A DNA stretch of 51,700 nt from Acidobacteriota bacterium (GTDB lineage: Bacteria; Acidobacteriota; Vicinamibacteria; Vicinamibacterales; CAVVIG01). The stretch is taken from positions 1,830 through 53,529 of the forward strand of contig QHWJ01000244.1 of assembly GCA_003222535.1 (NCBI GenBank), written 5' to 3'. Made by a program: the position numbers and the translations under genes. The notes under the pieces are model-generated. The model searched no databases, was not told where the DNA came from, and was given only the letters and a program-made list of their open reading frames with translations. Shown here one piece after another: positions 1-51,700 of this stretch (positions are counted from its first letter, which is position 1; each line of letters starts with the position of its first letter).

Positions 1-2340
1 CTCGGCATCGGCGCGAATACAGCGATCTTCAGCTTGATGGACGCGTTGCTCTTGCGCCGCTTGCCGGTCCTCGACGCACAGCAGCTCGTTCAGGTGGCTA
101 TGCAGCCATCATTCCCGTACCCGCTGATCGGTCCCCTGGCAGAGCAACGGGAGATCTTTTCGGGAGCGTTTGGCTTCAGTGCAGTGGCGTTCAATGTCGG
201 TCCGCCTGGTGCCGTCGAACGTACGTCCGGCGCGTGGGTGAGTGGGGCGTACTACGACACGCTCGGCCTGCAACCGATCTCAGGCCGGCTGCTGACCCGA
301 GAAGACGACCGGCCCGGTGCGGCTCCGGCCGTGGTGATCACCGATGGCTACTGGCAGAGAGAATTCGGACGCAGTCCACGAGCCATCGGCCGGCCGATCC
401 TGATCGAGGGCGTGCCCGTGACGATTGTCGGCGTGAGCCCTCCCGGGTTTACGGGAGTCACCATCGGGCAGATCGCAGACGTCACTCTGCCGCTGGCCAT
501 CCTGCCACAACTGCTGCCCGACCAGGCCAGCCTGCTGGGCATCGGGAATTTCTGGCTGCGAGTCCTGGCGCGGCCGAACCGGGACATCACGGCCGCGCAG
601 GCCCAGGCTCGCCTGGCGGTGGTCTGGCCGCAGCTGGTCAATGCCGTACCGACCAGCAGAGCGAACATTCGCCGGATGCTCCTCGCCGCGCATCTCGAGG
701 TCAGTTCCGGCGGTACTGGCTGGTCTTTTCTCCGGCAGCGATTCCGGCAACCGCTGTTCGTGCTGATGGGTGCAGTCGGACTGGTGCTGCTGATTGCCTG
801 CGCGAACGTGGCGAACCTGTTGCTCGCGCGGGCCGCCGCCCGCGAACGAGAAATCGCGGTTCGTCTGGCACTCGGCGCGGGCCGGGGCCGGCTTGTCCGT
901 CAGTTGCTCACCGAGAGCGTGCTGCTCTCGGTCGCCGGCGGTGCCATCGCTGTCGGGTTGGCAGCATTCAGCAGCCGTGTCCTCGTCGATCTGCTGTCGA
1001 CCGGGACGGCCGACGCCCTTGCGCTCGATCTCACGCCCAATTGGCGTGTGATGGGATTCACGGGTCTGGTGACGATCGGAACGAGTCTGATCTTCGGCCT
1101 GGCGCCGGCGGTTCGAGCCACGGCGCTCCGACTCGCTCCTGCGCTGAAGCTGGGGCCAGGGAAAACCGGCATCTCGCATAACCGCATGGCTCCTGCCCTC
1201 GTCGTGCTCCAAGTCTCTCTTTCGCTGTTGCTGCTGACGGGCGCCGGACTCTTTGTGCGGACGCTCGACAACCTCCGTCATCTCGATCCCGGGTTCCGGC
1301 ATGAGGGCGTGCTTCTGGTCACTGTAGACGGGCGAACAGCCGGGTATCGGGGCCAGCAGCTCAAGGCCTTTTACCAACAGCTGATTGAAGATATTCAACA
1401 CGTGGCTGGCGTGACGTCGGTGAGTCTGTCGAAGAACACGCCGCTGAACGGGAGCAGATGGTGGGAGCGCATCGTGGTGGACGGCCGGTCTCCAGGCGTA
1501 GACGAGGACAGCGATTTCAACGGGGTGGCCCCACACTATTTCGAAACGATGCGTACGCCGTTGCTGGCGGGGCGCGACTTCACAGGTCGAGACCATGCGA
1601 CCGCTCCGCGCGTCGCAATCGTCGACGAAGCGTTTGTGCGGCGATACGTTCCAGATGGGCGGCCAATCGGCCGGCATGTGGCACTTGCCGGGGCTCCACT
1701 CCAGCAGATGGAGATCGTGGGGGTCGTCAGGAACACCGCGTCTCGCGGCTTACGCGAGGTCCCGCAACCTACGGTCTACGTGCCGTATGTGCAGCAGGAG
1801 GCCGGCGCCGCGACACTCGAGATGTACGCCGCCGGTTCGCTCGACGACATCGCGACTGCGGTTCGGAACCTCCTTCAGCCGAAGTTGCCCCAGACGCCGG
1901 TACACGTCCGCACGCTCACCGCACAGGTCGAGGGTGTGTTGGTCCAGGAACGCCTGCTCGCACTGTTGGCGAGCAGCTTCGGCGTACTGGCGCTGCTGTT
2001 GGCGGCTGTCGGACTCTACGGCTTGCTGTCGTACACCGTGACCCGCCGCATGAGCGAGATCGGCATCCGCATGGCGCTCGGGGCGCAACGCTCCGAAGTG
2101 ATGGGACTTGTGGTACGTCAGAGCCTGGTGCTGACTACCGTCGGTATCACCCTGGGCCTTGCCGGGGCTGCCACGGTCACACGCTACCTGAAAGGGATGC
2201 TGTTCGGCCTCACGCCGCTCGACCCGGCGACGTTTATCGCGGTCTCGCTGATGTTTGCCTTGATCGCGACGGTTGCGTCGTACGTGCCGGCGCGCCGCGC
2301 AACCAAAGTCGATCCGCTGGTGGCGCTGCGCTGCGAGTAA
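1..2340 (+). CDS. ADOP-type MacB/FtsX ABC permease (5' end outside window)
   Basis: The reading frame is open from base 1. It starts inside the conserved stretch LGIGANTAIFSL, which in acidobacterial duplicated orphan permeases (ADOPs) follows the first membrane helix, so the true start lies upstream. Two MacB-type periplasmic domains alternate with two FtsX permease domains. The first FtsX block follows RQPLFVLMGAVGLVLLIACA and contains EREIAVRLALGAGRGRL. The second contains SEIGIRMALGAQRSEV, and the protein ends in PARRATKVDPLVALRCE. No ATPase domain is present, as is usual for ADOPs. The family is assumed to carry out envelope transport or mechanotransmission with a separate ATPase; the substrate is unknown. 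A degraded start of a second such gene lies just downstream (2422-2481). Confidence 0.93.
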   Translation, partial: LGIGANTAIFSLMDALLLRRLPVLDAQQLVQVAMQPSFPYPLIGPLAEQREIFSGAFGFSAVAFNVGPPGAVERTSGAWVSGAYYDTLGLQPISGRLLTREDDRPGAAPAVVITDGYWQREFGRSPRAIGRPILIEGVPVTIVGVSPPGFTGVTIGQIADVTLPLAILPQLLPDQASLLGIGNFWLRVLARPNRDITAAQAQARLAVVWPQLVNAVPTSRANIRRMLLAAHLEVSSGGTGWSFLRQRFRQPLFVLMGAVGLVLLIACANVANLLLARAAAREREIAVRLALGAGRGRLVRQLLTESVLLSVAGGAIAVGLAAFSSRVLVDLLSTGTADALALDLTPNWRVMGFTGLVTIGTSLIFGLAPAVRATALRLAPALKLGPGKTGISHNRMAPALVVLQVSLSLLLLTGAGLFVRTLDNLRHLDPGFRHEGVLLVTVDGRTAGYRGQQLKAFYQQLIEDIQHVAGVTSVSLSKNTPLNGSRWWERIVVDGRSPGVDEDSDFNGVAPHYFETMRTPLLAGRDFTGRDHATAPRVAIVDEAFVRRYVPDGRPIGRHVALAGAPLQQMEIVGVVRNTASRGLREVPQPTVYVPYVQQEAGAATLEMYAAGSLDDIATAVRNLLQPKLPQTPVHVRTLTAQVEGVLVQERLLALLASSFGVLALLLAAVGLYGLLSYTVTRRMSEIGIRMALGAQRSEVMGLVVRQSLVLTTVGITLGLAGAATVTRYLKGMLFGLTPLDPATFIAVSLMFALIATVASYVPARRATKVDPLVALRCE

Positions 2341-2346
2341 CCGAAC

Positions 2347-2371
2347 GGCGACCCTGAAAGGGTCGCCCTAC
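2347..2371 (-). repeat. REP-like palindrome, CTAC at foot
   Basis: A perfect stem with 9-bp arms GGCGACCCT and AGGGTCGCC around GAA is followed directly by CTAC. On the minus strand this reads GTAG plus hairpin, the layout of REP elements. It starts 6 bases after the permease stop codon, so it could also act as a transcript-end hairpin. There is no T-tract. Relatives occur at 7653, 24863, 38437 and 42170. Confidence 0.8.
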
Positions 2372-2421
2372 ACGTTCAGGAGAAAGGAGCGCGAGCCTTT
2401 CAGGCGAGCGGTGACGCGATC

Positions 2422-2481
2422 ATGAAACGTTTTTTCCTGAGGATCCTCAACGCCCTGGCTTCACAACATCTCGCGGCGTAG
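2422..2481 (+). pseudogene. Remnant of an ADOP permease N-terminus
   Basis: A 19-codon reading frame encodes MKRFFLRILNALASQHLAA and then stops. It resembles the usual amino-terminal segment of ADOP permeases (pattern M-R-R-x-L-L-R-L-L-N-A-L). ADOP genes often occur in tandem and a full permease lies directly upstream, so I read this as the decayed start of a neighbouring copy. The similarity rests on about 12 residues and was judged by eye. Confidence 0.4.
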
Positions 2482-2508
2482 GAAGGAACGAAGCGGCCGA
2501 TGAGACGA

Positions 2509-2537
2509 TTGAGACAATGAGATGACTGTGATACGAT
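2509..2537 (+). promoter_or_regulatory. Candidate promoter of the HTH/PIN pair
   Basis: TTGAGA and TACGAT are separated by exactly 17 bases. The -10-like box ends 7 bases before the antitoxin ATG at 2545, so transcription would start at or near the A of the start codon and give a leaderless message. No Shine-Dalgarno sequence is visible upstream of 2545, which fits. Nearby GATGAGAC/GATTGAGAC/AATGAGATGAC units could be autoregulatory binding sites. Confidence 0.4.
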
Positions 2538-2544
2538 TTGTGGA

Positions 2545-2826
2545 ATGCCGGCGCAAATGGTCACGGTCGACGAAGCGGGTCGTGCGCTGGGGGTGTCCCG
2601 TTCCACTGTCTGGCGCCTGATCCAGCGCGGCGACCTTCCAAGCGTTCGGCGCCGTGGACGGCGACTCGTTCCGGCCACCGCTATTCAGACCCGTACACGT
2701 CGTCACCGCGCCGCGCAGATTCCGCCCCTCACTCTCGACCATCCGATGTTCCGCCTCGTCGGCGCGGGTCGCGGCGGCGGCAGGACGCCCGGCGCGCGCG
2801 ACAAGCATGCCATCCTCGAGCGGTGA
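2545..2826 (+). CDS. Excisionase-type helix-turn-helix antitoxin
   Basis: A 93-residue protein. Residues 5-45 carry a MerR/excisionase-type helix-turn-helix: VTVDEAGRALGVSRSTVWRL followed by IQRGDLPSVRRRGRRLVPA. The rest is basic and proline-rich, and would be the part that neutralises the toxin. The stop codon overlaps the start of the downstream PIN gene by four bases (GTGA). That coupling is typical of antitoxin-toxin operons, in which the antitoxin binds its own promoter and inhibits the toxin. The function is inferred from the fold and the neighbour. A stand-alone DNA-binding protein is the alternative. Confidence 0.75.
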   Translation: MPAQMVTVDEAGRALGVSRSTVWRLIQRGDLPSVRRRGRRLVPATAIQTRTRRHRAAQIPPLTLDHPMFRLVGAGRGGGRTPGARDKHAILER

Positions 2827-3233
2827 TCCGCAGCGTTCTCTGGGATTCGAGCGCGATCCTTGCGTTGCTCGACGCTGATGATGCGGACCATGCGCGCGCG
2901 GTCGCCGTGGCCCGTGACATCGCGTCCGAGCGGCGGCCGAGCTTCATCACCAACTATGTCGAGGCGGAAACCCACGCGCTCCTCGTGCGAAAGCTCGGAA
3001 GACTGATAGCCCGCCAGTGGCTGCTGACGGGCGGGTTGCCGATCCTGCGCGCGCTCCCCGCCGAAGAGCAACGCGCCAGAGAGATTCTGGCTCAACACAC
3101 CGACAAAGACTGGACCCTGTGCGATGCGGTTTCGTTTGCCCTGCTCGACGCCCGCCGCATCGCGAGAGCCTTCACATTCGATCATCATTTCCGGCAGTAC
3201 GGACGTATTCAGGTGCTCGGGTTGGGTGGGTGA
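2823..3233 (+). CDS. PIN-domain ribonuclease toxin (VapC-like)
   Basis: A 136-residue protein with the length and plan of a single PIN domain. The GTG start overlaps the antitoxin stop. The acidic residues expected to hold Mg2+ are present: the first Asp in VLWDSSAILALLD, Glu in NYVEAETHALL, and Asp in TLCDAVSFALLD and AFTFDHHFRQYG. PIN toxins cut tRNA, rRNA or mRNA when released from their antitoxin. The target cannot be told from sequence. The longer frame starting at 2538 is out of frame with the antitoxin and has no family match before the GTG, so I reject that start. Confidence 0.8.
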   Translation: MIRSVLWDSSAILALLDADDADHARAVAVARDIASERRPSFITNYVEAETHALLVRKLGRLIARQWLLTGGLPILRALPAEEQRAREILAQHTDKDWTLCDAVSFALLDARRIARAFTFDHHFRQYGRIQVLGLGG

Positions 3234-3299
3234 GGACGGCCTTGTTTCATCCCATACGGTGTGTCGCAGACACATGTGGCACTCCTTGTGAAGCCGAAC

Positions 3300-6254
3300 T
3301 CAGAAGCTGATCAGCAGTGCGAGCCGCATCAGCCGGCCCTGCAGGACGTTCTGAGGCTGACCAAGGCTCAAACCGAAAGATTGAACCTCCTGCAGCACGG
3401 TGTTTGCGTTCATGACGTTGAACACCGCCAACTGCCCTTGGACCTCTTTCTGGTGGTACCTGAAGGTCCGCTTGGCGCTCAGGTCGAGCTGGTTCCAGCG
3501 CGGCTCGAATTTTGTGTTCGGTTCAATCAGGTTGAAGCCGGGAGCCTGGGTTTGCGACCCGGCCGCCAGGAGGATCGGCGCCGACACGGCCGCTCGCGTG
3601 CGCTGGCCATTCGGGAACACGGACGCCGGCACCGTCCAGTAGACGCCGAGCGACGGATCCTGTGCGGTGTAACTGTTGCCTTTCCCGGCAAAGCTGAGGA
3701 ACACGCCGCTGACCTCGACGCCCCACCCGAGGGGGTAGTTCGCCGACAGCTTGAAGTCGTTCCTGAACGGCGGCTTGCCCGTCTTTCCATACTGCTGGAA
3801 GGTCTCGCCGGTTTGATCGCAGAACCGCAGCTTGTTCGGATCGTACTGATCGCATGAGACGGTGATCAGCCGGTCGTTGCTCCATCCGCCGAACACATTT
3901 GCCCCACGGGGCAGCCGGGCGTTGAAGCTTGCCTCGAATCCGTCGTAGACCGTCCGATTGATGTTCGAGTTGATGTCAATCAGCTGCTTCGAATAGAGCC
4001 CGGCTTTGGGGGAGTTGAGATTGAACAGCGTGAATGTCTCCCCATTGCCGATCGGATTCGCCACCTGGAACGGTGTCCAATCGTCCATCGTCAGGAGCGG
4101 ATTCTGCTGCGCCTCCTGGTTATAGAAATGACGATGGTAGTAGCCGCCGAACACCGACAACCGTGGCAGCAACTGGTGCTGAATCCCGGCCGCGGTCTCG
4201 ACGTTGTACTCGCGAGCAAGTCCGGCAGCCGCAGACCTGCCGGTCGAGATCCCGAAGTTCGCGTTGCCGCTCGGCCCGATTTCGTTGTCCTCGGCGATGT
4301 CGTTGCGATTGAGATCGGTCCAATTGCGCGATTCGTTGACGGTCGTAAACGGATCGTAGCGCTTGGCCCAGCCGCCCGCCCACGGCAGCATGTACTTGCT
4401 GACGCTCGCTTTGATCGCCGTCTTGGCGTCGCCGAACAAATCGTACACGGCGCTGAACCGCGGCGACACGTTGTTCCAGTTCGGCATGTCCGGGATTTCA
4501 GGCTGGCAGAAGGCTGCAACGAACCGGCCCGCGGCGCGGCACCCTCCCTGGATTTTGGCGTTGAAGTGATCGTAGCGGAAGCCCGGACTGAGCGTGAGCC
4601 TCTTCAACGTCCACACATCCTGGGCGTAGATCCCGAGGTCGGCGTTCACGTACTCGTAATATCGCGTGGGGGTGTTGTAGACCGTTACGGAATTGGCGGT
4701 CTCAACCCCTGCGGCGTTCGAGATGTAGTTCTGGACGATATCGCCCGTTCTCAACTGAGAGTTGCCGTCTACGCCGAACGACCACTGCGCGCCGGTCTTC
4801 AACGCGTGAGATCCCGTCACGTACGACAACGCCGTCGACAACACTCTCCGGTCGGGATAGGTACCCGTCGATCCGCCGGGCGCTGCGCCAAAAACGTTGG
4901 TCGTCGTGTTGTTGGTGTGCGTCACCTGTGTGAACCACTCGGGAGTGAACGGGTGTTGAGCGATTTGCTCAATCGCGGGCTGGTATTGCTGGCTGAGCCT
5001 TTCGATGTTGGTCGAGTAGCCGGCCTCATAAAGCAGCCTGTTGGTGATCGTGGACGTGAACTTCACCTGCCCCACGTAGTACAGGGCATGCCGCCAATCC
5101 CGAATGTCGGATGCCGTCACCGGATCGACATTGGGTGCCAGCTCGGGATCTTTGTGCTTCCAGATGCGTTCCATGTAGGCGCTGAGCTTGTTCCTGGGCG
5201 TCGCCTGGTATGTCAAGCGCGCAAGCACATCCCGCACGAACTGACCCTGGATGGCGGGATCGCCCACCTTGAACGTCTCGTAGGGCACTTTGTAGTACGT
5301 GTTGGCCACGCCTTCGTCCACCGACACGTGTCGAGCCGTGCTGAAGAACCAGAACTTGTCGCGGACGATCGGCCCACCCATGTTGAAGTTGAAGTCCTGC
5401 ACGTGCTGGACGAAGTTGCGATACAGGAATCCCCTGGCCTTGAGTGCATCGTCGTTGTTGTCGCTCTGCCAACCGTGCGCGGTGCCGCCGAAGAAGCCGC
5501 CACCCTTGAAGGTGTTCCCGCCGTCTTTCGGGATCATGTTGACGCGTACCCCTCCGGACGCCACTTCAGCGGGAAGCGCGCTCGTCTGGAAGACGACCTG
5601 CTGCGCGAGCGCGTCGTCGTTGTAGGCCTGGATGTTGCCGTCGCCCATCGAGCTGTTGACGTTCATGCCGTCCACCTGCATGCTCGTGTGGCGGTCGTCG
5701 GCGCCATGCGTCCGCATGTAGGCCTGCTCCATGCCCTGGGAGCCCCCGACGTCAGGGCGACTGAGCTTCACCCCCGGAATCGGCGCGCCCACCGTCTGCA
5801 TGTTCCGAGTCGACGGCAGCGCGTCGAGCACGGAGCGCTCGAGGACGTGCGTTCGTTGGGCGTTCTGCACGTCGACCAGCGGTGACTGGCCCGAGACAGT
5901 CACGCTTTCCTCGATGGAGCCGACCTTGAGCTCGGCGTTGATCGGGACCGTCGTGTTGCCGGGCAATTCCACGATCTCGCGCACAACCGTCGCAAATCCG
6001 GTCAAGGTGAACGTCATCTTGTACGTGCCTGGCCGCAGATCCACGATGGTGTAGCGCCCCTCGCCGTCGGATACGACGGACCTGGCCTTCTCGATGAGCA
6101 CGGGACTGGACGCTTCGACGGTGACGCCGGGGAGCACGGCGCCGCTCGCGTCTTTGACGACGCCCGAGAAGGCGCTTTGAGCGTCTGCTGCTGTCGGCCG
6201 GAAGAGCAGGCAGGCGATCGCAACCACGAGCACTGGTCCGAGTTTTTGCCACAT
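3300..6254 (-). CDS. TonB-dependent receptor, Oar-like (receptor 1)
   Basis: A 984-residue outer-membrane receptor. The chosen ATG has GGAGG about 8 bases upstream and begins a clean signal peptide (MWQKLGPVLVVAIACLLF to ADAQ). Residues about 25-115 form a carboxypeptidase-regulatory-like domain (SGVVKDASGAVLPGVTVEAS, then YTIVDLRPGTYKMTFTLTGF). A plug domain follows (about 120-250, with MNVNSSMGDGN and VRVNMIPKDGGNTFKG), then a long beta-barrel ending in phenylalanine, the usual signal for BAM insertion. Such Oar-like receptors are numerous in Acidobacteriota and take up large or complexed substrates using TonB energy; the ligand is unknown. It may be read with the upstream minus-strand genes, although a repeat-rich gap of about 340 bases lies between. 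Confidence 0.93.
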   Translation of the reverse strand: MWQKLGPVLVVAIACLLFRPTAADAQSAFSGVVKDASGAVLPGVTVEASSPVLIEKARSVVSDGEGRYTIVDLRPGTYKMTFTLTGFATVVREIVELPGNTTVPINAELKVGSIEESVTVSGQSPLVDVQNAQRTHVLERSVLDALPSTRNMQTVGAPIPGVKLSRPDVGGSQGMEQAYMRTHGADDRHTSMQVDGMNVNSSMGDGNIQAYNDDALAQQVVFQTSALPAEVASGGVRVNMIPKDGGNTFKGGGFFGGTAHGWQSDNNDDALKARGFLYRNFVQHVQDFNFNMGGPIVRDKFWFFSTARHVSVDEGVANTYYKVPYETFKVGDPAIQGQFVRDVLARLTYQATPRNKLSAYMERIWKHKDPELAPNVDPVTASDIRDWRHALYYVGQVKFTSTITNRLLYEAGYSTNIERLSQQYQPAIEQIAQHPFTPEWFTQVTHTNNTTTNVFGAAPGGSTGTYPDRRVLSTALSYVTGSHALKTGAQWSFGVDGNSQLRTGDIVQNYISNAAGVETANSVTVYNTPTRYYEYVNADLGIYAQDVWTLKRLTLSPGFRYDHFNAKIQGGCRAAGRFVAAFCQPEIPDMPNWNNVSPRFSAVYDLFGDAKTAIKASVSKYMLPWAGGWAKRYDPFTTVNESRNWTDLNRNDIAEDNEIGPSGNANFGISTGRSAAAGLAREYNVETAAGIQHQLLPRLSVFGGYYHRHFYNQEAQQNPLLTMDDWTPFQVANPIGNGETFTLFNLNSPKAGLYSKQLIDINSNINRTVYDGFEASFNARLPRGANVFGGWSNDRLITVSCDQYDPNKLRFCDQTGETFQQYGKTGKPPFRNDFKLSANYPLGWGVEVSGVFLSFAGKGNSYTAQDPSLGVYWTVPASVFPNGQRTRAAVSAPILLAAGSQTQAPGFNLIEPNTKFEPRWNQLDLSAKRTFRYHQKEVQGQLAVFNVMNANTVLQEVQSFGLSLGQPQNVLQGRLMRLALLISF

Positions 6255-6593
6255 ACATTCCTCCAATGCGCGTGAGTGCAGCTCTGTGTACCCAATCGAA
6301 CCCGATATGAACGGAGTCCGCGGCACGAACGACAACGGTATGACGCAGCCGAGCCTGAGTCTAGCTCCCGAGGTCACCCGGCTCAAGGCTTATCCGCGGG
6401 GTTGGCATTGATTAATTGAGATTAGGCCCATTCAGGCTCCCTGAAGGGACGGCCCTATCGCTAGGTGTCTGATGTCGGCCTCTCCCAATTTGAAGGCGAA
6501 CCACGAACGAAACGAAAACAGGAACACCACGAAACGATTGGTCTTCTTTCGTGCCTTTCGTGCGTTTCGTGTTTTTCGTGGGAAGCCGGGGCG
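6255..6593. other. Gene-free leader region upstream of receptor 1
   Basis: No credible coding frame. It holds a short imperfect palindrome near 6426-6457 (TTCAGG facing CCTGAA) that looks like a worn REP element, and the inverted repeat at 6498-6582. The promoter of receptor 1 may lie here, but I see no convincing -35/-10 pair. Confidence 0.5.
6498..6582. repeat. Inverted repeat with arms of degenerate CACGAAA units
   Basis: The left arm is a run of ACCACGAA, CGAAACG and CACGAAACG units. The right arm is the complementary run TTTCGTGCC, TTTCGTGCG, TTTCGTG, TTTTTCGTGG. The whole can fold into one long imperfect hairpin. The same unit type occurs at 32660-32715 and 42381-42476. Confidence 0.8.
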
Positions 6594-7613
6594 TTAGCGT
6601 CCGTCTTGCGTCCGCGCCCCGCGGAGGATGCCTTCCACGCTGCGCGCGTTGCCTTCGTGACACGCGTACTCGAAGACCGGGCCCTCGGTCTTCGTCAGGG
6701 AAATCGACGCGGTCCAGGGCCGCGTCCACGTCGTCGGGTCTTCGGCCGTGAATTCGTATTCGACCGTGTCGTCGCGGACGCGCGTGAAGCGCTCAATCAG
6801 ATGAAGGTGCTCGCCGGATCCGCGGAAGTTCGTCTTGTCGGTGAAGTTGATGGTATCGACGACCAGCGTATCGGCTGCCCAGCGGCCGCGCGCCTCTCCC
6901 ATCCACCGTTGCACGTTCCCGCGCGGACGCCCGTCCATCGGAACGATGCGCGCGTCGTGAATCATCTCGTTGAAAATCACGACGTAGTCGCGGAACTGGA
7001 AGAACTGGACGTTGTTGTTGTACACGCCCGGCAGCATCGGCGGACCCGCGATCGACCACTGGAGACACCGCTCGTTCAGGCCGAGATCTTCAGGTCCCTC
7101 CCCGATGCCGTGCGCACGGCGTGTCTCTGCGCGCGCCGCGGCTCGTGCCATCGCGTCTTTCGTCTGCGGCGGTAATCGCCCGTCCGGCGGATCCAGGATC
7201 AAGGACGTCCGCCTGTTCATCAGATGACGCGTGCCCGGGTCCCACCAATCCGGACCGGCCGTGTTGTTCGTCACGCTCTGCCGTTCGATCGTCTGCCGCT
7301 CGAATGCCGCCGCCTCCTCGTCCGTGAACACGCTTTTCCCGGCCAGCCCCTGGGGACGTTCAAGCGGCGTCATCGTGGCGTAGTTCCAGGTGCCGCTCAG
7401 ATCCGGGTCGCCCCACGCTGTGCGGGGCAGGGTCCAATTCGAGGCCGGACCCTCCACCCCAACGCGGCTGCCGCGTTGGGGACCCCGGCCCGGCTGCGCC
7501 CGGCCGGCGATGCGCCGATAGGGATTGGGCTCGGCGAAGGTGCCCAGCCCGGATCCCCACAGCACGATGACGACGAGGAGCGGTACCGCGCGGACGCGCA
7601 ACGTGTTCCTCAC
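6594..7613 (-). CDS. Secreted protein of unknown function, PDLSGTW family
   Basis: About 339 residues with an N-terminal hydrophobic segment (VPLLVVIVLWGSGLGTFA), so likely exported. Recognisable blocks are WGDPDLSGTWNYATMTPLER near residue 70, SVFTDEEAAAFERQ, TSLILDPPDGRLPP and GLNERCLQW, followed by a beta-rich region up to EYACHEGNARSVEGIL. Proteins with this arrangement are common in acidobacterial genomes, often near quinoproteins and TonB receptors. No biochemical role is known to me. The start is uncertain: a GTG at 7613 has an AGGAAG too close to it, and a TTG a few codons on is possible. It lies 81 bases downstream of the quinoprotein gene, with two palindromes in the gap. Confidence 0.8.
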   Translation of the reverse strand: MRNTLRVRAVPLLVVIVLWGSGLGTFAEPNPYRRIAGRAQPGRGPQRGSRVGVEGPASNWTLPRTAWGDPDLSGTWNYATMTPLERPQGLAGKSVFTDEEAAAFERQTIERQSVTNNTAGPDWWDPGTRHLMNRRTSLILDPPDGRLPPQTKDAMARAAARAETRRAHGIGEGPEDLGLNERCLQWSIAGPPMLPGVYNNNVQFFQFRDYVVIFNEMIHDARIVPMDGRPRGNVQRWMGEARGRWAADTLVVDTINFTDKTNFRGSGEHLHLIERFTRVRDDTVEYEFTAEDPTTWTRPWTASISLTKTEGPVFEYACHEGNARSVEGILRGARTQDGR

Positions 7614-7626
7614 CTTCCTGCGATGG

Positions 7627-7673
7627 GGGCGAGGCGTTCAGCCTCGCCCAACGGCGGCCCTGAAAGGGTCGCC
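7627..7673. repeat. Two adjacent palindromes between co-oriented genes
   Basis: The first palindrome (7627-7649) has arms GGGCGAGGC and GCCTCGCCC around GTTCA. The second (7653-7673) has arms GGCGGCCCT and AGGGTCGCC around GAA and is a one-mismatch relative of the element at 2347; the following CTAC is worn to CCAC. Placed between two genes of one transcript, they could stabilise the upstream message or lower downstream expression. Confidence 0.75.
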
Positions 7674-7694
7674 CCACACGCATTTGAAACCGAT

Positions 7695-9830
7695 CTATTG
7701 CGACGGTCGTCTTGCCGCGCCGGGCAGGCTGAACGCCAGGTACTCGCCGGAGTACGCGCCGCCGCCAACGGCGACGACGATGTACTGCTTGCCGTCCACC
7801 GAGTATGTCATCGGCGATCCGCTTTGAGCAGCCGGCATCCAGACGGCGCCGACTTCCTGACCGGTATTCTTGTCGTAGGCACGGAGCATCGCGCCGCGCT
7901 GGCGTCCCGGCGGCGCGGTGATCTGCGGATCGCCCATGACGACGATCGTCTTGGTGACCATCAACCCGACGCCCGACGTGCCCGGCTGGCCGGTCTTCGG
8001 AATGTTCCGCCCCGCGAGCAGCGGATGGGTGCGAATGTTGTCCGGCGTGTCGCCGTGCGGCACCTGCCACATCAGCTCACCGCGATCGAGATTGATGGCG
8101 GAGAGGACGCCGTACGGCGGCTTGACGATCGGCAGGCCCTGGACGTTCAGGCCGCCGCCACCCGTGGCCGGTGGATTGGCGGCGGTTCCGGCGGGCGGCG
8201 TCGGTGCGGCCGGAGCGTTCGGGCGCGGCGGCGCATCGGCGGCGCAGCAGTCGCCCGGCCCGAGCACTTCCCGGAATTCCTGTCCCGCAATGCCGGAGAC
8301 ATATCGAATGTCGGAGAATCCCTGCGGCGGCGCGACGAGCGAACGGGTGGATGGCATGTTGCCTGCCTGCGCGAACACCACATGCATCTCGGGATCGGCA
8401 GCCGAGCCTGGCCAGTTCGTCGCCGTCCCGGCACCGACGGCGCCGAGGATACCGGTCACATTCCCCAGCATCGGCGGCGTGAATGGTGAATTACCGACCC
8501 GGTAACGCTTCAGGACGTCGAGGCCCTGCGCCCGCAGCTCCGGCGTGAAGTCGATCACATCGTCAGGCATCTTGAGGTAGTTGCGGCCGTAAGGCGGCGG
8601 CTTGGTCGGGAACGGCTGCGTCGGCGACGTCTTTTCGCCCGGGACGTCGGACTGCGGCACGGGCCGCTCTTCGATCGGCCACACGGGCTGGCCGGTGATG
8701 CGGTCGAAGACATACAGGTACGCCTGCTTGCTCGGCGACGCCACCGCCTTGATCGCCCGGCCGTTCACGTTGATGTCGAGCAGGAGCGGGGCCGACGAGT
8801 TGTCGAAGTTCCAGACCGGATGGTGCACGAACTGGAAATACCACTTGCGCTGGCCGGTTTTCAGATCGACGCAGACGAGGCTTTCGGCAAACAGATTGTT
8901 CCCCGGGCGATGCCCGCCGTAATAGTCGGACGTCGGCGTCTCCACCGGCAGGTAGACCAGGCCAAGATCCTCGTCGACGGTGATTTGCGTCCAGACACCG
9001 GTGTTGCCGTTGACGGCCCACGACTCGTTCTCCCACGTGTCGTTGCCGAACTCGCCCGGACGCGGAATCGTGTGGAACGTCCACAACAGCTTGCCCGTCC
9101 GCACGTCGAACGCGCGCACCAGGCCCTTGGTGTTGTTGTGCGTGGAGACCGTCGCGCCTTCCCGCATGGCGGAGCCGACGATCACGACGTCCTTCGCCAC
9201 GGCCGCCGTCGAATGGACGCCGATCTCCCCGGTCTCGAGATCGATCGGCTCGCCCTTGCCTTTGACGGCGCCCACTTTCAGGTCGAGGATCCCGCCCTTG
9301 CCGAAGGACGGAATCAGGGCGCCATTTTTCGCGCTGAGCTCGACGAGCTGATAGCCGGTCGTCACGTAGATCACGCGGTCATCGCCTTTGCCGTCGGTCC
9401 AATACGACACGCCGCGCCCCGAAAGCTGCCGCGGCGAGACGGCGGCGCGCTTTCCCTCGCGGAGGCTGTGCGTCCAGATCACTTCGCCCGTCCGGCCGTC
9501 GAGCGCGACGACAGATCGGCGGGTGCCGCCGGTGGTGTACAACACGCCCTTGATCGCCAGCGGCGTGCCCTCCAGCTTGTATTCGGGCCGGGGGCCCAGG
9601 TTGTCGGTCTTGAACCGCCAGGCGACCTCGAGCTGGTTGAAATTCGAGCCGTTGATCTGGTCGAGCGGCGAATACCTGGTGCCCTTCATGTCCGCGGTGT
9701 AGTGCGGCCAGTCGCCGTTTCTGGTCGAGGGCTGGCCCGCGGACTGGCTCGAGAGCCCTCGCGTCAGCCACATCAGGCCGACGATGACCAGGGCCAGCGA
9801 CGGGACGATCCGAACAATTCTTCTGGACAT
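7695..9830 (-). CDS. PQQ-dependent glucose-dehydrogenase-like quinoprotein
   Basis: A 711-residue protein. The ATG at 9830 has AAGGAG about 7 bases upstream and starts an export signal (MSRRIVRIVPSLALVIVGLM). The mature part begins GDWPHYTADMKGTRYSPLDQ, the entry to an eight-bladed PQQ beta-propeller. Blades are marked by VVALDGRTGEVIW, VRAFDVRTGKLLW and VCVDLKTGQRKW. Active-site blocks resemble membrane glucose dehydrogenase: FVHHPVWNFD carries the likely catalytic Asp (the first Asp of the usual WDxD is Asn here), and ASPSKQAYLYVFDRITGQPV carries the PQQ-contacting Lys. A Pro/Ala/Gly-rich insert lies near residues 540-580. Such enzymes oxidise sugars or alcohols in the periplasm and pass electrons to quinone or cytochrome c. 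The substrate is uncertain. Confidence 0.88.
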   Translation of the reverse strand: MSRRIVRIVPSLALVIVGLMWLTRGLSSQSAGQPSTRNGDWPHYTADMKGTRYSPLDQINGSNFNQLEVAWRFKTDNLGPRPEYKLEGTPLAIKGVLYTTGGTRRSVVALDGRTGEVIWTHSLREGKRAAVSPRQLSGRGVSYWTDGKGDDRVIYVTTGYQLVELSAKNGALIPSFGKGGILDLKVGAVKGKGEPIDLETGEIGVHSTAAVAKDVVIVGSAMREGATVSTHNNTKGLVRAFDVRTGKLLWTFHTIPRPGEFGNDTWENESWAVNGNTGVWTQITVDEDLGLVYLPVETPTSDYYGGHRPGNNLFAESLVCVDLKTGQRKWYFQFVHHPVWNFDNSSAPLLLDINVNGRAIKAVASPSKQAYLYVFDRITGQPVWPIEERPVPQSDVPGEKTSPTQPFPTKPPPYGRNYLKMPDDVIDFTPELRAQGLDVLKRYRVGNSPFTPPMLGNVTGILGAVGAGTATNWPGSAADPEMHVVFAQAGNMPSTRSLVAPPQGFSDIRYVSGIAGQEFREVLGPGDCCAADAPPRPNAPAAPTPPAGTAANPPATGGGGLNVQGLPIVKPPYGVLSAINLDRGELMWQVPHGDTPDNIRTHPLLAGRNIPKTGQPGTSGVGLMVTKTIVVMGDPQITAPPGRQRGAMLRAYDKNTGQEVGAVWMPAAQSGSPMTYSVDGKQYIVVAVGGGAYSGEYLAFSLPGAARRPSQ

Positions 9831-9946
9831 CGTTCCACTCCTTCTGACTTCGGACAACGCCGTGGAACCAGGGGATGCTACTGTGTGTGGGCAGTGTAGG
9901 CTCAGCGTGCCAGACTCGTCCAGAGAAACAGTTCCTCGAAGGGTAC

Positions 9947-10003
9947 CTGTCCTGAGCGAGACGCTCATCCTTCGACAGGCTCAGGACGAGCGGCGAGTCG
10001 AAG
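9947..10003. repeat. TTCGACAGGCTCAGGA repeat
   Basis: Contains GCTCATCC, TTCGACAGGCTCA and GGACGAGC: two 8-base arms (one mismatch) around a 13-base centre. Further copies lie at 12426-12510 (two in tandem) and 20098-20165. Translated pieces such as HPEPVEG and LRQAQDER appear as false protein ends in many environmental genomes. This copy ends about 10 bases before the PhoD start. Confidence 0.85.
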
Positions 10004-10012
10004 AGCCCTGTT

Positions 10013-11602
10013 ATGACGAACACCCTCCGATTCTACGACCGCGCGCTCTTTCGCCTCTCGCGGCGTGAGCTGCTGGGGCTCACGGGGATGCTCGGCGCCG
10101 CCGCGCTTGCGCCGCCGCTGACCCTCCGCCGCCTTCTGGCCAAGCCCATCTTTGGAGCCTACCCGTTCTCGATGGGCGTGGCGTCGGGCGACCCCCTGCC
10201 GGACGGCGTCGTGCTGTGGACACGGCTCGCCCCGAAGCCGCTCGACGGCGGCGGCATGCCGCCGGCCATCGTCGACGTCGGCTGGGAGATCGCGCGCGAC
10301 GCGGCGTTCAGGACGATCCTGCAGACGGGAACCACGCTCGCCCGGCCCGAGCTCGCACACAGCGTCCACATTGAAGTCGCCGGCCTCGACCCGGGCCGCG
10401 AGTACTGGTACCGCTTCCACGCGGGAGACGAGGTGAGCCAGACCGGGCGCACCAGAACGGCGCCGCCCCCGGGCGCGGCCGTCGACCGTCTGCGCTTTGC
10501 CGTCTGCGGCTGCAGCCACTACGAGGACGGGTACTTCACGGCCCTCCGCTCGATCGCCGAGGAGGACTTCGACTTCGTCGTCCATACGGGCGACTACATC
10601 TACGAAGGACGCGGCGATGGCGACCCCCTCGACCCGCGCAAGCGACAGCATCTCGGCGGAGAGCTCTTTACGCTTGCCGACTATCGCAACCGGTACGCGC
10701 AGTACAAGTCCGACCAGGACCTCATGGCCGCGCATGCCTCGGCGCCGTTCATCGTCATACCGGACGATCATGAGGTCGCCAACGATTACGCGGGCGACTT
10801 CGATCTGCGCGGCACGCCTCCGGAGCTCTTCGCGCTCCGGCGCGCCGCGGCCTACCAGGCGTACTACGAGGCAATGCCGCTGCGCGCGAGCGCGTTGCCG
10901 TCAGGCAGCCACATGCGTATCTACCGCCGCCTGCAGTTCGGCAGCCTCGTCGACCTGAGCCTGCTCGACACGCGTCAGTGGCGTGCGCGCCAGGTGTGCG
11001 GCGGAGGGAACCGGACCGATTGCCCCGAGGCGCTCGATCCCGGGCGCTCGATCCTGGGGCCCGAGCAGGAGAAGTGGCTGTTCGACAATCTCGCGGACGT
11101 GCACGCCAGGTGGACGGTGCTCGGACAGCAGGTGCCTACCTTCGCTCGTAATTTCGGGGCCGACGGTGTGGGGCGCTTCTGGATGGACAAGTGGGACGGC
11201 TACGTCGCCGCGCGCAATCGCCTTTACTCGCGGCTGTTGGAGGCGAAGACGCCCAATCCGATCGTGCTCTCGGGCGACGTGCACCAGCATTTCGCCGCCG
11301 ACCTCAAACTCGATTTCCGCGATCCACGTTCCGCCTGTGTCGGCGTGGAGCTCACGAACTCGTCAATCACGACCAACGGCGATGGCAGCGACGTGTCGAC
11401 GACCTGGGAGCGAACCAGGGCCGACAACCCGCACATCACGTACCACAGCGCGCGTCGCGGCTACATCGCGTGCACGGCCACGCCTGCCACCTTGCGCGCC
11501 GATTTCAAGATTATCGAGAAAGTGTCGGAGCCCAATCAGCCGGTGCGCATCGGCGGCGCGCTCGTCGTCGAAGCGGGCCGTCCCGGCGGCAGTGTGGCTT
11601 GA
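10013..11602 (+). CDS. phoD: PhoD-family alkaline phosphatase, Tat-exported
   Basis: A 529-residue protein with a Tat-type leader: LSRRELLG followed by LTGMLGAAALA. An N-terminal PhoD beta-sandwich domain (FSMGVASGDPLPDGVVLWTR to YRFHAGDEVS) precedes the metallophosphatase core. Metal and active-site motifs are FAVCGCSHYEDGYF, VVHTGDYIYEG, IVIPDDHEVANDY and VLSGDVHQHFAADL. PhoD enzymes are secreted phosphomonoesterases/phosphodiesterases using Ca2+ and Fe3+, and they release phosphate outside the cytoplasm. No Shine-Dalgarno is obvious because a repeat sits just upstream, so the start is moderately certain. No Pho box was recognised. Confidence 0.93.
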   Translation: MTNTLRFYDRALFRLSRRELLGLTGMLGAAALAPPLTLRRLLAKPIFGAYPFSMGVASGDPLPDGVVLWTRLAPKPLDGGGMPPAIVDVGWEIARDAAFRTILQTGTTLARPELAHSVHIEVAGLDPGREYWYRFHAGDEVSQTGRTRTAPPPGAAVDRLRFAVCGCSHYEDGYFTALRSIAEEDFDFVVHTGDYIYEGRGDGDPLDPRKRQHLGGELFTLADYRNRYAQYKSDQDLMAAHASAPFIVIPDDHEVANDYAGDFDLRGTPPELFALRRAAAYQAYYEAMPLRASALPSGSHMRIYRRLQFGSLVDLSLLDTRQWRARQVCGGGNRTDCPEALDPGRSILGPEQEKWLFDNLADVHARWTVLGQQVPTFARNFGADGVGRFWMDKWDGYVAARNRLYSRLLEAKTPNPIVLSGDVHQHFAADLKLDFRDPRSACVGVELTNSSITTNGDGSDVSTTWERTRADNPHITYHSARRGYIACTATPATLRADFKIIEKVSEPNQPVRIGGALVVEAGRPGGSVA

Positions 11603-11833
11603 ACCGGGGGACGGTCCATTCTTGTCGACCTTGAAAGCGTCGACCTACGCATCCTGCGAAGCGTACAACAATCAACGCAAAGCCCGCTGAGCCCGCAAAG
11701 GAGAACCCCTTGCGAGCTCGGCGTTCAGTTCGTTCATTGCCGGTTCACGGCAAAAGACCCGGTCTGGGAGTCGATCGTGAACTCGCGCAGAACGAAAGTG
11801 ATCGTTGAAAGTTGACAGTTGTGTGGTGAGCGG
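11603..11833. other. Spacer with worn REP and repeat fragments
   Basis: No gene seen. 11624-11647 is a diverged palindrome (GTCGAC ... GTCGAC then CTACG) of the REP-like family. 11661-11700 holds one arm of the AACGCA/CCCGC-type repeat found complete at 16148-16253. Confidence 0.5.
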
Positions 11834-12229
11834 TTATTTCGCTTTCCCCTTGACGTCGACTCCGCCCATGATGACGGCCCCTTCAGCCATGAGGAGCAGC
11901 GGCGCGACGATGTCGCCGGTGACCGATCCCGTCGCGCGGAGCTCGACTTTGACGTTGGCCTTGACGTTTCCCGTGACGGCCCCGCTGATGATGATTGTTT
12001 GTGCGACGAGGTCCGCCTTGATCGAGGCGCCGGGCCCTATCGTCAGACTGTGATCGCCCAGTTCGATCGTCCCTTCGACGCTGCCATCGATCGTCAGGTT
12101 CTCGGTGCTGACTATCTTGCCCTGGACAAGGAGCGCCTTGCCGATCCACGCCGCCAGCCGCCGCTCATTCAGCGGTGGTTGCCGCGCGTCAGGCAGCACT
12201 TGCTCGCGCACGCTGTCTACATTCGACAT
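11834..12229 (-). CDS. Bactofilin (polymer-forming cytoskeletal protein)
   Basis: A 131-residue protein consisting almost entirely of a right-handed beta-helix bactofilin domain. It runs from IGKALLVQGKIVSTENLTID, with repeated turns (GSVEGTIELG, LTIGPGASIKADL, VTGNVKANVKVEL), to IVAPLLLMAEGAVIMGGVDV. Bactofilins assemble without nucleotide into filaments at the inner membrane and organise cell-wall synthesis or polar structures. The ATG at 12229 has a purine-rich GGAGGGGGAG directly before it. An ATG at 12274 would add 15 residues with no family match. It stands alone between genes of opposite direction, with no cell-wall partner visible. Confidence 0.92.
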   Translation of the reverse strand: MSNVDSVREQVLPDARQPPLNERRLAAWIGKALLVQGKIVSTENLTIDGSVEGTIELGDHSLTIGPGASIKADLVAQTIIISGAVTGNVKANVKVELRATGSVTGDIVAPLLLMAEGAVIMGGVDVKGKAK

Positions 12230-12299
12230 CTCCCCCTCCATCCGGCCGTTCGACGCGTCGGAACCTGCGCGCAAATTATCGGCTCGCTTGCGACGGGAT

Positions 12300-12368
12300 C
12301 AGCGAACAACCGTGCTTCTGACCTCTCACTTCCGACTTCCGACGTCCGACTTTTGACTTCTGACTTTC
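12300..12368. repeat. Tandem degenerate TTCTGACTTC units
   Basis: A run of about eight 9-10-base units (CTTCTGACC, TCTCACTTC, CGACTTCCGACG, TTTTGACTTCTGAC and so on) with single-base drift between units. It belongs to the short-period class seen at 18891 and 27471, but here only one arm is present. Confidence 0.6.
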
Positions 12369-12425
12369 GGCAACCTGATAAGGTATTCTAGCCGCCAGAC
12401 TCCGCATGAGACGGCGTCGGTGGCC

Positions 12426-12510
12426 TGTCCCGAGCGAGACATTCATCCTTCGACAGGCTCAGGATGAGCGCCTTCGACAGGCTCGGGATGAGCGGCGCGT
12501 CGACGGCTCG
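12426..12510. repeat. Two tandem TTCGACAGGCTC repeats
   Basis: Two copies of the same repeat as at 9947, with a GAGCGAGACATTCATCC lead-in like that of the first copy (GAGCGAGACGCTCATCC). They end about 15 bases before the start of the next gene. Confidence 0.85.
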
Positions 12511-12524
12511 AAGGAGGAGGCGTC

Positions 12525-13943
12525 ATGGTTCGACCGGCCGCGGTGGCGCTCCTGCTGGTGATCGCTGCTCCGGCGGCGGACACGCCGGACCCGGAAGACT
12601 GGTCGCGCTTCCGCGGTCCGAACGGATCCGGCATCTCCGCCAGCACGCGCGTGCCGGCCGAGCTTGGCCCCGACCGCAACGTCATCTGGAAAACCGAGTT
12701 GCCGTTCGGCCACTCGTCGCCAGTGCTGACACGCGATCGCATTTTTCTGACCGCCGCGCGGGGCGAGCGGCTCGTCACGATCTGCCTCGATCGCCGCACC
12801 GGTCGGATCCTCTGGGAGCGCGAGGCTCCCCGCGCCCGCCTGGAAAAGCTCGACAGCCGGAACGGCCCGGCCGGGCCCACCCCGGCGACCGACGGCAGGA
12901 ACGTCTTCGTGTTCTTCGCCGATTTCGGATTGCTGTCCTACGACATGGAAGGCCGCGAGCGCTGGCGCCTCCCGCTCGGGCCGTTCAACAACCTCTACGG
13001 CATGGGCTCCTCGCCGGTGCTCGTCGACGACACGGTGATCCTCGCGTGCGATCAGAACACCGACTCCTTCCTCATCAGTGTTGGACGAGACAACGGGCGC
13101 GTGCGATGGAAGATGCCGCGGCCGGAGGCGCACAGCGGCCATTCGACGCCGATCCTCTACACGCCCGCCGGCGGTCCGACGCAGGTGATTGTTCCCGGCT
13201 CCTTTCTGCTGACGGCGTACGCTTCGCAGAGCGGCGAGAAGATCTGGTGGGTGCGTGGCCTGTCCTTCGAGCTGAAATCCACGCCCGTCGTGCGGGGCGA
13301 CACGCTCTACATCAACGGCTTCGGGACGCCGCAGAACCAGCCAGGCGCAAATCCGGTGATCCCCGCCTTCGAGGCGGTTGTCCGGCAGTACGCGGACGCG
13401 GCGGGCAAGGTCACCCTGGCGAGCCTGCCGAACGGCAATGCCCGCTCGTGGATCGACCTGGACTCGAACGGCGAGGTGTCCGAGAGCGAATGGGACTACT
13501 ACCGCGCGGCGATGGCGAGCGAGAACGGCATGCTGGCGATCCGTCTCGGTGGCCGCGGGGACATGACCGACACCAACGTGCGCTGGGCGTATCACAAGGC
13601 GGTGCCGCAATTGCCGTCGCCGCTGGTCTACCGCAGCGTGCTCTACATGGTGAACGACGGCGGGATCGTCACGGCGCTCAATCCCGAAACCGGCGGCGAG
13701 ATTGGCCAGGGCCGCCTGAAGGGAGCGATCGACAGCTACTATGCGTCGCCGGTCGCGGGCGACGGCAAGATCTTCCTGCTGAGCGAACGGGGCAAGGTCG
13801 CCGTGCTCGGGACCGGCGGCAGCCTCGAGCCGATGGTCGTCAACGATCTCGGCGATGATATCTACGCGACCCCGGCGATCTCCGACGGGAAGATTTATCT
13901 TCGAACCCGCGGCTGGCTATACTGCTTCGGGCTGCCTCACTGA
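12525..13943 (+). CDS. Secreted PQQ-like beta-propeller protein with EF-hand insert
   Basis: A 472-residue protein with a short signal peptide and mature start DWSRFRGPNGSGIS, typical of BamB/PQQ-repeat propellers. Blades are marked by ICLDRRTGRILWERE, ISVGRDNGRVRWKMP, SQSGEKIWWVRGL and ALNPETGGEIGQG. Catalytic residues of true quinoprotein dehydrogenases are not evident, so it may be structural or a binding protein. Residues 311-322 form a full EF-hand loop (DLDSNGEVSESE: Asp, Asp, Asn, Glu, Ser, Glu at positions 1, 3, 5, 7, 9, 12), inserted between blades and suggesting a Ca2+ site. GGAGG lies just before the ATG. The gene is followed at 14024 by a cytochrome c gene in the same direction. 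Confidence 0.88.
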   Translation: MVRPAAVALLLVIAAPAADTPDPEDWSRFRGPNGSGISASTRVPAELGPDRNVIWKTELPFGHSSPVLTRDRIFLTAARGERLVTICLDRRTGRILWEREAPRARLEKLDSRNGPAGPTPATDGRNVFVFFADFGLLSYDMEGRERWRLPLGPFNNLYGMGSSPVLVDDTVILACDQNTDSFLISVGRDNGRVRWKMPRPEAHSGHSTPILYTPAGGPTQVIVPGSFLLTAYASQSGEKIWWVRGLSFELKSTPVVRGDTLYINGFGTPQNQPGANPVIPAFEAVVRQYADAAGKVTLASLPNGNARSWIDLDSNGEVSESEWDYYRAAMASENGMLAIRLGGRGDMTDTNVRWAYHKAVPQLPSPLVYRSVLYMVNDGGIVTALNPETGGEIGQGRLKGAIDSYYASPVAGDGKIFLLSERGKVAVLGTGGSLEPMVVNDLGDDIYATPAISDGKIYLRTRGWLYCFGLPH

Positions 13944-14023
13944 ATTGGTGAACGTGCAGCATGCAGATTTCACGTTGGAGTGCTGATTGGATTGACGATT
14001 GAGTTGCAGATGGGAGGGGAGTG

Positions 14024-15037
14024 ATGCGAAAGGCATTCGGCATTGTGATCCTGGCTCTGTTATCTCTCCTTGCGGCCGGATTTCTCCAGGCCGCGAGCGA
14101 CGCGCCGCCGCCGTGGGCGTACGGCTTCGCGTCGGCGGCCGACGGCGCGGCCAATCCGCCCGCTGCGCCCGCGGCTCCTGCCACTCCGCCCGCGCCGGTC
14201 GACGCCACGCCGAAACAAGTTCCCGGCAGCAGCGCGTCTTTTCCGCTCGCGCAGATCCGCGACGCCTTCGGCCCGGCCGACTGGTTTCCTGGCGATCACC
14301 CGCAGATGCCCGATGTCGTGGCGCACGGCCGCAGGCCGGATGTGCGCGCCTGCAGCCTCTGCCACTATCCCAACGGCAAGGGTCGCCCCGAAAACGCAGG
14401 CGTCGCCGGGCTGCCTTACGACTATTTCGTCCAGACGATGAACGACTTCAAGACCGGCGCGAGAAAGAGCGCCGATTCCCGGAAGGCGAACACGAACGTG
14501 ATGATCGCGATCGCGAAGGGGATGTCCGACGAGGAAGTGAAAGCGGCCGCCACGTACTTCGGCTCGATGAAATGGACGCCGTGGATCAAGGTTGTCGAAG
14601 CCGCCACCGTCCCGAAGACGCGCATCGCCGGAGGCATGTTCCTCAGGATGGAAGGGAACGAGAAGGAGCCGATCGGCGACCGCATCATCGAGACGCCTGA
14701 GGACACGGAGCGAACCGAAGTGCTCCGCGACCCGCGGTCCGGGTTCATCGCGTACGCGCCGATGGGGAGCATCAAGAAGGGGGAAACGCTCGTCACCACC
14801 GGCGGCGGTGGCAGGACGACGGCGTGCGCGGTTTGTCACGGTACGGATCTGAAGGGCCTCGGACCGGTGCCCGGAATCGTGGGCCGTTCCCCCAGCTACA
14901 CGGTCCGCCAGCTGTCCGACATGCAGCGTGGCACGCGCAAAGGCGTGTGGGCCGAACTGATGAAGCCGGTCGTCGCGAACCTGAGCAACCAGGAGATGCT
15001 GGCGATCGCGGCCTACACAGCGTCACGCGTTCCTTAA
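14024..15037 (+). CDS. Diheme cytochrome c
   Basis: A 337-residue exported protein with signal MRKAFGIVILALLSLLAAGF and an Ala/Pro-rich linker before the first domain. There are two c-type haem sites, CSLCH near residue 110 and CAVCH near residue 268, each within its own cytochrome c domain. Likely distal Met ligands are in KGMSDEEV and in the C-terminal helix region. It should carry electrons in the periplasm, plausibly for quinoproteins in the window. GGGAGGGGAG precedes the start; a GTG one codon upstream (14021) is also possible. The spacer to the propeller gene is 80 bases, so co-transcription is likely. Confidence 0.9.
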   Translation: MRKAFGIVILALLSLLAAGFLQAASDAPPPWAYGFASAADGAANPPAAPAAPATPPAPVDATPKQVPGSSASFPLAQIRDAFGPADWFPGDHPQMPDVVAHGRRPDVRACSLCHYPNGKGRPENAGVAGLPYDYFVQTMNDFKTGARKSADSRKANTNVMIAIAKGMSDEEVKAAATYFGSMKWTPWIKVVEAATVPKTRIAGGMFLRMEGNEKEPIGDRIIETPEDTERTEVLRDPRSGFIAYAPMGSIKKGETLVTTGGGGRTTACAVCHGTDLKGLGPVPGIVGRSPSYTVRQLSDMQRGTRKGVWAELMKPVVANLSNQEMLAIAAYTASRVP

Positions 15038-15049
15038 GCCGACATCGGA

Positions 15050-15096
15050 GGCAGCGGGCGGGCATCGCGTGGCTCGGATGCCCGCCCAGCGCTGCC
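15050..15096. terminator. Strong stem-loop after the cytochrome gene
   Basis: Outer arms GGCAGC and GCTGCC and inner arms GGGCGGGCA and TGCCCGCCC (with a 3-base bulge) enclose a 14-base loop. It begins 13 bases after the stop codon. No T-run follows, so it is either a Rho-assisted or hairpin-only end, or a 3' stabiliser. Confidence 0.55.
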
Positions 15097-15178
15097 CGCC
15101 CTCGGACTGTGAATCATCATGTGGACAGGTCGGCGGGAGACGCTTGTCGAACAACGCAGTTTCTCGAGTCCGGCGCTC

Positions 15179-15790
15179 TTATTTACAAGACGCGGCGACG
15201 CGCTGCAGCGAGTGCCCCTGCATCTCGCGGTCCACGAGCACGCCGGTCACGCTGACGCGCTGCCCGACATGACCCGGCAGCTTCAACCTCTTCGATGCAT
15301 CGACGACTTCGATCGACGGAGAGCCCTTCTTCAGAAAGCCCGACTTCCAGCTCCGCGTCCTGGGCCTATTCACGCCGGTCGTGTCCTTCAGGCGGAACGT
15401 CTCGTCGGCAAGCTCGAGGCATCCCGTGATCGTCACCGGAGACGGCTTCTGTACGGATGCCGTTGCCGCCGAATCCATGGCGGGAGCGTTCGGCGACGTC
15501 GCGTCCGCCGCGATGGTCACGGCCGTGACAACTCCCGCCCCTGGCGCCTTTGAGGCCGCGGCCTTCTTCGATCGGGCTTCCGTTTGCGCCACCGCCGCCC
15601 TTTCCGGGCGCGGGTCTGCCGTCGCGATGTCCGCCGGCTGTGAGGGACGGCCCACAGCGATCAACATCGCGGCTCCCATGACGCAAATCACCAACAGGAG
15701 AACGGCCCACGCGCCCATCGCCCCCCTGAAGCGCGTCGATTTCTTCACGCGCGCAGATTTCTTCAAGCGCACCGTTTGCTTCATGCGCAT
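15179..15790 (-). CDS. Membrane-anchored protein of unknown function with C-terminal beta domain
   Basis: A 203-residue protein. The ATG at 15790 has AAGGAGG about 7 bases upstream. A very basic N-terminus (MRMKQTVRLKKSARVKKSTR) precedes one membrane helix (MGAWAVLLLVICVMGAAMLI). Then comes an Ala-rich linker of about 65 residues, and a C-terminal domain from VTITGCLELADETFRLKDTT to VGQRVSVTGVLVDREMQG. That last part looks like a small OB-fold or similar beta-barrel exposed to the periplasm. I know of similar acidobacterial proteins only as uncharacterised. It converges on the cytochrome gene upstream. Confidence 0.75.
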   Translation of the reverse strand: MRMKQTVRLKKSARVKKSTRFRGAMGAWAVLLLVICVMGAAMLIAVGRPSQPADIATADPRPERAAVAQTEARSKKAAASKAPGAGVVTAVTIAADATSPNAPAMDSAATASVQKPSPVTITGCLELADETFRLKDTTGVNRPRTRSWKSGFLKKGSPSIEVVDASKRLKLPGHVGQRVSVTGVLVDREMQGHSLQRVAASCK

Positions 15791-16310
15791 CGATGTCCTC
15801 CTTCGCGGAATGCTTGGAACATCGAGTGTCGAGAGCAAGTGGGGTGCCCGGCCGAGGCTGGCGATGGCCGGCTGTAACGCGTGGTGATGGCGGTGGTTGT
15901 GGGCCTCTCAGAAGGGCAGTCCTGGCGTGTGGCGGGATGAGACACTCAATTCCGTGATCGCGCGGCTAATGCTGCGCCACGAGCCGGCACGCGCCAGCCC
16001 TGCTCAACCTGTCTGCTGTCACGTGTTGGCCGCTATTTCTCCCACGAACTGCCGGACGCCCCGCTCGCCGACGCGGCGCCGGCGGGGACCGAGCCTTTTC
16101 CGGTCGTCGGAGCGATGGCCGGAGGTTAGATTTGTCGTCGGGCGTGTGAAGAAATCACGTACAACGCAGAAACCGCGGAACCCGCAGAGAAGAATCCTTA
16201 CGGTTTTGCTGCGTGTTTCCGCGAGTTCTGCGTTGAACGTCGTGTTTCTTCACCAGCTCTGAAGGCCTGCGCTACGATAGGCCGCCGGCTGATTTCGCAA
16301 GAGGTGCTGC
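15791..16310. other. 520-base region without a gene
   Basis: No frame here looks coding in composition or family content. It contains the inverted repeat at 16148-16253. Promoters for the divergent genes at 15790 and 16311 must lie inside it, but none is clear. Confidence 0.5.
16148..16253. repeat. Imperfect inverted repeat, 'AACGCAGAAACCGCGG' family
   Basis: The left arm (GAAGAAATCACGTACAACG, CAGAAACCGCGGAACCCGC) is matched on the opposite strand by the right arm (TTCCGCGAGTTCTGCGTTG, AACGTCGTGTTTCTTC), forming a hairpin of about 105 bases. The 42 bases at 16150-16191 are identical to 42236-42277. Confidence 0.85.
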
Positions 16311-17693
16311 ATGCGTCGGTCAACACTGCTGGCGTGTTGTGTCGTTGCCGTGTCGGCGGCGTCGGGTGCGTATTCGCAATCGCGCGGTCCGGTGAACGCT
16401 GTTCTCTATGAAGGCGGCCGGTTGATCATCGGCGATGGAACCGTCATCGACAGCGGCGCCTTCGTCGTCGAGAATGGCCGCATCGGCGCCGTTGGGCCGA
16501 GAAGCGCGGTCACGCCTCCCGACAGCGCGGCCCGCGTCGATCTGACCGGGAAGACGGTCATGCCGTCGATGATCAACGCGCACGTCCACATCGGGTACGA
16601 GGGATACACGAGCTGGGGCGCGCAGAACTACACGCCGCAGAACGTGCTGGATCACCTCCAGCGCGAGGCGTTTTACGGCGTCGGCGCGACCACGTCGGTC
16701 GGCAGCAGCCCGACCGATCAGTCGCTTCAGTTCGAGAGGGACCAGCGGGCCGGGAAGTTTCCGCCGGCGTCACGGTTTTTCTTCATGCCGGGCATGGCGC
16801 CGCCCAACGGCGGTCCGGACGCGGTCCTGCTCAAAGGCACCACCGCGCTGCACGCGGTGAACGAAGTCTCGACCGCGCAGGAGGCGCGCGCCGCCATCCG
16901 GACAATGGCCGGCAAGGGAATCAGGAACGTCAAAATCTGGGTGGATGATCGACGCGGCTCGTACCCCAAGATGACGCCCGACGTGTACAACGCGGTCATC
17001 GATGAGGCGCACAAGCATCAGATGGTGGTCCATGCGCACGCGACGACCCTGCCGGATCAAAAGGCAGTCGTAGGGGCCGGCGTCGACGTCCTGGTGCACA
17101 TGGTGCAGGGCGAGAAGCTCGACGACGAGTACCTCGCGATCCTCAGGGAGAAAAAGCCGTACTGGGCGACGGTCATCGGGCTCGGCGATCGAAGTGAGGT
17201 GTGCGACAACGATCCGTTCGTCGATCAGTCTCTGCCCCCGAAGGTGAGCGCCGCAATTCGTGCGACCGTCGAGGCCCGCCCGCTGGCGCCCAGCTGCGGG
17301 CCACCAGGCCCGAATGCGCCCACACGCGAGGCGATGCTCGCCAACAATTTTCCGAAGATGATCGCGGCAGGTGTACGCCTCGTGCTCGGCACCGATGCCG
17401 GCATTCATGCCGGCCACACGTTCGGCATCGCGGATCACCACGAGCTTGCGCGATGGGTGCAGCTGGGGCTGACGCCGTCACAGGCGATCGTCGCTGCGAC
17501 CCGGACGCCGGCAGAGCTCCTCGGCATCAAGGACATGGGGACGCTTGCCACGGGCAAGAGCGCCGATTTCCTGGTGCTCAATGCCAATCCGCTGGAGAAC
17601 ATTCGCAACACGCGCCAGATCGCCAGCGTCTACCTGCGCGGGACCAGGCTGGACCGGGACGCGCTGATCTTGGCTTGGAAGAAAGCGGACTGA
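16311..17693 (+). CDS. Secreted amidohydrolase (imidazolonepropionase-like)
   Basis: A 460-residue metal-dependent hydrolase of the TIM-barrel amidohydrolase superfamily with an export signal (MRRSTLLACCVVAVSAASGA). The N-terminal beta-sandwich ends in VDLTGKTVMPSMINAHVHIG, carrying the HxH metal pair. Other ligands are Lys in IRNVKIWVDD, His in MVVHAHATTLPDQ, His in VDVLVHMVQG, and Asp in LGTDAGIHAGHTFG. The C-terminus has the usual GTLATGKSADFLVLNANPLE. Members cleave C-N bonds such as prolidase-type dipeptides or cyclic amides; the substrate is open. It is paralogous to the gene at 48812-50203. Confidence 0.92.
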   Translation: MRRSTLLACCVVAVSAASGAYSQSRGPVNAVLYEGGRLIIGDGTVIDSGAFVVENGRIGAVGPRSAVTPPDSAARVDLTGKTVMPSMINAHVHIGYEGYTSWGAQNYTPQNVLDHLQREAFYGVGATTSVGSSPTDQSLQFERDQRAGKFPPASRFFFMPGMAPPNGGPDAVLLKGTTALHAVNEVSTAQEARAAIRTMAGKGIRNVKIWVDDRRGSYPKMTPDVYNAVIDEAHKHQMVVHAHATTLPDQKAVVGAGVDVLVHMVQGEKLDDEYLAILREKKPYWATVIGLGDRSEVCDNDPFVDQSLPPKVSAAIRATVEARPLAPSCGPPGPNAPTREAMLANNFPKMIAAGVRLVLGTDAGIHAGHTFGIADHHELARWVQLGLTPSQAIVAATRTPAELLGIKDMGTLATGKSADFLVLNANPLENIRNTRQIASVYLRGTRLDRDALILAWKKAD

Positions 17694-17744
17694 TGTAAAG
17701 GTATCGCACCGGCGCCGTACCGGCGCGATTGAGGAGCGCAGCCC

Positions 17745-18889
17745 ATGTCACACGACCCCGCCTCCACCGCGCGGCGCGAGTTTCTCAAATTTCTGGCGGC
17801 GAGCCCGTATGTCGCCGCGTTCGGCGGCGTCGCCGCTTTCCTCCAGCCACGCGTCGCCGGCCAGCGCGCCGCGGAAGCCGCCGACGTGATTACGCGCCCG
17901 GCGGACGCGCTCGACGTCTTCGATTTCGAAGAGGCCGCGCACCGCAAGGTCCTGCCCGGCCACTGGGCGTACATGGCGAGCGGCGTCGACGACGACCTGA
18001 CGATCCGCGCCAATCGCGAAGGGTACAGGCATGTGCAGCTGCGGCCGCGCCGTCTTCGCGACGCGACCAAGGTAGACATGCACGTCGACCTGTTCGGCAC
18101 TGTGTACAACAGCCCGATCTTCCTGTGCCCGACGGGAGGCGAAAAGTCGTTCCACCCGGACGGCGAGCTGGCCGTCGCCCGTGCGGCCAGAGCGCGCGGC
18201 ACGCTGCAGTTCCTTTCCACCGCGACCTCGACAGGCGTCGAAGATGTCAACAAGGCTCTCGGCCGACCGGTCTGGTATCAGCTCTACGCGCCGAGATCCT
18301 GGGAAGCGAACGAGCTCCTCCTGCGGCGCGTCGAAGCGGCCGGCTGCGCGGTGATCGCGCTCACCGTCGACAACACCACCGGCCGCAACAGCGAAACCTA
18401 CCTCCGCACCCGTCCGAAGGACCTGACCCAGTGCGCCGCCTGCCACGAGGGCGGGCCCGGAGGAGGACCACGCCCGATGACCGCTCCGCTGACCATGCCC
18501 GGCGGGCGCGGATCGAATCCCGCCATGGACTGGGCCTTCGTCGATCGGCTCCGCAAATTCACCACGGCGGACGCGCCACGGAAACCGGGCGCGCGACGAT
18601 CGAGGCGTTGCCCGAAGTCGCGGCCGAAGTCGGCGGCCGCATTCCGGTGTTCGTCGATGGCGGCGTTCGCCGCGGTACCGATGTGTTCAAGGCGCTGGCG
18701 CTCGGCGCCAGGGGCGTGGGGATCGGGCGTCCATTCCTGTGGGGGTTGGGCGCTTTCGGCGAGGCCGGCGTCGATCGCGTGCTCGAGATCCTGCAGGGCG
18801 AGCTGAAGCTGGTGATGGGCAACTGCGGCACACGGACGGTCGCCGAGATAACCCGTGCCTACGTCGCCACGCCCGATTGGAAAATCTAA
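17745..18889 (+). pseudogene. Broken FMN-dependent alpha-hydroxy-acid oxidase
   Basis: The 5' part (frame of 17745) encodes a Tat-like leader (STARREFLKFLAASPYVAAF), then the L-lactate/glycolate oxidase fold: GHWAYMASGVDDDLTIRANR, MHVDLFGTVYNSPIFLCPTG, LQFLSTATSTGVEDV, PVWYQLYAPRSWE and MPGGRGSNPAMDWAFVDRLR. At 18561-18566 the frame changes. The 3' part (another frame) gives HHGGRATETGRATIEALPEV, IPVFVDGGVRRGTDVFKALA and a normal end. The segment normally between them, with the FMN-binding Lys (pattern KG(I/L)) and the approach to SNHGGR, is missing (roughly 30 codons). The junction falls on ACCACG, which fits both sides, so a microhomology deletion is likely. An assembly error is the alternative. 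Confidence 0.82.
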
Positions 18890-18890
18890 C

Positions 18891-19001
18891 AGTTGGTGAG
18901 TTGGTGATTGGTAAGTTGGTGAGTTGGTAAGTTGGTGATTTGGTGACTTGGTGATTTGCGTTCACCAATTCACTAATTCACTAATTCACCAATTCACCAA
19001 G
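18891..19001. repeat. Inverted repeat with arms of TTGGTGA units
   Basis: The left arm repeats AGTTGGTGA, TTGGTAAG, TTGGTGATT about eight times; the right arm repeats the complement TTCACCAA, TTCACTAA about five times. The arms can pair into a long AT-rich stem inside a GC-rich region, between the broken oxidase gene and the metallo-beta-lactamase homologue. Confidence 0.85.
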
Positions 19002-19019
19002 TTCTGGATGGAGGTCCCC

Positions 19020-19967
19020 ATGAAACTCTTCACGTTGGCGCTGCTCGGGTGCGCCGCCGCTGCGGCCGCCGCCGGCCCGTCGCTGTCCGCGCAACGTGGA
19101 CCGAACGCCCCCCAGGGACCGCCCGTCCAGGTGACGGTAAACGGGCGCGCCTGGACCCAGCAGGAGCTGTTCCAGCGCAACATCGGCGGACCAAACGATC
19201 AAACCACGGCGTTCACGCCGCACAAGATCATCGGCAACATCTATTACGTGGGCACGACGAGCCTGTCCTCGTTTCTCGTCGTGACGCCGCAGGGCCACGT
19301 CCTCATCAACAGCACGTACGAGCGCAACGTCCCGGCGATTCAAAAGTCGGTGGAGCAGTTGGGTTTCAGGTTCTCGGATGTCAAAATCCTGCTGGGCAGC
19401 CACGCGCACGGCGATCACCAGGAAGGCGATGCGCTCGTCAAGCAGCTGACCGGCGCGCAGGTGATGGCGATCGCGGAAGACGTGCCCGCGCTCGAGAACA
19501 TGAAGCCCGGAGGCAAGCCGCATCCGATTGACAAGGTGCTGCACGACGGCGAAGGGGTGGCGCTCGGCGGCACGACGCTGGTCGCGCACCTGACGCCCGG
19601 TCACACCCGGGGCTGCACCACGTGGACGATGAAGGTTGTTGACGGCGGCAGGACCTACGACGTCGTGATCATCGGCAGCCTCGGCGTGAACCCCGGGTTC
19701 AAGCTGGTGAACAACACGGATGTTCCGAGGATCGCGGACGAGTTCGCGGGCGCCTTCAAGGTCAGCCGGGCGCTGCCCTGCGACGTGCCGCTCGGATCGC
19801 ACCCGGGGATGTACAACATGGCGGAAAAATTCGCCAGGCTCGGGAAAGGGGGCCCGAATCCCTTCATCGATCCGGCCGGTTACAAGGCGGAGCTGGACCT
19901 CGATGAGGCGATGTTCCGCGCGGTCCTCGCCGCGCAGCAGAAGGCAGCCTCTGCGGCAAACCGGTGA
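19020..19967 (+). CDS. Subclass B3-like metallo-beta-lactamase homologue
   Basis: A 315-residue exported protein. The ATG at 19020 has TGGAGG about 5 bases upstream and starts the signal MKLFTLALLGCAAAAAAAG. The mature sequence follows the B3 plan: IIGNIYYVGT, then SHAHGDHQEG with His128, His130, Asp132 and His133; LTPGHTRGCTTW with His195; and LGSHPGMYNM with His261. These match the two zinc sites of B3 enzymes (His116, His118, Asp120, His121, His196, His263 in standard numbering). GGPNPFIDPAGY near the end is also typical of B3 proteins. It may hydrolyse beta-lactams or another periplasmic ester, lactone or amide. An upstream extension from 18948 would be read from the repeat and is rejected. 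Confidence 0.88.
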   Translation: MKLFTLALLGCAAAAAAAGPSLSAQRGPNAPQGPPVQVTVNGRAWTQQELFQRNIGGPNDQTTAFTPHKIIGNIYYVGTTSLSSFLVVTPQGHVLINSTYERNVPAIQKSVEQLGFRFSDVKILLGSHAHGDHQEGDALVKQLTGAQVMAIAEDVPALENMKPGGKPHPIDKVLHDGEGVALGGTTLVAHLTPGHTRGCTTWTMKVVDGGRTYDVVIIGSLGVNPGFKLVNNTDVPRIADEFAGAFKVSRALPCDVPLGSHPGMYNMAEKFARLGKGGPNPFIDPAGYKAELDLDEAMFRAVLAAQQKAASAANR

Positions 19968-20178
19968 TCTCGCGTTCTGAACGCAACAACCGCCGAGTGC
20001 GCTGAGACCGCAGACAAGGAACCTTTCTCTGCGGCTTGACGCGGAGGGAGTCGTCCGCTGGAAGCAGTAGGGCAGTGCGTGCGAGATACGGTGGACATCG
20101 CTCGTGGTGAGCTTGTCGAACCACGAGCGAAACCGCTCGTCCTTCGACAGGCTCAGGACGAGCGGCGTCTTGGTGACG
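19968..20178. repeat. Spacer with repeat fragments between convergent genes
   Basis: 19975-20050 carries an AACGCAACAACCGCCGAGTGCG arm with a partial complementary arm (TCTCTGCGGCTTGACGCGG). 20098-20165 carries a copy of the TTCGACAGGCTCAGGACGAGC repeat, with an upstream half copy (GAGCTTGTCGAACCACGAGC). No gene. Confidence 0.7.
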
Positions 20179-23100
20179 TTAGAACTTCATCTGCATCGCG
20201 AGCCGCAGCAGACGGGGCTGCAGCACGTCGAGCGGCTGACCGAACGACGACCCCAGCGTGACGTTCTGGGATTTCACGTAGCTCACGTTCAGCACGTTGA
20301 AGACGTCGGCCTGCGCAGAAAACTGATACTTCTGAATCCTGAAGATCTTCCGGACACCCACGTCCAGCTGGTTCTGCCGCCCGTAGAAGGCGCTGCCGGG
20401 CGGCGCCAGATCCAGCACATACGTCGTCGGCGTCATGTTCGGAATCACGAGCGCGCCCGGCGTGCAGGGACCGAGACAGTCGGCCGCATACCGCGTCGTC
20501 CGGCCGATGCTCCACCTGGTGGCGAGCGGCGCACCGGCGTAGCTTTGAAACGCGGCGTTCGCCTGAATGCCCGACCAGGGCAGCAGATAGCTCCCTGAAA
20601 GCTTGAACTCGTGCAGCCACGGCATGCCGAGCTGACTCTGATCGCAGTACTGAAAATCCGACTTTGGCTGATTTGTATTCAGGGTGGCGGGGGTAAAGGA
20701 ATTGCCTGGGAGGTTCCCCCAGTTTTCCAGCTCGTCGCAGTGCACGCTAATCCGGCGATCGAACGTCCAGCCGCCGAAGAGCGACCCTCCGCGGTAGCGC
20801 GCCGTCGCCCCGAATTCAAAGCCGTTGTACGTCAGGCGTCGCAGGTTCGAATCCGTTGAGTTGAAATCCACGCGGTCGATTTGCCCGTTTTTCGACGGAT
20901 CCAGGTTGTACGCCTGGATAAGGGAGCCGTCGAGAGGGCTGACGACGTTGACGATCGAGTAGTTGCTGCGGTTGAACAACGTGTTCTCGGTCCGCCGCAT
21001 GTTGTAGGTCCCGCGACGGTACCAGGAGCCCGAGAGCGAGACTCCGGTCACCAGCTCGTGCTGAACACCCGCGCTGTATTCGAGATCGTACTCACGGTTG
21101 ATATCCGCATCAGGACGAAGGCTGAGCACCGGCAACCCGAAGCTCCGATTGTTGCTCGGACCGATTTCGTTGTCCTGCGCGACGTTGTCATTGTTCAGAT
21201 CGGTCCACCTGCGTGTGTCGGATTGGAGCTGCAGCGGGTTGTAGCGCTGGGCGAAGCCAAGCGTCTGGCCGGCCATGTATTTGCTGAAGGTCGCCTTGAG
21301 CGCCGTCTTGGCGTTGCCGAAGAGATCGTAGGCCACGCCGAGGCGCGGCGCGACGTCGGACCAGCGGGGGAAGTTCGGCACCTCGTCGAAGTGCCGGTTG
21401 GGCGCGAACCGTCCCGCATCGATGTCCTGCGCCTCGATCTTGCCGTTGAAGTACTCGAAGCGCACGCCCGCGTTCAGCGTCAGGCGATTGAGCGTCCAGG
21501 AATCCTGCGCGAACACGCCGAGGTCGGCGTTCAGGAACTCGTGGGAACGGATCGGCGTGTTGTACACCCGCACCGAGTCCGGCAGGCCGCTCCGATAGAG
21601 CTGGACGAGGTCGCCGTTGATGTCGCGATCGATGACGTAGTCGCCGAATCCCCACTGGACGCCGGTCTTGAACGCGTGGGTGCCGGTGACGTACGACACC
21701 GACGTGGAGGCCACCCACTTCTTCGGATCGGTGCCGTTGGACGGCGTCACGACGCCGTCGTAGTTGGTCAGGAGCACCAGGTCGTTCTTGCCGATGGTCG
21801 TATACCACTCCGGAGTTCCACGGGCCTTTTCAACGCCTGGCTGGTACTTGCCGGTGTAGTACTCGTTGTTGGTCGAAAAGCCCGCTTCGAGCAGGAGCCG
21901 GCTGGTGAGAGTCGACGTCCACTTCGCCTGTCCCGTGTAGTACAGCGCGTTGTGGTTATCGCGGCGGCGCGCGGCGGTGTCGGGGTCGGTCAACGCCCCC
22001 ATCTCGTGTCCTTTGAACTTCGGATAGCGGTCGTGGTAGATGGTGAACTTGTTCCTCGGGCTCACCTGCCACGTCAGGCGCACCATCTGGTTCTGAATCC
22101 ACTGGTCTTCGATGCCGGGGCGCCCGTCCTTGTAGAAGTTGTTCGCGATGATCGAGTTGGTGGCGATGCGCCGCCACGTCCCGAAGAACCAGAGCGCGTC
22201 ACGCTTGACCGGTCCACCCAGGGCGGCGTTGAAGTCCGTGATCAGATCCACCTTGGAGCCCTGCTGCAGTCCACGCGCGCGCAACTCGTCGGTGACGTTG
22301 TCGCCTTGCCATGAGCCCCTGGTACCGCCGATGAAGGCCGATCCGCTCAAGCGGTTGCCGCCCTCCTTGGGGATCATGTTGATGCGGACGCCGCCGCCCG
22401 ACACGTCCGCGCCGACGCCGCTCGTCTGATAGCTCATCTCGGCGTTGGCGGCGTCACTGTAGTACGCCTGCACCTGACCGTCGTTCATGAGGCTGTTGAG
22501 CGACATGCCGTCGACCTGCAGCGTGGTGTCGGTCTGGCGGGAGCCGTGCACCGTCATGTAGATCTGTTCCATCTGCTGATTGCCGCCGACGTCTGTGTTG
22601 GACATGCGCACGCCGGGCATGAGCGAGGCGAGCCCGGCGTAGTTGCGTCCCGTGGGAATCGAGTCCAGCAGGTCGCGTGAGAGCACCGTCGTTTTCTGGG
22701 TGCTCTTCACGTCGACGACGGGTGAGGCGCCCGTCACCGTCACCGTCTCCTCGAGCGCGCCCACGCGCAGCTCGGCGTTGATGGTGGCGGTGAAATTGGC
22801 GGGCAGCTCCACGCCGTCACGTTTGAAGGTGCTGAACCCAGGCAGCGTGAAGGTCACGGAATAGGTGCCAGGGCGCAGATCCACGATCGCGTAGCGGCCC
22901 TGGTCGTCGCTGACGGCCGTGCGGACTTTTTCGATGAGGACGGGACTGGCTGCCTCAACGGTGACGCCGGGCATCACCGCGCCGCTGGTGTCCCTCACGA
23001 TTCCCGAGAAGCCGCTCTGAGCCGACGCCCACACGGGCAGGAGGAGCGTCCCGATCAACGCCAGACCGAACGGCCGGATCCGCGGATAGCGACGCATCAT
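20179..23100 (-). CDS. TonB-dependent receptor, Oar-like (receptor 2)
   Basis: A 973-residue outer-membrane receptor with signal MMRRYPRIRPFGLALIGTLL to ASAQ. A carboxypeptidase-regulatory domain follows (SGFSGIVRDTSGAVMPGVTV, IVDLRPGTYSVTFTLPGF). The plug (MPGVRMSNTDVGGNQQMEQI, VRINMIPKEGGNRLSG) leads into a long barrel that ends LLRLAMQMKF with terminal Phe. The ATG at 23100 has GGGAG about 8 bases upstream. It is a close paralogue of receptor 1 in domain order and in plug motifs. It converges on the metallo-beta-lactamase homologue. The ligand is unknown. Confidence 0.93.
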   Translation of the reverse strand: MMRRYPRIRPFGLALIGTLLLPVWASAQSGFSGIVRDTSGAVMPGVTVEAASPVLIEKVRTAVSDDQGRYAIVDLRPGTYSVTFTLPGFSTFKRDGVELPANFTATINAELRVGALEETVTVTGASPVVDVKSTQKTTVLSRDLLDSIPTGRNYAGLASLMPGVRMSNTDVGGNQQMEQIYMTVHGSRQTDTTLQVDGMSLNSLMNDGQVQAYYSDAANAEMSYQTSGVGADVSGGGVRINMIPKEGGNRLSGSAFIGGTRGSWQGDNVTDELRARGLQQGSKVDLITDFNAALGGPVKRDALWFFGTWRRIATNSIIANNFYKDGRPGIEDQWIQNQMVRLTWQVSPRNKFTIYHDRYPKFKGHEMGALTDPDTAARRRDNHNALYYTGQAKWTSTLTSRLLLEAGFSTNNEYYTGKYQPGVEKARGTPEWYTTIGKNDLVLLTNYDGVVTPSNGTDPKKWVASTSVSYVTGTHAFKTGVQWGFGDYVIDRDINGDLVQLYRSGLPDSVRVYNTPIRSHEFLNADLGVFAQDSWTLNRLTLNAGVRFEYFNGKIEAQDIDAGRFAPNRHFDEVPNFPRWSDVAPRLGVAYDLFGNAKTALKATFSKYMAGQTLGFAQRYNPLQLQSDTRRWTDLNNDNVAQDNEIGPSNNRSFGLPVLSLRPDADINREYDLEYSAGVQHELVTGVSLSGSWYRRGTYNMRRTENTLFNRSNYSIVNVVSPLDGSLIQAYNLDPSKNGQIDRVDFNSTDSNLRRLTYNGFEFGATARYRGGSLFGGWTFDRRISVHCDELENWGNLPGNSFTPATLNTNQPKSDFQYCDQSQLGMPWLHEFKLSGSYLLPWSGIQANAAFQSYAGAPLATRWSIGRTTRYAADCLGPCTPGALVIPNMTPTTYVLDLAPPGSAFYGRQNQLDVGVRKIFRIQKYQFSAQADVFNVLNVSYVKSQNVTLGSSFGQPLDVLQPRLLRLAMQMKF

Positions 23101-23264
23101 GGTGGCGCTCCCCAAGAGCTCGCCGGCACGCGGCGAGCCCCGGCACGAAGTTACAGGTTCGGGATGTGCGCGGAGTCTAACAGGCCATAAAAAAACAATC
23201 AATGACGATCGCGGGTCGATCGCCGGCGTTCGGTTCTGCTCGAGGTGGTATAAAACGGCTGGCC

Positions 23265-23312
23265 GGCACCGCTAAAGCGGCGCCCTACGTGGCGCCCTAC
23301 GTACGCGGCGCC
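23265..23312. repeat. REP-like palindrome with partial copies
   Basis: Arms GGCACCGC and GCGGCGCC (one mismatch) around TAAA are followed by CTAC at 23285. Two truncated GGCGCCCTACGT copies follow. It lies between divergent genes and ends about 24 bases before the 454-residue protein start. Confidence 0.75.
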
Positions 23313-23335
23313 CTGCGAATTCTTCGGACCACGGC

Positions 23336-24700
23336 ATGCGCACGCGGCAGAAAAATCGAGTTGCCAGCACGGAAAAAGTCACCTTCGAGGGCGCGTGCGC
23401 GCTGATTGAAACCGCTTTGCGGGGCACGGTCCGCCAGGAGATTGTCGCGGCCGTGTCGAGATCGGAGAACCTCGGCAGGGCCTTGCTGCGACTGCGCGAG
23501 AGCATGCGCACCAACGTGTGGAAGGCGGGCGCTCACCACATCAGTCTGGACCGCATCATCACGGAATACGACAGCCGCACGCGTCAGGACGGCTTTCACG
23601 CGCTTCATGACTGGGACGGGAAAGCGGACCGCGTCAATGAGGACACCATACCAGTCGACGTCCTGAATTACCTGAGCGAGAAGCGTGGCGCCGAGCCGAT
23701 CGATCCAACAGCGCTCGCCATCCTCGTGGACTACTATTTCCTGCACGTCCTGTCGCTGCTCTCGCTGAGAGTCTGGGATGACGGTCATCCGGACGAGAAC
23801 CTCGACCAGGTGAATCAACTTCTCGGAAGCCTGCAGGGCCCGGGCGGCAGCGGCCAACCCTTCGTCGACAACGCCGAGACACTCATCCTCATCGCCACTT
23901 CTCATTTCGAGCTCGACGAGCGCGGGTTCGGAAAACTGCTCGAGAGGGTGAGGACGCTCGATCGATCCCATCGAACGAATATCGCGCTCGGTCACGCGGC
24001 GAGCATGGGCTGCCACCTGCGATTCGGGTTCGAGGCCACGTGCGGACGAGACACCGTGGCCTTGCGCGATGACAATACCGCAGACTATCCCTGGCTCTGT
24101 TTCGCGCTGGCGACGTTGATGAGCGAGTACTCACGCACCGGCGAGACCGGAGCGCGGGGGGTTCAGCCGGGCGTCGAGGCTCGCCTGAAAGACTCGCCCT
24201 CCAGTCATGTCCATGGAGTGGACGGGCAAGCCATTGTCGAAGGGATGCTGAACGGGCTCACGCCCGATGCGAGAGCTTTCGTTGGAAATCACCCGCCCGC
24301 CTCTCTATCCGCCTGCGAGGCCGAGCGGTCCGGGTTCGAAGCGCTCTTTCACCAGCACAGACACGCGTTGCTGGAAGACTTCGAACGCCATCGCCCCTCG
24401 GATCACGCGTATTCGCCAATCTCGTTGTCGTTCAATTTTTCACACAATATCCTGAAAGGCACGATTGTTGACGCGCTCATGTGGGGAAGTGCGTGGGATC
24501 TCACGTTCAACGATCTGCTCACGGGAAGCCCGCCGGGAGACGAAAAGAGCCGGCTCAAGGAGACGCTGGCGAATACGCTGATGGGCTATGCGCGTACCAG
24601 CCCCGATAGAATCCGGGGCCGATTGATGCCCGTCATCATCTACGATCCGATGGCAGGCCGCCAGGCGTTTGGCGTGGCGATGCGCAAGCTGAGGGAATAA
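23336..24700 (+). CDS. Conserved-looking 454-residue protein of unknown function
   Basis: I do not recognise this family. The protein is soluble-looking: no signal peptide, no membrane helix, mostly helical composition. Noteworthy parts are a basic start (MRTRQKNRVASTEKVTFEGA), an Asp/His-rich stretch FHALHDWDGKADRVNEDTIP near residue 90, VDYYFLHVLSLLSLRVWDD, the motif HRTNIALGHAASMGCHLRFG, and a C-terminal part with SFNFSHNILKGTIVDALMWG, then LANTLMGYARTSPDRIRGRL and MPVIIYDPMAGRQAFG. Codon use resembles its neighbours. The absence of a leader in a neighbourhood of secreted proteins suggests a cytoplasmic role. It stands alone, with a palindrome cluster at its 5' side and a decayed gene at its 3' side. 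Confidence 0.7.
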   Translation: MRTRQKNRVASTEKVTFEGACALIETALRGTVRQEIVAAVSRSENLGRALLRLRESMRTNVWKAGAHHISLDRIITEYDSRTRQDGFHALHDWDGKADRVNEDTIPVDVLNYLSEKRGAEPIDPTALAILVDYYFLHVLSLLSLRVWDDGHPDENLDQVNQLLGSLQGPGGSGQPFVDNAETLILIATSHFELDERGFGKLLERVRTLDRSHRTNIALGHAASMGCHLRFGFEATCGRDTVALRDDNTADYPWLCFALATLMSEYSRTGETGARGVQPGVEARLKDSPSSHVHGVDGQAIVEGMLNGLTPDARAFVGNHPPASLSACEAERSGFEALFHQHRHALLEDFERHRPSDHAYSPISLSFNFSHNILKGTIVDALMWGSAWDLTFNDLLTGSPPGDEKSRLKETLANTLMGYARTSPDRIRGRLMPVIIYDPMAGRQAFGVAMRKLRE

Positions 24701-24703
24701 ATA

Positions 24704-24930
24704 GACTTGACGCCGTCCCTGTTCACCGCGTCGATGGTGATCTTCATGCCTTTGCCGCCGAACGGCTCGTAGGTCATGACGTTGCTGGACGGCGGCGCAG
24801 CATCCGACTTGAGCTTCCATCTGCCGTATCGCGGGTTCGAGCCCTGTGCCGACCCCGGCCATGTAGGGCGACCCGTTCAGGGTCGCCAACGCGACGAGCA
24901 GCGCGAATAGACCGACCTTCCTGACCAGAT
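24704..24930 (-). pseudogene. Decayed 'GTWKLN'-type secreted protein gene with REP insert
   Basis: On the minus strand, VRKVGLFALLVALATLN reads as a signal peptide. After a frame change, GRWKLKSDAAPPSSNVMTYE and PFGGKGMKITIDAVNRDGVK follow. This matches a common acidobacterial secreted family (pattern GTWKLN..KS..DP.P.P.SN...YE..G.GMK.T.DAVN). The end runs out at the stop of the plus-strand gene at 24700. Between leader and body sits a REP-like palindrome (24863-24887) that appears to have split the gene. There is no start codon in a sensible position. Confidence 0.6.
24863..24887 (+). repeat. REP-like palindrome (GTAG at foot)
   Basis: GTAG is followed by arms GGCGACCC and GGGTCGCC around GTTCA. 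It lies within the decayed gene at 24704-24930. Confidence 0.8.
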
Positions 24931-24993
24931 TCTGCTTCGCCAGAACGCCCCGCAAGGGCTCGTGGTGTCCCCCCGGCTCTTTCGAGAGAGTGC

Positions 24994-26715
24994 CTACGGC
25001 GTAAAGGGCGGCGGCACGCGGCGTTTCGTCGCCTGCTCGAAAGCGTAAGCGATTTCGAGCAGCTTCGGCTCGCTGCACTCGATGCCCGTGAAGCCGACGC
25101 CATAGGGCTGGTCTCTGGCGTTGAATCCAGCCGGGAATGCCGGGGTCGGCGCATTCGGGATGAAGCCGAATGGAACACCGATGGTCGGAAAACCCGCACG
25201 TGCGGCGATGCCTGCCGAGCTGCTGCCCGGGAAGAGCAACGCGTCGAGGTTGTTGACGGTCATCGCCTCGCGAATGCCGTGCGCATCGGCCAGGAAGATA
25301 TCGCGGGCGCGGTCCAGGGTGTAGCGGCCGAGATCGGTCGCGAGGTTCATTTCATCGGACGTATCCAGCAGATCCTGCCGATACCTGATCGCGTTCTGCG
25401 AGGCGTTCGCGGTATTGAACTGCCGGAGCTCGGTCAGCGACTTGACGGGAGCGGTCGGACCGAGCGACGCGAGGTAGGCCGCGAAATCGCGCTTGAAGCC
25501 ATACTTGAACACCGTCGAGCAATTCACGTCGGTCGCTTTCAGCCCCACGCACGTGCCGATCACAGCGTTGTTGTTGTTCGGGTTCTGATCGAGGACGGTC
25601 GGGATGTTCGCCGGATCGACGACGACGGCGCCCTGTGCTTTCAGCACGGCGATCACGTCGTCCATAACGGCTCGCTGCGCGGCATTGATTCCGCCGCTCG
25701 CGCTCGTCCCCCCGGGCAGCGTAATCGCGTCGTAGTAGAGCGCGCGCGGGATGCCGATGCGCTTCCCGCGCAGGCCGGCCAGCCGGAGGAACTGCTGGTA
25801 GTCGCGTCCGGGCGGCGGCGAGCAGAGCGACGTCGCGGGGTCGTGCGGGTCGGCGCCTTCCATCGCGCCGAGCATGATTGCGGCGTCGGCGACGGTGCGC
25901 GTCATCGGACCGGCCGTGTCTTGATCGGCGGTGATGGGAATGATCCCCCACCGGCTGATACGGCCGACCGTCGGCTTGATGCCGACGAGCATATTCGCGT
26001 TCGCCGGGCTCAGGATCGAGCCTGAGGTTTCGGTGCCCACGTTGCCCGCCCACAGGCTGGCCGCGGTGCCGATCCCGGAGCTCGAGCCGCCCACGCCCAT
26101 CGACGGGCGGCCGTCGGCGAATGGGATCGCGAAGCCGTCATTCCCGGATCGGGGATCTCTTCTCGGGTCGTACGGGTTCATCCCCCAGCCGCCAACGGCG
26201 CTGTAGTTGCCGGGCATCCCGTTGGTCACCCAGTTTGCCAGTTCGGTCATGACCGTTTTCGCGATGATGACGGCACCGGCGTTCTTCAGGTTCGTCACGA
26301 GCGTGGCATCGTAGGGCGGCGTATACCCTTTGAACGCCAGGGCCCCGCCTGTCGTGGGCATGAACGTGGTGTTGGTGTTGTCCTTCACCGCAATCGGAAT
26401 GCCGTGGAGCGGGCCCCGGTACTTCCCCTGGGCGCGCTCCACATCGAGCAGTTCCGCCTCGGCAACCGCGTCGCGGTACAGGCTGATCACCGGGTTGATG
26501 AGATCCTTATAGAACGCGATGCGCGCGAAGGACTGGAGCACCAGCTCTTTCGAGGTCACGCGTCCTTTCTGCATCGCGTTCTGCATGTCGATGATGCTCG
26601 CCTCGACCACGTCGAAGCCGATCAGCCGTGGGGCGATTCTCTGCGGATTCTGGGCGCGGAGGGTGATCGTGGCGAGCGCGACGGGCACCAGGAGCAACAC
26701 GAACGATCGTTTCAT
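24994..26715 (-). CDS. Secreted amidase (amidase-signature family)
   Basis: A 573-residue protein with an export signal (MKRSFVLLLVPVALATITLRAQ). The amidase-signature Ser-cisSer-Lys triad is visible: Lys111 in IPIAVKDNTN, the serine run GGSSSGIG (about 211-213), and Ser233 in GTETSGSILSP. The C-terminal FEQATKRRVPPPFTP is typical. Such enzymes hydrolyse amides. An exported form with no GatB or GatC nearby points to nutrient scavenging or cell-wall/peptide amide cleavage rather than tRNA amidation. A second, much larger member lies at 39697-42180. Confidence 0.93.
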   Translation of the reverse strand: MKRSFVLLLVPVALATITLRAQNPQRIAPRLIGFDVVEASIIDMQNAMQKGRVTSKELVLQSFARIAFYKDLINPVISLYRDAVAEAELLDVERAQGKYRGPLHGIPIAVKDNTNTTFMPTTGGALAFKGYTPPYDATLVTNLKNAGAVIIAKTVMTELANWVTNGMPGNYSAVGGWGMNPYDPRRDPRSGNDGFAIPFADGRPSMGVGGSSSGIGTAASLWAGNVGTETSGSILSPANANMLVGIKPTVGRISRWGIIPITADQDTAGPMTRTVADAAIMLGAMEGADPHDPATSLCSPPPGRDYQQFLRLAGLRGKRIGIPRALYYDAITLPGGTSASGGINAAQRAVMDDVIAVLKAQGAVVVDPANIPTVLDQNPNNNNAVIGTCVGLKATDVNCSTVFKYGFKRDFAAYLASLGPTAPVKSLTELRQFNTANASQNAIRYRQDLLDTSDEMNLATDLGRYTLDRARDIFLADAHGIREAMTVNNLDALLFPGSSSAGIAARAGFPTIGVPFGFIPNAPTPAFPAGFNARDQPYGVGFTGIECSEPKLLEIAYAFEQATKRRVPPPFTP

Positions 26716-27209
26716 CTGTAGCCTCCGCTGGTGAGCTGACAGTCCGGAGAAGCAGCAAATCCTGCGTCAACCCGCCAGTCGAAGTCAAACGGCGCTTCGC
26801 GTCCGCGCCGTCACCTTCTCGGTGAGCGCGGACCACGACGATCGGAGCGGACCGACGACGAGGGGATACGACAGAACTTTCCAGACGACGTCTTATCGTG
26901 TCGCGCGGTGGAACACGGGGCCTTTTCGCCGCCTGCGGGGGGTCGCCTTCAAACCGCTGCAACGGCAGAGGTTGCTACCGAAGCTCTTTATCGTTCAAAT
27001 GGGCAGGCGGCTTGCACTGGTGAAGGCATCCCGTCTTCACGGAAACAGCCGCAGGCGAGCAGCGCAGGTCCGACCGGGTCGATCAGCAATGGCGAGGCCC
27101 ACGTTCGGTGACCTTCGCACGCGGTTTGAGAAATCACGGTGATGCGATATCGTTGGATTGAGAAATGAGGAGAGATGGATACCAGAGACAGCGGCGGCGA
27201 TTTTTCCCT
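26716..27209. other. About 490 bases without a recognised gene
   Basis: Short frames exist but none has family-like content or a ribosome site. I see no repeat array. The promoters of the divergent amidase and small-protein genes should be here. Confidence 0.45.
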
Positions 27210-27470
27210 ATGACATATAACGCATCCACGGACCCCCTGATCGAGCGCCTGAAAGCCGAGTTCCTCGAAATGCCCGGGCTGAAGCTCACTGAGGCTCAAG
27301 CGCAGCGGATGTGGTCGCTTGACGCGACCCTGTGTTCCACGCTCCTCGAGACGCTCGTGAACACGAGTTTCCTGTTCCGGACACGAGACGGCGCGTTCAT
27401 GCGGATCGAACGAACCGCCCCGCTCAGGCCCTCTCTCGCCACGCGGTCAAAACCCTCATCTGTCGCCTGA
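27210..27470 (+). CDS. Small helical protein, winged-helix-like
   Basis: An 86-residue protein beginning MTYNASTDPLIERLKAEFLE. The core MPGLKLTEAQAQRMWSLDAT, then LCSTLLETLVNTSFLFRTRD and GAFMRIE, has the length and pattern of a small winged helix (two helices, then RTRDGAF as the wing). Short proteins of this type recur in Acidobacteriota and Proteobacteria as uncharacterised proteins. The tail after residue 70 is not conserved-looking. DNA binding is possible but not shown. An upstream start at 27165 would add basic residues of no known family. Confidence 0.6.
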   Translation: MTYNASTDPLIERLKAEFLEMPGLKLTEAQAQRMWSLDATLCSTLLETLVNTSFLFRTRDGAFMRIERTAPLRPSLATRSKPSSVA

Positions 27471-27627
27471 GAATCTGGTAATCGGGGCCGATCACGAATC
27501 TGGTAATTGGGTAATCTGGTAATCGGGTAATCGGTAATCGGGTAATTGAATTGCTCAATTGCGCAATCGATTGTTCAATTGTCCAATCCAATTACCAGAT
27601 TACCCGATTACTCGATTACCAGATTCA
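27471..27627. repeat. Inverted repeat with arms of AATCTGGTAATCGGG units
   Basis: The left arm is built of TCTGGTAATC, GGGTAATC, GGTAATCGGGTAATTG units. The centre has alternating CAATTG/GCTCAATTGCGC units, themselves palindromic. The right arm is the complement (CAATTACCAGATTACCCG, ATTACTCGATTACCAGATT). It fills the spacer and ends 11 bases before the GTG of the redox operon. Confidence 0.85.
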
Positions 27628-27638
27628 GCGAGAGATGA

Positions 27639-29189
27639 GTGCTGATCCGTACCGATCGCGCCGCACGCGCCTGCTACCGGACCGACGGCGGCCAGATTGT
27701 CTACGGCTTCGCCGACTCGGTCGTTCATGTCCGCGCTCCCGAGGATGTCGCCGAAGTGCTCCGGGCCGCGCAGCGCGACCGCATTCCCGTCACGTGCCGT
27801 GGCGGCGGCCTGACCACCGGGGGTGAGTCGGTCACCGCCCACGGAATCCTCCTCGATCTGAAAGGCCTGAGCCGGCTGCTCGAATGCGACGGCCGGACTG
27901 CGTGGGTCGAGGCGGGCATGACGTGGCACCACGTCGCCGAGGCGCTGCGCCCCCTCGGGCTCGATTACACGAGCGCGCCGCTCAACATGCTGTCGACCGT
28001 GGGCGGGACCCTCGGCGTCGGCGGCATCGACGTCAATTCGCCGCGCCACGGCTGCTCGGCCGACCAGGCCGTGGAATTGGAGGTCGTGACTCCCACGGGC
28101 GACATCGTCCGTGTGAAGGAAGGCGACGACTATCTCGAGCGCGTGCTCCTGGGCTACGGGCAGTTCGGCGTCATCACCAAGGCGCGCATCAAGGTCCGCC
28201 CATACCGGCCGATGACCGTGCGCCACTTTCTCTACACCGATATCGGCGTTGCGCTGTCGGACATGATGCGGCTCGTGGAGCGGGACGCCGTCGACGCCTG
28301 CGCCATCCTCACGCTCTGCGACGATGTGATCGCTCTCATCCTGGGCTTCGAGGACGAGCCACAGGACTTCGCGCTCCGCCACACCCCCGAGCCGCTCTTC
28401 TACGCGAGGCTGGCGGCGAGCTTTGCGAAGCGCCCCTGGCGGTTGGGCGACATCGGGTTCCTGATGCGGCGCAAGGCGGACCTCCTGCCGGCGCTGCACG
28501 ATCCGCTTTTCATGCAAGACGAAGCCGTCCACGATCGCACCGTCGTTTTCAGCCGCCTCATCTGGCGCTACTGGGGTGGACCCGAGATCGTGATCCCGGA
28601 CCTCGCGATCACGAAGGCCGACTTCGAGTCCGCGGCAAGGCGCGGCATCGACGTCTGTAAGAAGTACTTCCCGTACTTCACCCTGTACGCCGTCATGATT
28701 CGCAAGTTCGGCCATCGCCCGCGCTACGAGATGAGCGCGATCCCGGCGACCGGCGACGAGCACGTGTGCGGGATCGAGTTTTCGCCGCTCGTCGAGGGTG
28801 TCCGCTACTCGCGCGACCATTTCCAGTCGTTCAAGAACGCGATCTACGACATCGGCCTCGAGCTCGGCGGCAGCTACTACCGCTTCGGCGGCGTCATGAA
28901 GCCGTACATCCGCCGCATGTTCGGCGACGAGATGGTGAACCGTCATCGCGCCATGAAGCAGGCGCTCGATCCGGCGTTCATCCTCAATCGAGACGTGATC
29001 TTCGATCCGCCTGAGGCTTGCAACGAAGCTTCGCCTGGAACGAAACTTCACGCCGCGACCCCGTCTGTTTCGTTCGCAGGGGGTCAGCTCCGCTGGTGGA
29101 GGCCTCAAACCGCCGAGTGCGACCCTTCTGGAGCCTCACCCGGAAAAGTTGCTTCGTCTCCCCAGAACACGGCCTTAGGCGATGTCTAG
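27639..29189 (+). CDS. FAD-binding dehydrogenase (VAO/PCMH family)
   Basis: A 516-residue protein and the first gene of a three-gene redox operon. Residues about 20-190 form a PCMH-type FAD domain: VHVRAPEDVAEVLRAAQRDR, RGGGLTTGGES, STVGGTLGVGGIDV and GYGQFGVITKARIKVRPY, closest in pattern to cytokinin-dehydrogenase-like and GlcD-like enzymes. The residue where many relatives carry the covalent-FAD His (RGxGHS) is Leu here, so FAD is probably not linked there. The C-terminal substrate domain ends about NRDVIFD. The last 45 residues have repeat-derived composition (including AACCGCCGAGTGCG as DNA). It starts at GTG after GAGAGATGA and is directly followed by the next gene. No signal peptide: cytoplasmic. 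The substrate is unknown. Confidence 0.88.
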   Translation: MLIRTDRAARACYRTDGGQIVYGFADSVVHVRAPEDVAEVLRAAQRDRIPVTCRGGGLTTGGESVTAHGILLDLKGLSRLLECDGRTAWVEAGMTWHHVAEALRPLGLDYTSAPLNMLSTVGGTLGVGGIDVNSPRHGCSADQAVELEVVTPTGDIVRVKEGDDYLERVLLGYGQFGVITKARIKVRPYRPMTVRHFLYTDIGVALSDMMRLVERDAVDACAILTLCDDVIALILGFEDEPQDFALRHTPEPLFYARLAASFAKRPWRLGDIGFLMRRKADLLPALHDPLFMQDEAVHDRTVVFSRLIWRYWGGPEIVIPDLAITKADFESAARRGIDVCKKYFPYFTLYAVMIRKFGHRPRYEMSAIPATGDEHVCGIEFSPLVEGVRYSRDHFQSFKNAIYDIGLELGGSYYRFGGVMKPYIRRMFGDEMVNRHRAMKQALDPAFILNRDVIFDPPEACNEASPGTKLHAATPSVSFAGGQLRWWRPQTAECDPSGASPGKVASSPQNTALGDV

Positions 29190-30200
29190 ATGACCGCGCT
29201 CAACTTCGACGACTGCATCGGCTGTGGCCTGTGCATCCTCGGGTGCCCGGCCTTCGAGGAGACCGGCTTCGACGTGCTGACCGCGCGCGGCCGCAACAAG
29301 GCGCTCCAGGCGGGGCTCGCCGCCGGCGACATGGTCGAACCGATCTGGGCCTGCACACTCTGCGGCTACTGCGACGCGATCTGTCCGACCCGCGTCCACA
29401 ACGTGGAGATCGTCCTGCACCTCCGCCGCGAGCTCGTCGAAGTCGGCCTGATGCTGGACGCTGCCGGAGACACCCCTGAGGTCCGGCTGAAGCCGGATTC
29501 CACAAGAGACGCGGTAGCAGGGTCGGCCTTGGCCTCGTGGGCAGCGTCCGGCTTTAGCGGGACTGCGCCCTCATCGGTAGGGTCCGGCTTCAGCCGGACC
29601 GTCCTGGCGCCGCCGCCGCCTCGACCCGCGCTCGTGCTCGGCTGCACGATCCGCGAGCGCGCACCGCACCTCATTCCCTCGATCAAGGAGTTCCTGAACC
29701 GCATCGGCCGTGCGACGGATCTTTGCGAGGAGGGCTGTTGCGGATCCTTCGAGGTCGAGGCCGGCCGTGCCATGCCGGCACACTCGAGCGCCGGCGTCGT
29801 GTCCGATCCCATCTGCCTCGAGCAGTACGATGCGGAGTTCCTGGGCGTGCTGGCGATGCAGCACCTCGATCTTTTCGAGCTGAAGCCGCCCTTTTACTAT
29901 TTCGCTCCTCACCGGCTCGTGAACCGCGACCACGCCCGCATCTATCCGCTCTACGACGCGCTCCGCCGCCGGTTCGGCTGCGACACGAACCTCGACCTGA
30001 ACCGTCTCGCGCGCTCGACCTCCGCCGGCTCGGTGCAGGGGATGACCGGGCGGGACGCGCGCGACATCGGCGCCGCGGTTGCGCGTCTGCTGACGCACTC
30101 GCGGGCGGAGCGAATCGTCACCTGCTCGCCGGCCGACTATCTGGCGTTCAGGACGTACTCCGGGCGAGAGACGCTGTTCATCACCGAGTGCCTGCGATGA
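29190..30200 (+). CDS. Two-[4Fe-4S] electron-transfer protein with CCG-type C-terminus
   Basis: A 336-residue protein with two ferredoxin-type motifs, CIGCGLCILGCP (residues 9-20) and CTLCGYCDAICP (about 55-66). It then has cysteine motifs resembling those of GlcF/HdrD-type subunits: LVLGCTIRER, LCEEGCCGSFEVEAG and a final IVTCSPADY. It probably passes electrons from the upstream FAD dehydrogenase to a flavoprotein or the quinone pool. The ATG follows the upstream TAG without a gap. Residues about 96-137 (VRLKPDST through SGFSRTVLAPPP) are encoded by palindromic repeats (29481-29600) that keep the frame open. The stop overlaps the next start (ATGA). Confidence 0.9.
   Translation: MTALNFDDCIGCGLCILGCPAFEETGFDVLTARGRNKALQAGLAAGDMVEPIWACTLCGYCDAICPTRVHNVEIVLHLRRELVEVGLMLDAAGDTPEVRLKPDSTRDAVAGSALASWAASGFSGTAPSSVGSGFSRTVLAPPPPRPALVLGCTIRERAPHLIPSIKEFLNRIGRATDLCEEGCCGSFEVEAGRAMPAHSSAGVVSDPICLEQYDAEFLGVLAMQHLDLFELKPPFYYFAPHRLVNRDHARIYPLYDALRRRFGCDTNLDLNRLARSTSAGSVQGMTGRDARDIGAAVARLLTHSRAERIVTCSPADYLAFRTYSGRETLFITECLR
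29481..29600. repeat. In-frame cluster of REP-like palindromes inside the Fe-S gene
   Basis: Three palindromes: 29481-29498 (arms GTCCGGCT and AGCCGGAT), 29546-29563 (GTCCGGCT and AGCGGGAC), and 29577-29600, a perfect GTAG followed by arms GGTCCGGC and GCCGGACC around TTCA. Translation products of the RLKPD type are a known signature of such repeats in acidobacterial proteins. The insert lies between the cluster-binding domain and the C-terminal cysteine domain. Confidence 0.85.
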
Positions 30201-31405
30201 CCGAGATCAGGACGGACGTCCTCATCGTCGGCGCGAGCCTCGCCGGCGCGGCGGCCGCAAAGCGCACGGTCGACGCGGGGCTTCACACGGTGATGATCGA
30301 GCGCAAGGAGCTTCCGCGCCATAAGATCTGCTCCGGCATCCTCTCGCCGCGCGGGTACCGGTTCCTCCAGGAGAATTTCGGCGAGCCGCCTGAGAATGCG
30401 TTCCACACGCCGAAGTGGGTGACCGGCGTGAACTTCCTGTTCCCGAACGGCCTCCAGCTGCGGATGCCGTTCATCCCGGGCCCGACCCCGCACATTTACC
30501 GCAAGTTCGCCGACCACCATGTCGTGAAACAGAGCCGGGCGGAGATCCATGAGCGCACGGAGTTCCGGGGCATCGAGCCGGGCGCGAAGGACGTGCTGGT
30601 GAGGGCGCGCCGCACAGGCGCCGACGCCGGCAGCGAGGAGATCGTCTACCGGGCGAAGTACGTGATCGCCGCCGACGGCCCGCGCTCCGAGGTCGTCGCG
30701 AAGCTGTACCCGACGTTCCGCGACAGCATCTACTGGTTCGTTGTCGGCCAGAAGTACTACAAGGCGGAGCTGAGCCTCGACCCGCGGTGGTTTCACTTCA
30801 CGATCAACTCGCAGCTTGGCTACTACACGTGGAGCCACGAGGAGAACGGCTGCCAGATTGTCGGCTACACCGACGAGCACGGCGAGCCGTGGCCCCGGGG
30901 CCACGCGAAAGCGGTGGCGTACTTCGAGCAGCACCACGGGATGCGGATTCGCGAGGAGGTCTTCAAGGAAGGGTGCCTCGAGAACTTCGGCATGTCCCTG
31001 ACGAACAACTTCGTTTTCGGCAAGGAACGGGTGCTCGTGACCGGACAGGCGGCTGGATTTCTGAACATGATGGCCGAGGGGATGTCGTGCGCGATGCACA
31101 GCGGCGCGATCGCAGGTGAGTCCATCGTGGAATCGTTCACGCGCAACCGCGGCGCAAACCAGGTGTATGACGAGTTGATCCAGAGCGAACGCACGCGCAC
31201 CGTCGACCAGTGGAACCCATTGAAGATTCTCTTCGACAACCCGCACGAAGCTGATCTCAAAGCGGCGATCAGGAAACTGCCACTCTCGGATCGCACCTAC
31301 ATGGTCAGGCAGATGCTGGCCTACATCGGCCAGTTCCGCGGCTACTCATGGCTGAAGCCGATCCTGTCGGCCTCTGCCAGGCGACTCTTCCTCGGGCGGT
31401 ATTAG
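30197..31405 (+). CDS. Geranylgeranyl-reductase-family FAD oxidoreductase
   Basis: A 402-residue flavoprotein. The N-terminal Rossmann motif TDVLIVGASLAGAAAAKRTV binds FAD; IERKELPRHKICSGILSPRG matches the region after it in geranylgeranyl reductases and related halogenase/hydroxylase flavoproteins. The second FAD motif, usually GDAAG, is GQAAGFLNMMAEGMSCAMHSG, with Gln for Asp. YRAKYVIAADGPRSEV is the third nucleotide-binding block. The start overlaps the Fe-S gene stop by four bases, so the three genes are translationally coupled. Family members reduce isoprenoid double bonds or hydroxylate. Here it may reduce or oxidise an aromatic or isoprenoid substrate with the two upstream subunits, or link them to quinone. 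The pathway is unknown. Confidence 0.85.
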   Translation: MTEIRTDVLIVGASLAGAAAAKRTVDAGLHTVMIERKELPRHKICSGILSPRGYRFLQENFGEPPENAFHTPKWVTGVNFLFPNGLQLRMPFIPGPTPHIYRKFADHHVVKQSRAEIHERTEFRGIEPGAKDVLVRARRTGADAGSEEIVYRAKYVIAADGPRSEVVAKLYPTFRDSIYWFVVGQKYYKAELSLDPRWFHFTINSQLGYYTWSHEENGCQIVGYTDEHGEPWPRGHAKAVAYFEQHHGMRIREEVFKEGCLENFGMSLTNNFVFGKERVLVTGQAAGFLNMMAEGMSCAMHSGAIAGESIVESFTRNRGANQVYDELIQSERTRTVDQWNPLKILFDNPHEADLKAAIRKLPLSDRTYMVRQMLAYIGQFRGYSWLKPILSASARRLFLGRY

Positions 31406-31430
31406 CGGACTTCTGGGGCCAGGCACGGTA

Positions 31431-31849
31431 GGGTGCTCGGAGACTGACGCTGCAGGGTGCTTTGAGACTTCGCTATAGGGTGCTCGGGGACTGACGCTGC
31501 AGGCTGCTTTGCGACTTCGCGATAGGGTGCTCGGGGACTGACGCTGCAAGGTGCTTTGAGACTTCGCGATAGGGTGCTCGGGGACTCACGCTGCAAGGGT
31601 GCTTTGAGACTTCGCTATAGGGTGCTTTTCGCGCCGAGCACCATAAAGTGCTTTTCCCGCCGAGCACGATAGAGTGCTTTTCAACCAAAGCACGGTAGAG
31701 GGCTTTTCACGCCGAGCACCGTGGAGTGCTTTTCACGCCAAGCACGTTAGAGCGCTTTCCACGCCGAGCACGATAGAGTGCTTTTCACGCCAAGCACGGT
31801 GGAGTGCTTTTCATGCCAAGCACGATAGAGTGCTTTTCACGCCGAGCCT
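31431..31849. repeat. Composite tandem array: four 47-bp units then nine 26-bp units
   Basis: 47-48-bp units start at 31431, 31478, 31525 and 31572. Each has two half-units beginning GGGTGCT, one continuing CGGGGACTGACGCTGCA and one TTGAGACTTCGCTATA. From 31622 the period is exactly 26 bp, with starts at 31622, 31648, 31674, 31700, 31726, 31752, 31778, 31804 and 31830. Each 26-bp unit is GTGCTTTTCACGCC plus (A/G)AGCAC plus 6 bases, so its ends can pair as a small stem (GTGCTT with AAGCAC or GAGCAC). The array abuts the stop codon of the minus-strand gene at 31848 and lies between convergent genes. Any frames through it are by-products of the repeat. Confidence 0.95.
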
Positions 31850-32738
31850 ACCGTTGGCGAATCGTCACACCGCCATTGGTCGTGATCGCCCGGACCTTCG
31901 GGCCGCCAGAACCCAGGGTCGTGGTGAAGTGGCGGCCGTTCAGGCTTCCCTGCACCGGCACGGGAAAGTCGATGGTGAAGCCGCCGTGCGTCGTTCCGGT
32001 CTCGAGCTCGGCTGAATAGCCTTTCGGCAGCGTCAGCCGGATGCCGCCGTTGCGTGTTTCCACGTCGAGGCCCGTGCCGTCCCAATGATCCCCGGCGAGA
32101 CTGACCGTGACGCCGCCGTTGGTCGTGTCGCCGCGGAGGTCGCCGCCGACGTTGGTCAGCGAGAGGCCGCCGTTGTGCGCGTGGAACTGGGCCGATCCGC
32201 GGAAGTCGTCGATGGAGATCCCGCCGTTGTGCGTGTTGAGCGTCAGCATGGCGGTACGCGGCACCTGGAGCTCGAAGCTGATGTGCCAGTGCCCGCTGCC
32301 GGTCGTGTCCGGGCCGCTCGCGCGGACGCGGCCTCCGGCGGTGTCGACGCGCACGCTGTTCGTGAGACGGCGCGCTTCGGCGTCGGTGTCGGCGGACGCC
32401 ATGATCCTGGTGCGCACGAGTGCGTCGCCGCGGTCCCATCCGCGCACGCGGATCCCGCCGTTGGTGCCCGCGTCGACGTCAAGGGGGTTGACGCCGCCGA
32501 TCGTCTCTTCGCGAACCTCGCAGAACGAGGCACGATCGTCGTTCCTGTTCCCGGCACACCAGGTGTCGCCGGTGCGCGCGGCGTCCCGGCCGCGGGACTG
32601 GGCCGACCCCGCCGCGACCAGGGCGGTGGCGATGGCCGCCGTGACAAGGCACCCACGGAGCAAGAGGCGACCACGAAAACACGAAAGATACAAAGGGCAC
32701 GACAAAGACAGAGAGACGTTTTCCGTTTTGAATGGCAT
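31848..32738 (-). CDS. DUF4097-like exported beta-helix protein
   Basis: A 296-residue protein and the last gene of the efflux operon. It consists mostly of short beta-repeats with an NGGI/NGGV signature: GTNGGIRVRGW, NTHNGGISIDDFRG, HAHNGGLSLTNVGG, TTNGGVTVSL, ETRNGGIRLTLP and TTNGGVTIRQR, as in DUF4097/adhesin-like beta-helices. CAGNRNDDRASFCEVREE just after the leader has two cysteines that may pair. The ATG overlaps the czcA stop (TGATG) and has GGAGG 7 bases upstream, so coupling is strong. The first 30 residues are encoded by degenerate CACGAAA-type repeat DNA, which has altered the leader; the hydrophobic core is LVTAAIATALVAAGSAQ. The role is unknown, perhaps envelope sensing. Confidence 0.8.
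   Translation of the reverse strand: MPFKTENVSLSLSCPLYLSCFRGRLLLRGCLVTAAIATALVAAGSAQSRGRDAARTGDTWCAGNRNDDRASFCEVREETIGGVNPLDVDAGTNGGIRVRGWDRGDALVRTRIMASADTDAEARRLTNSVRVDTAGGRVRASGPDTTGSGHWHISFELQVPRTAMLTLNTHNGGISIDDFRGSAQFHAHNGGLSLTNVGGDLRGDTTNGGVTVSLAGDHWDGTGLDVETRNGGIRLTLPKGYSAELETGTTHGGFTIDFPVPVQGSLNGRHFTTTLGSGGPKVRAITTNGGVTIRQR
32660..32715. repeat. CACGAAA-type repeat arm inside a gene start
   Basis: A run CGACCACGAAAACACGAAAG, ATACAAAGGGCACGACAAAG matches one arm of the inverted repeats at 6498 and 42381. It lies inside the 5' end of the DUF4097-like gene. Confidence 0.7.
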
Positions 32739-35700
32739 CAGGATTCCTCCGCCCCGTTAGACGGAAGATCTGAACCTGGCGTTGGCTGAGGTATGTGGCG
32801 GCGCGGCTCGAAGACGACATAGAGGGTCGGAAGGACGATCAGCGTCAGCGCCGTCGCCGAAACCAGGCCGCCGATGATGACCACCGCCAGCGGTCTCTGC
32901 GTCTCCGATCCGATGCCGTGCGAAAGCGCCATGGGGAGCAGCCCGAACATGGCGAGCAGCGACGTCATCAACACGGTTCGGAGCCGCGTTTCGGCGCCGC
33001 AGACGATCGCCGCCATCAGTGGCGTCCCGCCCTCGCGCAGCTGATTGACACAGCTGACCATCACGACGCCGTTCAGGACCGCCGCGCCAAACAGCGCGAT
33101 GAAACCGATGGCCGCCGACACGCTGAGTGGAATGCCCGTGACGAGCAGGGCGACCACGCCGCCCATCAGCGCGAACGGCACGTTGAGCAGGATGAGCGTG
33201 GCGTGGCGGACCGACCCGAACGCGTGGAAGAGCAGGACGAAAATCAGGAACACGCTCAGCGGGACGATCACGCGCAGGCGCGCCATGGCACGCTGCTGGT
33301 TTTCGAACTCACCGCCCCACGCCATGAGCGATCCCTGAGCGAGCGTGACGCCGTTCCTGACACGCCGTTGCATGTCGTCCACGGCGCTGCCCATATCGCG
33401 GCCGCGAATGAACACGCCGACCGCCATCACGCGCATGCCCGACTCGCGGCTGATGTTCATGGCGGCGTGACGCACGCCGATGTCCGCCACGTCGGAGAGC
33501 GGAACCTGGGCGCCGTCGGGCGTGTCGACGCGAATCTGGCCGACGCTGTCCACATCGGCGCGCGCATCCGCCGGGAGTCGGACCACGACACCAAAGCGCC
33601 GTTCGCCTTCCCAGATGTCGGTGGCGCTTCGCCCGCCGAGCGCGGTCTCGATGGTGTCCTGCACATCCGCGATCGAGAGGCCGTAGCGCGCCGCGCGCTG
33701 GCGGTCGACGGTCACCTGGAGCTGCGGCACCTGCCCGCCGCGGTCGATGAAGGCGCGCGCCACGCCCGGCGTCGCGGCGACGGCGCGCAGGACGGCCGTC
33801 GCTTCCTCGCGCAGCCTGGCCGCATCGGCGTCGAAGATCTTGATGACGACCTGGCCGTCGATCTGCGAGATGCTCTCCAGGATGTTGTCGCGGATCGGCT
33901 GCGAGAAGCTGGCGTCGATCCCCGGAAGGGCCTGGAGCGCCTGATCCATCTCCGCGACCAGCCGTTCCTTCGTGATGTGTCGCGTCCACTCCGCGGGCGG
34001 CTTCACGTCCACGAAGAATTCGGCCATGTTGATCAACTTCGGATCGGTCCCGTCCTCGGGCCTGCCGGCCTTCGACACGACCGTGCGCACCTCGGGAAAC
34101 TGGCGGAGCAGGGCGCGGATCCGCGCGCACTCCCGCGACGCTTCGCCGACAGAAATCCCTTCCGGCAGCATGGCGTTCACCCAGATCGTTCCTTCGTTCA
34201 ATTCGGGCAGGAACTCGCTGCCAAGCCGGGTCGCGGCGCCGAGGCTCAGCGCCAGCATCACCAGCGACGCGACGATCACCCGCCACCTGTGCGCCAGGGC
34301 ATGTTCCAGAAGGGGATGGTACGCACGCTGACACGCGCGAACCAGACGGTTCTCCTCTTCGGGTACGTCCCGCAGGAGGAAGCGGCACAGCAGCGGAACG
34401 AGTGTGAGCGAAAAGAGCAGCGATCCGACGAGCGCCGCCGTGATGGTGTACGCCATCGGCGCGAAGATGCGTCCCTCCTGGCGCTGCAAGGTGAAAATCG
34501 GAAGGTTCGCCAGGATGATGATGAGCATCGAGAACAGCGTCGGGCGCCCCACCTGAATGGTCGCGTCGAGGATGGTGGCCGTCCGCGCCCCGGCGTCGTG
34601 CGGGCCGTGCGGCACCGACAGCCGCCGGAAGATGTTCTCGACCACGATGACGGCGCCGTCCACGATGATGCCGAAGTCCATGGCCCCGAGCGACAGCAGG
34701 TTTGCGGGAATGCCGCGGATCGTCAGGCCGATGAACGTGGCCAGCAGCGACAGCGGGATCATGACGGCCACGATCGCCGACGCCCGGAGATTCCCGAGAA
34801 AGATGTACAGCACGATGGTCACCAGCGCCGCGCCCTCGACCAGGTTGGTGAACACCGTTCCTAGCGTCGTGCCGATCAGCCAGGCGCGGTCGTAGAAGGG
34901 CACGATCCGCACGCCACGCGGCAGGATCGATGCGTTGAGCGTCTCGACGCGCGCCTTCACGGCGGCCAGGACTTCAGACGGGTTCTCGCCCTTCCGCATC
35001 AGGACCACGCCGGTCACCGCCTCGTCATCGTTGTCCTGGCCGGTAATGCCCTGGCGCGGAACGGCGCCGGCCTTCACCTCGCCGATATCGCCGACGAGGA
35101 TCGGCACGCCGCCGTGCTGCGCGACCACGACCTGCCCGATGTCGTCGACCGATCGCAGCAACCCGATGCCGCGGACGATGTATTGCTGCTCCCCGCGCTC
35201 GATATAGCTGCCGCCGGCGTTCGCGTTGCCCCGGCCGAGCGCCGAGACCACCTGCTGCATCGCCACGCCGTAGGACGTCATGCGGACCGGATTGATGTTC
35301 ACCTCGTACTGCTTGATGAAGGCGCCGAAGCTGACGATGTCGGCCACGCCCGGCGTCATGCGCAGGTACCGGTCCACGTCCCAGTCTTCGATCGAGCGCA
35401 GCTCGGTCGAGCTCACGCCGTCGCCCTTCAGGCGATAGCGGTACACCTCGCCGATCGGCGTCGACAGCGGCGCGAGCTGCGGCTGCAGGCCCTGCGGCAG
35501 CTCGGCGGCCTGAAGCCGCTCGAGCACCTGCTGGCGCGCGAAGTAGTCGTTCACCTGGTCGTCGAAGGTGAGGATGATGTACGAGAGGCCGAACTGTGTG
35601 TGGGAGAACATCCGGACCGAATGGGGCAGGCCGCTCAGACCGATCTCCAGCGGAATGGTGACCTGCTTCTCGACCTCCTCCGGTGCATGCCCGGGGACCA

Positions 35701-35851
35701 GCGTGATCACCGTCACCTGCACGTCGGTGACGTCGGGAAACGCTTCGACCGGCAGCGACCGGAACGCCTGCACGCCCGCGCCGATGAACAGGATGGTCAG
35801 CAGCATCATGAAGAGCGGCTGATCGAGCGCGAGCGAGACCAGGCGCCTCAC
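32738..35851 (-). CDS. czcA: Heavy-metal RND efflux pump, CzcA type
   Basis: A 1037-residue inner-membrane pump of normal family length. It begins VRRLVSLALDQPLFMMLLTI from a GTG overlapping the czcB stop (GTGA). The proton-relay helix reads MDFGIIVDGAVIVVENIFRR. The DFGxxVDGxVxxxEN pattern is that of HME1/HME2 pumps for divalent Co, Zn, Cd or Ni, not the DAxxxxIEN pattern of the Cu/Ag pump CusA. Porter-domain and helix motifs such as FRSLPVEAFPDVTDVQV, IPLEIGLSGLPHSVRMFSHT and GSEFLPELNEGTIWVNAMLP are clear. It exports metal from periplasm or cytoplasm through CzcB and CzcC. A longer open frame running on to 37627 is only a shadow across czcB and czcC. Confidence 0.95.
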   Translation of the reverse strand: MRRLVSLALDQPLFMMLLTILFIGAGVQAFRSLPVEAFPDVTDVQVTVITLVPGHAPEEVEKQVTIPLEIGLSGLPHSVRMFSHTQFGLSYIILTFDDQVNDYFARQQVLERLQAAELPQGLQPQLAPLSTPIGEVYRYRLKGDGVSSTELRSIEDWDVDRYLRMTPGVADIVSFGAFIKQYEVNINPVRMTSYGVAMQQVVSALGRGNANAGGSYIERGEQQYIVRGIGLLRSVDDIGQVVVAQHGGVPILVGDIGEVKAGAVPRQGITGQDNDDEAVTGVVLMRKGENPSEVLAAVKARVETLNASILPRGVRIVPFYDRAWLIGTTLGTVFTNLVEGAALVTIVLYIFLGNLRASAIVAVMIPLSLLATFIGLTIRGIPANLLSLGAMDFGIIVDGAVIVVENIFRRLSVPHGPHDAGARTATILDATIQVGRPTLFSMLIIILANLPIFTLQRQEGRIFAPMAYTITAALVGSLLFSLTLVPLLCRFLLRDVPEEENRLVRACQRAYHPLLEHALAHRWRVIVASLVMLALSLGAATRLGSEFLPELNEGTIWVNAMLPEGISVGEASRECARIRALLRQFPEVRTVVSKAGRPEDGTDPKLINMAEFFVDVKPPAEWTRHITKERLVAEMDQALQALPGIDASFSQPIRDNILESISQIDGQVVIKIFDADAARLREEATAVLRAVAATPGVARAFIDRGGQVPQLQVTVDRQRAARYGLSIADVQDTIETALGGRSATDIWEGERRFGVVVRLPADARADVDSVGQIRVDTPDGAQVPLSDVADIGVRHAAMNISRESGMRVMAVGVFIRGRDMGSAVDDMQRRVRNGVTLAQGSLMAWGGEFENQQRAMARLRVIVPLSVFLIFVLLFHAFGSVRHATLILLNVPFALMGGVVALLVTGIPLSVSAAIGFIALFGAAVLNGVVMVSCVNQLREGGTPLMAAIVCGAETRLRTVLMTSLLAMFGLLPMALSHGIGSETQRPLAVVIIGGLVSATALTLIVLPTLYVVFEPRRHIPQPTPGSDLPSNGAEES

Positions 35852-37017
35852 GCCGCTTTCCTCAGCAGGCTGCTGAGCAGCATCGCCCCGTCCACGACGA
35901 TCGTTTCGCCCGGTCGGACGCCGCGGATGATGCCGACGAGTCGGCCGGTCCGCTTGCCGACGATCACGGTCCGCTCCTGGAAGCACCCGGGCGGCGACTC
36001 GACGAACACGATCGAGCGGCCTTTGTCGTCGACGACGGCGTTCGCCGGAACGACAGGGGTCCGTTCCTTCGACTCGATGTGATGGATGCTGCCAAACATC
36101 TCCGGACGGAACCGGCCGCCGCGGTTGTCGATCTCCGCCTGCACTTTGACCGTGCGGGTCTGCGGGTCCACGGTGTCCGCGATCCGCGATACGTGTCCTT
36201 CGATGATCTCGCCGGGATAGGCGAAGAGCGAGACCTCGACGAGCTCCTTCGGTTGAACGAACCGGATGTATGTCTCGGGCACCTGCGACGACACCCACAC
36301 CGTGCTCAGGTCGGCGATGGTCATCACGGCGGCGGTGGTGTCGTTGCGGAATTCGCCCGGCACGATGCTCAGCTCGAGGACCTTGCCCGAGAGGGGCGAT
36401 CGCACGACGACCGGTTGTCTGAAGCTGCCGGCCGTGAGTCCCAGAATGGAGAGCCGTCGCCCCGCCTGTTCGCGCGAGGCCCGCGCCTGATCCAGCGCCG
36501 CCTGAGCCTGGGCCAGCGCGTTCTCGGCATTGAGCGCCTCTTTTTTCGCGATCGCGTCGTGCTCGAAGAGATCCCGCGTCCTGTCGGCGTCGGCCTGCGC
36601 TTTGGTCAGTGCCGCGCGCGCCTGCGTCACGGCGGCCTCGGCCTGGAGGTCCGCGGACATCGCGGCGTCGGCGTCCGGACTGTCCAGGGTGAACAGAGGC
36701 TGCTCCTTGCGGACGGCATCGCCGACTTTGACGAGAACGGTCGCGATCCGTCCCGCGGCCGGCGCCACCACCTTCGAGACACGGTTCGGATTCGCCTCGA
36801 TCTTGCCGGGCGCGATCACCTCGTCGGTGGCGAGATCGGCGACGTCGACCGGTTCGCGGCGCATCTGCTTCAAGATCGGCGAGCCCGGCGGCAGAGAGAT
36901 CGAAGTCGACGTGAAGGTCGCCGGGATTTCTTCGGCCGGGGCGTCCGGTCGACGACAACAGACTGCCCCGGCCGGCAGCATCAGCAGACAGACAATTCGA
37001 ACGGGTAAGTTCGTCAC
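35848..37017 (-). CDS. czcB: RND periplasmic adaptor, CzcB type
   Basis: A 389-residue membrane-fusion protein. It has a hydrophobic leader (IVCLLMLPAGAVCC; cysteines at the end suggest, without a perfect lipobox, a lipid anchor). A lipoyl/biotinyl half (VVAPAAGRIATVLVKVGDAV) is followed by a helical hairpin of about 70 residues rich in Ala/Gln/Glu (AAVTQARAALTKAQADADRT onward). Next come the second lipoyl half (VVVRSPLSGKVLELSIVPGE) and the beta-barrel and membrane-proximal parts. It starts at GTG overlapping the czcC stop (GTGA). It bridges CzcA and CzcC and may load metal. No His-rich N-terminal extension of the classical CzcB kind is present. Confidence 0.92.
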   Translation of the reverse strand: MTNLPVRIVCLLMLPAGAVCCRRPDAPAEEIPATFTSTSISLPPGSPILKQMRREPVDVADLATDEVIAPGKIEANPNRVSKVVAPAAGRIATVLVKVGDAVRKEQPLFTLDSPDADAAMSADLQAEAAVTQARAALTKAQADADRTRDLFEHDAIAKKEALNAENALAQAQAALDQARASREQAGRRLSILGLTAGSFRQPVVVRSPLSGKVLELSIVPGEFRNDTTAAVMTIADLSTVWVSSQVPETYIRFVQPKELVEVSLFAYPGEIIEGHVSRIADTVDPQTRTVKVQAEIDNRGGRFRPEMFGSIHHIESKERTPVVPANAVVDDKGRSIVFVESPPGCFQERTVIVGKRTGRLVGIIRGVRPGETIVVDGAMLLSSLLRKAA

Positions 37018-38300
37018 GGCCGTCCGCTCCTTGTGGTGAGGGCGTCGAGGGCGTACAAGCTTTGCGCGTACTGCGCTCTCGCCTCGTGATAGCTCCGCAT
37101 GGTTTCGTTGAACGCGCGCTGGGCGTCGAGGAGCTCGACGAAGGTGGCCTCGCCGCGCCGATAGGCGTACTCCGTCGTCGCTCTGACATCGCGGGCCGGA
37201 GCGAGCATCTGGGTCTCGATGGTGTGGACGAGCCCGCGCGCGAGCGAGTATTCGGCGTAGGCCGATGCCACCTCGTGGCTGATGTCGTTTTCGAGCGCCC
37301 GCACCTTCGCCTCCAGCTGGGCCTGCTGCAGCCGGGCGCGCGTGATTTCGCCCTGGTTCCGGTTGAAGAGCGGAAGCGGCGTGCTGAAGTAGAAGGCGTA
37401 CGAGCTCCCGCGAATGACGCTGCCTTCCTGGCGGTGATACTCTCCGGCGACGGTGTAGTCCACTTTGCCGTTTGCGAGCTGAAGGCGAAGATCCGCGACC
37501 GATCGGGCGCGGTCGGTCCGCAACGCCTGGAGATCGGGCCGCGCGTCGAGCGCCAGTCTCCGCAACTGCTCGTCAGTCGTCTGCAGCGGGGCGTTCCGCA
37601 GTTCGCCGACGGTATCGATCGCATCACCGCCGGGTCCTCGTCCCATCAACAGGCTCAGGCGGTTTCGAGCGGTGCGTAATCGCGCTTCCTGCCCCCGCAC
37701 CTCGTTCTGGAACTGCAGCGCCGCGAGGCGCGAGCGCGCCAGCTCGACCTGCGACAAATCTCCGGTGCGAGCCCGCTCGACGTTGACAGAGACGACGTCG
37801 TTGAACGCCTTCAGCGTGTCCTCGGCGAGCGCGAGATTGAGCTTGGCGAGCTGCACGTCGGTGAACGCGCGCTCGATGTCCAATACGAGGAGTCTGGACG
37901 TGTTCGAGAGCTGCAGTTCCGCAAAGGACTTCACCAGAGCGGCCTGCTCAATCCGCCGCTCGCGCTTGCCTCCGCGCTCCATGACGAAGTCGGTTCGGAC
38001 TATCTGCTCGTACGGGCTGATGCCAGCGTCGATCAGCGACTGATCCGGGCGCGTCGCGCCGGCCGTGACGACGGGATTCGGCCTCAAGGAAGCGGTCAGA
38101 AGCGCGGCATCCGCCACTCCGACGTTGTCGCGTTCGGCCAGGAGGCTCATGTTGTGTTCGAGCGCCTGCAGGACCGCCTCCTCGATTGTCAAAGCGGTCA
38201 CCGTTTCGGGAGCTGAGCGCAGCGGCGACAGCGTCTGAGCGCCGGCCGTCGATGCGGCGGCGGTCAGAGCAGCCACCATCAGCGTGGTTCCGTGAATCAT
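37014..38300 (-). CDS. czcC: Outer-membrane efflux channel, CzcC/TolC type
   Basis: A 428-residue protein with signal MIHGTTLMVAALTAAASTAG. Two outer-membrane-factor repeats give the TolC barrel and long helices: LTIEEAVLQALEHNMSLLAE, LRPNPVVTAGATRPDQSL, ERARTGDLSQVELARSRLAA, then AYRRGEATFVELLDAQRAFN near the end. It is the first gene of the efflux operon, followed by czcB with a four-base overlap. I prefer the ATG at 38300 (GAGG upstream, clean signal) to one at 38396, which would put 32 basic residues ahead of the signal peptide. A REP-like palindrome lies upstream at 38437. No metal-responsive regulator gene is visible nearby. Confidence 0.92.
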   Translation of the reverse strand: MIHGTTLMVAALTAAASTAGAQTLSPLRSAPETVTALTIEEAVLQALEHNMSLLAERDNVGVADAALLTASLRPNPVVTAGATRPDQSLIDAGISPYEQIVRTDFVMERGGKRERRIEQAALVKSFAELQLSNTSRLLVLDIERAFTDVQLAKLNLALAEDTLKAFNDVVSVNVERARTGDLSQVELARSRLAALQFQNEVRGQEARLRTARNRLSLLMGRGPGGDAIDTVGELRNAPLQTTDEQLRRLALDARPDLQALRTDRARSVADLRLQLANGKVDYTVAGEYHRQEGSVIRGSSYAFYFSTPLPLFNRNQGEITRARLQQAQLEAKVRALENDISHEVASAYAEYSLARGLVHTIETQMLAPARDVRATTEYAYRRGEATFVELLDAQRAFNETMRSYHEARAQYAQSLYALDALTTRSGRP

Positions 38301-38436
38301 GAGATGCCTCAAAGCCGGCGCGCACGCCGGCACTCGGACTCGAGTCTGTCCTCGCCCTTCAGCGGTTTCGTGACGTGTCGTGCAGGCGCGGGCCACCCCG
38401 AGCTCTTCGAGGGTGCAAGGACGGCGGGGTGCAGGT

Positions 38437-38461
38437 GTAGGGCGACCCTTTCAGGGTCGCC
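38437..38461 (+). repeat. REP-like palindrome (GTAG at foot)
   Basis: GTAG is followed by arms GGCGACCC and GGGTCGCC around TTTCA. It sits between the FG-GAP protein stop (38473) and the czcC start (38300), both on the minus strand. Confidence 0.8.
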
Positions 38462-38472
38462 ATTCGACCGTC

Positions 38473-39045
38473 CTACCGTGTTGAAACGGGCTCGACCTGA
38501 AGGAAGAGGAGGAAAGGAGGCGCGCGCGGAGTCCGAGTCGAGGCGGATTGCGGTTGAAGGCTTGACGTGGCCGGCGGCGCTCGCCACTGAGACGGCGTGG
38601 AGATGGACGACGAAGTCCGGGCGCTCAGATCAAGCGAAAGGGCTCCGAGCTGCGCCAACACAATCGACGTCATCGGTTGACCGTCAACGGTCTCGCCCGC
38701 CGGGCTCCAGCCGCCCGGCGACGAACGTTTCGGATACCTGCGCGTGAGGTGACCGGTGCCGTCATTGGCCCAGACGATGAGATCCAGGGAACCGTCGCTG
38801 CCGACGACATCCAGATCGCCGTCGGCATCGATGTCGGCCGCGGTCACCGAGAGCAGCAGGGTCTGGCCGTCGGCCGCTGGCGGCTCGAATCCGGCCCGCA
38901 TCAAAGAGGCGGGCACCAGAACCGCCGGCTGCATCGCTGCGGCTGCCGACAAGTACGCAGTCCCCGTCGGAAGGGGCGACATCACGCACAGCGCGCAGGC
39001 GCACATCGCAGGCGCTGCGAGCTTCCGGAGCATTCCCGTCACCAT
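38473..39045 (-). CDS. Secreted protein with one FG-GAP/VCBS-like repeat
   Basis: About 190 residues. The hydrophobic leader MVTGMLRKLAAPAMCACALC gives export. The core is LLLSVTAADIDADGDLDVVG, then SDGSLDLIVWANDGTGHLTR, a single FG-GAP/VCBS repeat with a DxDxDG Ca2+-binding loop. The remainder is Ser/Pro-rich and ends in a TRTPRAPPFLLF-like tail, which I believe recurs in similar acidobacterial proteins. One repeat is too little for a full beta-propeller, so it may work as a small Ca2+-binding surface protein or be a shortened relative. The start is uncertain; a second ATG four codons on is possible. Confidence 0.6.
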   Translation of the reverse strand: MVTGMLRKLAAPAMCACALCVMSPLPTGTAYLSAAAAMQPAVLVPASLMRAGFEPPAADGQTLLLSVTAADIDADGDLDVVGSDGSLDLIVWANDGTGHLTRRYPKRSSPGGWSPAGETVDGQPMTSIVLAQLGALSLDLSARTSSSISTPSQWRAPPATSSLQPQSASTRTPRAPPFLLFLQVEPVSTR

Positions 39046-39242
39046 CGAAGACAATAGTAAAGTAGAAATCGCGCGCGCGGCGAGAAAGTCAGGGATTGAC
39101 GCAACGACCGATGCCCTTTTGTTGATCTTTTTATTGGAACCTTGCAGACCTTGGACTGAAGACCCAGACCCGGCGCCGCCAACCTTTGCCGTCCAACGGA
39201 CCTTGTACGGGCCGGTACGACCCGATTCACAGGAGCTCACTC

Positions 39243-39611
39243 ATGGTGGAAGGCAAGACGATTTCAACCTTTCGCGACATCGTCGTGATTGTGGGGATGC
39301 TGATCCTCTGCTTCGTCGGGATGCAGGACGTCGCGGCCCGCGCGCAGGCTCGACGCGAGCAGGAGGCGCGGTTTTCCGTGGCCCGGAACGCGATCGGCAA
39401 GCTGGACGAGACCTATAAGCAACTGGTCGCGAACAAGAGCATCAACGAGCAGTTCTTCCGCCAGAACGAGCTCGTGATCGAGTATCAGAAGCTCATCCTC
39501 ACGCTGCCTTACATGCCGGCTCCCGCGGCACCAGGCGTTGCGGCGCTTCCGGCGCCGCCCTCACCCAAAAAGTCTGCGACTCCGCCGCCGCAGCCTCCGG
39601 CCAAGCCTTGA
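39243..39611 (+). CDS. Small single-pass membrane protein with coiled coil
   Basis: A 122-residue protein. AGGAG lies 8 bases before the ATG. A short N-terminus is followed by one membrane helix (DIVVIVGMLILCFVGMQDVA), then a charged amphipathic helix (QARREQEARFSVARNAIGKL, DETYKQLVANKSINEQFFRQ) likely to form a coiled coil. The tail is Pro/Ala-rich (PAPAAPGVAALPAPPSPKKS). I know no family. The layout suggests a periplasm-facing anchor or scaffold. It is divergent from the FG-GAP gene. Confidence 0.7.
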   Translation: MVEGKTISTFRDIVVIVGMLILCFVGMQDVAARAQARREQEARFSVARNAIGKLDETYKQLVANKSINEQFFRQNELVIEYQKLILTLPYMPAPAAPGVAALPAPPSPKKSATPPPQPPAKP

Positions 39612-39696
39612 GCGGTTCGTGCAGGCCGAGTCTTTCAGGCTCGCCTGGGTTTTCCGGCGATCTTGAATGTGTCGCCTTACGTTCGCAGGAGACGTG

Positions 39697-42180
39697 ATGA
39701 GCATGCGCCGCCTTCCCCTTGCAACCTGCGTGGCCGCCGTCGTCGCGGCGGCGACATTTCGCACCGAGGCCGTCACGCGTCTGCCGTCGGCCGACGGCCA
39801 GTTCTGGGACATCCAGGACACGTCGCCGTGGGCGCAGGACAGCGGCGGCATCGCGACCGGCGGACGCGCGAATCCGTTCAACGGCTTCGGCTATCTGAAG
39901 ATTCGCGTTCGCTCCGGCTCCTCCGCGACGCTGGTGCCGAACCGGTACCTGAGCGGCTTCGGCCTCGCGCGCGACGGAGAACGCTTCGATTCGATCACGC
40001 CCCTGGTCTACGGCGGCGTGGTCGTTGCCCGCGCGATTTACGCGCCACAGGAGTCGATTTATCTCCGCTATTTCGACAGCTACACGAACGCCACCGGTGA
40101 AGATCGCGTGGTCGATGTGGCCTGGGGCGGCGCGTCCGGCGCCTTCGAGGACGGCGGACGGCTGGACGTGGCAACCACGTCGGACGGCGATCGCCGGATC
40201 GATCTCGACGATACCTTCGTCGTGGTGATGCAGAACGCACGGAACGTCAGCGACCCGATGCGCGGACCGTCGGGCCACGGCCCGTCCGCCCACGTGCTCG
40301 GCTCGCACGTCTCGGGAGTGTTGAGCGCTGTCGGAGATATGTACGCGGATCCGTTTACCGATCGATGGCCCGGCTACGACCCCGCGCATATCGGCTACGT
40401 CTTCACGCTGACGATCAGACCCGGACAGACCGTCGCCTTGATGACTTTCGTGGCGAAGGGGCTGAGCGAGATCTACGATCCGCGAGGCGGGTTCCCGATT
40501 CCGATCCGCGACGGCATCGTCGCGCCGAAGTCCCAGGCGCCGTACGCCGGCGATTCCCCGAATGTTCCCGAACCCGGTTCCGAAATCGCACGAGTGGCCG
40601 CCGCTGCGCGCCGCCTGGTCTCGTCGCCCGATCTGCGCGGCCTCACCCCGAGGCAGCGGTCGCAGATCGTCAACTGGCGTGTCGGCGGCGAGGCGCCGGT
40701 GACGTCGTTCACAGTGGGGGAGAAGACCGTCGGGGAGATCCAGGACGCGCTCACGCGAGGGGAAACGACATCGGAGGACGTGGTGCGCGAGTACCTGACC
40801 CGGTTGGCCCTGTTCGATCGCCACGGGCCGACGTTCCGCGCCTTGCTCGCGCTCAATTCCGCGGCGATCGCCGACGCGCGCCGCCTCGACGCCGAGCGCG
40901 CCGCCAGCCGCGCGCGCGGTCCGCTGCACGGCATACCGGTCGCCTTCAAGGACAACATCGACGTCTTCGGCTTGCCGACGACGGGTGGCTCGCGCGCGCT
41001 CGTCGATCACCGGCCGCGGCTCGACTCCCGCGTGGCGGCGGGCATGCGGCGCGCCGGGGCGGTCGTGCTCGGCAAGACGAACCTCGACGAGTTTCCGTTC
41101 GGCGATTTCGGGATCAGCACCGTCGGCGGGACGATCGGCAACGCGTACGACCCGTCGCTCAGCACTGCAGGCTCGAGCGGCGGCACCGCCGTGGCCGTCT
41201 CGACCAGCCTCGTCACGCTCGGCTTCGGCACCGACACGTGCAACTCGCTCTCGAATCCGGCCGCGTTCGCGTCGCTCGCCACTATCCGCACCACGCGCGG
41301 CCTGACGAGCCGCGCCGGCGTCATGCCGCTCAACACGTACAACGACGCCGTCGGACCGATCGCGAAGTCGGTCCGCGAGCTGGCGCTGGTGCTCGATCAG
41401 GTCACCGGCCGGGACCCGGAAGACGAGGCAACCGTCGAGGCGGACCGTCACATCGACGGATCGTTCACGACCGCGCTCGACGCGGGCGCGCTCATGGGCG
41501 CGCGCGTCGGGGTGATGCGGCAGCTGTTTGTCGGCGTCACCGGCGAACGCGAAGCGGCGGCGACGATGGAGAACGTCGTGGCGGAGCTCAGGACGGCGGG
41601 GGCCACGGTCGTCGACGTCGCGATTCCGAATCTCGACGCGGCCTACCTTCAGGCCCGTGGCAGCGCGCCGGGTTCGCTCAAGGCGGGGTGGACGTCGTAC
41701 CTGACGCGGGGCGCCGCGCCGGGAGACGCGGTCTTGACAATCGACAATCTGCTCGCGTCAGGAAAGCTGGCGCCGGACAGCGCGAGACGGTTGCGGGACG
41801 CGATCCAGCCAACGCCTGCCGGCGACGCGCTACGGGCCGCGACGGACAGGTTCTATGCCTCGCGCGAGGAATTCCGCGCGCTGTTCGTCGACCTGTTGGA
41901 GCGGCAGCGGCTCGACGTGCTGCTGTATCCCGCGAACCAGGCGAGGCCGCACACGCACGAAGGCGGGCTGGAGCGATATGGCGGCGAGCCGGGCACCTGC
42001 GAGGAAAGCGCGATGACCGGACTGCCGCAGGTGACGGTGCCGGCCGGCTTCCTCGGAAAGAGGTATCCATTCGGCGTGTCGTTCCTCGGCCGCCCGTGGG
42101 CCGATCGCCGTACCCTCGCGATCGCCTACGCCTACGAACAGGCGACGCACCACCGCGTCCCGCCACCGAGGCGACCCTGA
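39697..42180 (+). CDS. Large exported amidase with extra N-terminal beta-rich domain
   Basis: An 827-residue protein. AGGAG lies before the ATG, and a signal peptide follows (MSMRRLPLATCVAAVVAAAT). Residues about 28-290 form a beta-rich region with no motif I recognise (QFWDIQDTSPWAQDSGG, YGGVVVARAIYAPQESIYLR, TLTIRPGQTVALMTFVAKG). From about 340 to the end it is an amidase-signature enzyme: VGEIQDALTRGETTSEDVV, Lys418 in PVAFKDNIDV, Ser494 in AGSSGGTAVA, and Ser517 in GTDTCNSLSNPA. The usual GG before the nucleophile is Cys-Asn. The stop codon lies inside a REP-like palindrome, and the last residues (RRP) are encoded by it. The N-terminal domain may bind the substrate polymer or the cell surface. 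Confidence 0.88.
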   Translation: MSMRRLPLATCVAAVVAAATFRTEAVTRLPSADGQFWDIQDTSPWAQDSGGIATGGRANPFNGFGYLKIRVRSGSSATLVPNRYLSGFGLARDGERFDSITPLVYGGVVVARAIYAPQESIYLRYFDSYTNATGEDRVVDVAWGGASGAFEDGGRLDVATTSDGDRRIDLDDTFVVVMQNARNVSDPMRGPSGHGPSAHVLGSHVSGVLSAVGDMYADPFTDRWPGYDPAHIGYVFTLTIRPGQTVALMTFVAKGLSEIYDPRGGFPIPIRDGIVAPKSQAPYAGDSPNVPEPGSEIARVAAAARRLVSSPDLRGLTPRQRSQIVNWRVGGEAPVTSFTVGEKTVGEIQDALTRGETTSEDVVREYLTRLALFDRHGPTFRALLALNSAAIADARRLDAERAASRARGPLHGIPVAFKDNIDVFGLPTTGGSRALVDHRPRLDSRVAAGMRRAGAVVLGKTNLDEFPFGDFGISTVGGTIGNAYDPSLSTAGSSGGTAVAVSTSLVTLGFGTDTCNSLSNPAAFASLATIRTTRGLTSRAGVMPLNTYNDAVGPIAKSVRELALVLDQVTGRDPEDEATVEADRHIDGSFTTALDAGALMGARVGVMRQLFVGVTGEREAAATMENVVAELRTAGATVVDVAIPNLDAAYLQARGSAPGSLKAGWTSYLTRGAAPGDAVLTIDNLLASGKLAPDSARRLRDAIQPTPAGDALRAATDRFYASREEFRALFVDLLERQRLDVLLYPANQARPHTHEGGLERYGGEPGTCEESAMTGLPQVTVPAGFLGKRYPFGVSFLGRPWADRRTLAIAYAYEQATHHRVPPPRRP

Positions 42181-42194
42181 AAGGGTCGCCCTAC
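42170..42194 (-). repeat. REP-like palindrome spanning the amidase stop codon
   Basis: Arms GGCGACCCT and AGGGTCGCC around GAA are followed by CTAC. The TGA stop of the amidase lies at the centre of the palindrome. Confidence 0.85.
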
Positions 42195-42499
42195 ACGAAC
42201 GCCAGCTCGTAGCGCGAACGCTTTAGAGCCTGCTTAGAAATCACGTACAACGCAGAAACCGCGGAACCCGCAGAGAAAAATGGTTAAAGATTAGCCGAGC
42301 GGAACGGCACCGAACGGAGCGCGAAGGCTTTAGCCGAGCGGAACTTCGTGCCAGAGGGAGCGCTCGTTAATCCGGAACCGCACCACGAAAACCACGAAAT
42401 TCACGAAGGGCACGAAACGACTATCTTGTTTGGTTTTAGTCTTTTTGTGGCTTTCGTGTTTTCGTGTCTTTCGTGGCTATCGGCTGTCCGCCGTTTTCT
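42181..42499. other. Gene-free, repeat-filled spacer between convergent genes
   Basis: It holds the end of the palindrome at 42170, then one arm of the AACGCAGAAACCGCGG family (42236-42277, identical to 16150-16191). A short direct repeat GCCGAGCGGAAC occurs twice (42294 and 42333 regions), and the hairpin at 42381-42476 follows. No gene seen. Confidence 0.7.
42381..42476. repeat. Inverted repeat with arms of CACGAAA units
   Basis: The left arm CACCACGAAAACCACGAAAT, TCACGAAGGGCACGAAACG is matched by the right arm CTTTTTGTGGCTTTCGTG, TTTTCGTGTCTTTCGTGG, around a T-rich loop. It ends 24 bases before the convergent stop codon at 42500. Confidence 0.85.
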
Positions 42500-44197
42500 T
42501 CACTCACGCAGCGCGAAGACGCACAGCGAGAGGCCCGAGATGGCGGTGACGTACTGTTTGCCGTCCACTTCGTACGTGATCGGGCCGCTGACGATCTGCG
42601 CGCCGAGGCTCGCCTTCCACAAGAGCGATCCGGTTCGCGCGTCCAGCGCCTGGAAGTAGCCTTCACGCCCGCCGGTGAACAGGACATCCGAGGCCGTCGT
42701 CAGAATGCCGCTGTCGGTGACGTCGGTCATCGGGAACTTCCACTTCAGCTCGCCTGTGCCCGCGTCGAGCGCGAGCACCGCGCCGGTCGCCGCGGCTTCG
42801 GTCCAGTTGTTGATCGGCCCGCGCCGGACCCCTGGAAGTGAAGGCGCGCCTGGCACGGGCACGAAGGGTCGATTGACACCGCCGCCGAAGTTCCGCCCTT
42901 CCCGATACTCAACGGGGGTGCCCCCAAAAATCGTCGCGTAGGCTTCCCACGCGGACACGTAGAAGAGTCCCGTGTGCGGGCTGTAGGACGGCGAGTACCA
43001 GTTCGTCCCGCCCTGATTGCCGGGCCACGTCGGCATCCCCGCCGGCTGCGACGTCTGATTGGGCCGGCCGCGCTCGTCGAACGTGTCCATCCAGTTCACT
43101 TTCACGAACGGCTTGCCGACAAGAAACTTCCCGGTCTCGCGATCCAGCACGTAGAAGTTGCCGTTGCGGTTTGCCCAGACCATTGCCTTGAGCGGCGCGC
43201 CGCGCCACGTGATGTCGGCGAGCACGGGGACCTGCACCGAGTCGTAGTCGTACCGATCGTGCGGCGTAAACTGGTAGTGCCACCTGAGGCGACCCGTGTC
43301 GGCGTCGAGCGCGACGACCGAATCGGTGTAGAGGTTGTCGCCGGGCCGCTGCTCGTTGTTCCAGTCGGGACCGGCGTTGCCGACGCCCCAGTACGTCAGG
43401 TTGAGCGCGGGGTCGTACGAACCGGTCACCCACACCGAGCCGCCGCCGTGCTTCCACGCCTCCGGATCGCAGAACGAATCTGACGTCTTCGGAGGGCACG
43501 GCTTCCACGAATCACCTCCGGGCTCGCCTGGAGCAGGGATCGTGTAGAAGCGCCACGCTTCCCTCCCGTTGCGCGCGTCGTACGCGGCGACGAAGCCGCG
43601 AATGCCGTACTCGCCGCCGCCGACGCCGACGATGACCTTGTCCTTCACGACCAGCGGCGCAAGCGTCACCGAGTAGCCGCCCTTGCTGTCGGCCACCTTC
43701 GTGTTCCACACGGCCCGGCCCGTCTTCGCGTCGATCGCGACCAGATGCGCGTCGAGGGTGCCCATGAAGAGCGTGTCGCCGAGAATCGCGAGGCCGCGGT
43801 TGTTCGCGCCGCAGCAGACGATTTGCGTCGGATCCAGCGTGTGCCGGTAGATCCAGAAGACGCGGCCCGTTTTGGCGTCGAGCGCGACGACGTCGTTCGG
43901 CCGCTGCGTGAGATACATGATGCCGTCGACGACGAGCGGTGTGGTCTGCCAGGCGCCCGCGACCGCCGCCTGATACATCCACTTCAGCTCGAGGTTTCTG
44001 GCGTTGGCCGGCGTGATCTGGGTGAGCAGGCTGTACCGGTTGCTGAAATATCCGCCGGAGTAAACAAGCCAGTTCCGTGGCTCCTTCGCGGCATTCAGCA
44101 GACGGTCGGAACCGACCTGGGCCTGCACGTGGTAGGACACGGCGGCCGTTAGAAGGAGCGCCAGCCATGCGCCCGTCGTTCTTCTCGTCATGATCAT
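42500..44197 (-). CDS. PQQ-dependent alcohol dehydrogenase, predicted lanthanide type
   Basis: A 565-residue quinoprotein with signal MIMTRRTTGAWLALLLTAAV. The mature start NWLVYSGGYFSNRYSLLTQI is typical. Adjacent cysteines 128-129 (IVCCGANNRG) form the vicinal disulfide of PQQ alcohol dehydrogenases. Metal ligands are Glu196 (GGGEYGIRG) and Asn274 (GVGNAGPDWN). The catalytic Asp is Asp317 in TPHDRYDYDS. Asp319, two positions after it, matches the extra Asp of lanthanide-dependent XoxF/ExaF/PedH enzymes. There is no fused haem domain. The separate cytochrome c gene just upstream in the operon overlaps it (ATGA) and should be the electron acceptor. The alcohol substrate is unknown. Confidence 0.93.
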   Translation of the reverse strand: MIMTRRTTGAWLALLLTAAVSYHVQAQVGSDRLLNAAKEPRNWLVYSGGYFSNRYSLLTQITPANARNLELKWMYQAAVAGAWQTTPLVVDGIMYLTQRPNDVVALDAKTGRVFWIYRHTLDPTQIVCCGANNRGLAILGDTLFMGTLDAHLVAIDAKTGRAVWNTKVADSKGGYSVTLAPLVVKDKVIVGVGGGEYGIRGFVAAYDARNGREAWRFYTIPAPGEPGGDSWKPCPPKTSDSFCDPEAWKHGGGSVWVTGSYDPALNLTYWGVGNAGPDWNNEQRPGDNLYTDSVVALDADTGRLRWHYQFTPHDRYDYDSVQVPVLADITWRGAPLKAMVWANRNGNFYVLDRETGKFLVGKPFVKVNWMDTFDERGRPNQTSQPAGMPTWPGNQGGTNWYSPSYSPHTGLFYVSAWEAYATIFGGTPVEYREGRNFGGGVNRPFVPVPGAPSLPGVRRGPINNWTEAAATGAVLALDAGTGELKWKFPMTDVTDSGILTTASDVLFTGGREGYFQALDARTGSLLWKASLGAQIVSGPITYEVDGKQYVTAISGLSLCVFALRE

Positions 44198-44994
44198 CGT
44201 CCCTTCAGCGAAAGCAGGTAGGCCACGACGTCGGCGAGCTCGTCCTGAGTCAGCCGGTCTTTGTACGACGGCATCGGCGACACGGTGAGGATGGTGTATT
44301 CGCGAAGGTCGGCCTTGGTCAGCGAGAGGAGCTTCTCCTGATCGTCGAAGAGCTGCACGGTGTAGGTGTCCTCGTTGAGCCGCCGCCCGTTGATCACTTT
44401 GCCGTCACGCGTGACCGCGCGCACCGGACGGTTGATCGGCATCATCTGGCTGGTCGGGTCGGTCAGCGAGCGCAGGAGCATCCCCGCGCTTCGCGTGGCA
44501 CCGATGTCGCTCAGATTCGGAGCCACGCGCGCGCCTTGCGCGTCGACGCGGTGGCAGCGCGCGCAGTCGCCCTTCCCCTCGAACACCGTCCGGCCGCGGC
44601 CGGCGTCGCCGGCCTTCATCGAGCGGCGGTCGAAGGCATTCATGTTGCGGAGGTACGCGATGATCCCGGCGATTTCGGACGAATCGAACTTGAACGCCAG
44701 CATCCCGGTGCCCTGGATGCCAGTCGTGATCACGCGCGTGAGGTCCTGGTCCGTCACCGCATTGCGAAACCTGCCGCTGCGCAGATCCACGCCCGCGACG
44801 CCGTCGCCGTTCGCGCCGTGGCACGTCGTGCATTGCGCGTCGTACAGCCGCGCGCCATAAGCGATGTCGGCCGGCGCGTACTCGGCGTCCCGGGCCTGCG
44901 TGGAATTCTTGGCCGCAACGAGCAGTGATGCTGACCACAGGAGTCCCACGATCACCCAGAGGGCGGGCCGGCTTATGCGCTCAAGTCGCGGCAT
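44194..44994 (-). CDS. Diheme cytochrome c partner of the alcohol dehydrogenase
   Basis: A 266-residue protein with an N-terminal signal/anchor (ISRPALWVIVGLLWSASLLVA). Haem sites are CTTCH in YDAQCTTCHGANGDGVAG and CARCH in GKGDCARCHRVDAQG, each in its own domain. Likely Met ligands are in TGMLAFKFDSSE and SPMPSYKDRLTQDELADVV. The C-terminal domain with VTRDGKVINGRRLNEDTYTV, then LFDDQEKLLSLTKADLREY, is common in cytochromes linked to secreted quinoproteins. The stop overlaps the dehydrogenase start by four bases. The ATG at 44994 is chosen because it starts directly before the anchor; a frame from 45051 adds residues without family support. Confidence 0.9.
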   Translation of the reverse strand: MPRLERISRPALWVIVGLLWSASLLVAAKNSTQARDAEYAPADIAYGARLYDAQCTTCHGANGDGVAGVDLRSGRFRNAVTDQDLTRVITTGIQGTGMLAFKFDSSEIAGIIAYLRNMNAFDRRSMKAGDAGRGRTVFEGKGDCARCHRVDAQGARVAPNLSDIGATRSAGMLLRSLTDPTSQMMPINRPVRAVTRDGKVINGRRLNEDTYTVQLFDDQEKLLSLTKADLREYTILTVSPMPSYKDRLTQDELADVVAYLLSLKGR

Positions 44995-45085
44995 GGGGCG
45001 CACTTGTACTCGATGTTCGCGGGGTTGTCCACCACAACCCTCAAGGCTCAACTCTCAAGGCTCAACTGTCAAGATTTGTCGGGCG

Positions 45086-45556
45086 CTATTGAAACACAGC
45101 GTTGACGCTGACGCTCTGGACACTCCCTTCCGCATCTATCAGAAGAACGTCGGCTGCGATCGACCCGGGGCGCCTCAGCCCGCAAGCGAATTGCGGCCGG
45201 AACGAAAACGCCCGCGTACCCGCAACCAACGTGGATCCAAACATGGCATTGAGCTGCGATCTCGGGAACGTGATCGAGGGGCCTCCCACATTAGTACCGT
45301 CGAGCAGGTGCAATGTGACCCGATCCATGAAGACATTCACGGCGCGCGTCTCCGCGATCAGCAGATCGAATCCCGTTGTGAACACAGGACCCACGGCGCA
45401 CGCGGTCGTGACAGCGGCGAACGGCAGCGTCTGCGGCAAAATCTGCGCCGCAATCGCGGCTGTTGGAGAAAAGCCGATGTCCGCGCGGCGACCGCTCGTG
45501 GTGTTTTCGCACGCAACCGCAACCAACGCGACGACGACGGTGGCAATCATCCTCAT
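45086..45556 (-). CDS. Putative lipoprotein of unknown function
   Basis: A 156-residue protein. MRMIATVVVALVAVACENTT gives a short signal with a cysteine suited to lipid attachment (Ala at -3 is not ideal). The mature part is beta-rich: LPFAAVTTACAVGPVFTTGF, VNVFMDRVTLHLLDGTNVGG and FRPQFACGLRRPGSIAADVL, with two or three cysteines that could form disulfides. I know no family. It has GAGG upstream of the ATG. A frame extending to 45649 adds an unrelated basic stretch. It lies on the same strand downstream of receptor 3 (227-base gap), so a surface partner of the receptor is possible. Confidence 0.6.
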   Translation of the reverse strand: MRMIATVVVALVAVACENTTSGRRADIGFSPTAAIAAQILPQTLPFAAVTTACAVGPVFTTGFDLLIAETRAVNVFMDRVTLHLLDGTNVGGPSITFPRSQLNAMFGSTLVAGTRAFSFRPQFACGLRRPGSIAADVLLIDAEGSVQSVSVNAVFQ

Positions 45557-45783
45557 GTCGAACCTCACACCGGAAAAACGGATTAACGTTGTTGTCCGCG
45601 GTCGGACACACCGAGGGTCAGGCGCCGCCCGGCGCGAGGCCCACAGCACCGACGCAACGGCGGACGTGCATCACGGGCGGCAAATATACGGAGCCACCGG
45701 CCGTATCGCAACCATTCGAATTCGTCAGCGGCGGACAGCGACGCCGATGCTGCCGATGACGCGGCCACTCGGCAACGTTGAGC

Positions 45784-48669
45784 TCAGAAATGCCACTGCG
45801 CGCCGAGCGAGACGATCCGCGACTGCAGAATGGCTGTCGGTGTGTTGAGGCCCGTTCCGAAGGTCGTCGACATCGCCGTCACCGGACGTCTGTTCAGTGC
45901 GTTGAACAGGTCTACCTGGAGCTCGACGTTCCCGAACCTGCCAGTCGGGAACCTCCGCGCGATGCGGAGATCCAGCTGATTCATCCGATCGAGGTAATTG
46001 CTTCCCGGATAAATGAGAGGGATGGACTCCGACGCCTGGGTGAGGCCGGGGGCGACCGCCCTCGTGGCTGTGAGAGTGACCGGGAGCCAGACCGCCGAAG
46101 AGTTCCCCGTTCCGGCATTCACCGCCCCGGGGTAGCTCTGGAACGTGCCGCTCACGACGAACTTCACCGGCAGCTCGTAGGTGCCGCCAACCTTCACCTG
46201 TGTCTGGTACGGGATGGGGAACTGCGTCTGATCGCAGAAGATCGTGGTGTTCGGGTTCGACGCCGCCGCGAACGTCGAGCCGATCGTCAGCGGCAGATCG
46301 CAATTGTTCGACACCTGCTTGCTGGTGCTCGTCCCCCCGAACACCGTCGCCCCTCTGCCTCGGGCCATGAACTGCGTTTCGAGCCCGTTGAACACACGAG
46401 AGTCACGGTTCGAGTTGCGATCGACGACCGTCCCCACGCCGCCGAGCGCCGGGTTGATGCTGTACACCGTGATCGTGCTCGGATACGTGCCGCCGCACGC
46501 CGCCAGGGAGTTGGTCGCACCCAGACACGGGTTGGCAATCGTGATCGGCGTGAAGGCGCCGGCCACGTCGAGAGCCGCGTTGTCGGAATAGATGATGTTC
46601 TTGTACGACCGGCGGAAATACCCGAACGACACCGACAGCCCCTTGAGCAGCTGCTGCTGGACCCTCGAAGTGAACTCGAGGTTGTACTCGCGCGTGAGGT
46701 CCGGGTCCGGGCTGCGGAACACCTGGCCGAACAGCCTGTTGCTCGACGCGCCGAGCGTGTCGATGCCGGGCTCGTAGATCAGGTCTCTGTTCACGTCGGT
46801 CCACGTCCGGATGTCGGTCGACTGGTTCATCGGGTTGTAGTTCTGCGCGAAATCGGTCGAGTACGACACCAGATACTTGGAGATCGACGTCTTCACGGCT
46901 GTCTTCCCGTCGCCGAACACGTCGTACGCCACGCCGAACCGGGGCGTCCAGTTCTTCCAGTCGGGCAGGTTGGCCCGCCCGGCGGAACTCTGCGCGGCGT
47001 AGCCTTCCAGCAGAAGGAGTCTCTGGTCGCTCAGCGAGACGCTTTGTTGCGGGTACGAACCGTTGAGATACTCGAACCGGATGCCAGGCGTCACTGTCAG
47101 CCGGTCGACCGTGTAGGTGTCCTGGAGATAGAAGCCGATGTCGTGGTTCAGGAGGTTCTCCTGGATGTTCGGCGTGTTGAAGATCACGACCGAGTTCGGA
47201 GCGCCGTTCGAGAAGCGCTCGATGAAGTTCACGTTCGGGTTCTCGAACGACTGGTGAATCTTGTTCCAGCCGTGCGAGCGCTCCATCCCGAACTTCACGG
47301 CGTGCGAGCCGGTCACATAGGAGAGGGCCGCGATCTCGCTGAAGCGGACCGGTTTTCTGGGGTAGTAAGGAGCGGACGGAGCGCCCCAGTAGGTGGCCGT
47401 GGCGATGTCCACCTTCGGAATCGGGTTCGTCGCCAGCAGCCCGGCCTGCAGTTCCCCGGAAGAGTACGACTTGTTGTTCATCCCGATGCCGGCCTCGAAC
47501 AGCAGCCTGCTGGTCCACGCGCCCGTCCATTTGATCACGCCGGAGAAGTAGGCCCTCGGCGTGCGCACGCCGAAGCTGTCTTCCGACCACAGGGCTCCCG
47601 TCACGCCGCCGCCGCTGGACTGCTCGTGCCCGCGCCACTTGCTGACATGGTCGATGTAGCCGGACAGCTTATTCCTCGGGCTCACCTGCCAGGTCAGCCG
47701 CGTCATCTGGCTCTGTATGAGGTTGTCGTCCAACACCTGCCGCGAGGTGTCCGGCGTGAAGCTGTTGAGCGTCGAGGCGGCCGAGTAGAACGAGTTGGCG
47801 GTTGTCTGGTTCACGCCCCAGTGGCGGACCGAGGCGAAGAACCAAAGCTTGTCTCTCTTGAGGGGGCCGCCCGCCGAAATGTTCAAGTCGTGCATCGTAT
47901 CCATCGCGTTGGTGGCCCTCTGCCGCGGGTCGGCGTTTGGCACCGTCGAATCCGCCTGCAGGTTGTGGCTGGTCGCCGAGTAGAACACGTCGCCCTTCAG
48001 GGTGTTGCCGCCGTCCTTGGGGATGAGATTGAGGCGGATACCGCCGCCCGAGGTCTCGACCTGGATGCCGCCGGTCTGATACGCCATCTCGGCAAACATG
48101 CCTTCATTGAAGTAATTCTGGTTCGCGCCGTTCCCCTCCATGCTGTTGAGGCGTACGCCCTCGACCAGGACCGCGTTGTCGCGCGGATCGGAGCCGTGCG
48201 CGTTCAGGTAGCTTTGCTGCATCCCCTGTGACCCGCCCACATCGGGAGACGAGGGCGCGACGCCGACGAGCGTGGCGCCGACCGACTGGTAGCTGCGGCC
48301 GCCGGTCGGCATGGAGTCGAGCAACCGCTGCGGCATCACCTGCTGCGACGTGGCCGATTGCACGTCCACGACCGGCGATCCGCCGGTGACGGTCAGCGTT
48401 TCCGTGAGGTCGCCGACCCGCATCTCGCCGTTGATCTGCGCCGTGAAGTTCGCCGGCAGGTCGATTCCTTCCCGCTTGACCGTGGCGAACCCCGGAAGCG
48501 TGAACGACACGGAGTAAACGCCGGGACGCAAATCGACAATCTTGTACTGGCCCTGCTCGTCGGTGGCGACCGCGCGAACCTGTTCAATCAGCGCCGGACT
48601 GATGGCGGGCACCAGCGCCAGCCAAGCCAACGCGACGATGATCGTCGTCTCGAACATCCTCGGTCGCAT
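45784..48669 (-). CDS. TonB-dependent receptor, Oar-like (receptor 3), N-terminal domain shortened
   Basis: A 961-residue receptor. GGGAGG lies before the ATG at 48669. After a membrane-type leader (MFETTIIVALAWLALVPAI) the sequence goes straight into SPALIEQVRAVATDEQGQYK and IVDLRPGVYSVSFTLPGFAT. The normal signal-cleavage region and the first strands of the regulatory domain (pattern QSGxxGxVxDxSGAVxPGVTVEA), present in receptors 1 and 2, are absent, about 25-30 residues, with the frame kept. Plug (SPDVGGSQGMQQSYLNAHGS, IRLNLIPKDGGNTLKGDVFY) and barrel are intact and end SLGAQWHF with terminal Phe. Without a clear cleavage site, export efficiency is doubtful. The ligand is unknown. Confidence 0.9.
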   Translation of the reverse strand: MRPRMFETTIIVALAWLALVPAISPALIEQVRAVATDEQGQYKIVDLRPGVYSVSFTLPGFATVKREGIDLPANFTAQINGEMRVGDLTETLTVTGGSPVVDVQSATSQQVMPQRLLDSMPTGGRSYQSVGATLVGVAPSSPDVGGSQGMQQSYLNAHGSDPRDNAVLVEGVRLNSMEGNGANQNYFNEGMFAEMAYQTGGIQVETSGGGIRLNLIPKDGGNTLKGDVFYSATSHNLQADSTVPNADPRQRATNAMDTMHDLNISAGGPLKRDKLWFFASVRHWGVNQTTANSFYSAASTLNSFTPDTSRQVLDDNLIQSQMTRLTWQVSPRNKLSGYIDHVSKWRGHEQSSGGGVTGALWSEDSFGVRTPRAYFSGVIKWTGAWTSRLLFEAGIGMNNKSYSSGELQAGLLATNPIPKVDIATATYWGAPSAPYYPRKPVRFSEIAALSYVTGSHAVKFGMERSHGWNKIHQSFENPNVNFIERFSNGAPNSVVIFNTPNIQENLLNHDIGFYLQDTYTVDRLTVTPGIRFEYLNGSYPQQSVSLSDQRLLLLEGYAAQSSAGRANLPDWKNWTPRFGVAYDVFGDGKTAVKTSISKYLVSYSTDFAQNYNPMNQSTDIRTWTDVNRDLIYEPGIDTLGASSNRLFGQVFRSPDPDLTREYNLEFTSRVQQQLLKGLSVSFGYFRRSYKNIIYSDNAALDVAGAFTPITIANPCLGATNSLAACGGTYPSTITVYSINPALGGVGTVVDRNSNRDSRVFNGLETQFMARGRGATVFGGTSTSKQVSNNCDLPLTIGSTFAAASNPNTTIFCDQTQFPIPYQTQVKVGGTYELPVKFVVSGTFQSYPGAVNAGTGNSSAVWLPVTLTATRAVAPGLTQASESIPLIYPGSNYLDRMNQLDLRIARRFPTGRFGNVELQVDLFNALNRRPVTAMSTTFGTGLNTPTAILQSRIVSLGAQWHF

Positions 48670-48719
48670 AGTGACCTCCCCTCCGTAAACTCTGGCGCCT
48701 GGCCCTGATAAGAGCCGAC

Positions 48720-48799
48720 ACGTAGGGCACCGCTTCAGCCTCCAGTACGTAGGGCACCGCTTCACTACCCGATACGTAGGGCACCGCTTCAGCGGTGCC
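48720..48799 (+). repeat. Three REP-like units at 27-bp spacing
   Basis: ACGTAGGGCACCGCTTCA begins at 48720, 48747 and 48774. The last is complete: GTAG, then arms GGCACCGC and GCGGTGCC around TTCA (48776-48799). The first two are truncated to the GTAG side, a pattern of tandem partial REPs. They lie between the amidohydrolase stop and the receptor 3 start. Confidence 0.85.
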
Positions 48800-48811
48800 T
48801 CCGGCGCTCAA

Positions 48812-50203
48812 TCAGTTCGAGGACCCTATCGTCCACTCGGCCTTCCACTTCGCCCGCATCGCTGCACGATCGACGGCTCGACCTCTCAGATAGACATCCG
48901 AGATTCTGCGGATATTCGACATCCTGTCCAGCGGGTTCGCGTCGAGGACGATGAAGTCGGCGCTCTTGGCTTTGGCCACCATCCCGAGCTGATCGAGCTT
49001 GAGGATTCCGGCCGCGGTGCTGGTGGACATGGTGATGACCTCCATCGGCGGGATGCCGGAGGCCGCGAGGCTCTCCACTTCCCAGATCGCGTGCCAGCCG
49101 AGCGCACGGGACGGATCTCCCGCCGAGTCGCTTCCGAGAGCCAGCGTCACGCCGTTAGCCCTCAGCTTGGCGATATTGCGTTTCGCCCGCTCCCAGTCCT
49201 CCCGTGTTCGGGCGAGGGCCTCGGGCTTTCTGTTCGCGAACGACTGCTCCAGCTTCTGGATCTGTGATGGAGGAATGGTCTCGTGCAGCAGCGGCGCGTC
49301 GAGCCATTCCGGCCGGCCCGCGTCGAGGCCCCGCGAAGTGATCCCGATGTTCGGGCCGAAGAAGACCCCGGGGTGCTGTTTGAGCAGCGTGATCAGCTCG
49401 TCATCGATGTCCTTGTCCCGAACCAGGTGCATGAAGCCGACGACACCGGCCCGCACCAGGCCCTTCGCGTCATCGAGGTCGAACACGTGAGCGATCGCGC
49501 GCAGGTTCTGCTTGTGCGCCTCATCGGCCGCCGCGGCGTACAGCGGCTCGGTCAGCTTCTTCTGCCGTCCATTTCTATCGTCCACCCAGATCTTGACGAA
49601 GTCCGGGCGATGGGGGGCCAGGTCCCGCACCGCCGCCCTCGCCTCCGCTTCGGTCGTCACCGAATACGGGACGTCGTTCCTGGCAGGATCGAAAGGTCCC
49701 GATCCGGGCCAGGCCAGTCCGCGGCCGACCGTGCGAAACAACGCCGCGTCCGGATGCACTTCTTCGCGCAACTGGTACGGCAGCTCGCCCATGTCGGTGC
49801 CGGAGCTGATGACCGCCGCGAATCCGTGGTACGCGTACCGGTTCAGATGGTCGAGCAGATTCTCCCGGTTGAAGTTCTCCTTCGACATCGAGCCGTCGCT
49901 CTGCCTGAGGAAGCCGAGGTGGCTGTGGAGATCGACCATCGCCGGCATGACCGTCTTCCCCGTCAGATCGACGTGAGCCGCACCAGGGGGAACCTGCAGC
50001 TCGCTCCTCTTTCCAACGGCCGCGAACCTGTTGTTCTCGACGACGAAGGCGGAGTTCTCGATTGGTGCGCTGCCGTCGCCCGTGATGAGGCGAGCGCCTT
50101 CGAACACGGTCACGTCATGAGTGGCGGCAGGCGTCTGCCTTGCGGCGGGCGAGGAACAGGCCGCCACAACGACCATCCAGGGCAACACCCTCAACAGGCG
50201 CAT
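48812..50203 (-). CDS. Lipoprotein amidohydrolase
   Basis: A 463-residue protein. MRLLRVLPWMVVVAACSSPA has a good lipobox (VAAC). An amidohydrolase TIM barrel follows: VDLTGKTVMPAMVDLHSHLG carries the HxH pair, Lys in DFVKIWVDDRNG the bridging position, His in LRAIAHVFDLDD and VGFMHLVRDK, Asp in LALGSDSAGDPSRALG. The C-terminus LGMVAKAKSADFIVLDANPL and the VYLRGRAVDR end are the same type as in the gene at 16311-17693. It probably acts on imide, dipeptide or lactam bonds at the outer face of a membrane. A frame to 50374 has no family support before the lipobox. Confidence 0.92.
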   Translation of the reverse strand: MRLLRVLPWMVVVAACSSPAARQTPAATHDVTVFEGARLITGDGSAPIENSAFVVENNRFAAVGKRSELQVPPGAAHVDLTGKTVMPAMVDLHSHLGFLRQSDGSMSKENFNRENLLDHLNRYAYHGFAAVISSGTDMGELPYQLREEVHPDAALFRTVGRGLAWPGSGPFDPARNDVPYSVTTEAEARAAVRDLAPHRPDFVKIWVDDRNGRQKKLTEPLYAAAADEAHKQNLRAIAHVFDLDDAKGLVRAGVVGFMHLVRDKDIDDELITLLKQHPGVFFGPNIGITSRGLDAGRPEWLDAPLLHETIPPSQIQKLEQSFANRKPEALARTREDWERAKRNIAKLRANGVTLALGSDSAGDPSRALGWHAIWEVESLAASGIPPMEVITMSTSTAAGILKLDQLGMVAKAKSADFIVLDANPLDRMSNIRRISDVYLRGRAVDRAAMRAKWKAEWTIGSSN

Positions 50204-50857
50204 AACCCGTCTCCTTCGTCGATGAACGTCGCGTCGACGGAGCTGCCATCTCGAGTCGGGCCTCATTCTAAGCCCATCGGTGACCTCGCACGCCGCGAAA
50301 TACCGAACGCCCGATTTCGCATCGACTGGCCTGCGACAGCGCCTGGCAGCATCAGGTTTGCCCGCGCCCGACACGGCGCGGCGCGCCGTATCGGACGGGA
50401 CGGTGAGCCGGGTTACTCGAATCGTTTTGGAGAATCCCGTCGGGCCGTTGGATGCTGTTTAAATGACTGAGAATTAAATGACTGAAAAAAGCGAATCCAC
50501 GTGCGTTCCGCCAAAGCAAATTCCAAGGGGATTTTGGTTGCTGGGGCTCGCAACCAGCGGTACTTGCAGCTGTGGAGCGGCGCGGCTTGAACCTCTTTGA
50601 CACGTGATTGGGCCCTACACGGCTGCACTCGTAATGCTCCTGCGAAGGTCGGCAATTGATGGGGGCTGGTCGGTCGGGAGCTCCTTGACGTACTCGACCA
50701 GTGGGGCAAGAAAGCCGCCCCAGAGTTTGAGCGGATATCGGGTCGAGCATCTCTGTCTTGGGGCCCGAGGATTTAGGCAGCGGTTGATGTAGTCGAGCAT
50801 GGCGGGTCCGCGGACACACCACCGCGGCGGTTCAGGCTCGGAATCACAGCCAGGGCA
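50204..50857. other. About 650 bases without a confident gene
   Basis: From about 50460 the base composition drops in GC relative to the rest of the window (TTTAAATGACTGAGAATTAA). ATTAAATGACTGA-like words are repeated at 50460-50490. On the minus strand 50615-50800 encodes 61 residues (MLDYINRCLNPRAPRQRCST onward) that could be a fragment, but no family was recognised. Confidence 0.45.
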
Positions 50858-51328
50858 TCACAGGAGCGCCCGAATTCGTACGTCTCCGACCTCAATGCCA
50901 GCCTTAACTTCATCAATGGTGGTGCCATCCTGTAGATGTGGCAGCAACCTCTCGACGGTCTCGTTGATTTGAGCCGGCGGTACCAGACCTGACCAGCGTA
51001 AGACCGAGTCTAGAGCCGTGGGGTCCGTTCGAAGCGGCTCGTTGAAGGACAGCGCAGCGTTTGAGCTCTTTATTTCGCACAGGAGCAGCTCCCGACGAGC
51101 CCCAAGCTCCAGAAATGGATCAGTGTCAACTTCACGTTCCGATTGGTCGTGAAACGGATGCCATACAGCAAGGCAATCGATGTCGCTTTTCGCCAATCCC
51201 TTTGTTTCAGAGTGGAGTACCAATCCTGAAGTAAAGAACCCGTTGAGTCTCAGGTAAAGCGCCGTCACGGCCTCTGGCAGATCTCGGGGATGCATCTTGG
51301 TCATTCGGTCGTCAGGATTCTGTTTCAT
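50858..51328 (-). CDS. PD-(D/E)XK-like protein of unknown role
   Basis: A 156-residue protein without signal or membrane segment. LPEAVTALYLRLNGFFTSGL precedes GLAKSDIDCLAVWHP and ELLLCEIKSSNAALSF. Asp in SDIDCLAV and the E-x-K in LCEIKSS are arranged as in the PD-(D/E)XK nuclease-like fold. Relatives are short uncharacterised proteins that often travel with accessory genes. It may be a nuclease domain, an inactive relative, or part of a defence or repair function. The lower GC than the upstream region suggests recent arrival. There is no partner gene inside the window. ATG codons at residues 9 and 12 are also possible starts. Confidence 0.6.
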   Translation of the reverse strand: MKQNPDDRMTKMHPRDLPEAVTALYLRLNGFFTSGLVLHSETKGLAKSDIDCLAVWHPFHDQSEREVDTDPFLELGARRELLLCEIKSSNAALSFNEPLRTDPTALDSVLRWSGLVPPAQINETVERLLPHLQDGTTIDEVKAGIEVGDVRIRALL

Positions 51329-51700
51329 TACACCCAGAACTCCAGTTGCGTTAAGCCTAAGGCCAAGCCCTTTTTCGTTCCGGTTGCCCCTTTACCTTGG
51401 GAGCAACGGCGAGCCTGGCGTTTTCTTCGGCCTCTTCTTTCGTTCCGCCTAGCTCACCGCTGGTGGCCCGAGCACGGCGAGCACGGTCCGTCTTCGGCAT
51501 TGGGTAACACACGAACAATTTGCCTTGCTCACGCACAACAAACTCGAATTCATCCAGCTGCGGCCAGTTGGGACCGTACGGGCAGGGTGCCTCTTCCCAC
51601 CCAGCGCTCACGGGCGTTTCTCGCGCCCGTCAGCTGCTGTCTAAGCTCATCGCCTGGACCGCCACGGGGTCGCCCAAGGGAACGTTGATCCTCGACTTTA
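51329..51700. other. Window end, one weak coding candidate
   Basis: On the minus strand 51357-51611 (GTG start) encodes 84 residues with GPNWPQLDEFEFVVREQGKL then FVCYPMPKTD, followed by a basic tail. It might be a small real gene or fragment. I recognise no family, so I do not call it separately. Confidence 0.3.

Follow-up and report, generated by a model that had tools for sequence, protein, structure and literature searches.

REP palindromes in the inter-domain linker of an Fe-S protein gene of an Acidobacteriota bacterium

REPs tagged with GTAG have been reported within open reading frames of several bacterial species, and RAYT genes are flanked by REPs (BMC Genomics 2013;14:522, PMC3733652). 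In Thauera and R. conorii, that study describes intragenic REP clusters that code for 43-82 residues. It notes DNA replication and repair genes as REP hosts, and its authors propose that such inserts may be neutral because they occupy flexible linkers or loops, where extra residues are tolerated (PMC3733652). Rickettsia palindromic elements are approximately 150 bp long and fall into ten families (PMC10969869), and RPE-4 and RPE-6 have been equated with CGTC-tagged repeats (PMC3733652). Intragenic palindromes of this sort are already described in other bacteria, both in the 2013 study (PMC3733652) and in Rickettsia.

Here we describe a cluster of such palindromes in a 51,700-nucleotide stretch of an Acidobacteriota genome (the window). 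The intragenic GTAG REPs of the 2013 study share with ours the GTAG tag, the short palindrome, the occurrence in clusters, a REP-flanked RAYT gene and copies within open reading frames, and differ in family sequence (here GTAGTGTCCGGCTTCAGCCGGAC) and in host (PMC3733652). The present case adds homologues from outgroups that are free of REPs, and a second gene in which absent, present, expanded and frame-breaking states are all found. Like Rickettsia palindromic elements, the window family consists of palindromic repeats lying in frame within unrelated protein genes. However, its unit is 23 bases and its cluster approximately 120 bases, against approximately 150 bp for the elements as described (PMC10969869), and its tags are GTAG or GTGG rather than the CGTC given for RPE-4 and RPE-6 (PMC3733652). 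A RAYT gene is also present here, another difference from the Rickettsia elements as described. The arrangement resembles a REPtron (REP plus RAYT) in that one RAYT gene lies between oppositely oriented REP-like sites; unlike in a REPtron, the three flanking sites have diverged, with 1, 5 and 3 mismatches, and GTGG replaces the GTAG of the family in two of them.

Palindromes and domains of the Fe-S protein

The Fe-S protein gene (29190-30200, plus strand) encodes 336 residues comprising two 4Fe-4S motifs, a linker and a C-terminal cysteine domain, and its frame is free of stops through all 336 codons. The motif cysteines are C9, C12, C15 and C19, and C55, C58, C61 and C65; residues 7-68 match Pfam Fer4_8 (1.1e-12). 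A pattern search of the window with GTAGNGTCCGGCTTNAGCCGGAC gave three matches within 29481-29599, on the minus, plus and plus strands, compared with a chance expectation of 0.00 on average over 100 shuffles. REP copy 1 (29481-29503, minus strand) has the tag GTGG and two mismatches, and reads VRLKPDST on the gene strand. Copy 2 (29541-29563, plus strand) is an imperfect palindrome with the tag GCAG and two mismatches, reading AASGFSGT. Copy 3 (29577-29599, plus strand) has the GTAG tag, no mismatches and the reading VGSGFSRT; the perfect 20-base palindrome GGTCCGGCTTCAGCCGGACC lies at 29581-29600, directly after the GTAG at 29577-29580. A fourth match, at 29582-29604 on the minus strand with three mismatches, is not a further copy but the opposite strand of this third palindrome. 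The whole REP-derived coding segment (29480-29600, plus strand) spans approximately 40 codons, corresponding to residues 98-137 or so of the protein. Over 18 bases copy 1 is the full complement of copy 3, and the two pair as one long RNA hairpin; the region 29470-29610 folds at -78.7 kcal/mol, with a z of -4.6 relative to 200 shuffles. Rfam at gathering thresholds gave no match in the window.

We searched a collection of species genomes for homologues with six short peptide patterns and obtained 11 loci. Full-length homologues were found at two of these, L040 (59% identity) and L041 (56%), in MAGs labelled Planctomycetota and Deltaproteobacteria, respectively; the other nine matched the N-terminal part only and were omitted from the alignment. 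In the alignment of the three sequences, L040 and L041 lack the REP segment, their linkers being interrupted by gaps of 52 and 53 residues, and neither of the two genomes contains a REP copy at ≤3 mismatches. All eight 4Fe-4S cysteines and seven of the eight C-terminal cysteines are invariant across the three sequences, with C179 varying, and 127 of 189 residues of the C-terminal domain are the same as in L040. Codon positions 1 and 2 are better conserved than position 3 in both flanking domains, in figures that span the whole divergence and that a very recent gene loss would escape. A structure prediction from the three sequences placed coil at residues 85-147, at a mean pLDDT of 34.7 that is too poor to judge the loop.

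Samples of three phyla, with up to six candidates scored per genome, gave no match at E ≤ 1e-20 beyond those already known (1 of 396, 1 of 392 and 1 of 395 genomes), and the Fe-S gene is rare in these sampled genomes. A further search returned matches in 83 of 100 genomes; among the matches listed, those other than the gene itself were partial and mostly covered the Fer4 region. One match, in G013 (residues 98-149, 53%), was ruled out as a relative of the Fe-S gene, being a different protein that carries a REP array and that resembles, by eye, a cyclophilin-type protein with a signal peptide.

These results bear on a first-pass annotation of the same DNA, which had claimed three palindromes in an open frame, the last a GTAG followed by a perfect 20-base hairpin, between two intact domains. 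The palindromes were located where it had placed them, although the second is imperfect; the frame runs through 336 codons without a stop; and both flanking domains align to two homologues with their cluster cysteines and seven of eight C-terminal cysteines invariant. Its figure of approximately 42 codons at residues 96-137 comes close to the REP-derived part, and the excess of the whole linker is larger, at 52-53 residues. The alignment with homologues that it proposed found the segment absent from both L040 and L041, so that neither of these distant homologues carries the same residues without the palindrome, and the refutation check it had set supports its reading.

The gene upstream in the operon encodes an FAD-linked oxidase (27639-29189, plus strand) that extends 61 residues past its L040 homologue and approximately 54 past that of L041. 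In this C-terminal tail lies a repeat (29022-29118, plus strand) unrelated to the REPs. Elsewhere in the genome it was found at no fewer than 14 sites, in some cases as a partial copy, with 80-97% identity (E ≤ 0.001; 40 of 86 candidates scored). This repeat looks like a MITE, since five of nine aligned copies share their ends, TAACGAAG and CTTCGTTA, and measure 123-131 bp; the window copy is diverged in its 3' part. Thus two genes of the operon took up different repeats, with their frames open. The downstream gene, encoding a geranylgeranyl-reductase-like flavoprotein (30197-31405, plus strand), joins the Fe-S gene by an ATGA overlap and aligns with L040 over 402 positions at 75% identity, with no large insert. 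The order of the three genes is common to the window and L040. In L041 the FAD gene adjoins the Fe-S gene, whereas the downstream gene has no more than a weak match, located at some distance. Past the operon, and before the gene that follows it, two adjacent tandem arrays with units of 47 and 26 bases lie at 31429-31847, and sequence related to these arrays occurs in several other sampled stretches.

The REP family and RAYT gene across genomes

The genome (8.06 Mb in 450 contigs) contains 285 REP copies at ≤3 mismatches (148 and 137), and a reversed-pattern control gave no matches at this threshold; the first-pass annotation had called for such a count. The consensus GTAGTGTCCGGCTTCAGCCGGAC was derived from 168 matches at ≤3 mismatches. 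At the third base of the tag, 90 of the 168 have A and 57 have G, the tag being mostly GTAG or GTGG, and stem variants occur. The family shares with the GTAG REP superfamily a GTAG tag at the end of a short stem-loop and many genomic copies, 285 in this case. It also shares a RAYT gene flanked by REPs, in opposite orientations on either side. This gene (C216:39880-40422) was the one Y1 transposase found in the genome, and scores 101.2 bits with NF047646, the REP-associated tyrosine transposase family, for which the cut-off is 80 bits. The REP-like sites that flank it are at C216:39813-39835 (plus strand, one mismatch), C216:39857-39879 (plus strand, five mismatches) and C216:40438-40460 (minus strand, three mismatches).

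Among 60 genomes, including the one studied here, the REP family is present in 32, at 0 to 622 copies per genome (≤2 mismatches), and the reversed pattern gave one match in G059 and none in the other 59. Transposases of the broad Y1 family were found in 43 of the 60, some of them without these REPs, and no Y1-family transposase was found in G010 and G011, which are among the genomes with at least 50 REP copies. Across the 60 genomes there is no tight link between RAYT genes and these REPs.

REPs within other genes

We examined 1.61 Mb of the genome, made up of the window and 100 further stretches, for REPs at ≤4 mismatches. The 100 stretches comprised contigs 1-20 taken blind, 24 chosen by contig number with no REP listed, and 56 chosen for a listed REP. 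In this sample the reversed pattern gave no match at ≤3 mismatches, one at 4 and 14 at 5. Genes were called with our own fifth-order codon model and greedy choice, not a standard gene finder. The 158 places found formed 110 clusters (77 single, 25 double and 8 larger), of which 62 were intergenic, 30 gene-internal, 12 at a 3' end and 6 at a 5' end. This provides the count of copies in coding regions that the first-pass annotation had also proposed. As in the GTAG REP superfamily, the REPs were mostly intergenic and occurred as singles, dimers and clusters, in a sample that is mostly REP-chosen. Internal clusters made up 28 of 99 in the REP-chosen stretches, 1 of 7 in those picked by number and none of 3 in contigs 1-20, the window adding one; the genome-wide share of gene-internal REPs is uncertain, because the internal clusters come almost wholly from REP-chosen stretches. 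Called genes cover 82% of the sample and 62 of the 110 clusters are intergenic; REPs therefore lie in genes less often than this coverage would predict, a pattern expected where most insertions of this kind do not persist.

The 30 internal clusters are spread over 23 genes, with copies that share a gene not counting as independent events, and 29 of them include a copy at ≤3 mismatches. For 25 of the 30 the frame of the host gene scored best of six on both sides of the cluster. The 40 internal copies are read in three main frames, giving VRLKPDTT (18), VVSGFSRT (10) and SVRLQPD (10), with one copy in each of two other frames; two frames of the consensus contain a stop. Host genes are long, with a median of 702 against 345 residues. 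All 23 host proteins were scanned for families, and one, in L174, had none. Six of the 23 are two UvrD-type helicases, an Lhr-type and a YoaA-type helicase, an Eco57I-type methylase and a ResIII or type III restriction-type protein. The remaining hosts include transporters, peptidases and oxidoreductases. Three separate internal clusters occur in one UvrD-type helicase gene (L109 15405-18917, plus strand; G000 contig C48). A few genes of the genome begin with apparent signal peptides containing REP peptides; in G013, a REP array follows just past the apparent signal peptide of L199 1854-3641, whose protein resembles, by eye, a two-domain cyclophilin.

One host gene, of the menaquinone-biosynthesis type (L123:16344-17333, minus strand; Pfam VitK2_biosynth), has two REPs in one loop and was matched in 35 of 40 genomes including its own. 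Of 29 relative loci retrieved, 26 entered the alignment, leaving out the fragmentary-looking G005, G008 and G002. VRLKPDTT or a close form lies at the same loop in the genome itself, G023 (several units), G012 and G013, and G014 has a degenerate REP peptide there. G016 (L215) has a long insert in the same loop that is not REP-derived, a sign that this loop may tolerate other sequence too. The other 21 relatives have a short loop. Inspection of the loop DNA in 8 of the 27 sequences found REPs at ≤2 mismatches in the genome itself, G023, G012 and G013, a relic with five mismatches in G014, and no REP at ≤6 mismatches in G016, G024 and G017. In G012 the reading ends at the TAG of the GTAG tag in a REP array and the remainder lies in another frame, a break that may be real or an assembly error. 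The relatives with REP peptides in this gene, at L214, L218 and L220, belong to several genera, the G023 form being expanded and that of G012 frame-breaking. Judged from these sequences, one old insertion followed by change and repeated insertion at a preferred site would both fit.

Origin and fate of the insert

The reading we favour, and regard as very probable, is that a REP cluster was inserted in a tolerant inter-domain linker and was retained since the frame survived, probably near neutral. The three GTAG-type REPs would be non-autonomous, and a putative RAYT transposase like the genome's own most likely mobilised or copied them. The cluster would have landed in a small Fe-S electron-transfer protein, after its N-terminal domain with the two clusters and before its C-terminal cysteine domain, in an insertion that apparently took place in this lineage. 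The direction of this change would be set by the two outgroups, at 56-59% identity, because only two full-length homologues were found, rather than by an empty site in a near relative. The protein is presumably made with the extra linker, and the insert would have survived because the frame was kept and the site tolerates extra length.

A use for the insert, kept by selection, is an unlikely account. Either the mRNA hairpin would slow ribosomes in the inter-domain region, or electron transfer would be altered by the added linker length. The stable fold (-78.7 kcal/mol, z -4.6) and the REP peptides at one loop of the menaquinone-pathway gene in several genera are in its favour, but the hairpin is a consequence of the palindromes themselves, the scatter of copies across unrelated genes points to tolerance, and no orthologue set was found for measuring selection on the insert. 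A nearly neutral insert is more probable than one that selection has kept for a new function. It is also quite improbable that the insert broke the protein and that the open frame is the leftover of a gene already dead. REP insertion can break genes, as in the menaquinone-pathway gene of G012, and the upstream FAD gene has a foreign tail as well. Against this stand an uninterrupted frame of 336 codons, the retention of all eight cluster cysteines and of seven of eight C-terminal ones, the 127 of 189 residues of the C-terminal domain shared with L040, third codon positions that are the least conserved, and a downstream gene that is open at 75% identity.

An error of assembly or sequencing at a repeat in a draft genome has very little to recommend it. 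The assembly does have 450 contigs, and the insert was judged from assembled sequence alone, but the units are approximately 23 bases and the cluster approximately 120 on a contig of 65 kb, the frame is open across the insert, and similar inserts occur in other genes and in relatives. That these residues have long belonged to the protein, with codons palindromic by chance, is hardly credible: they are absent from both homologues, and the DNA fits a genome-wide family for which the control gave no matches, both of which argue strongly against it. The preferred reading, insertion of a mobile repeat into a tolerant linker, agrees with the first-pass annotation in that an inter-domain linker arose from a mobile repeat, as the REP-free outgroups, the 285-copy family and the RAYT gene support; in the sense of a useful linker, its wording would go further than these results. 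That annotation is supported as right on what is present and broadly right on its meaning.

A wider proposal, which we offer tentatively and consider rather doubtful, is that in this bacterial family the REPs are a recurrent source of new linker and loop peptides, almost entirely in three of six frames. In at least one enzyme, that of the menaquinone-pathway gene, the insert may have been retained across several genera or gained anew at the same loop, one copy having grown into an array; the REPs might then be an evolving, partly domesticated generator of linkers. The Fe-S protein gene provides an outgroup-checked case of mobile DNA turned protein sequence, with both flanking domains conserved. 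With the REP family present in 32 of 60 genomes, the fates of in-frame inserts (lost, kept, expanded or frame-breaking) are traceable across a bacterial family.
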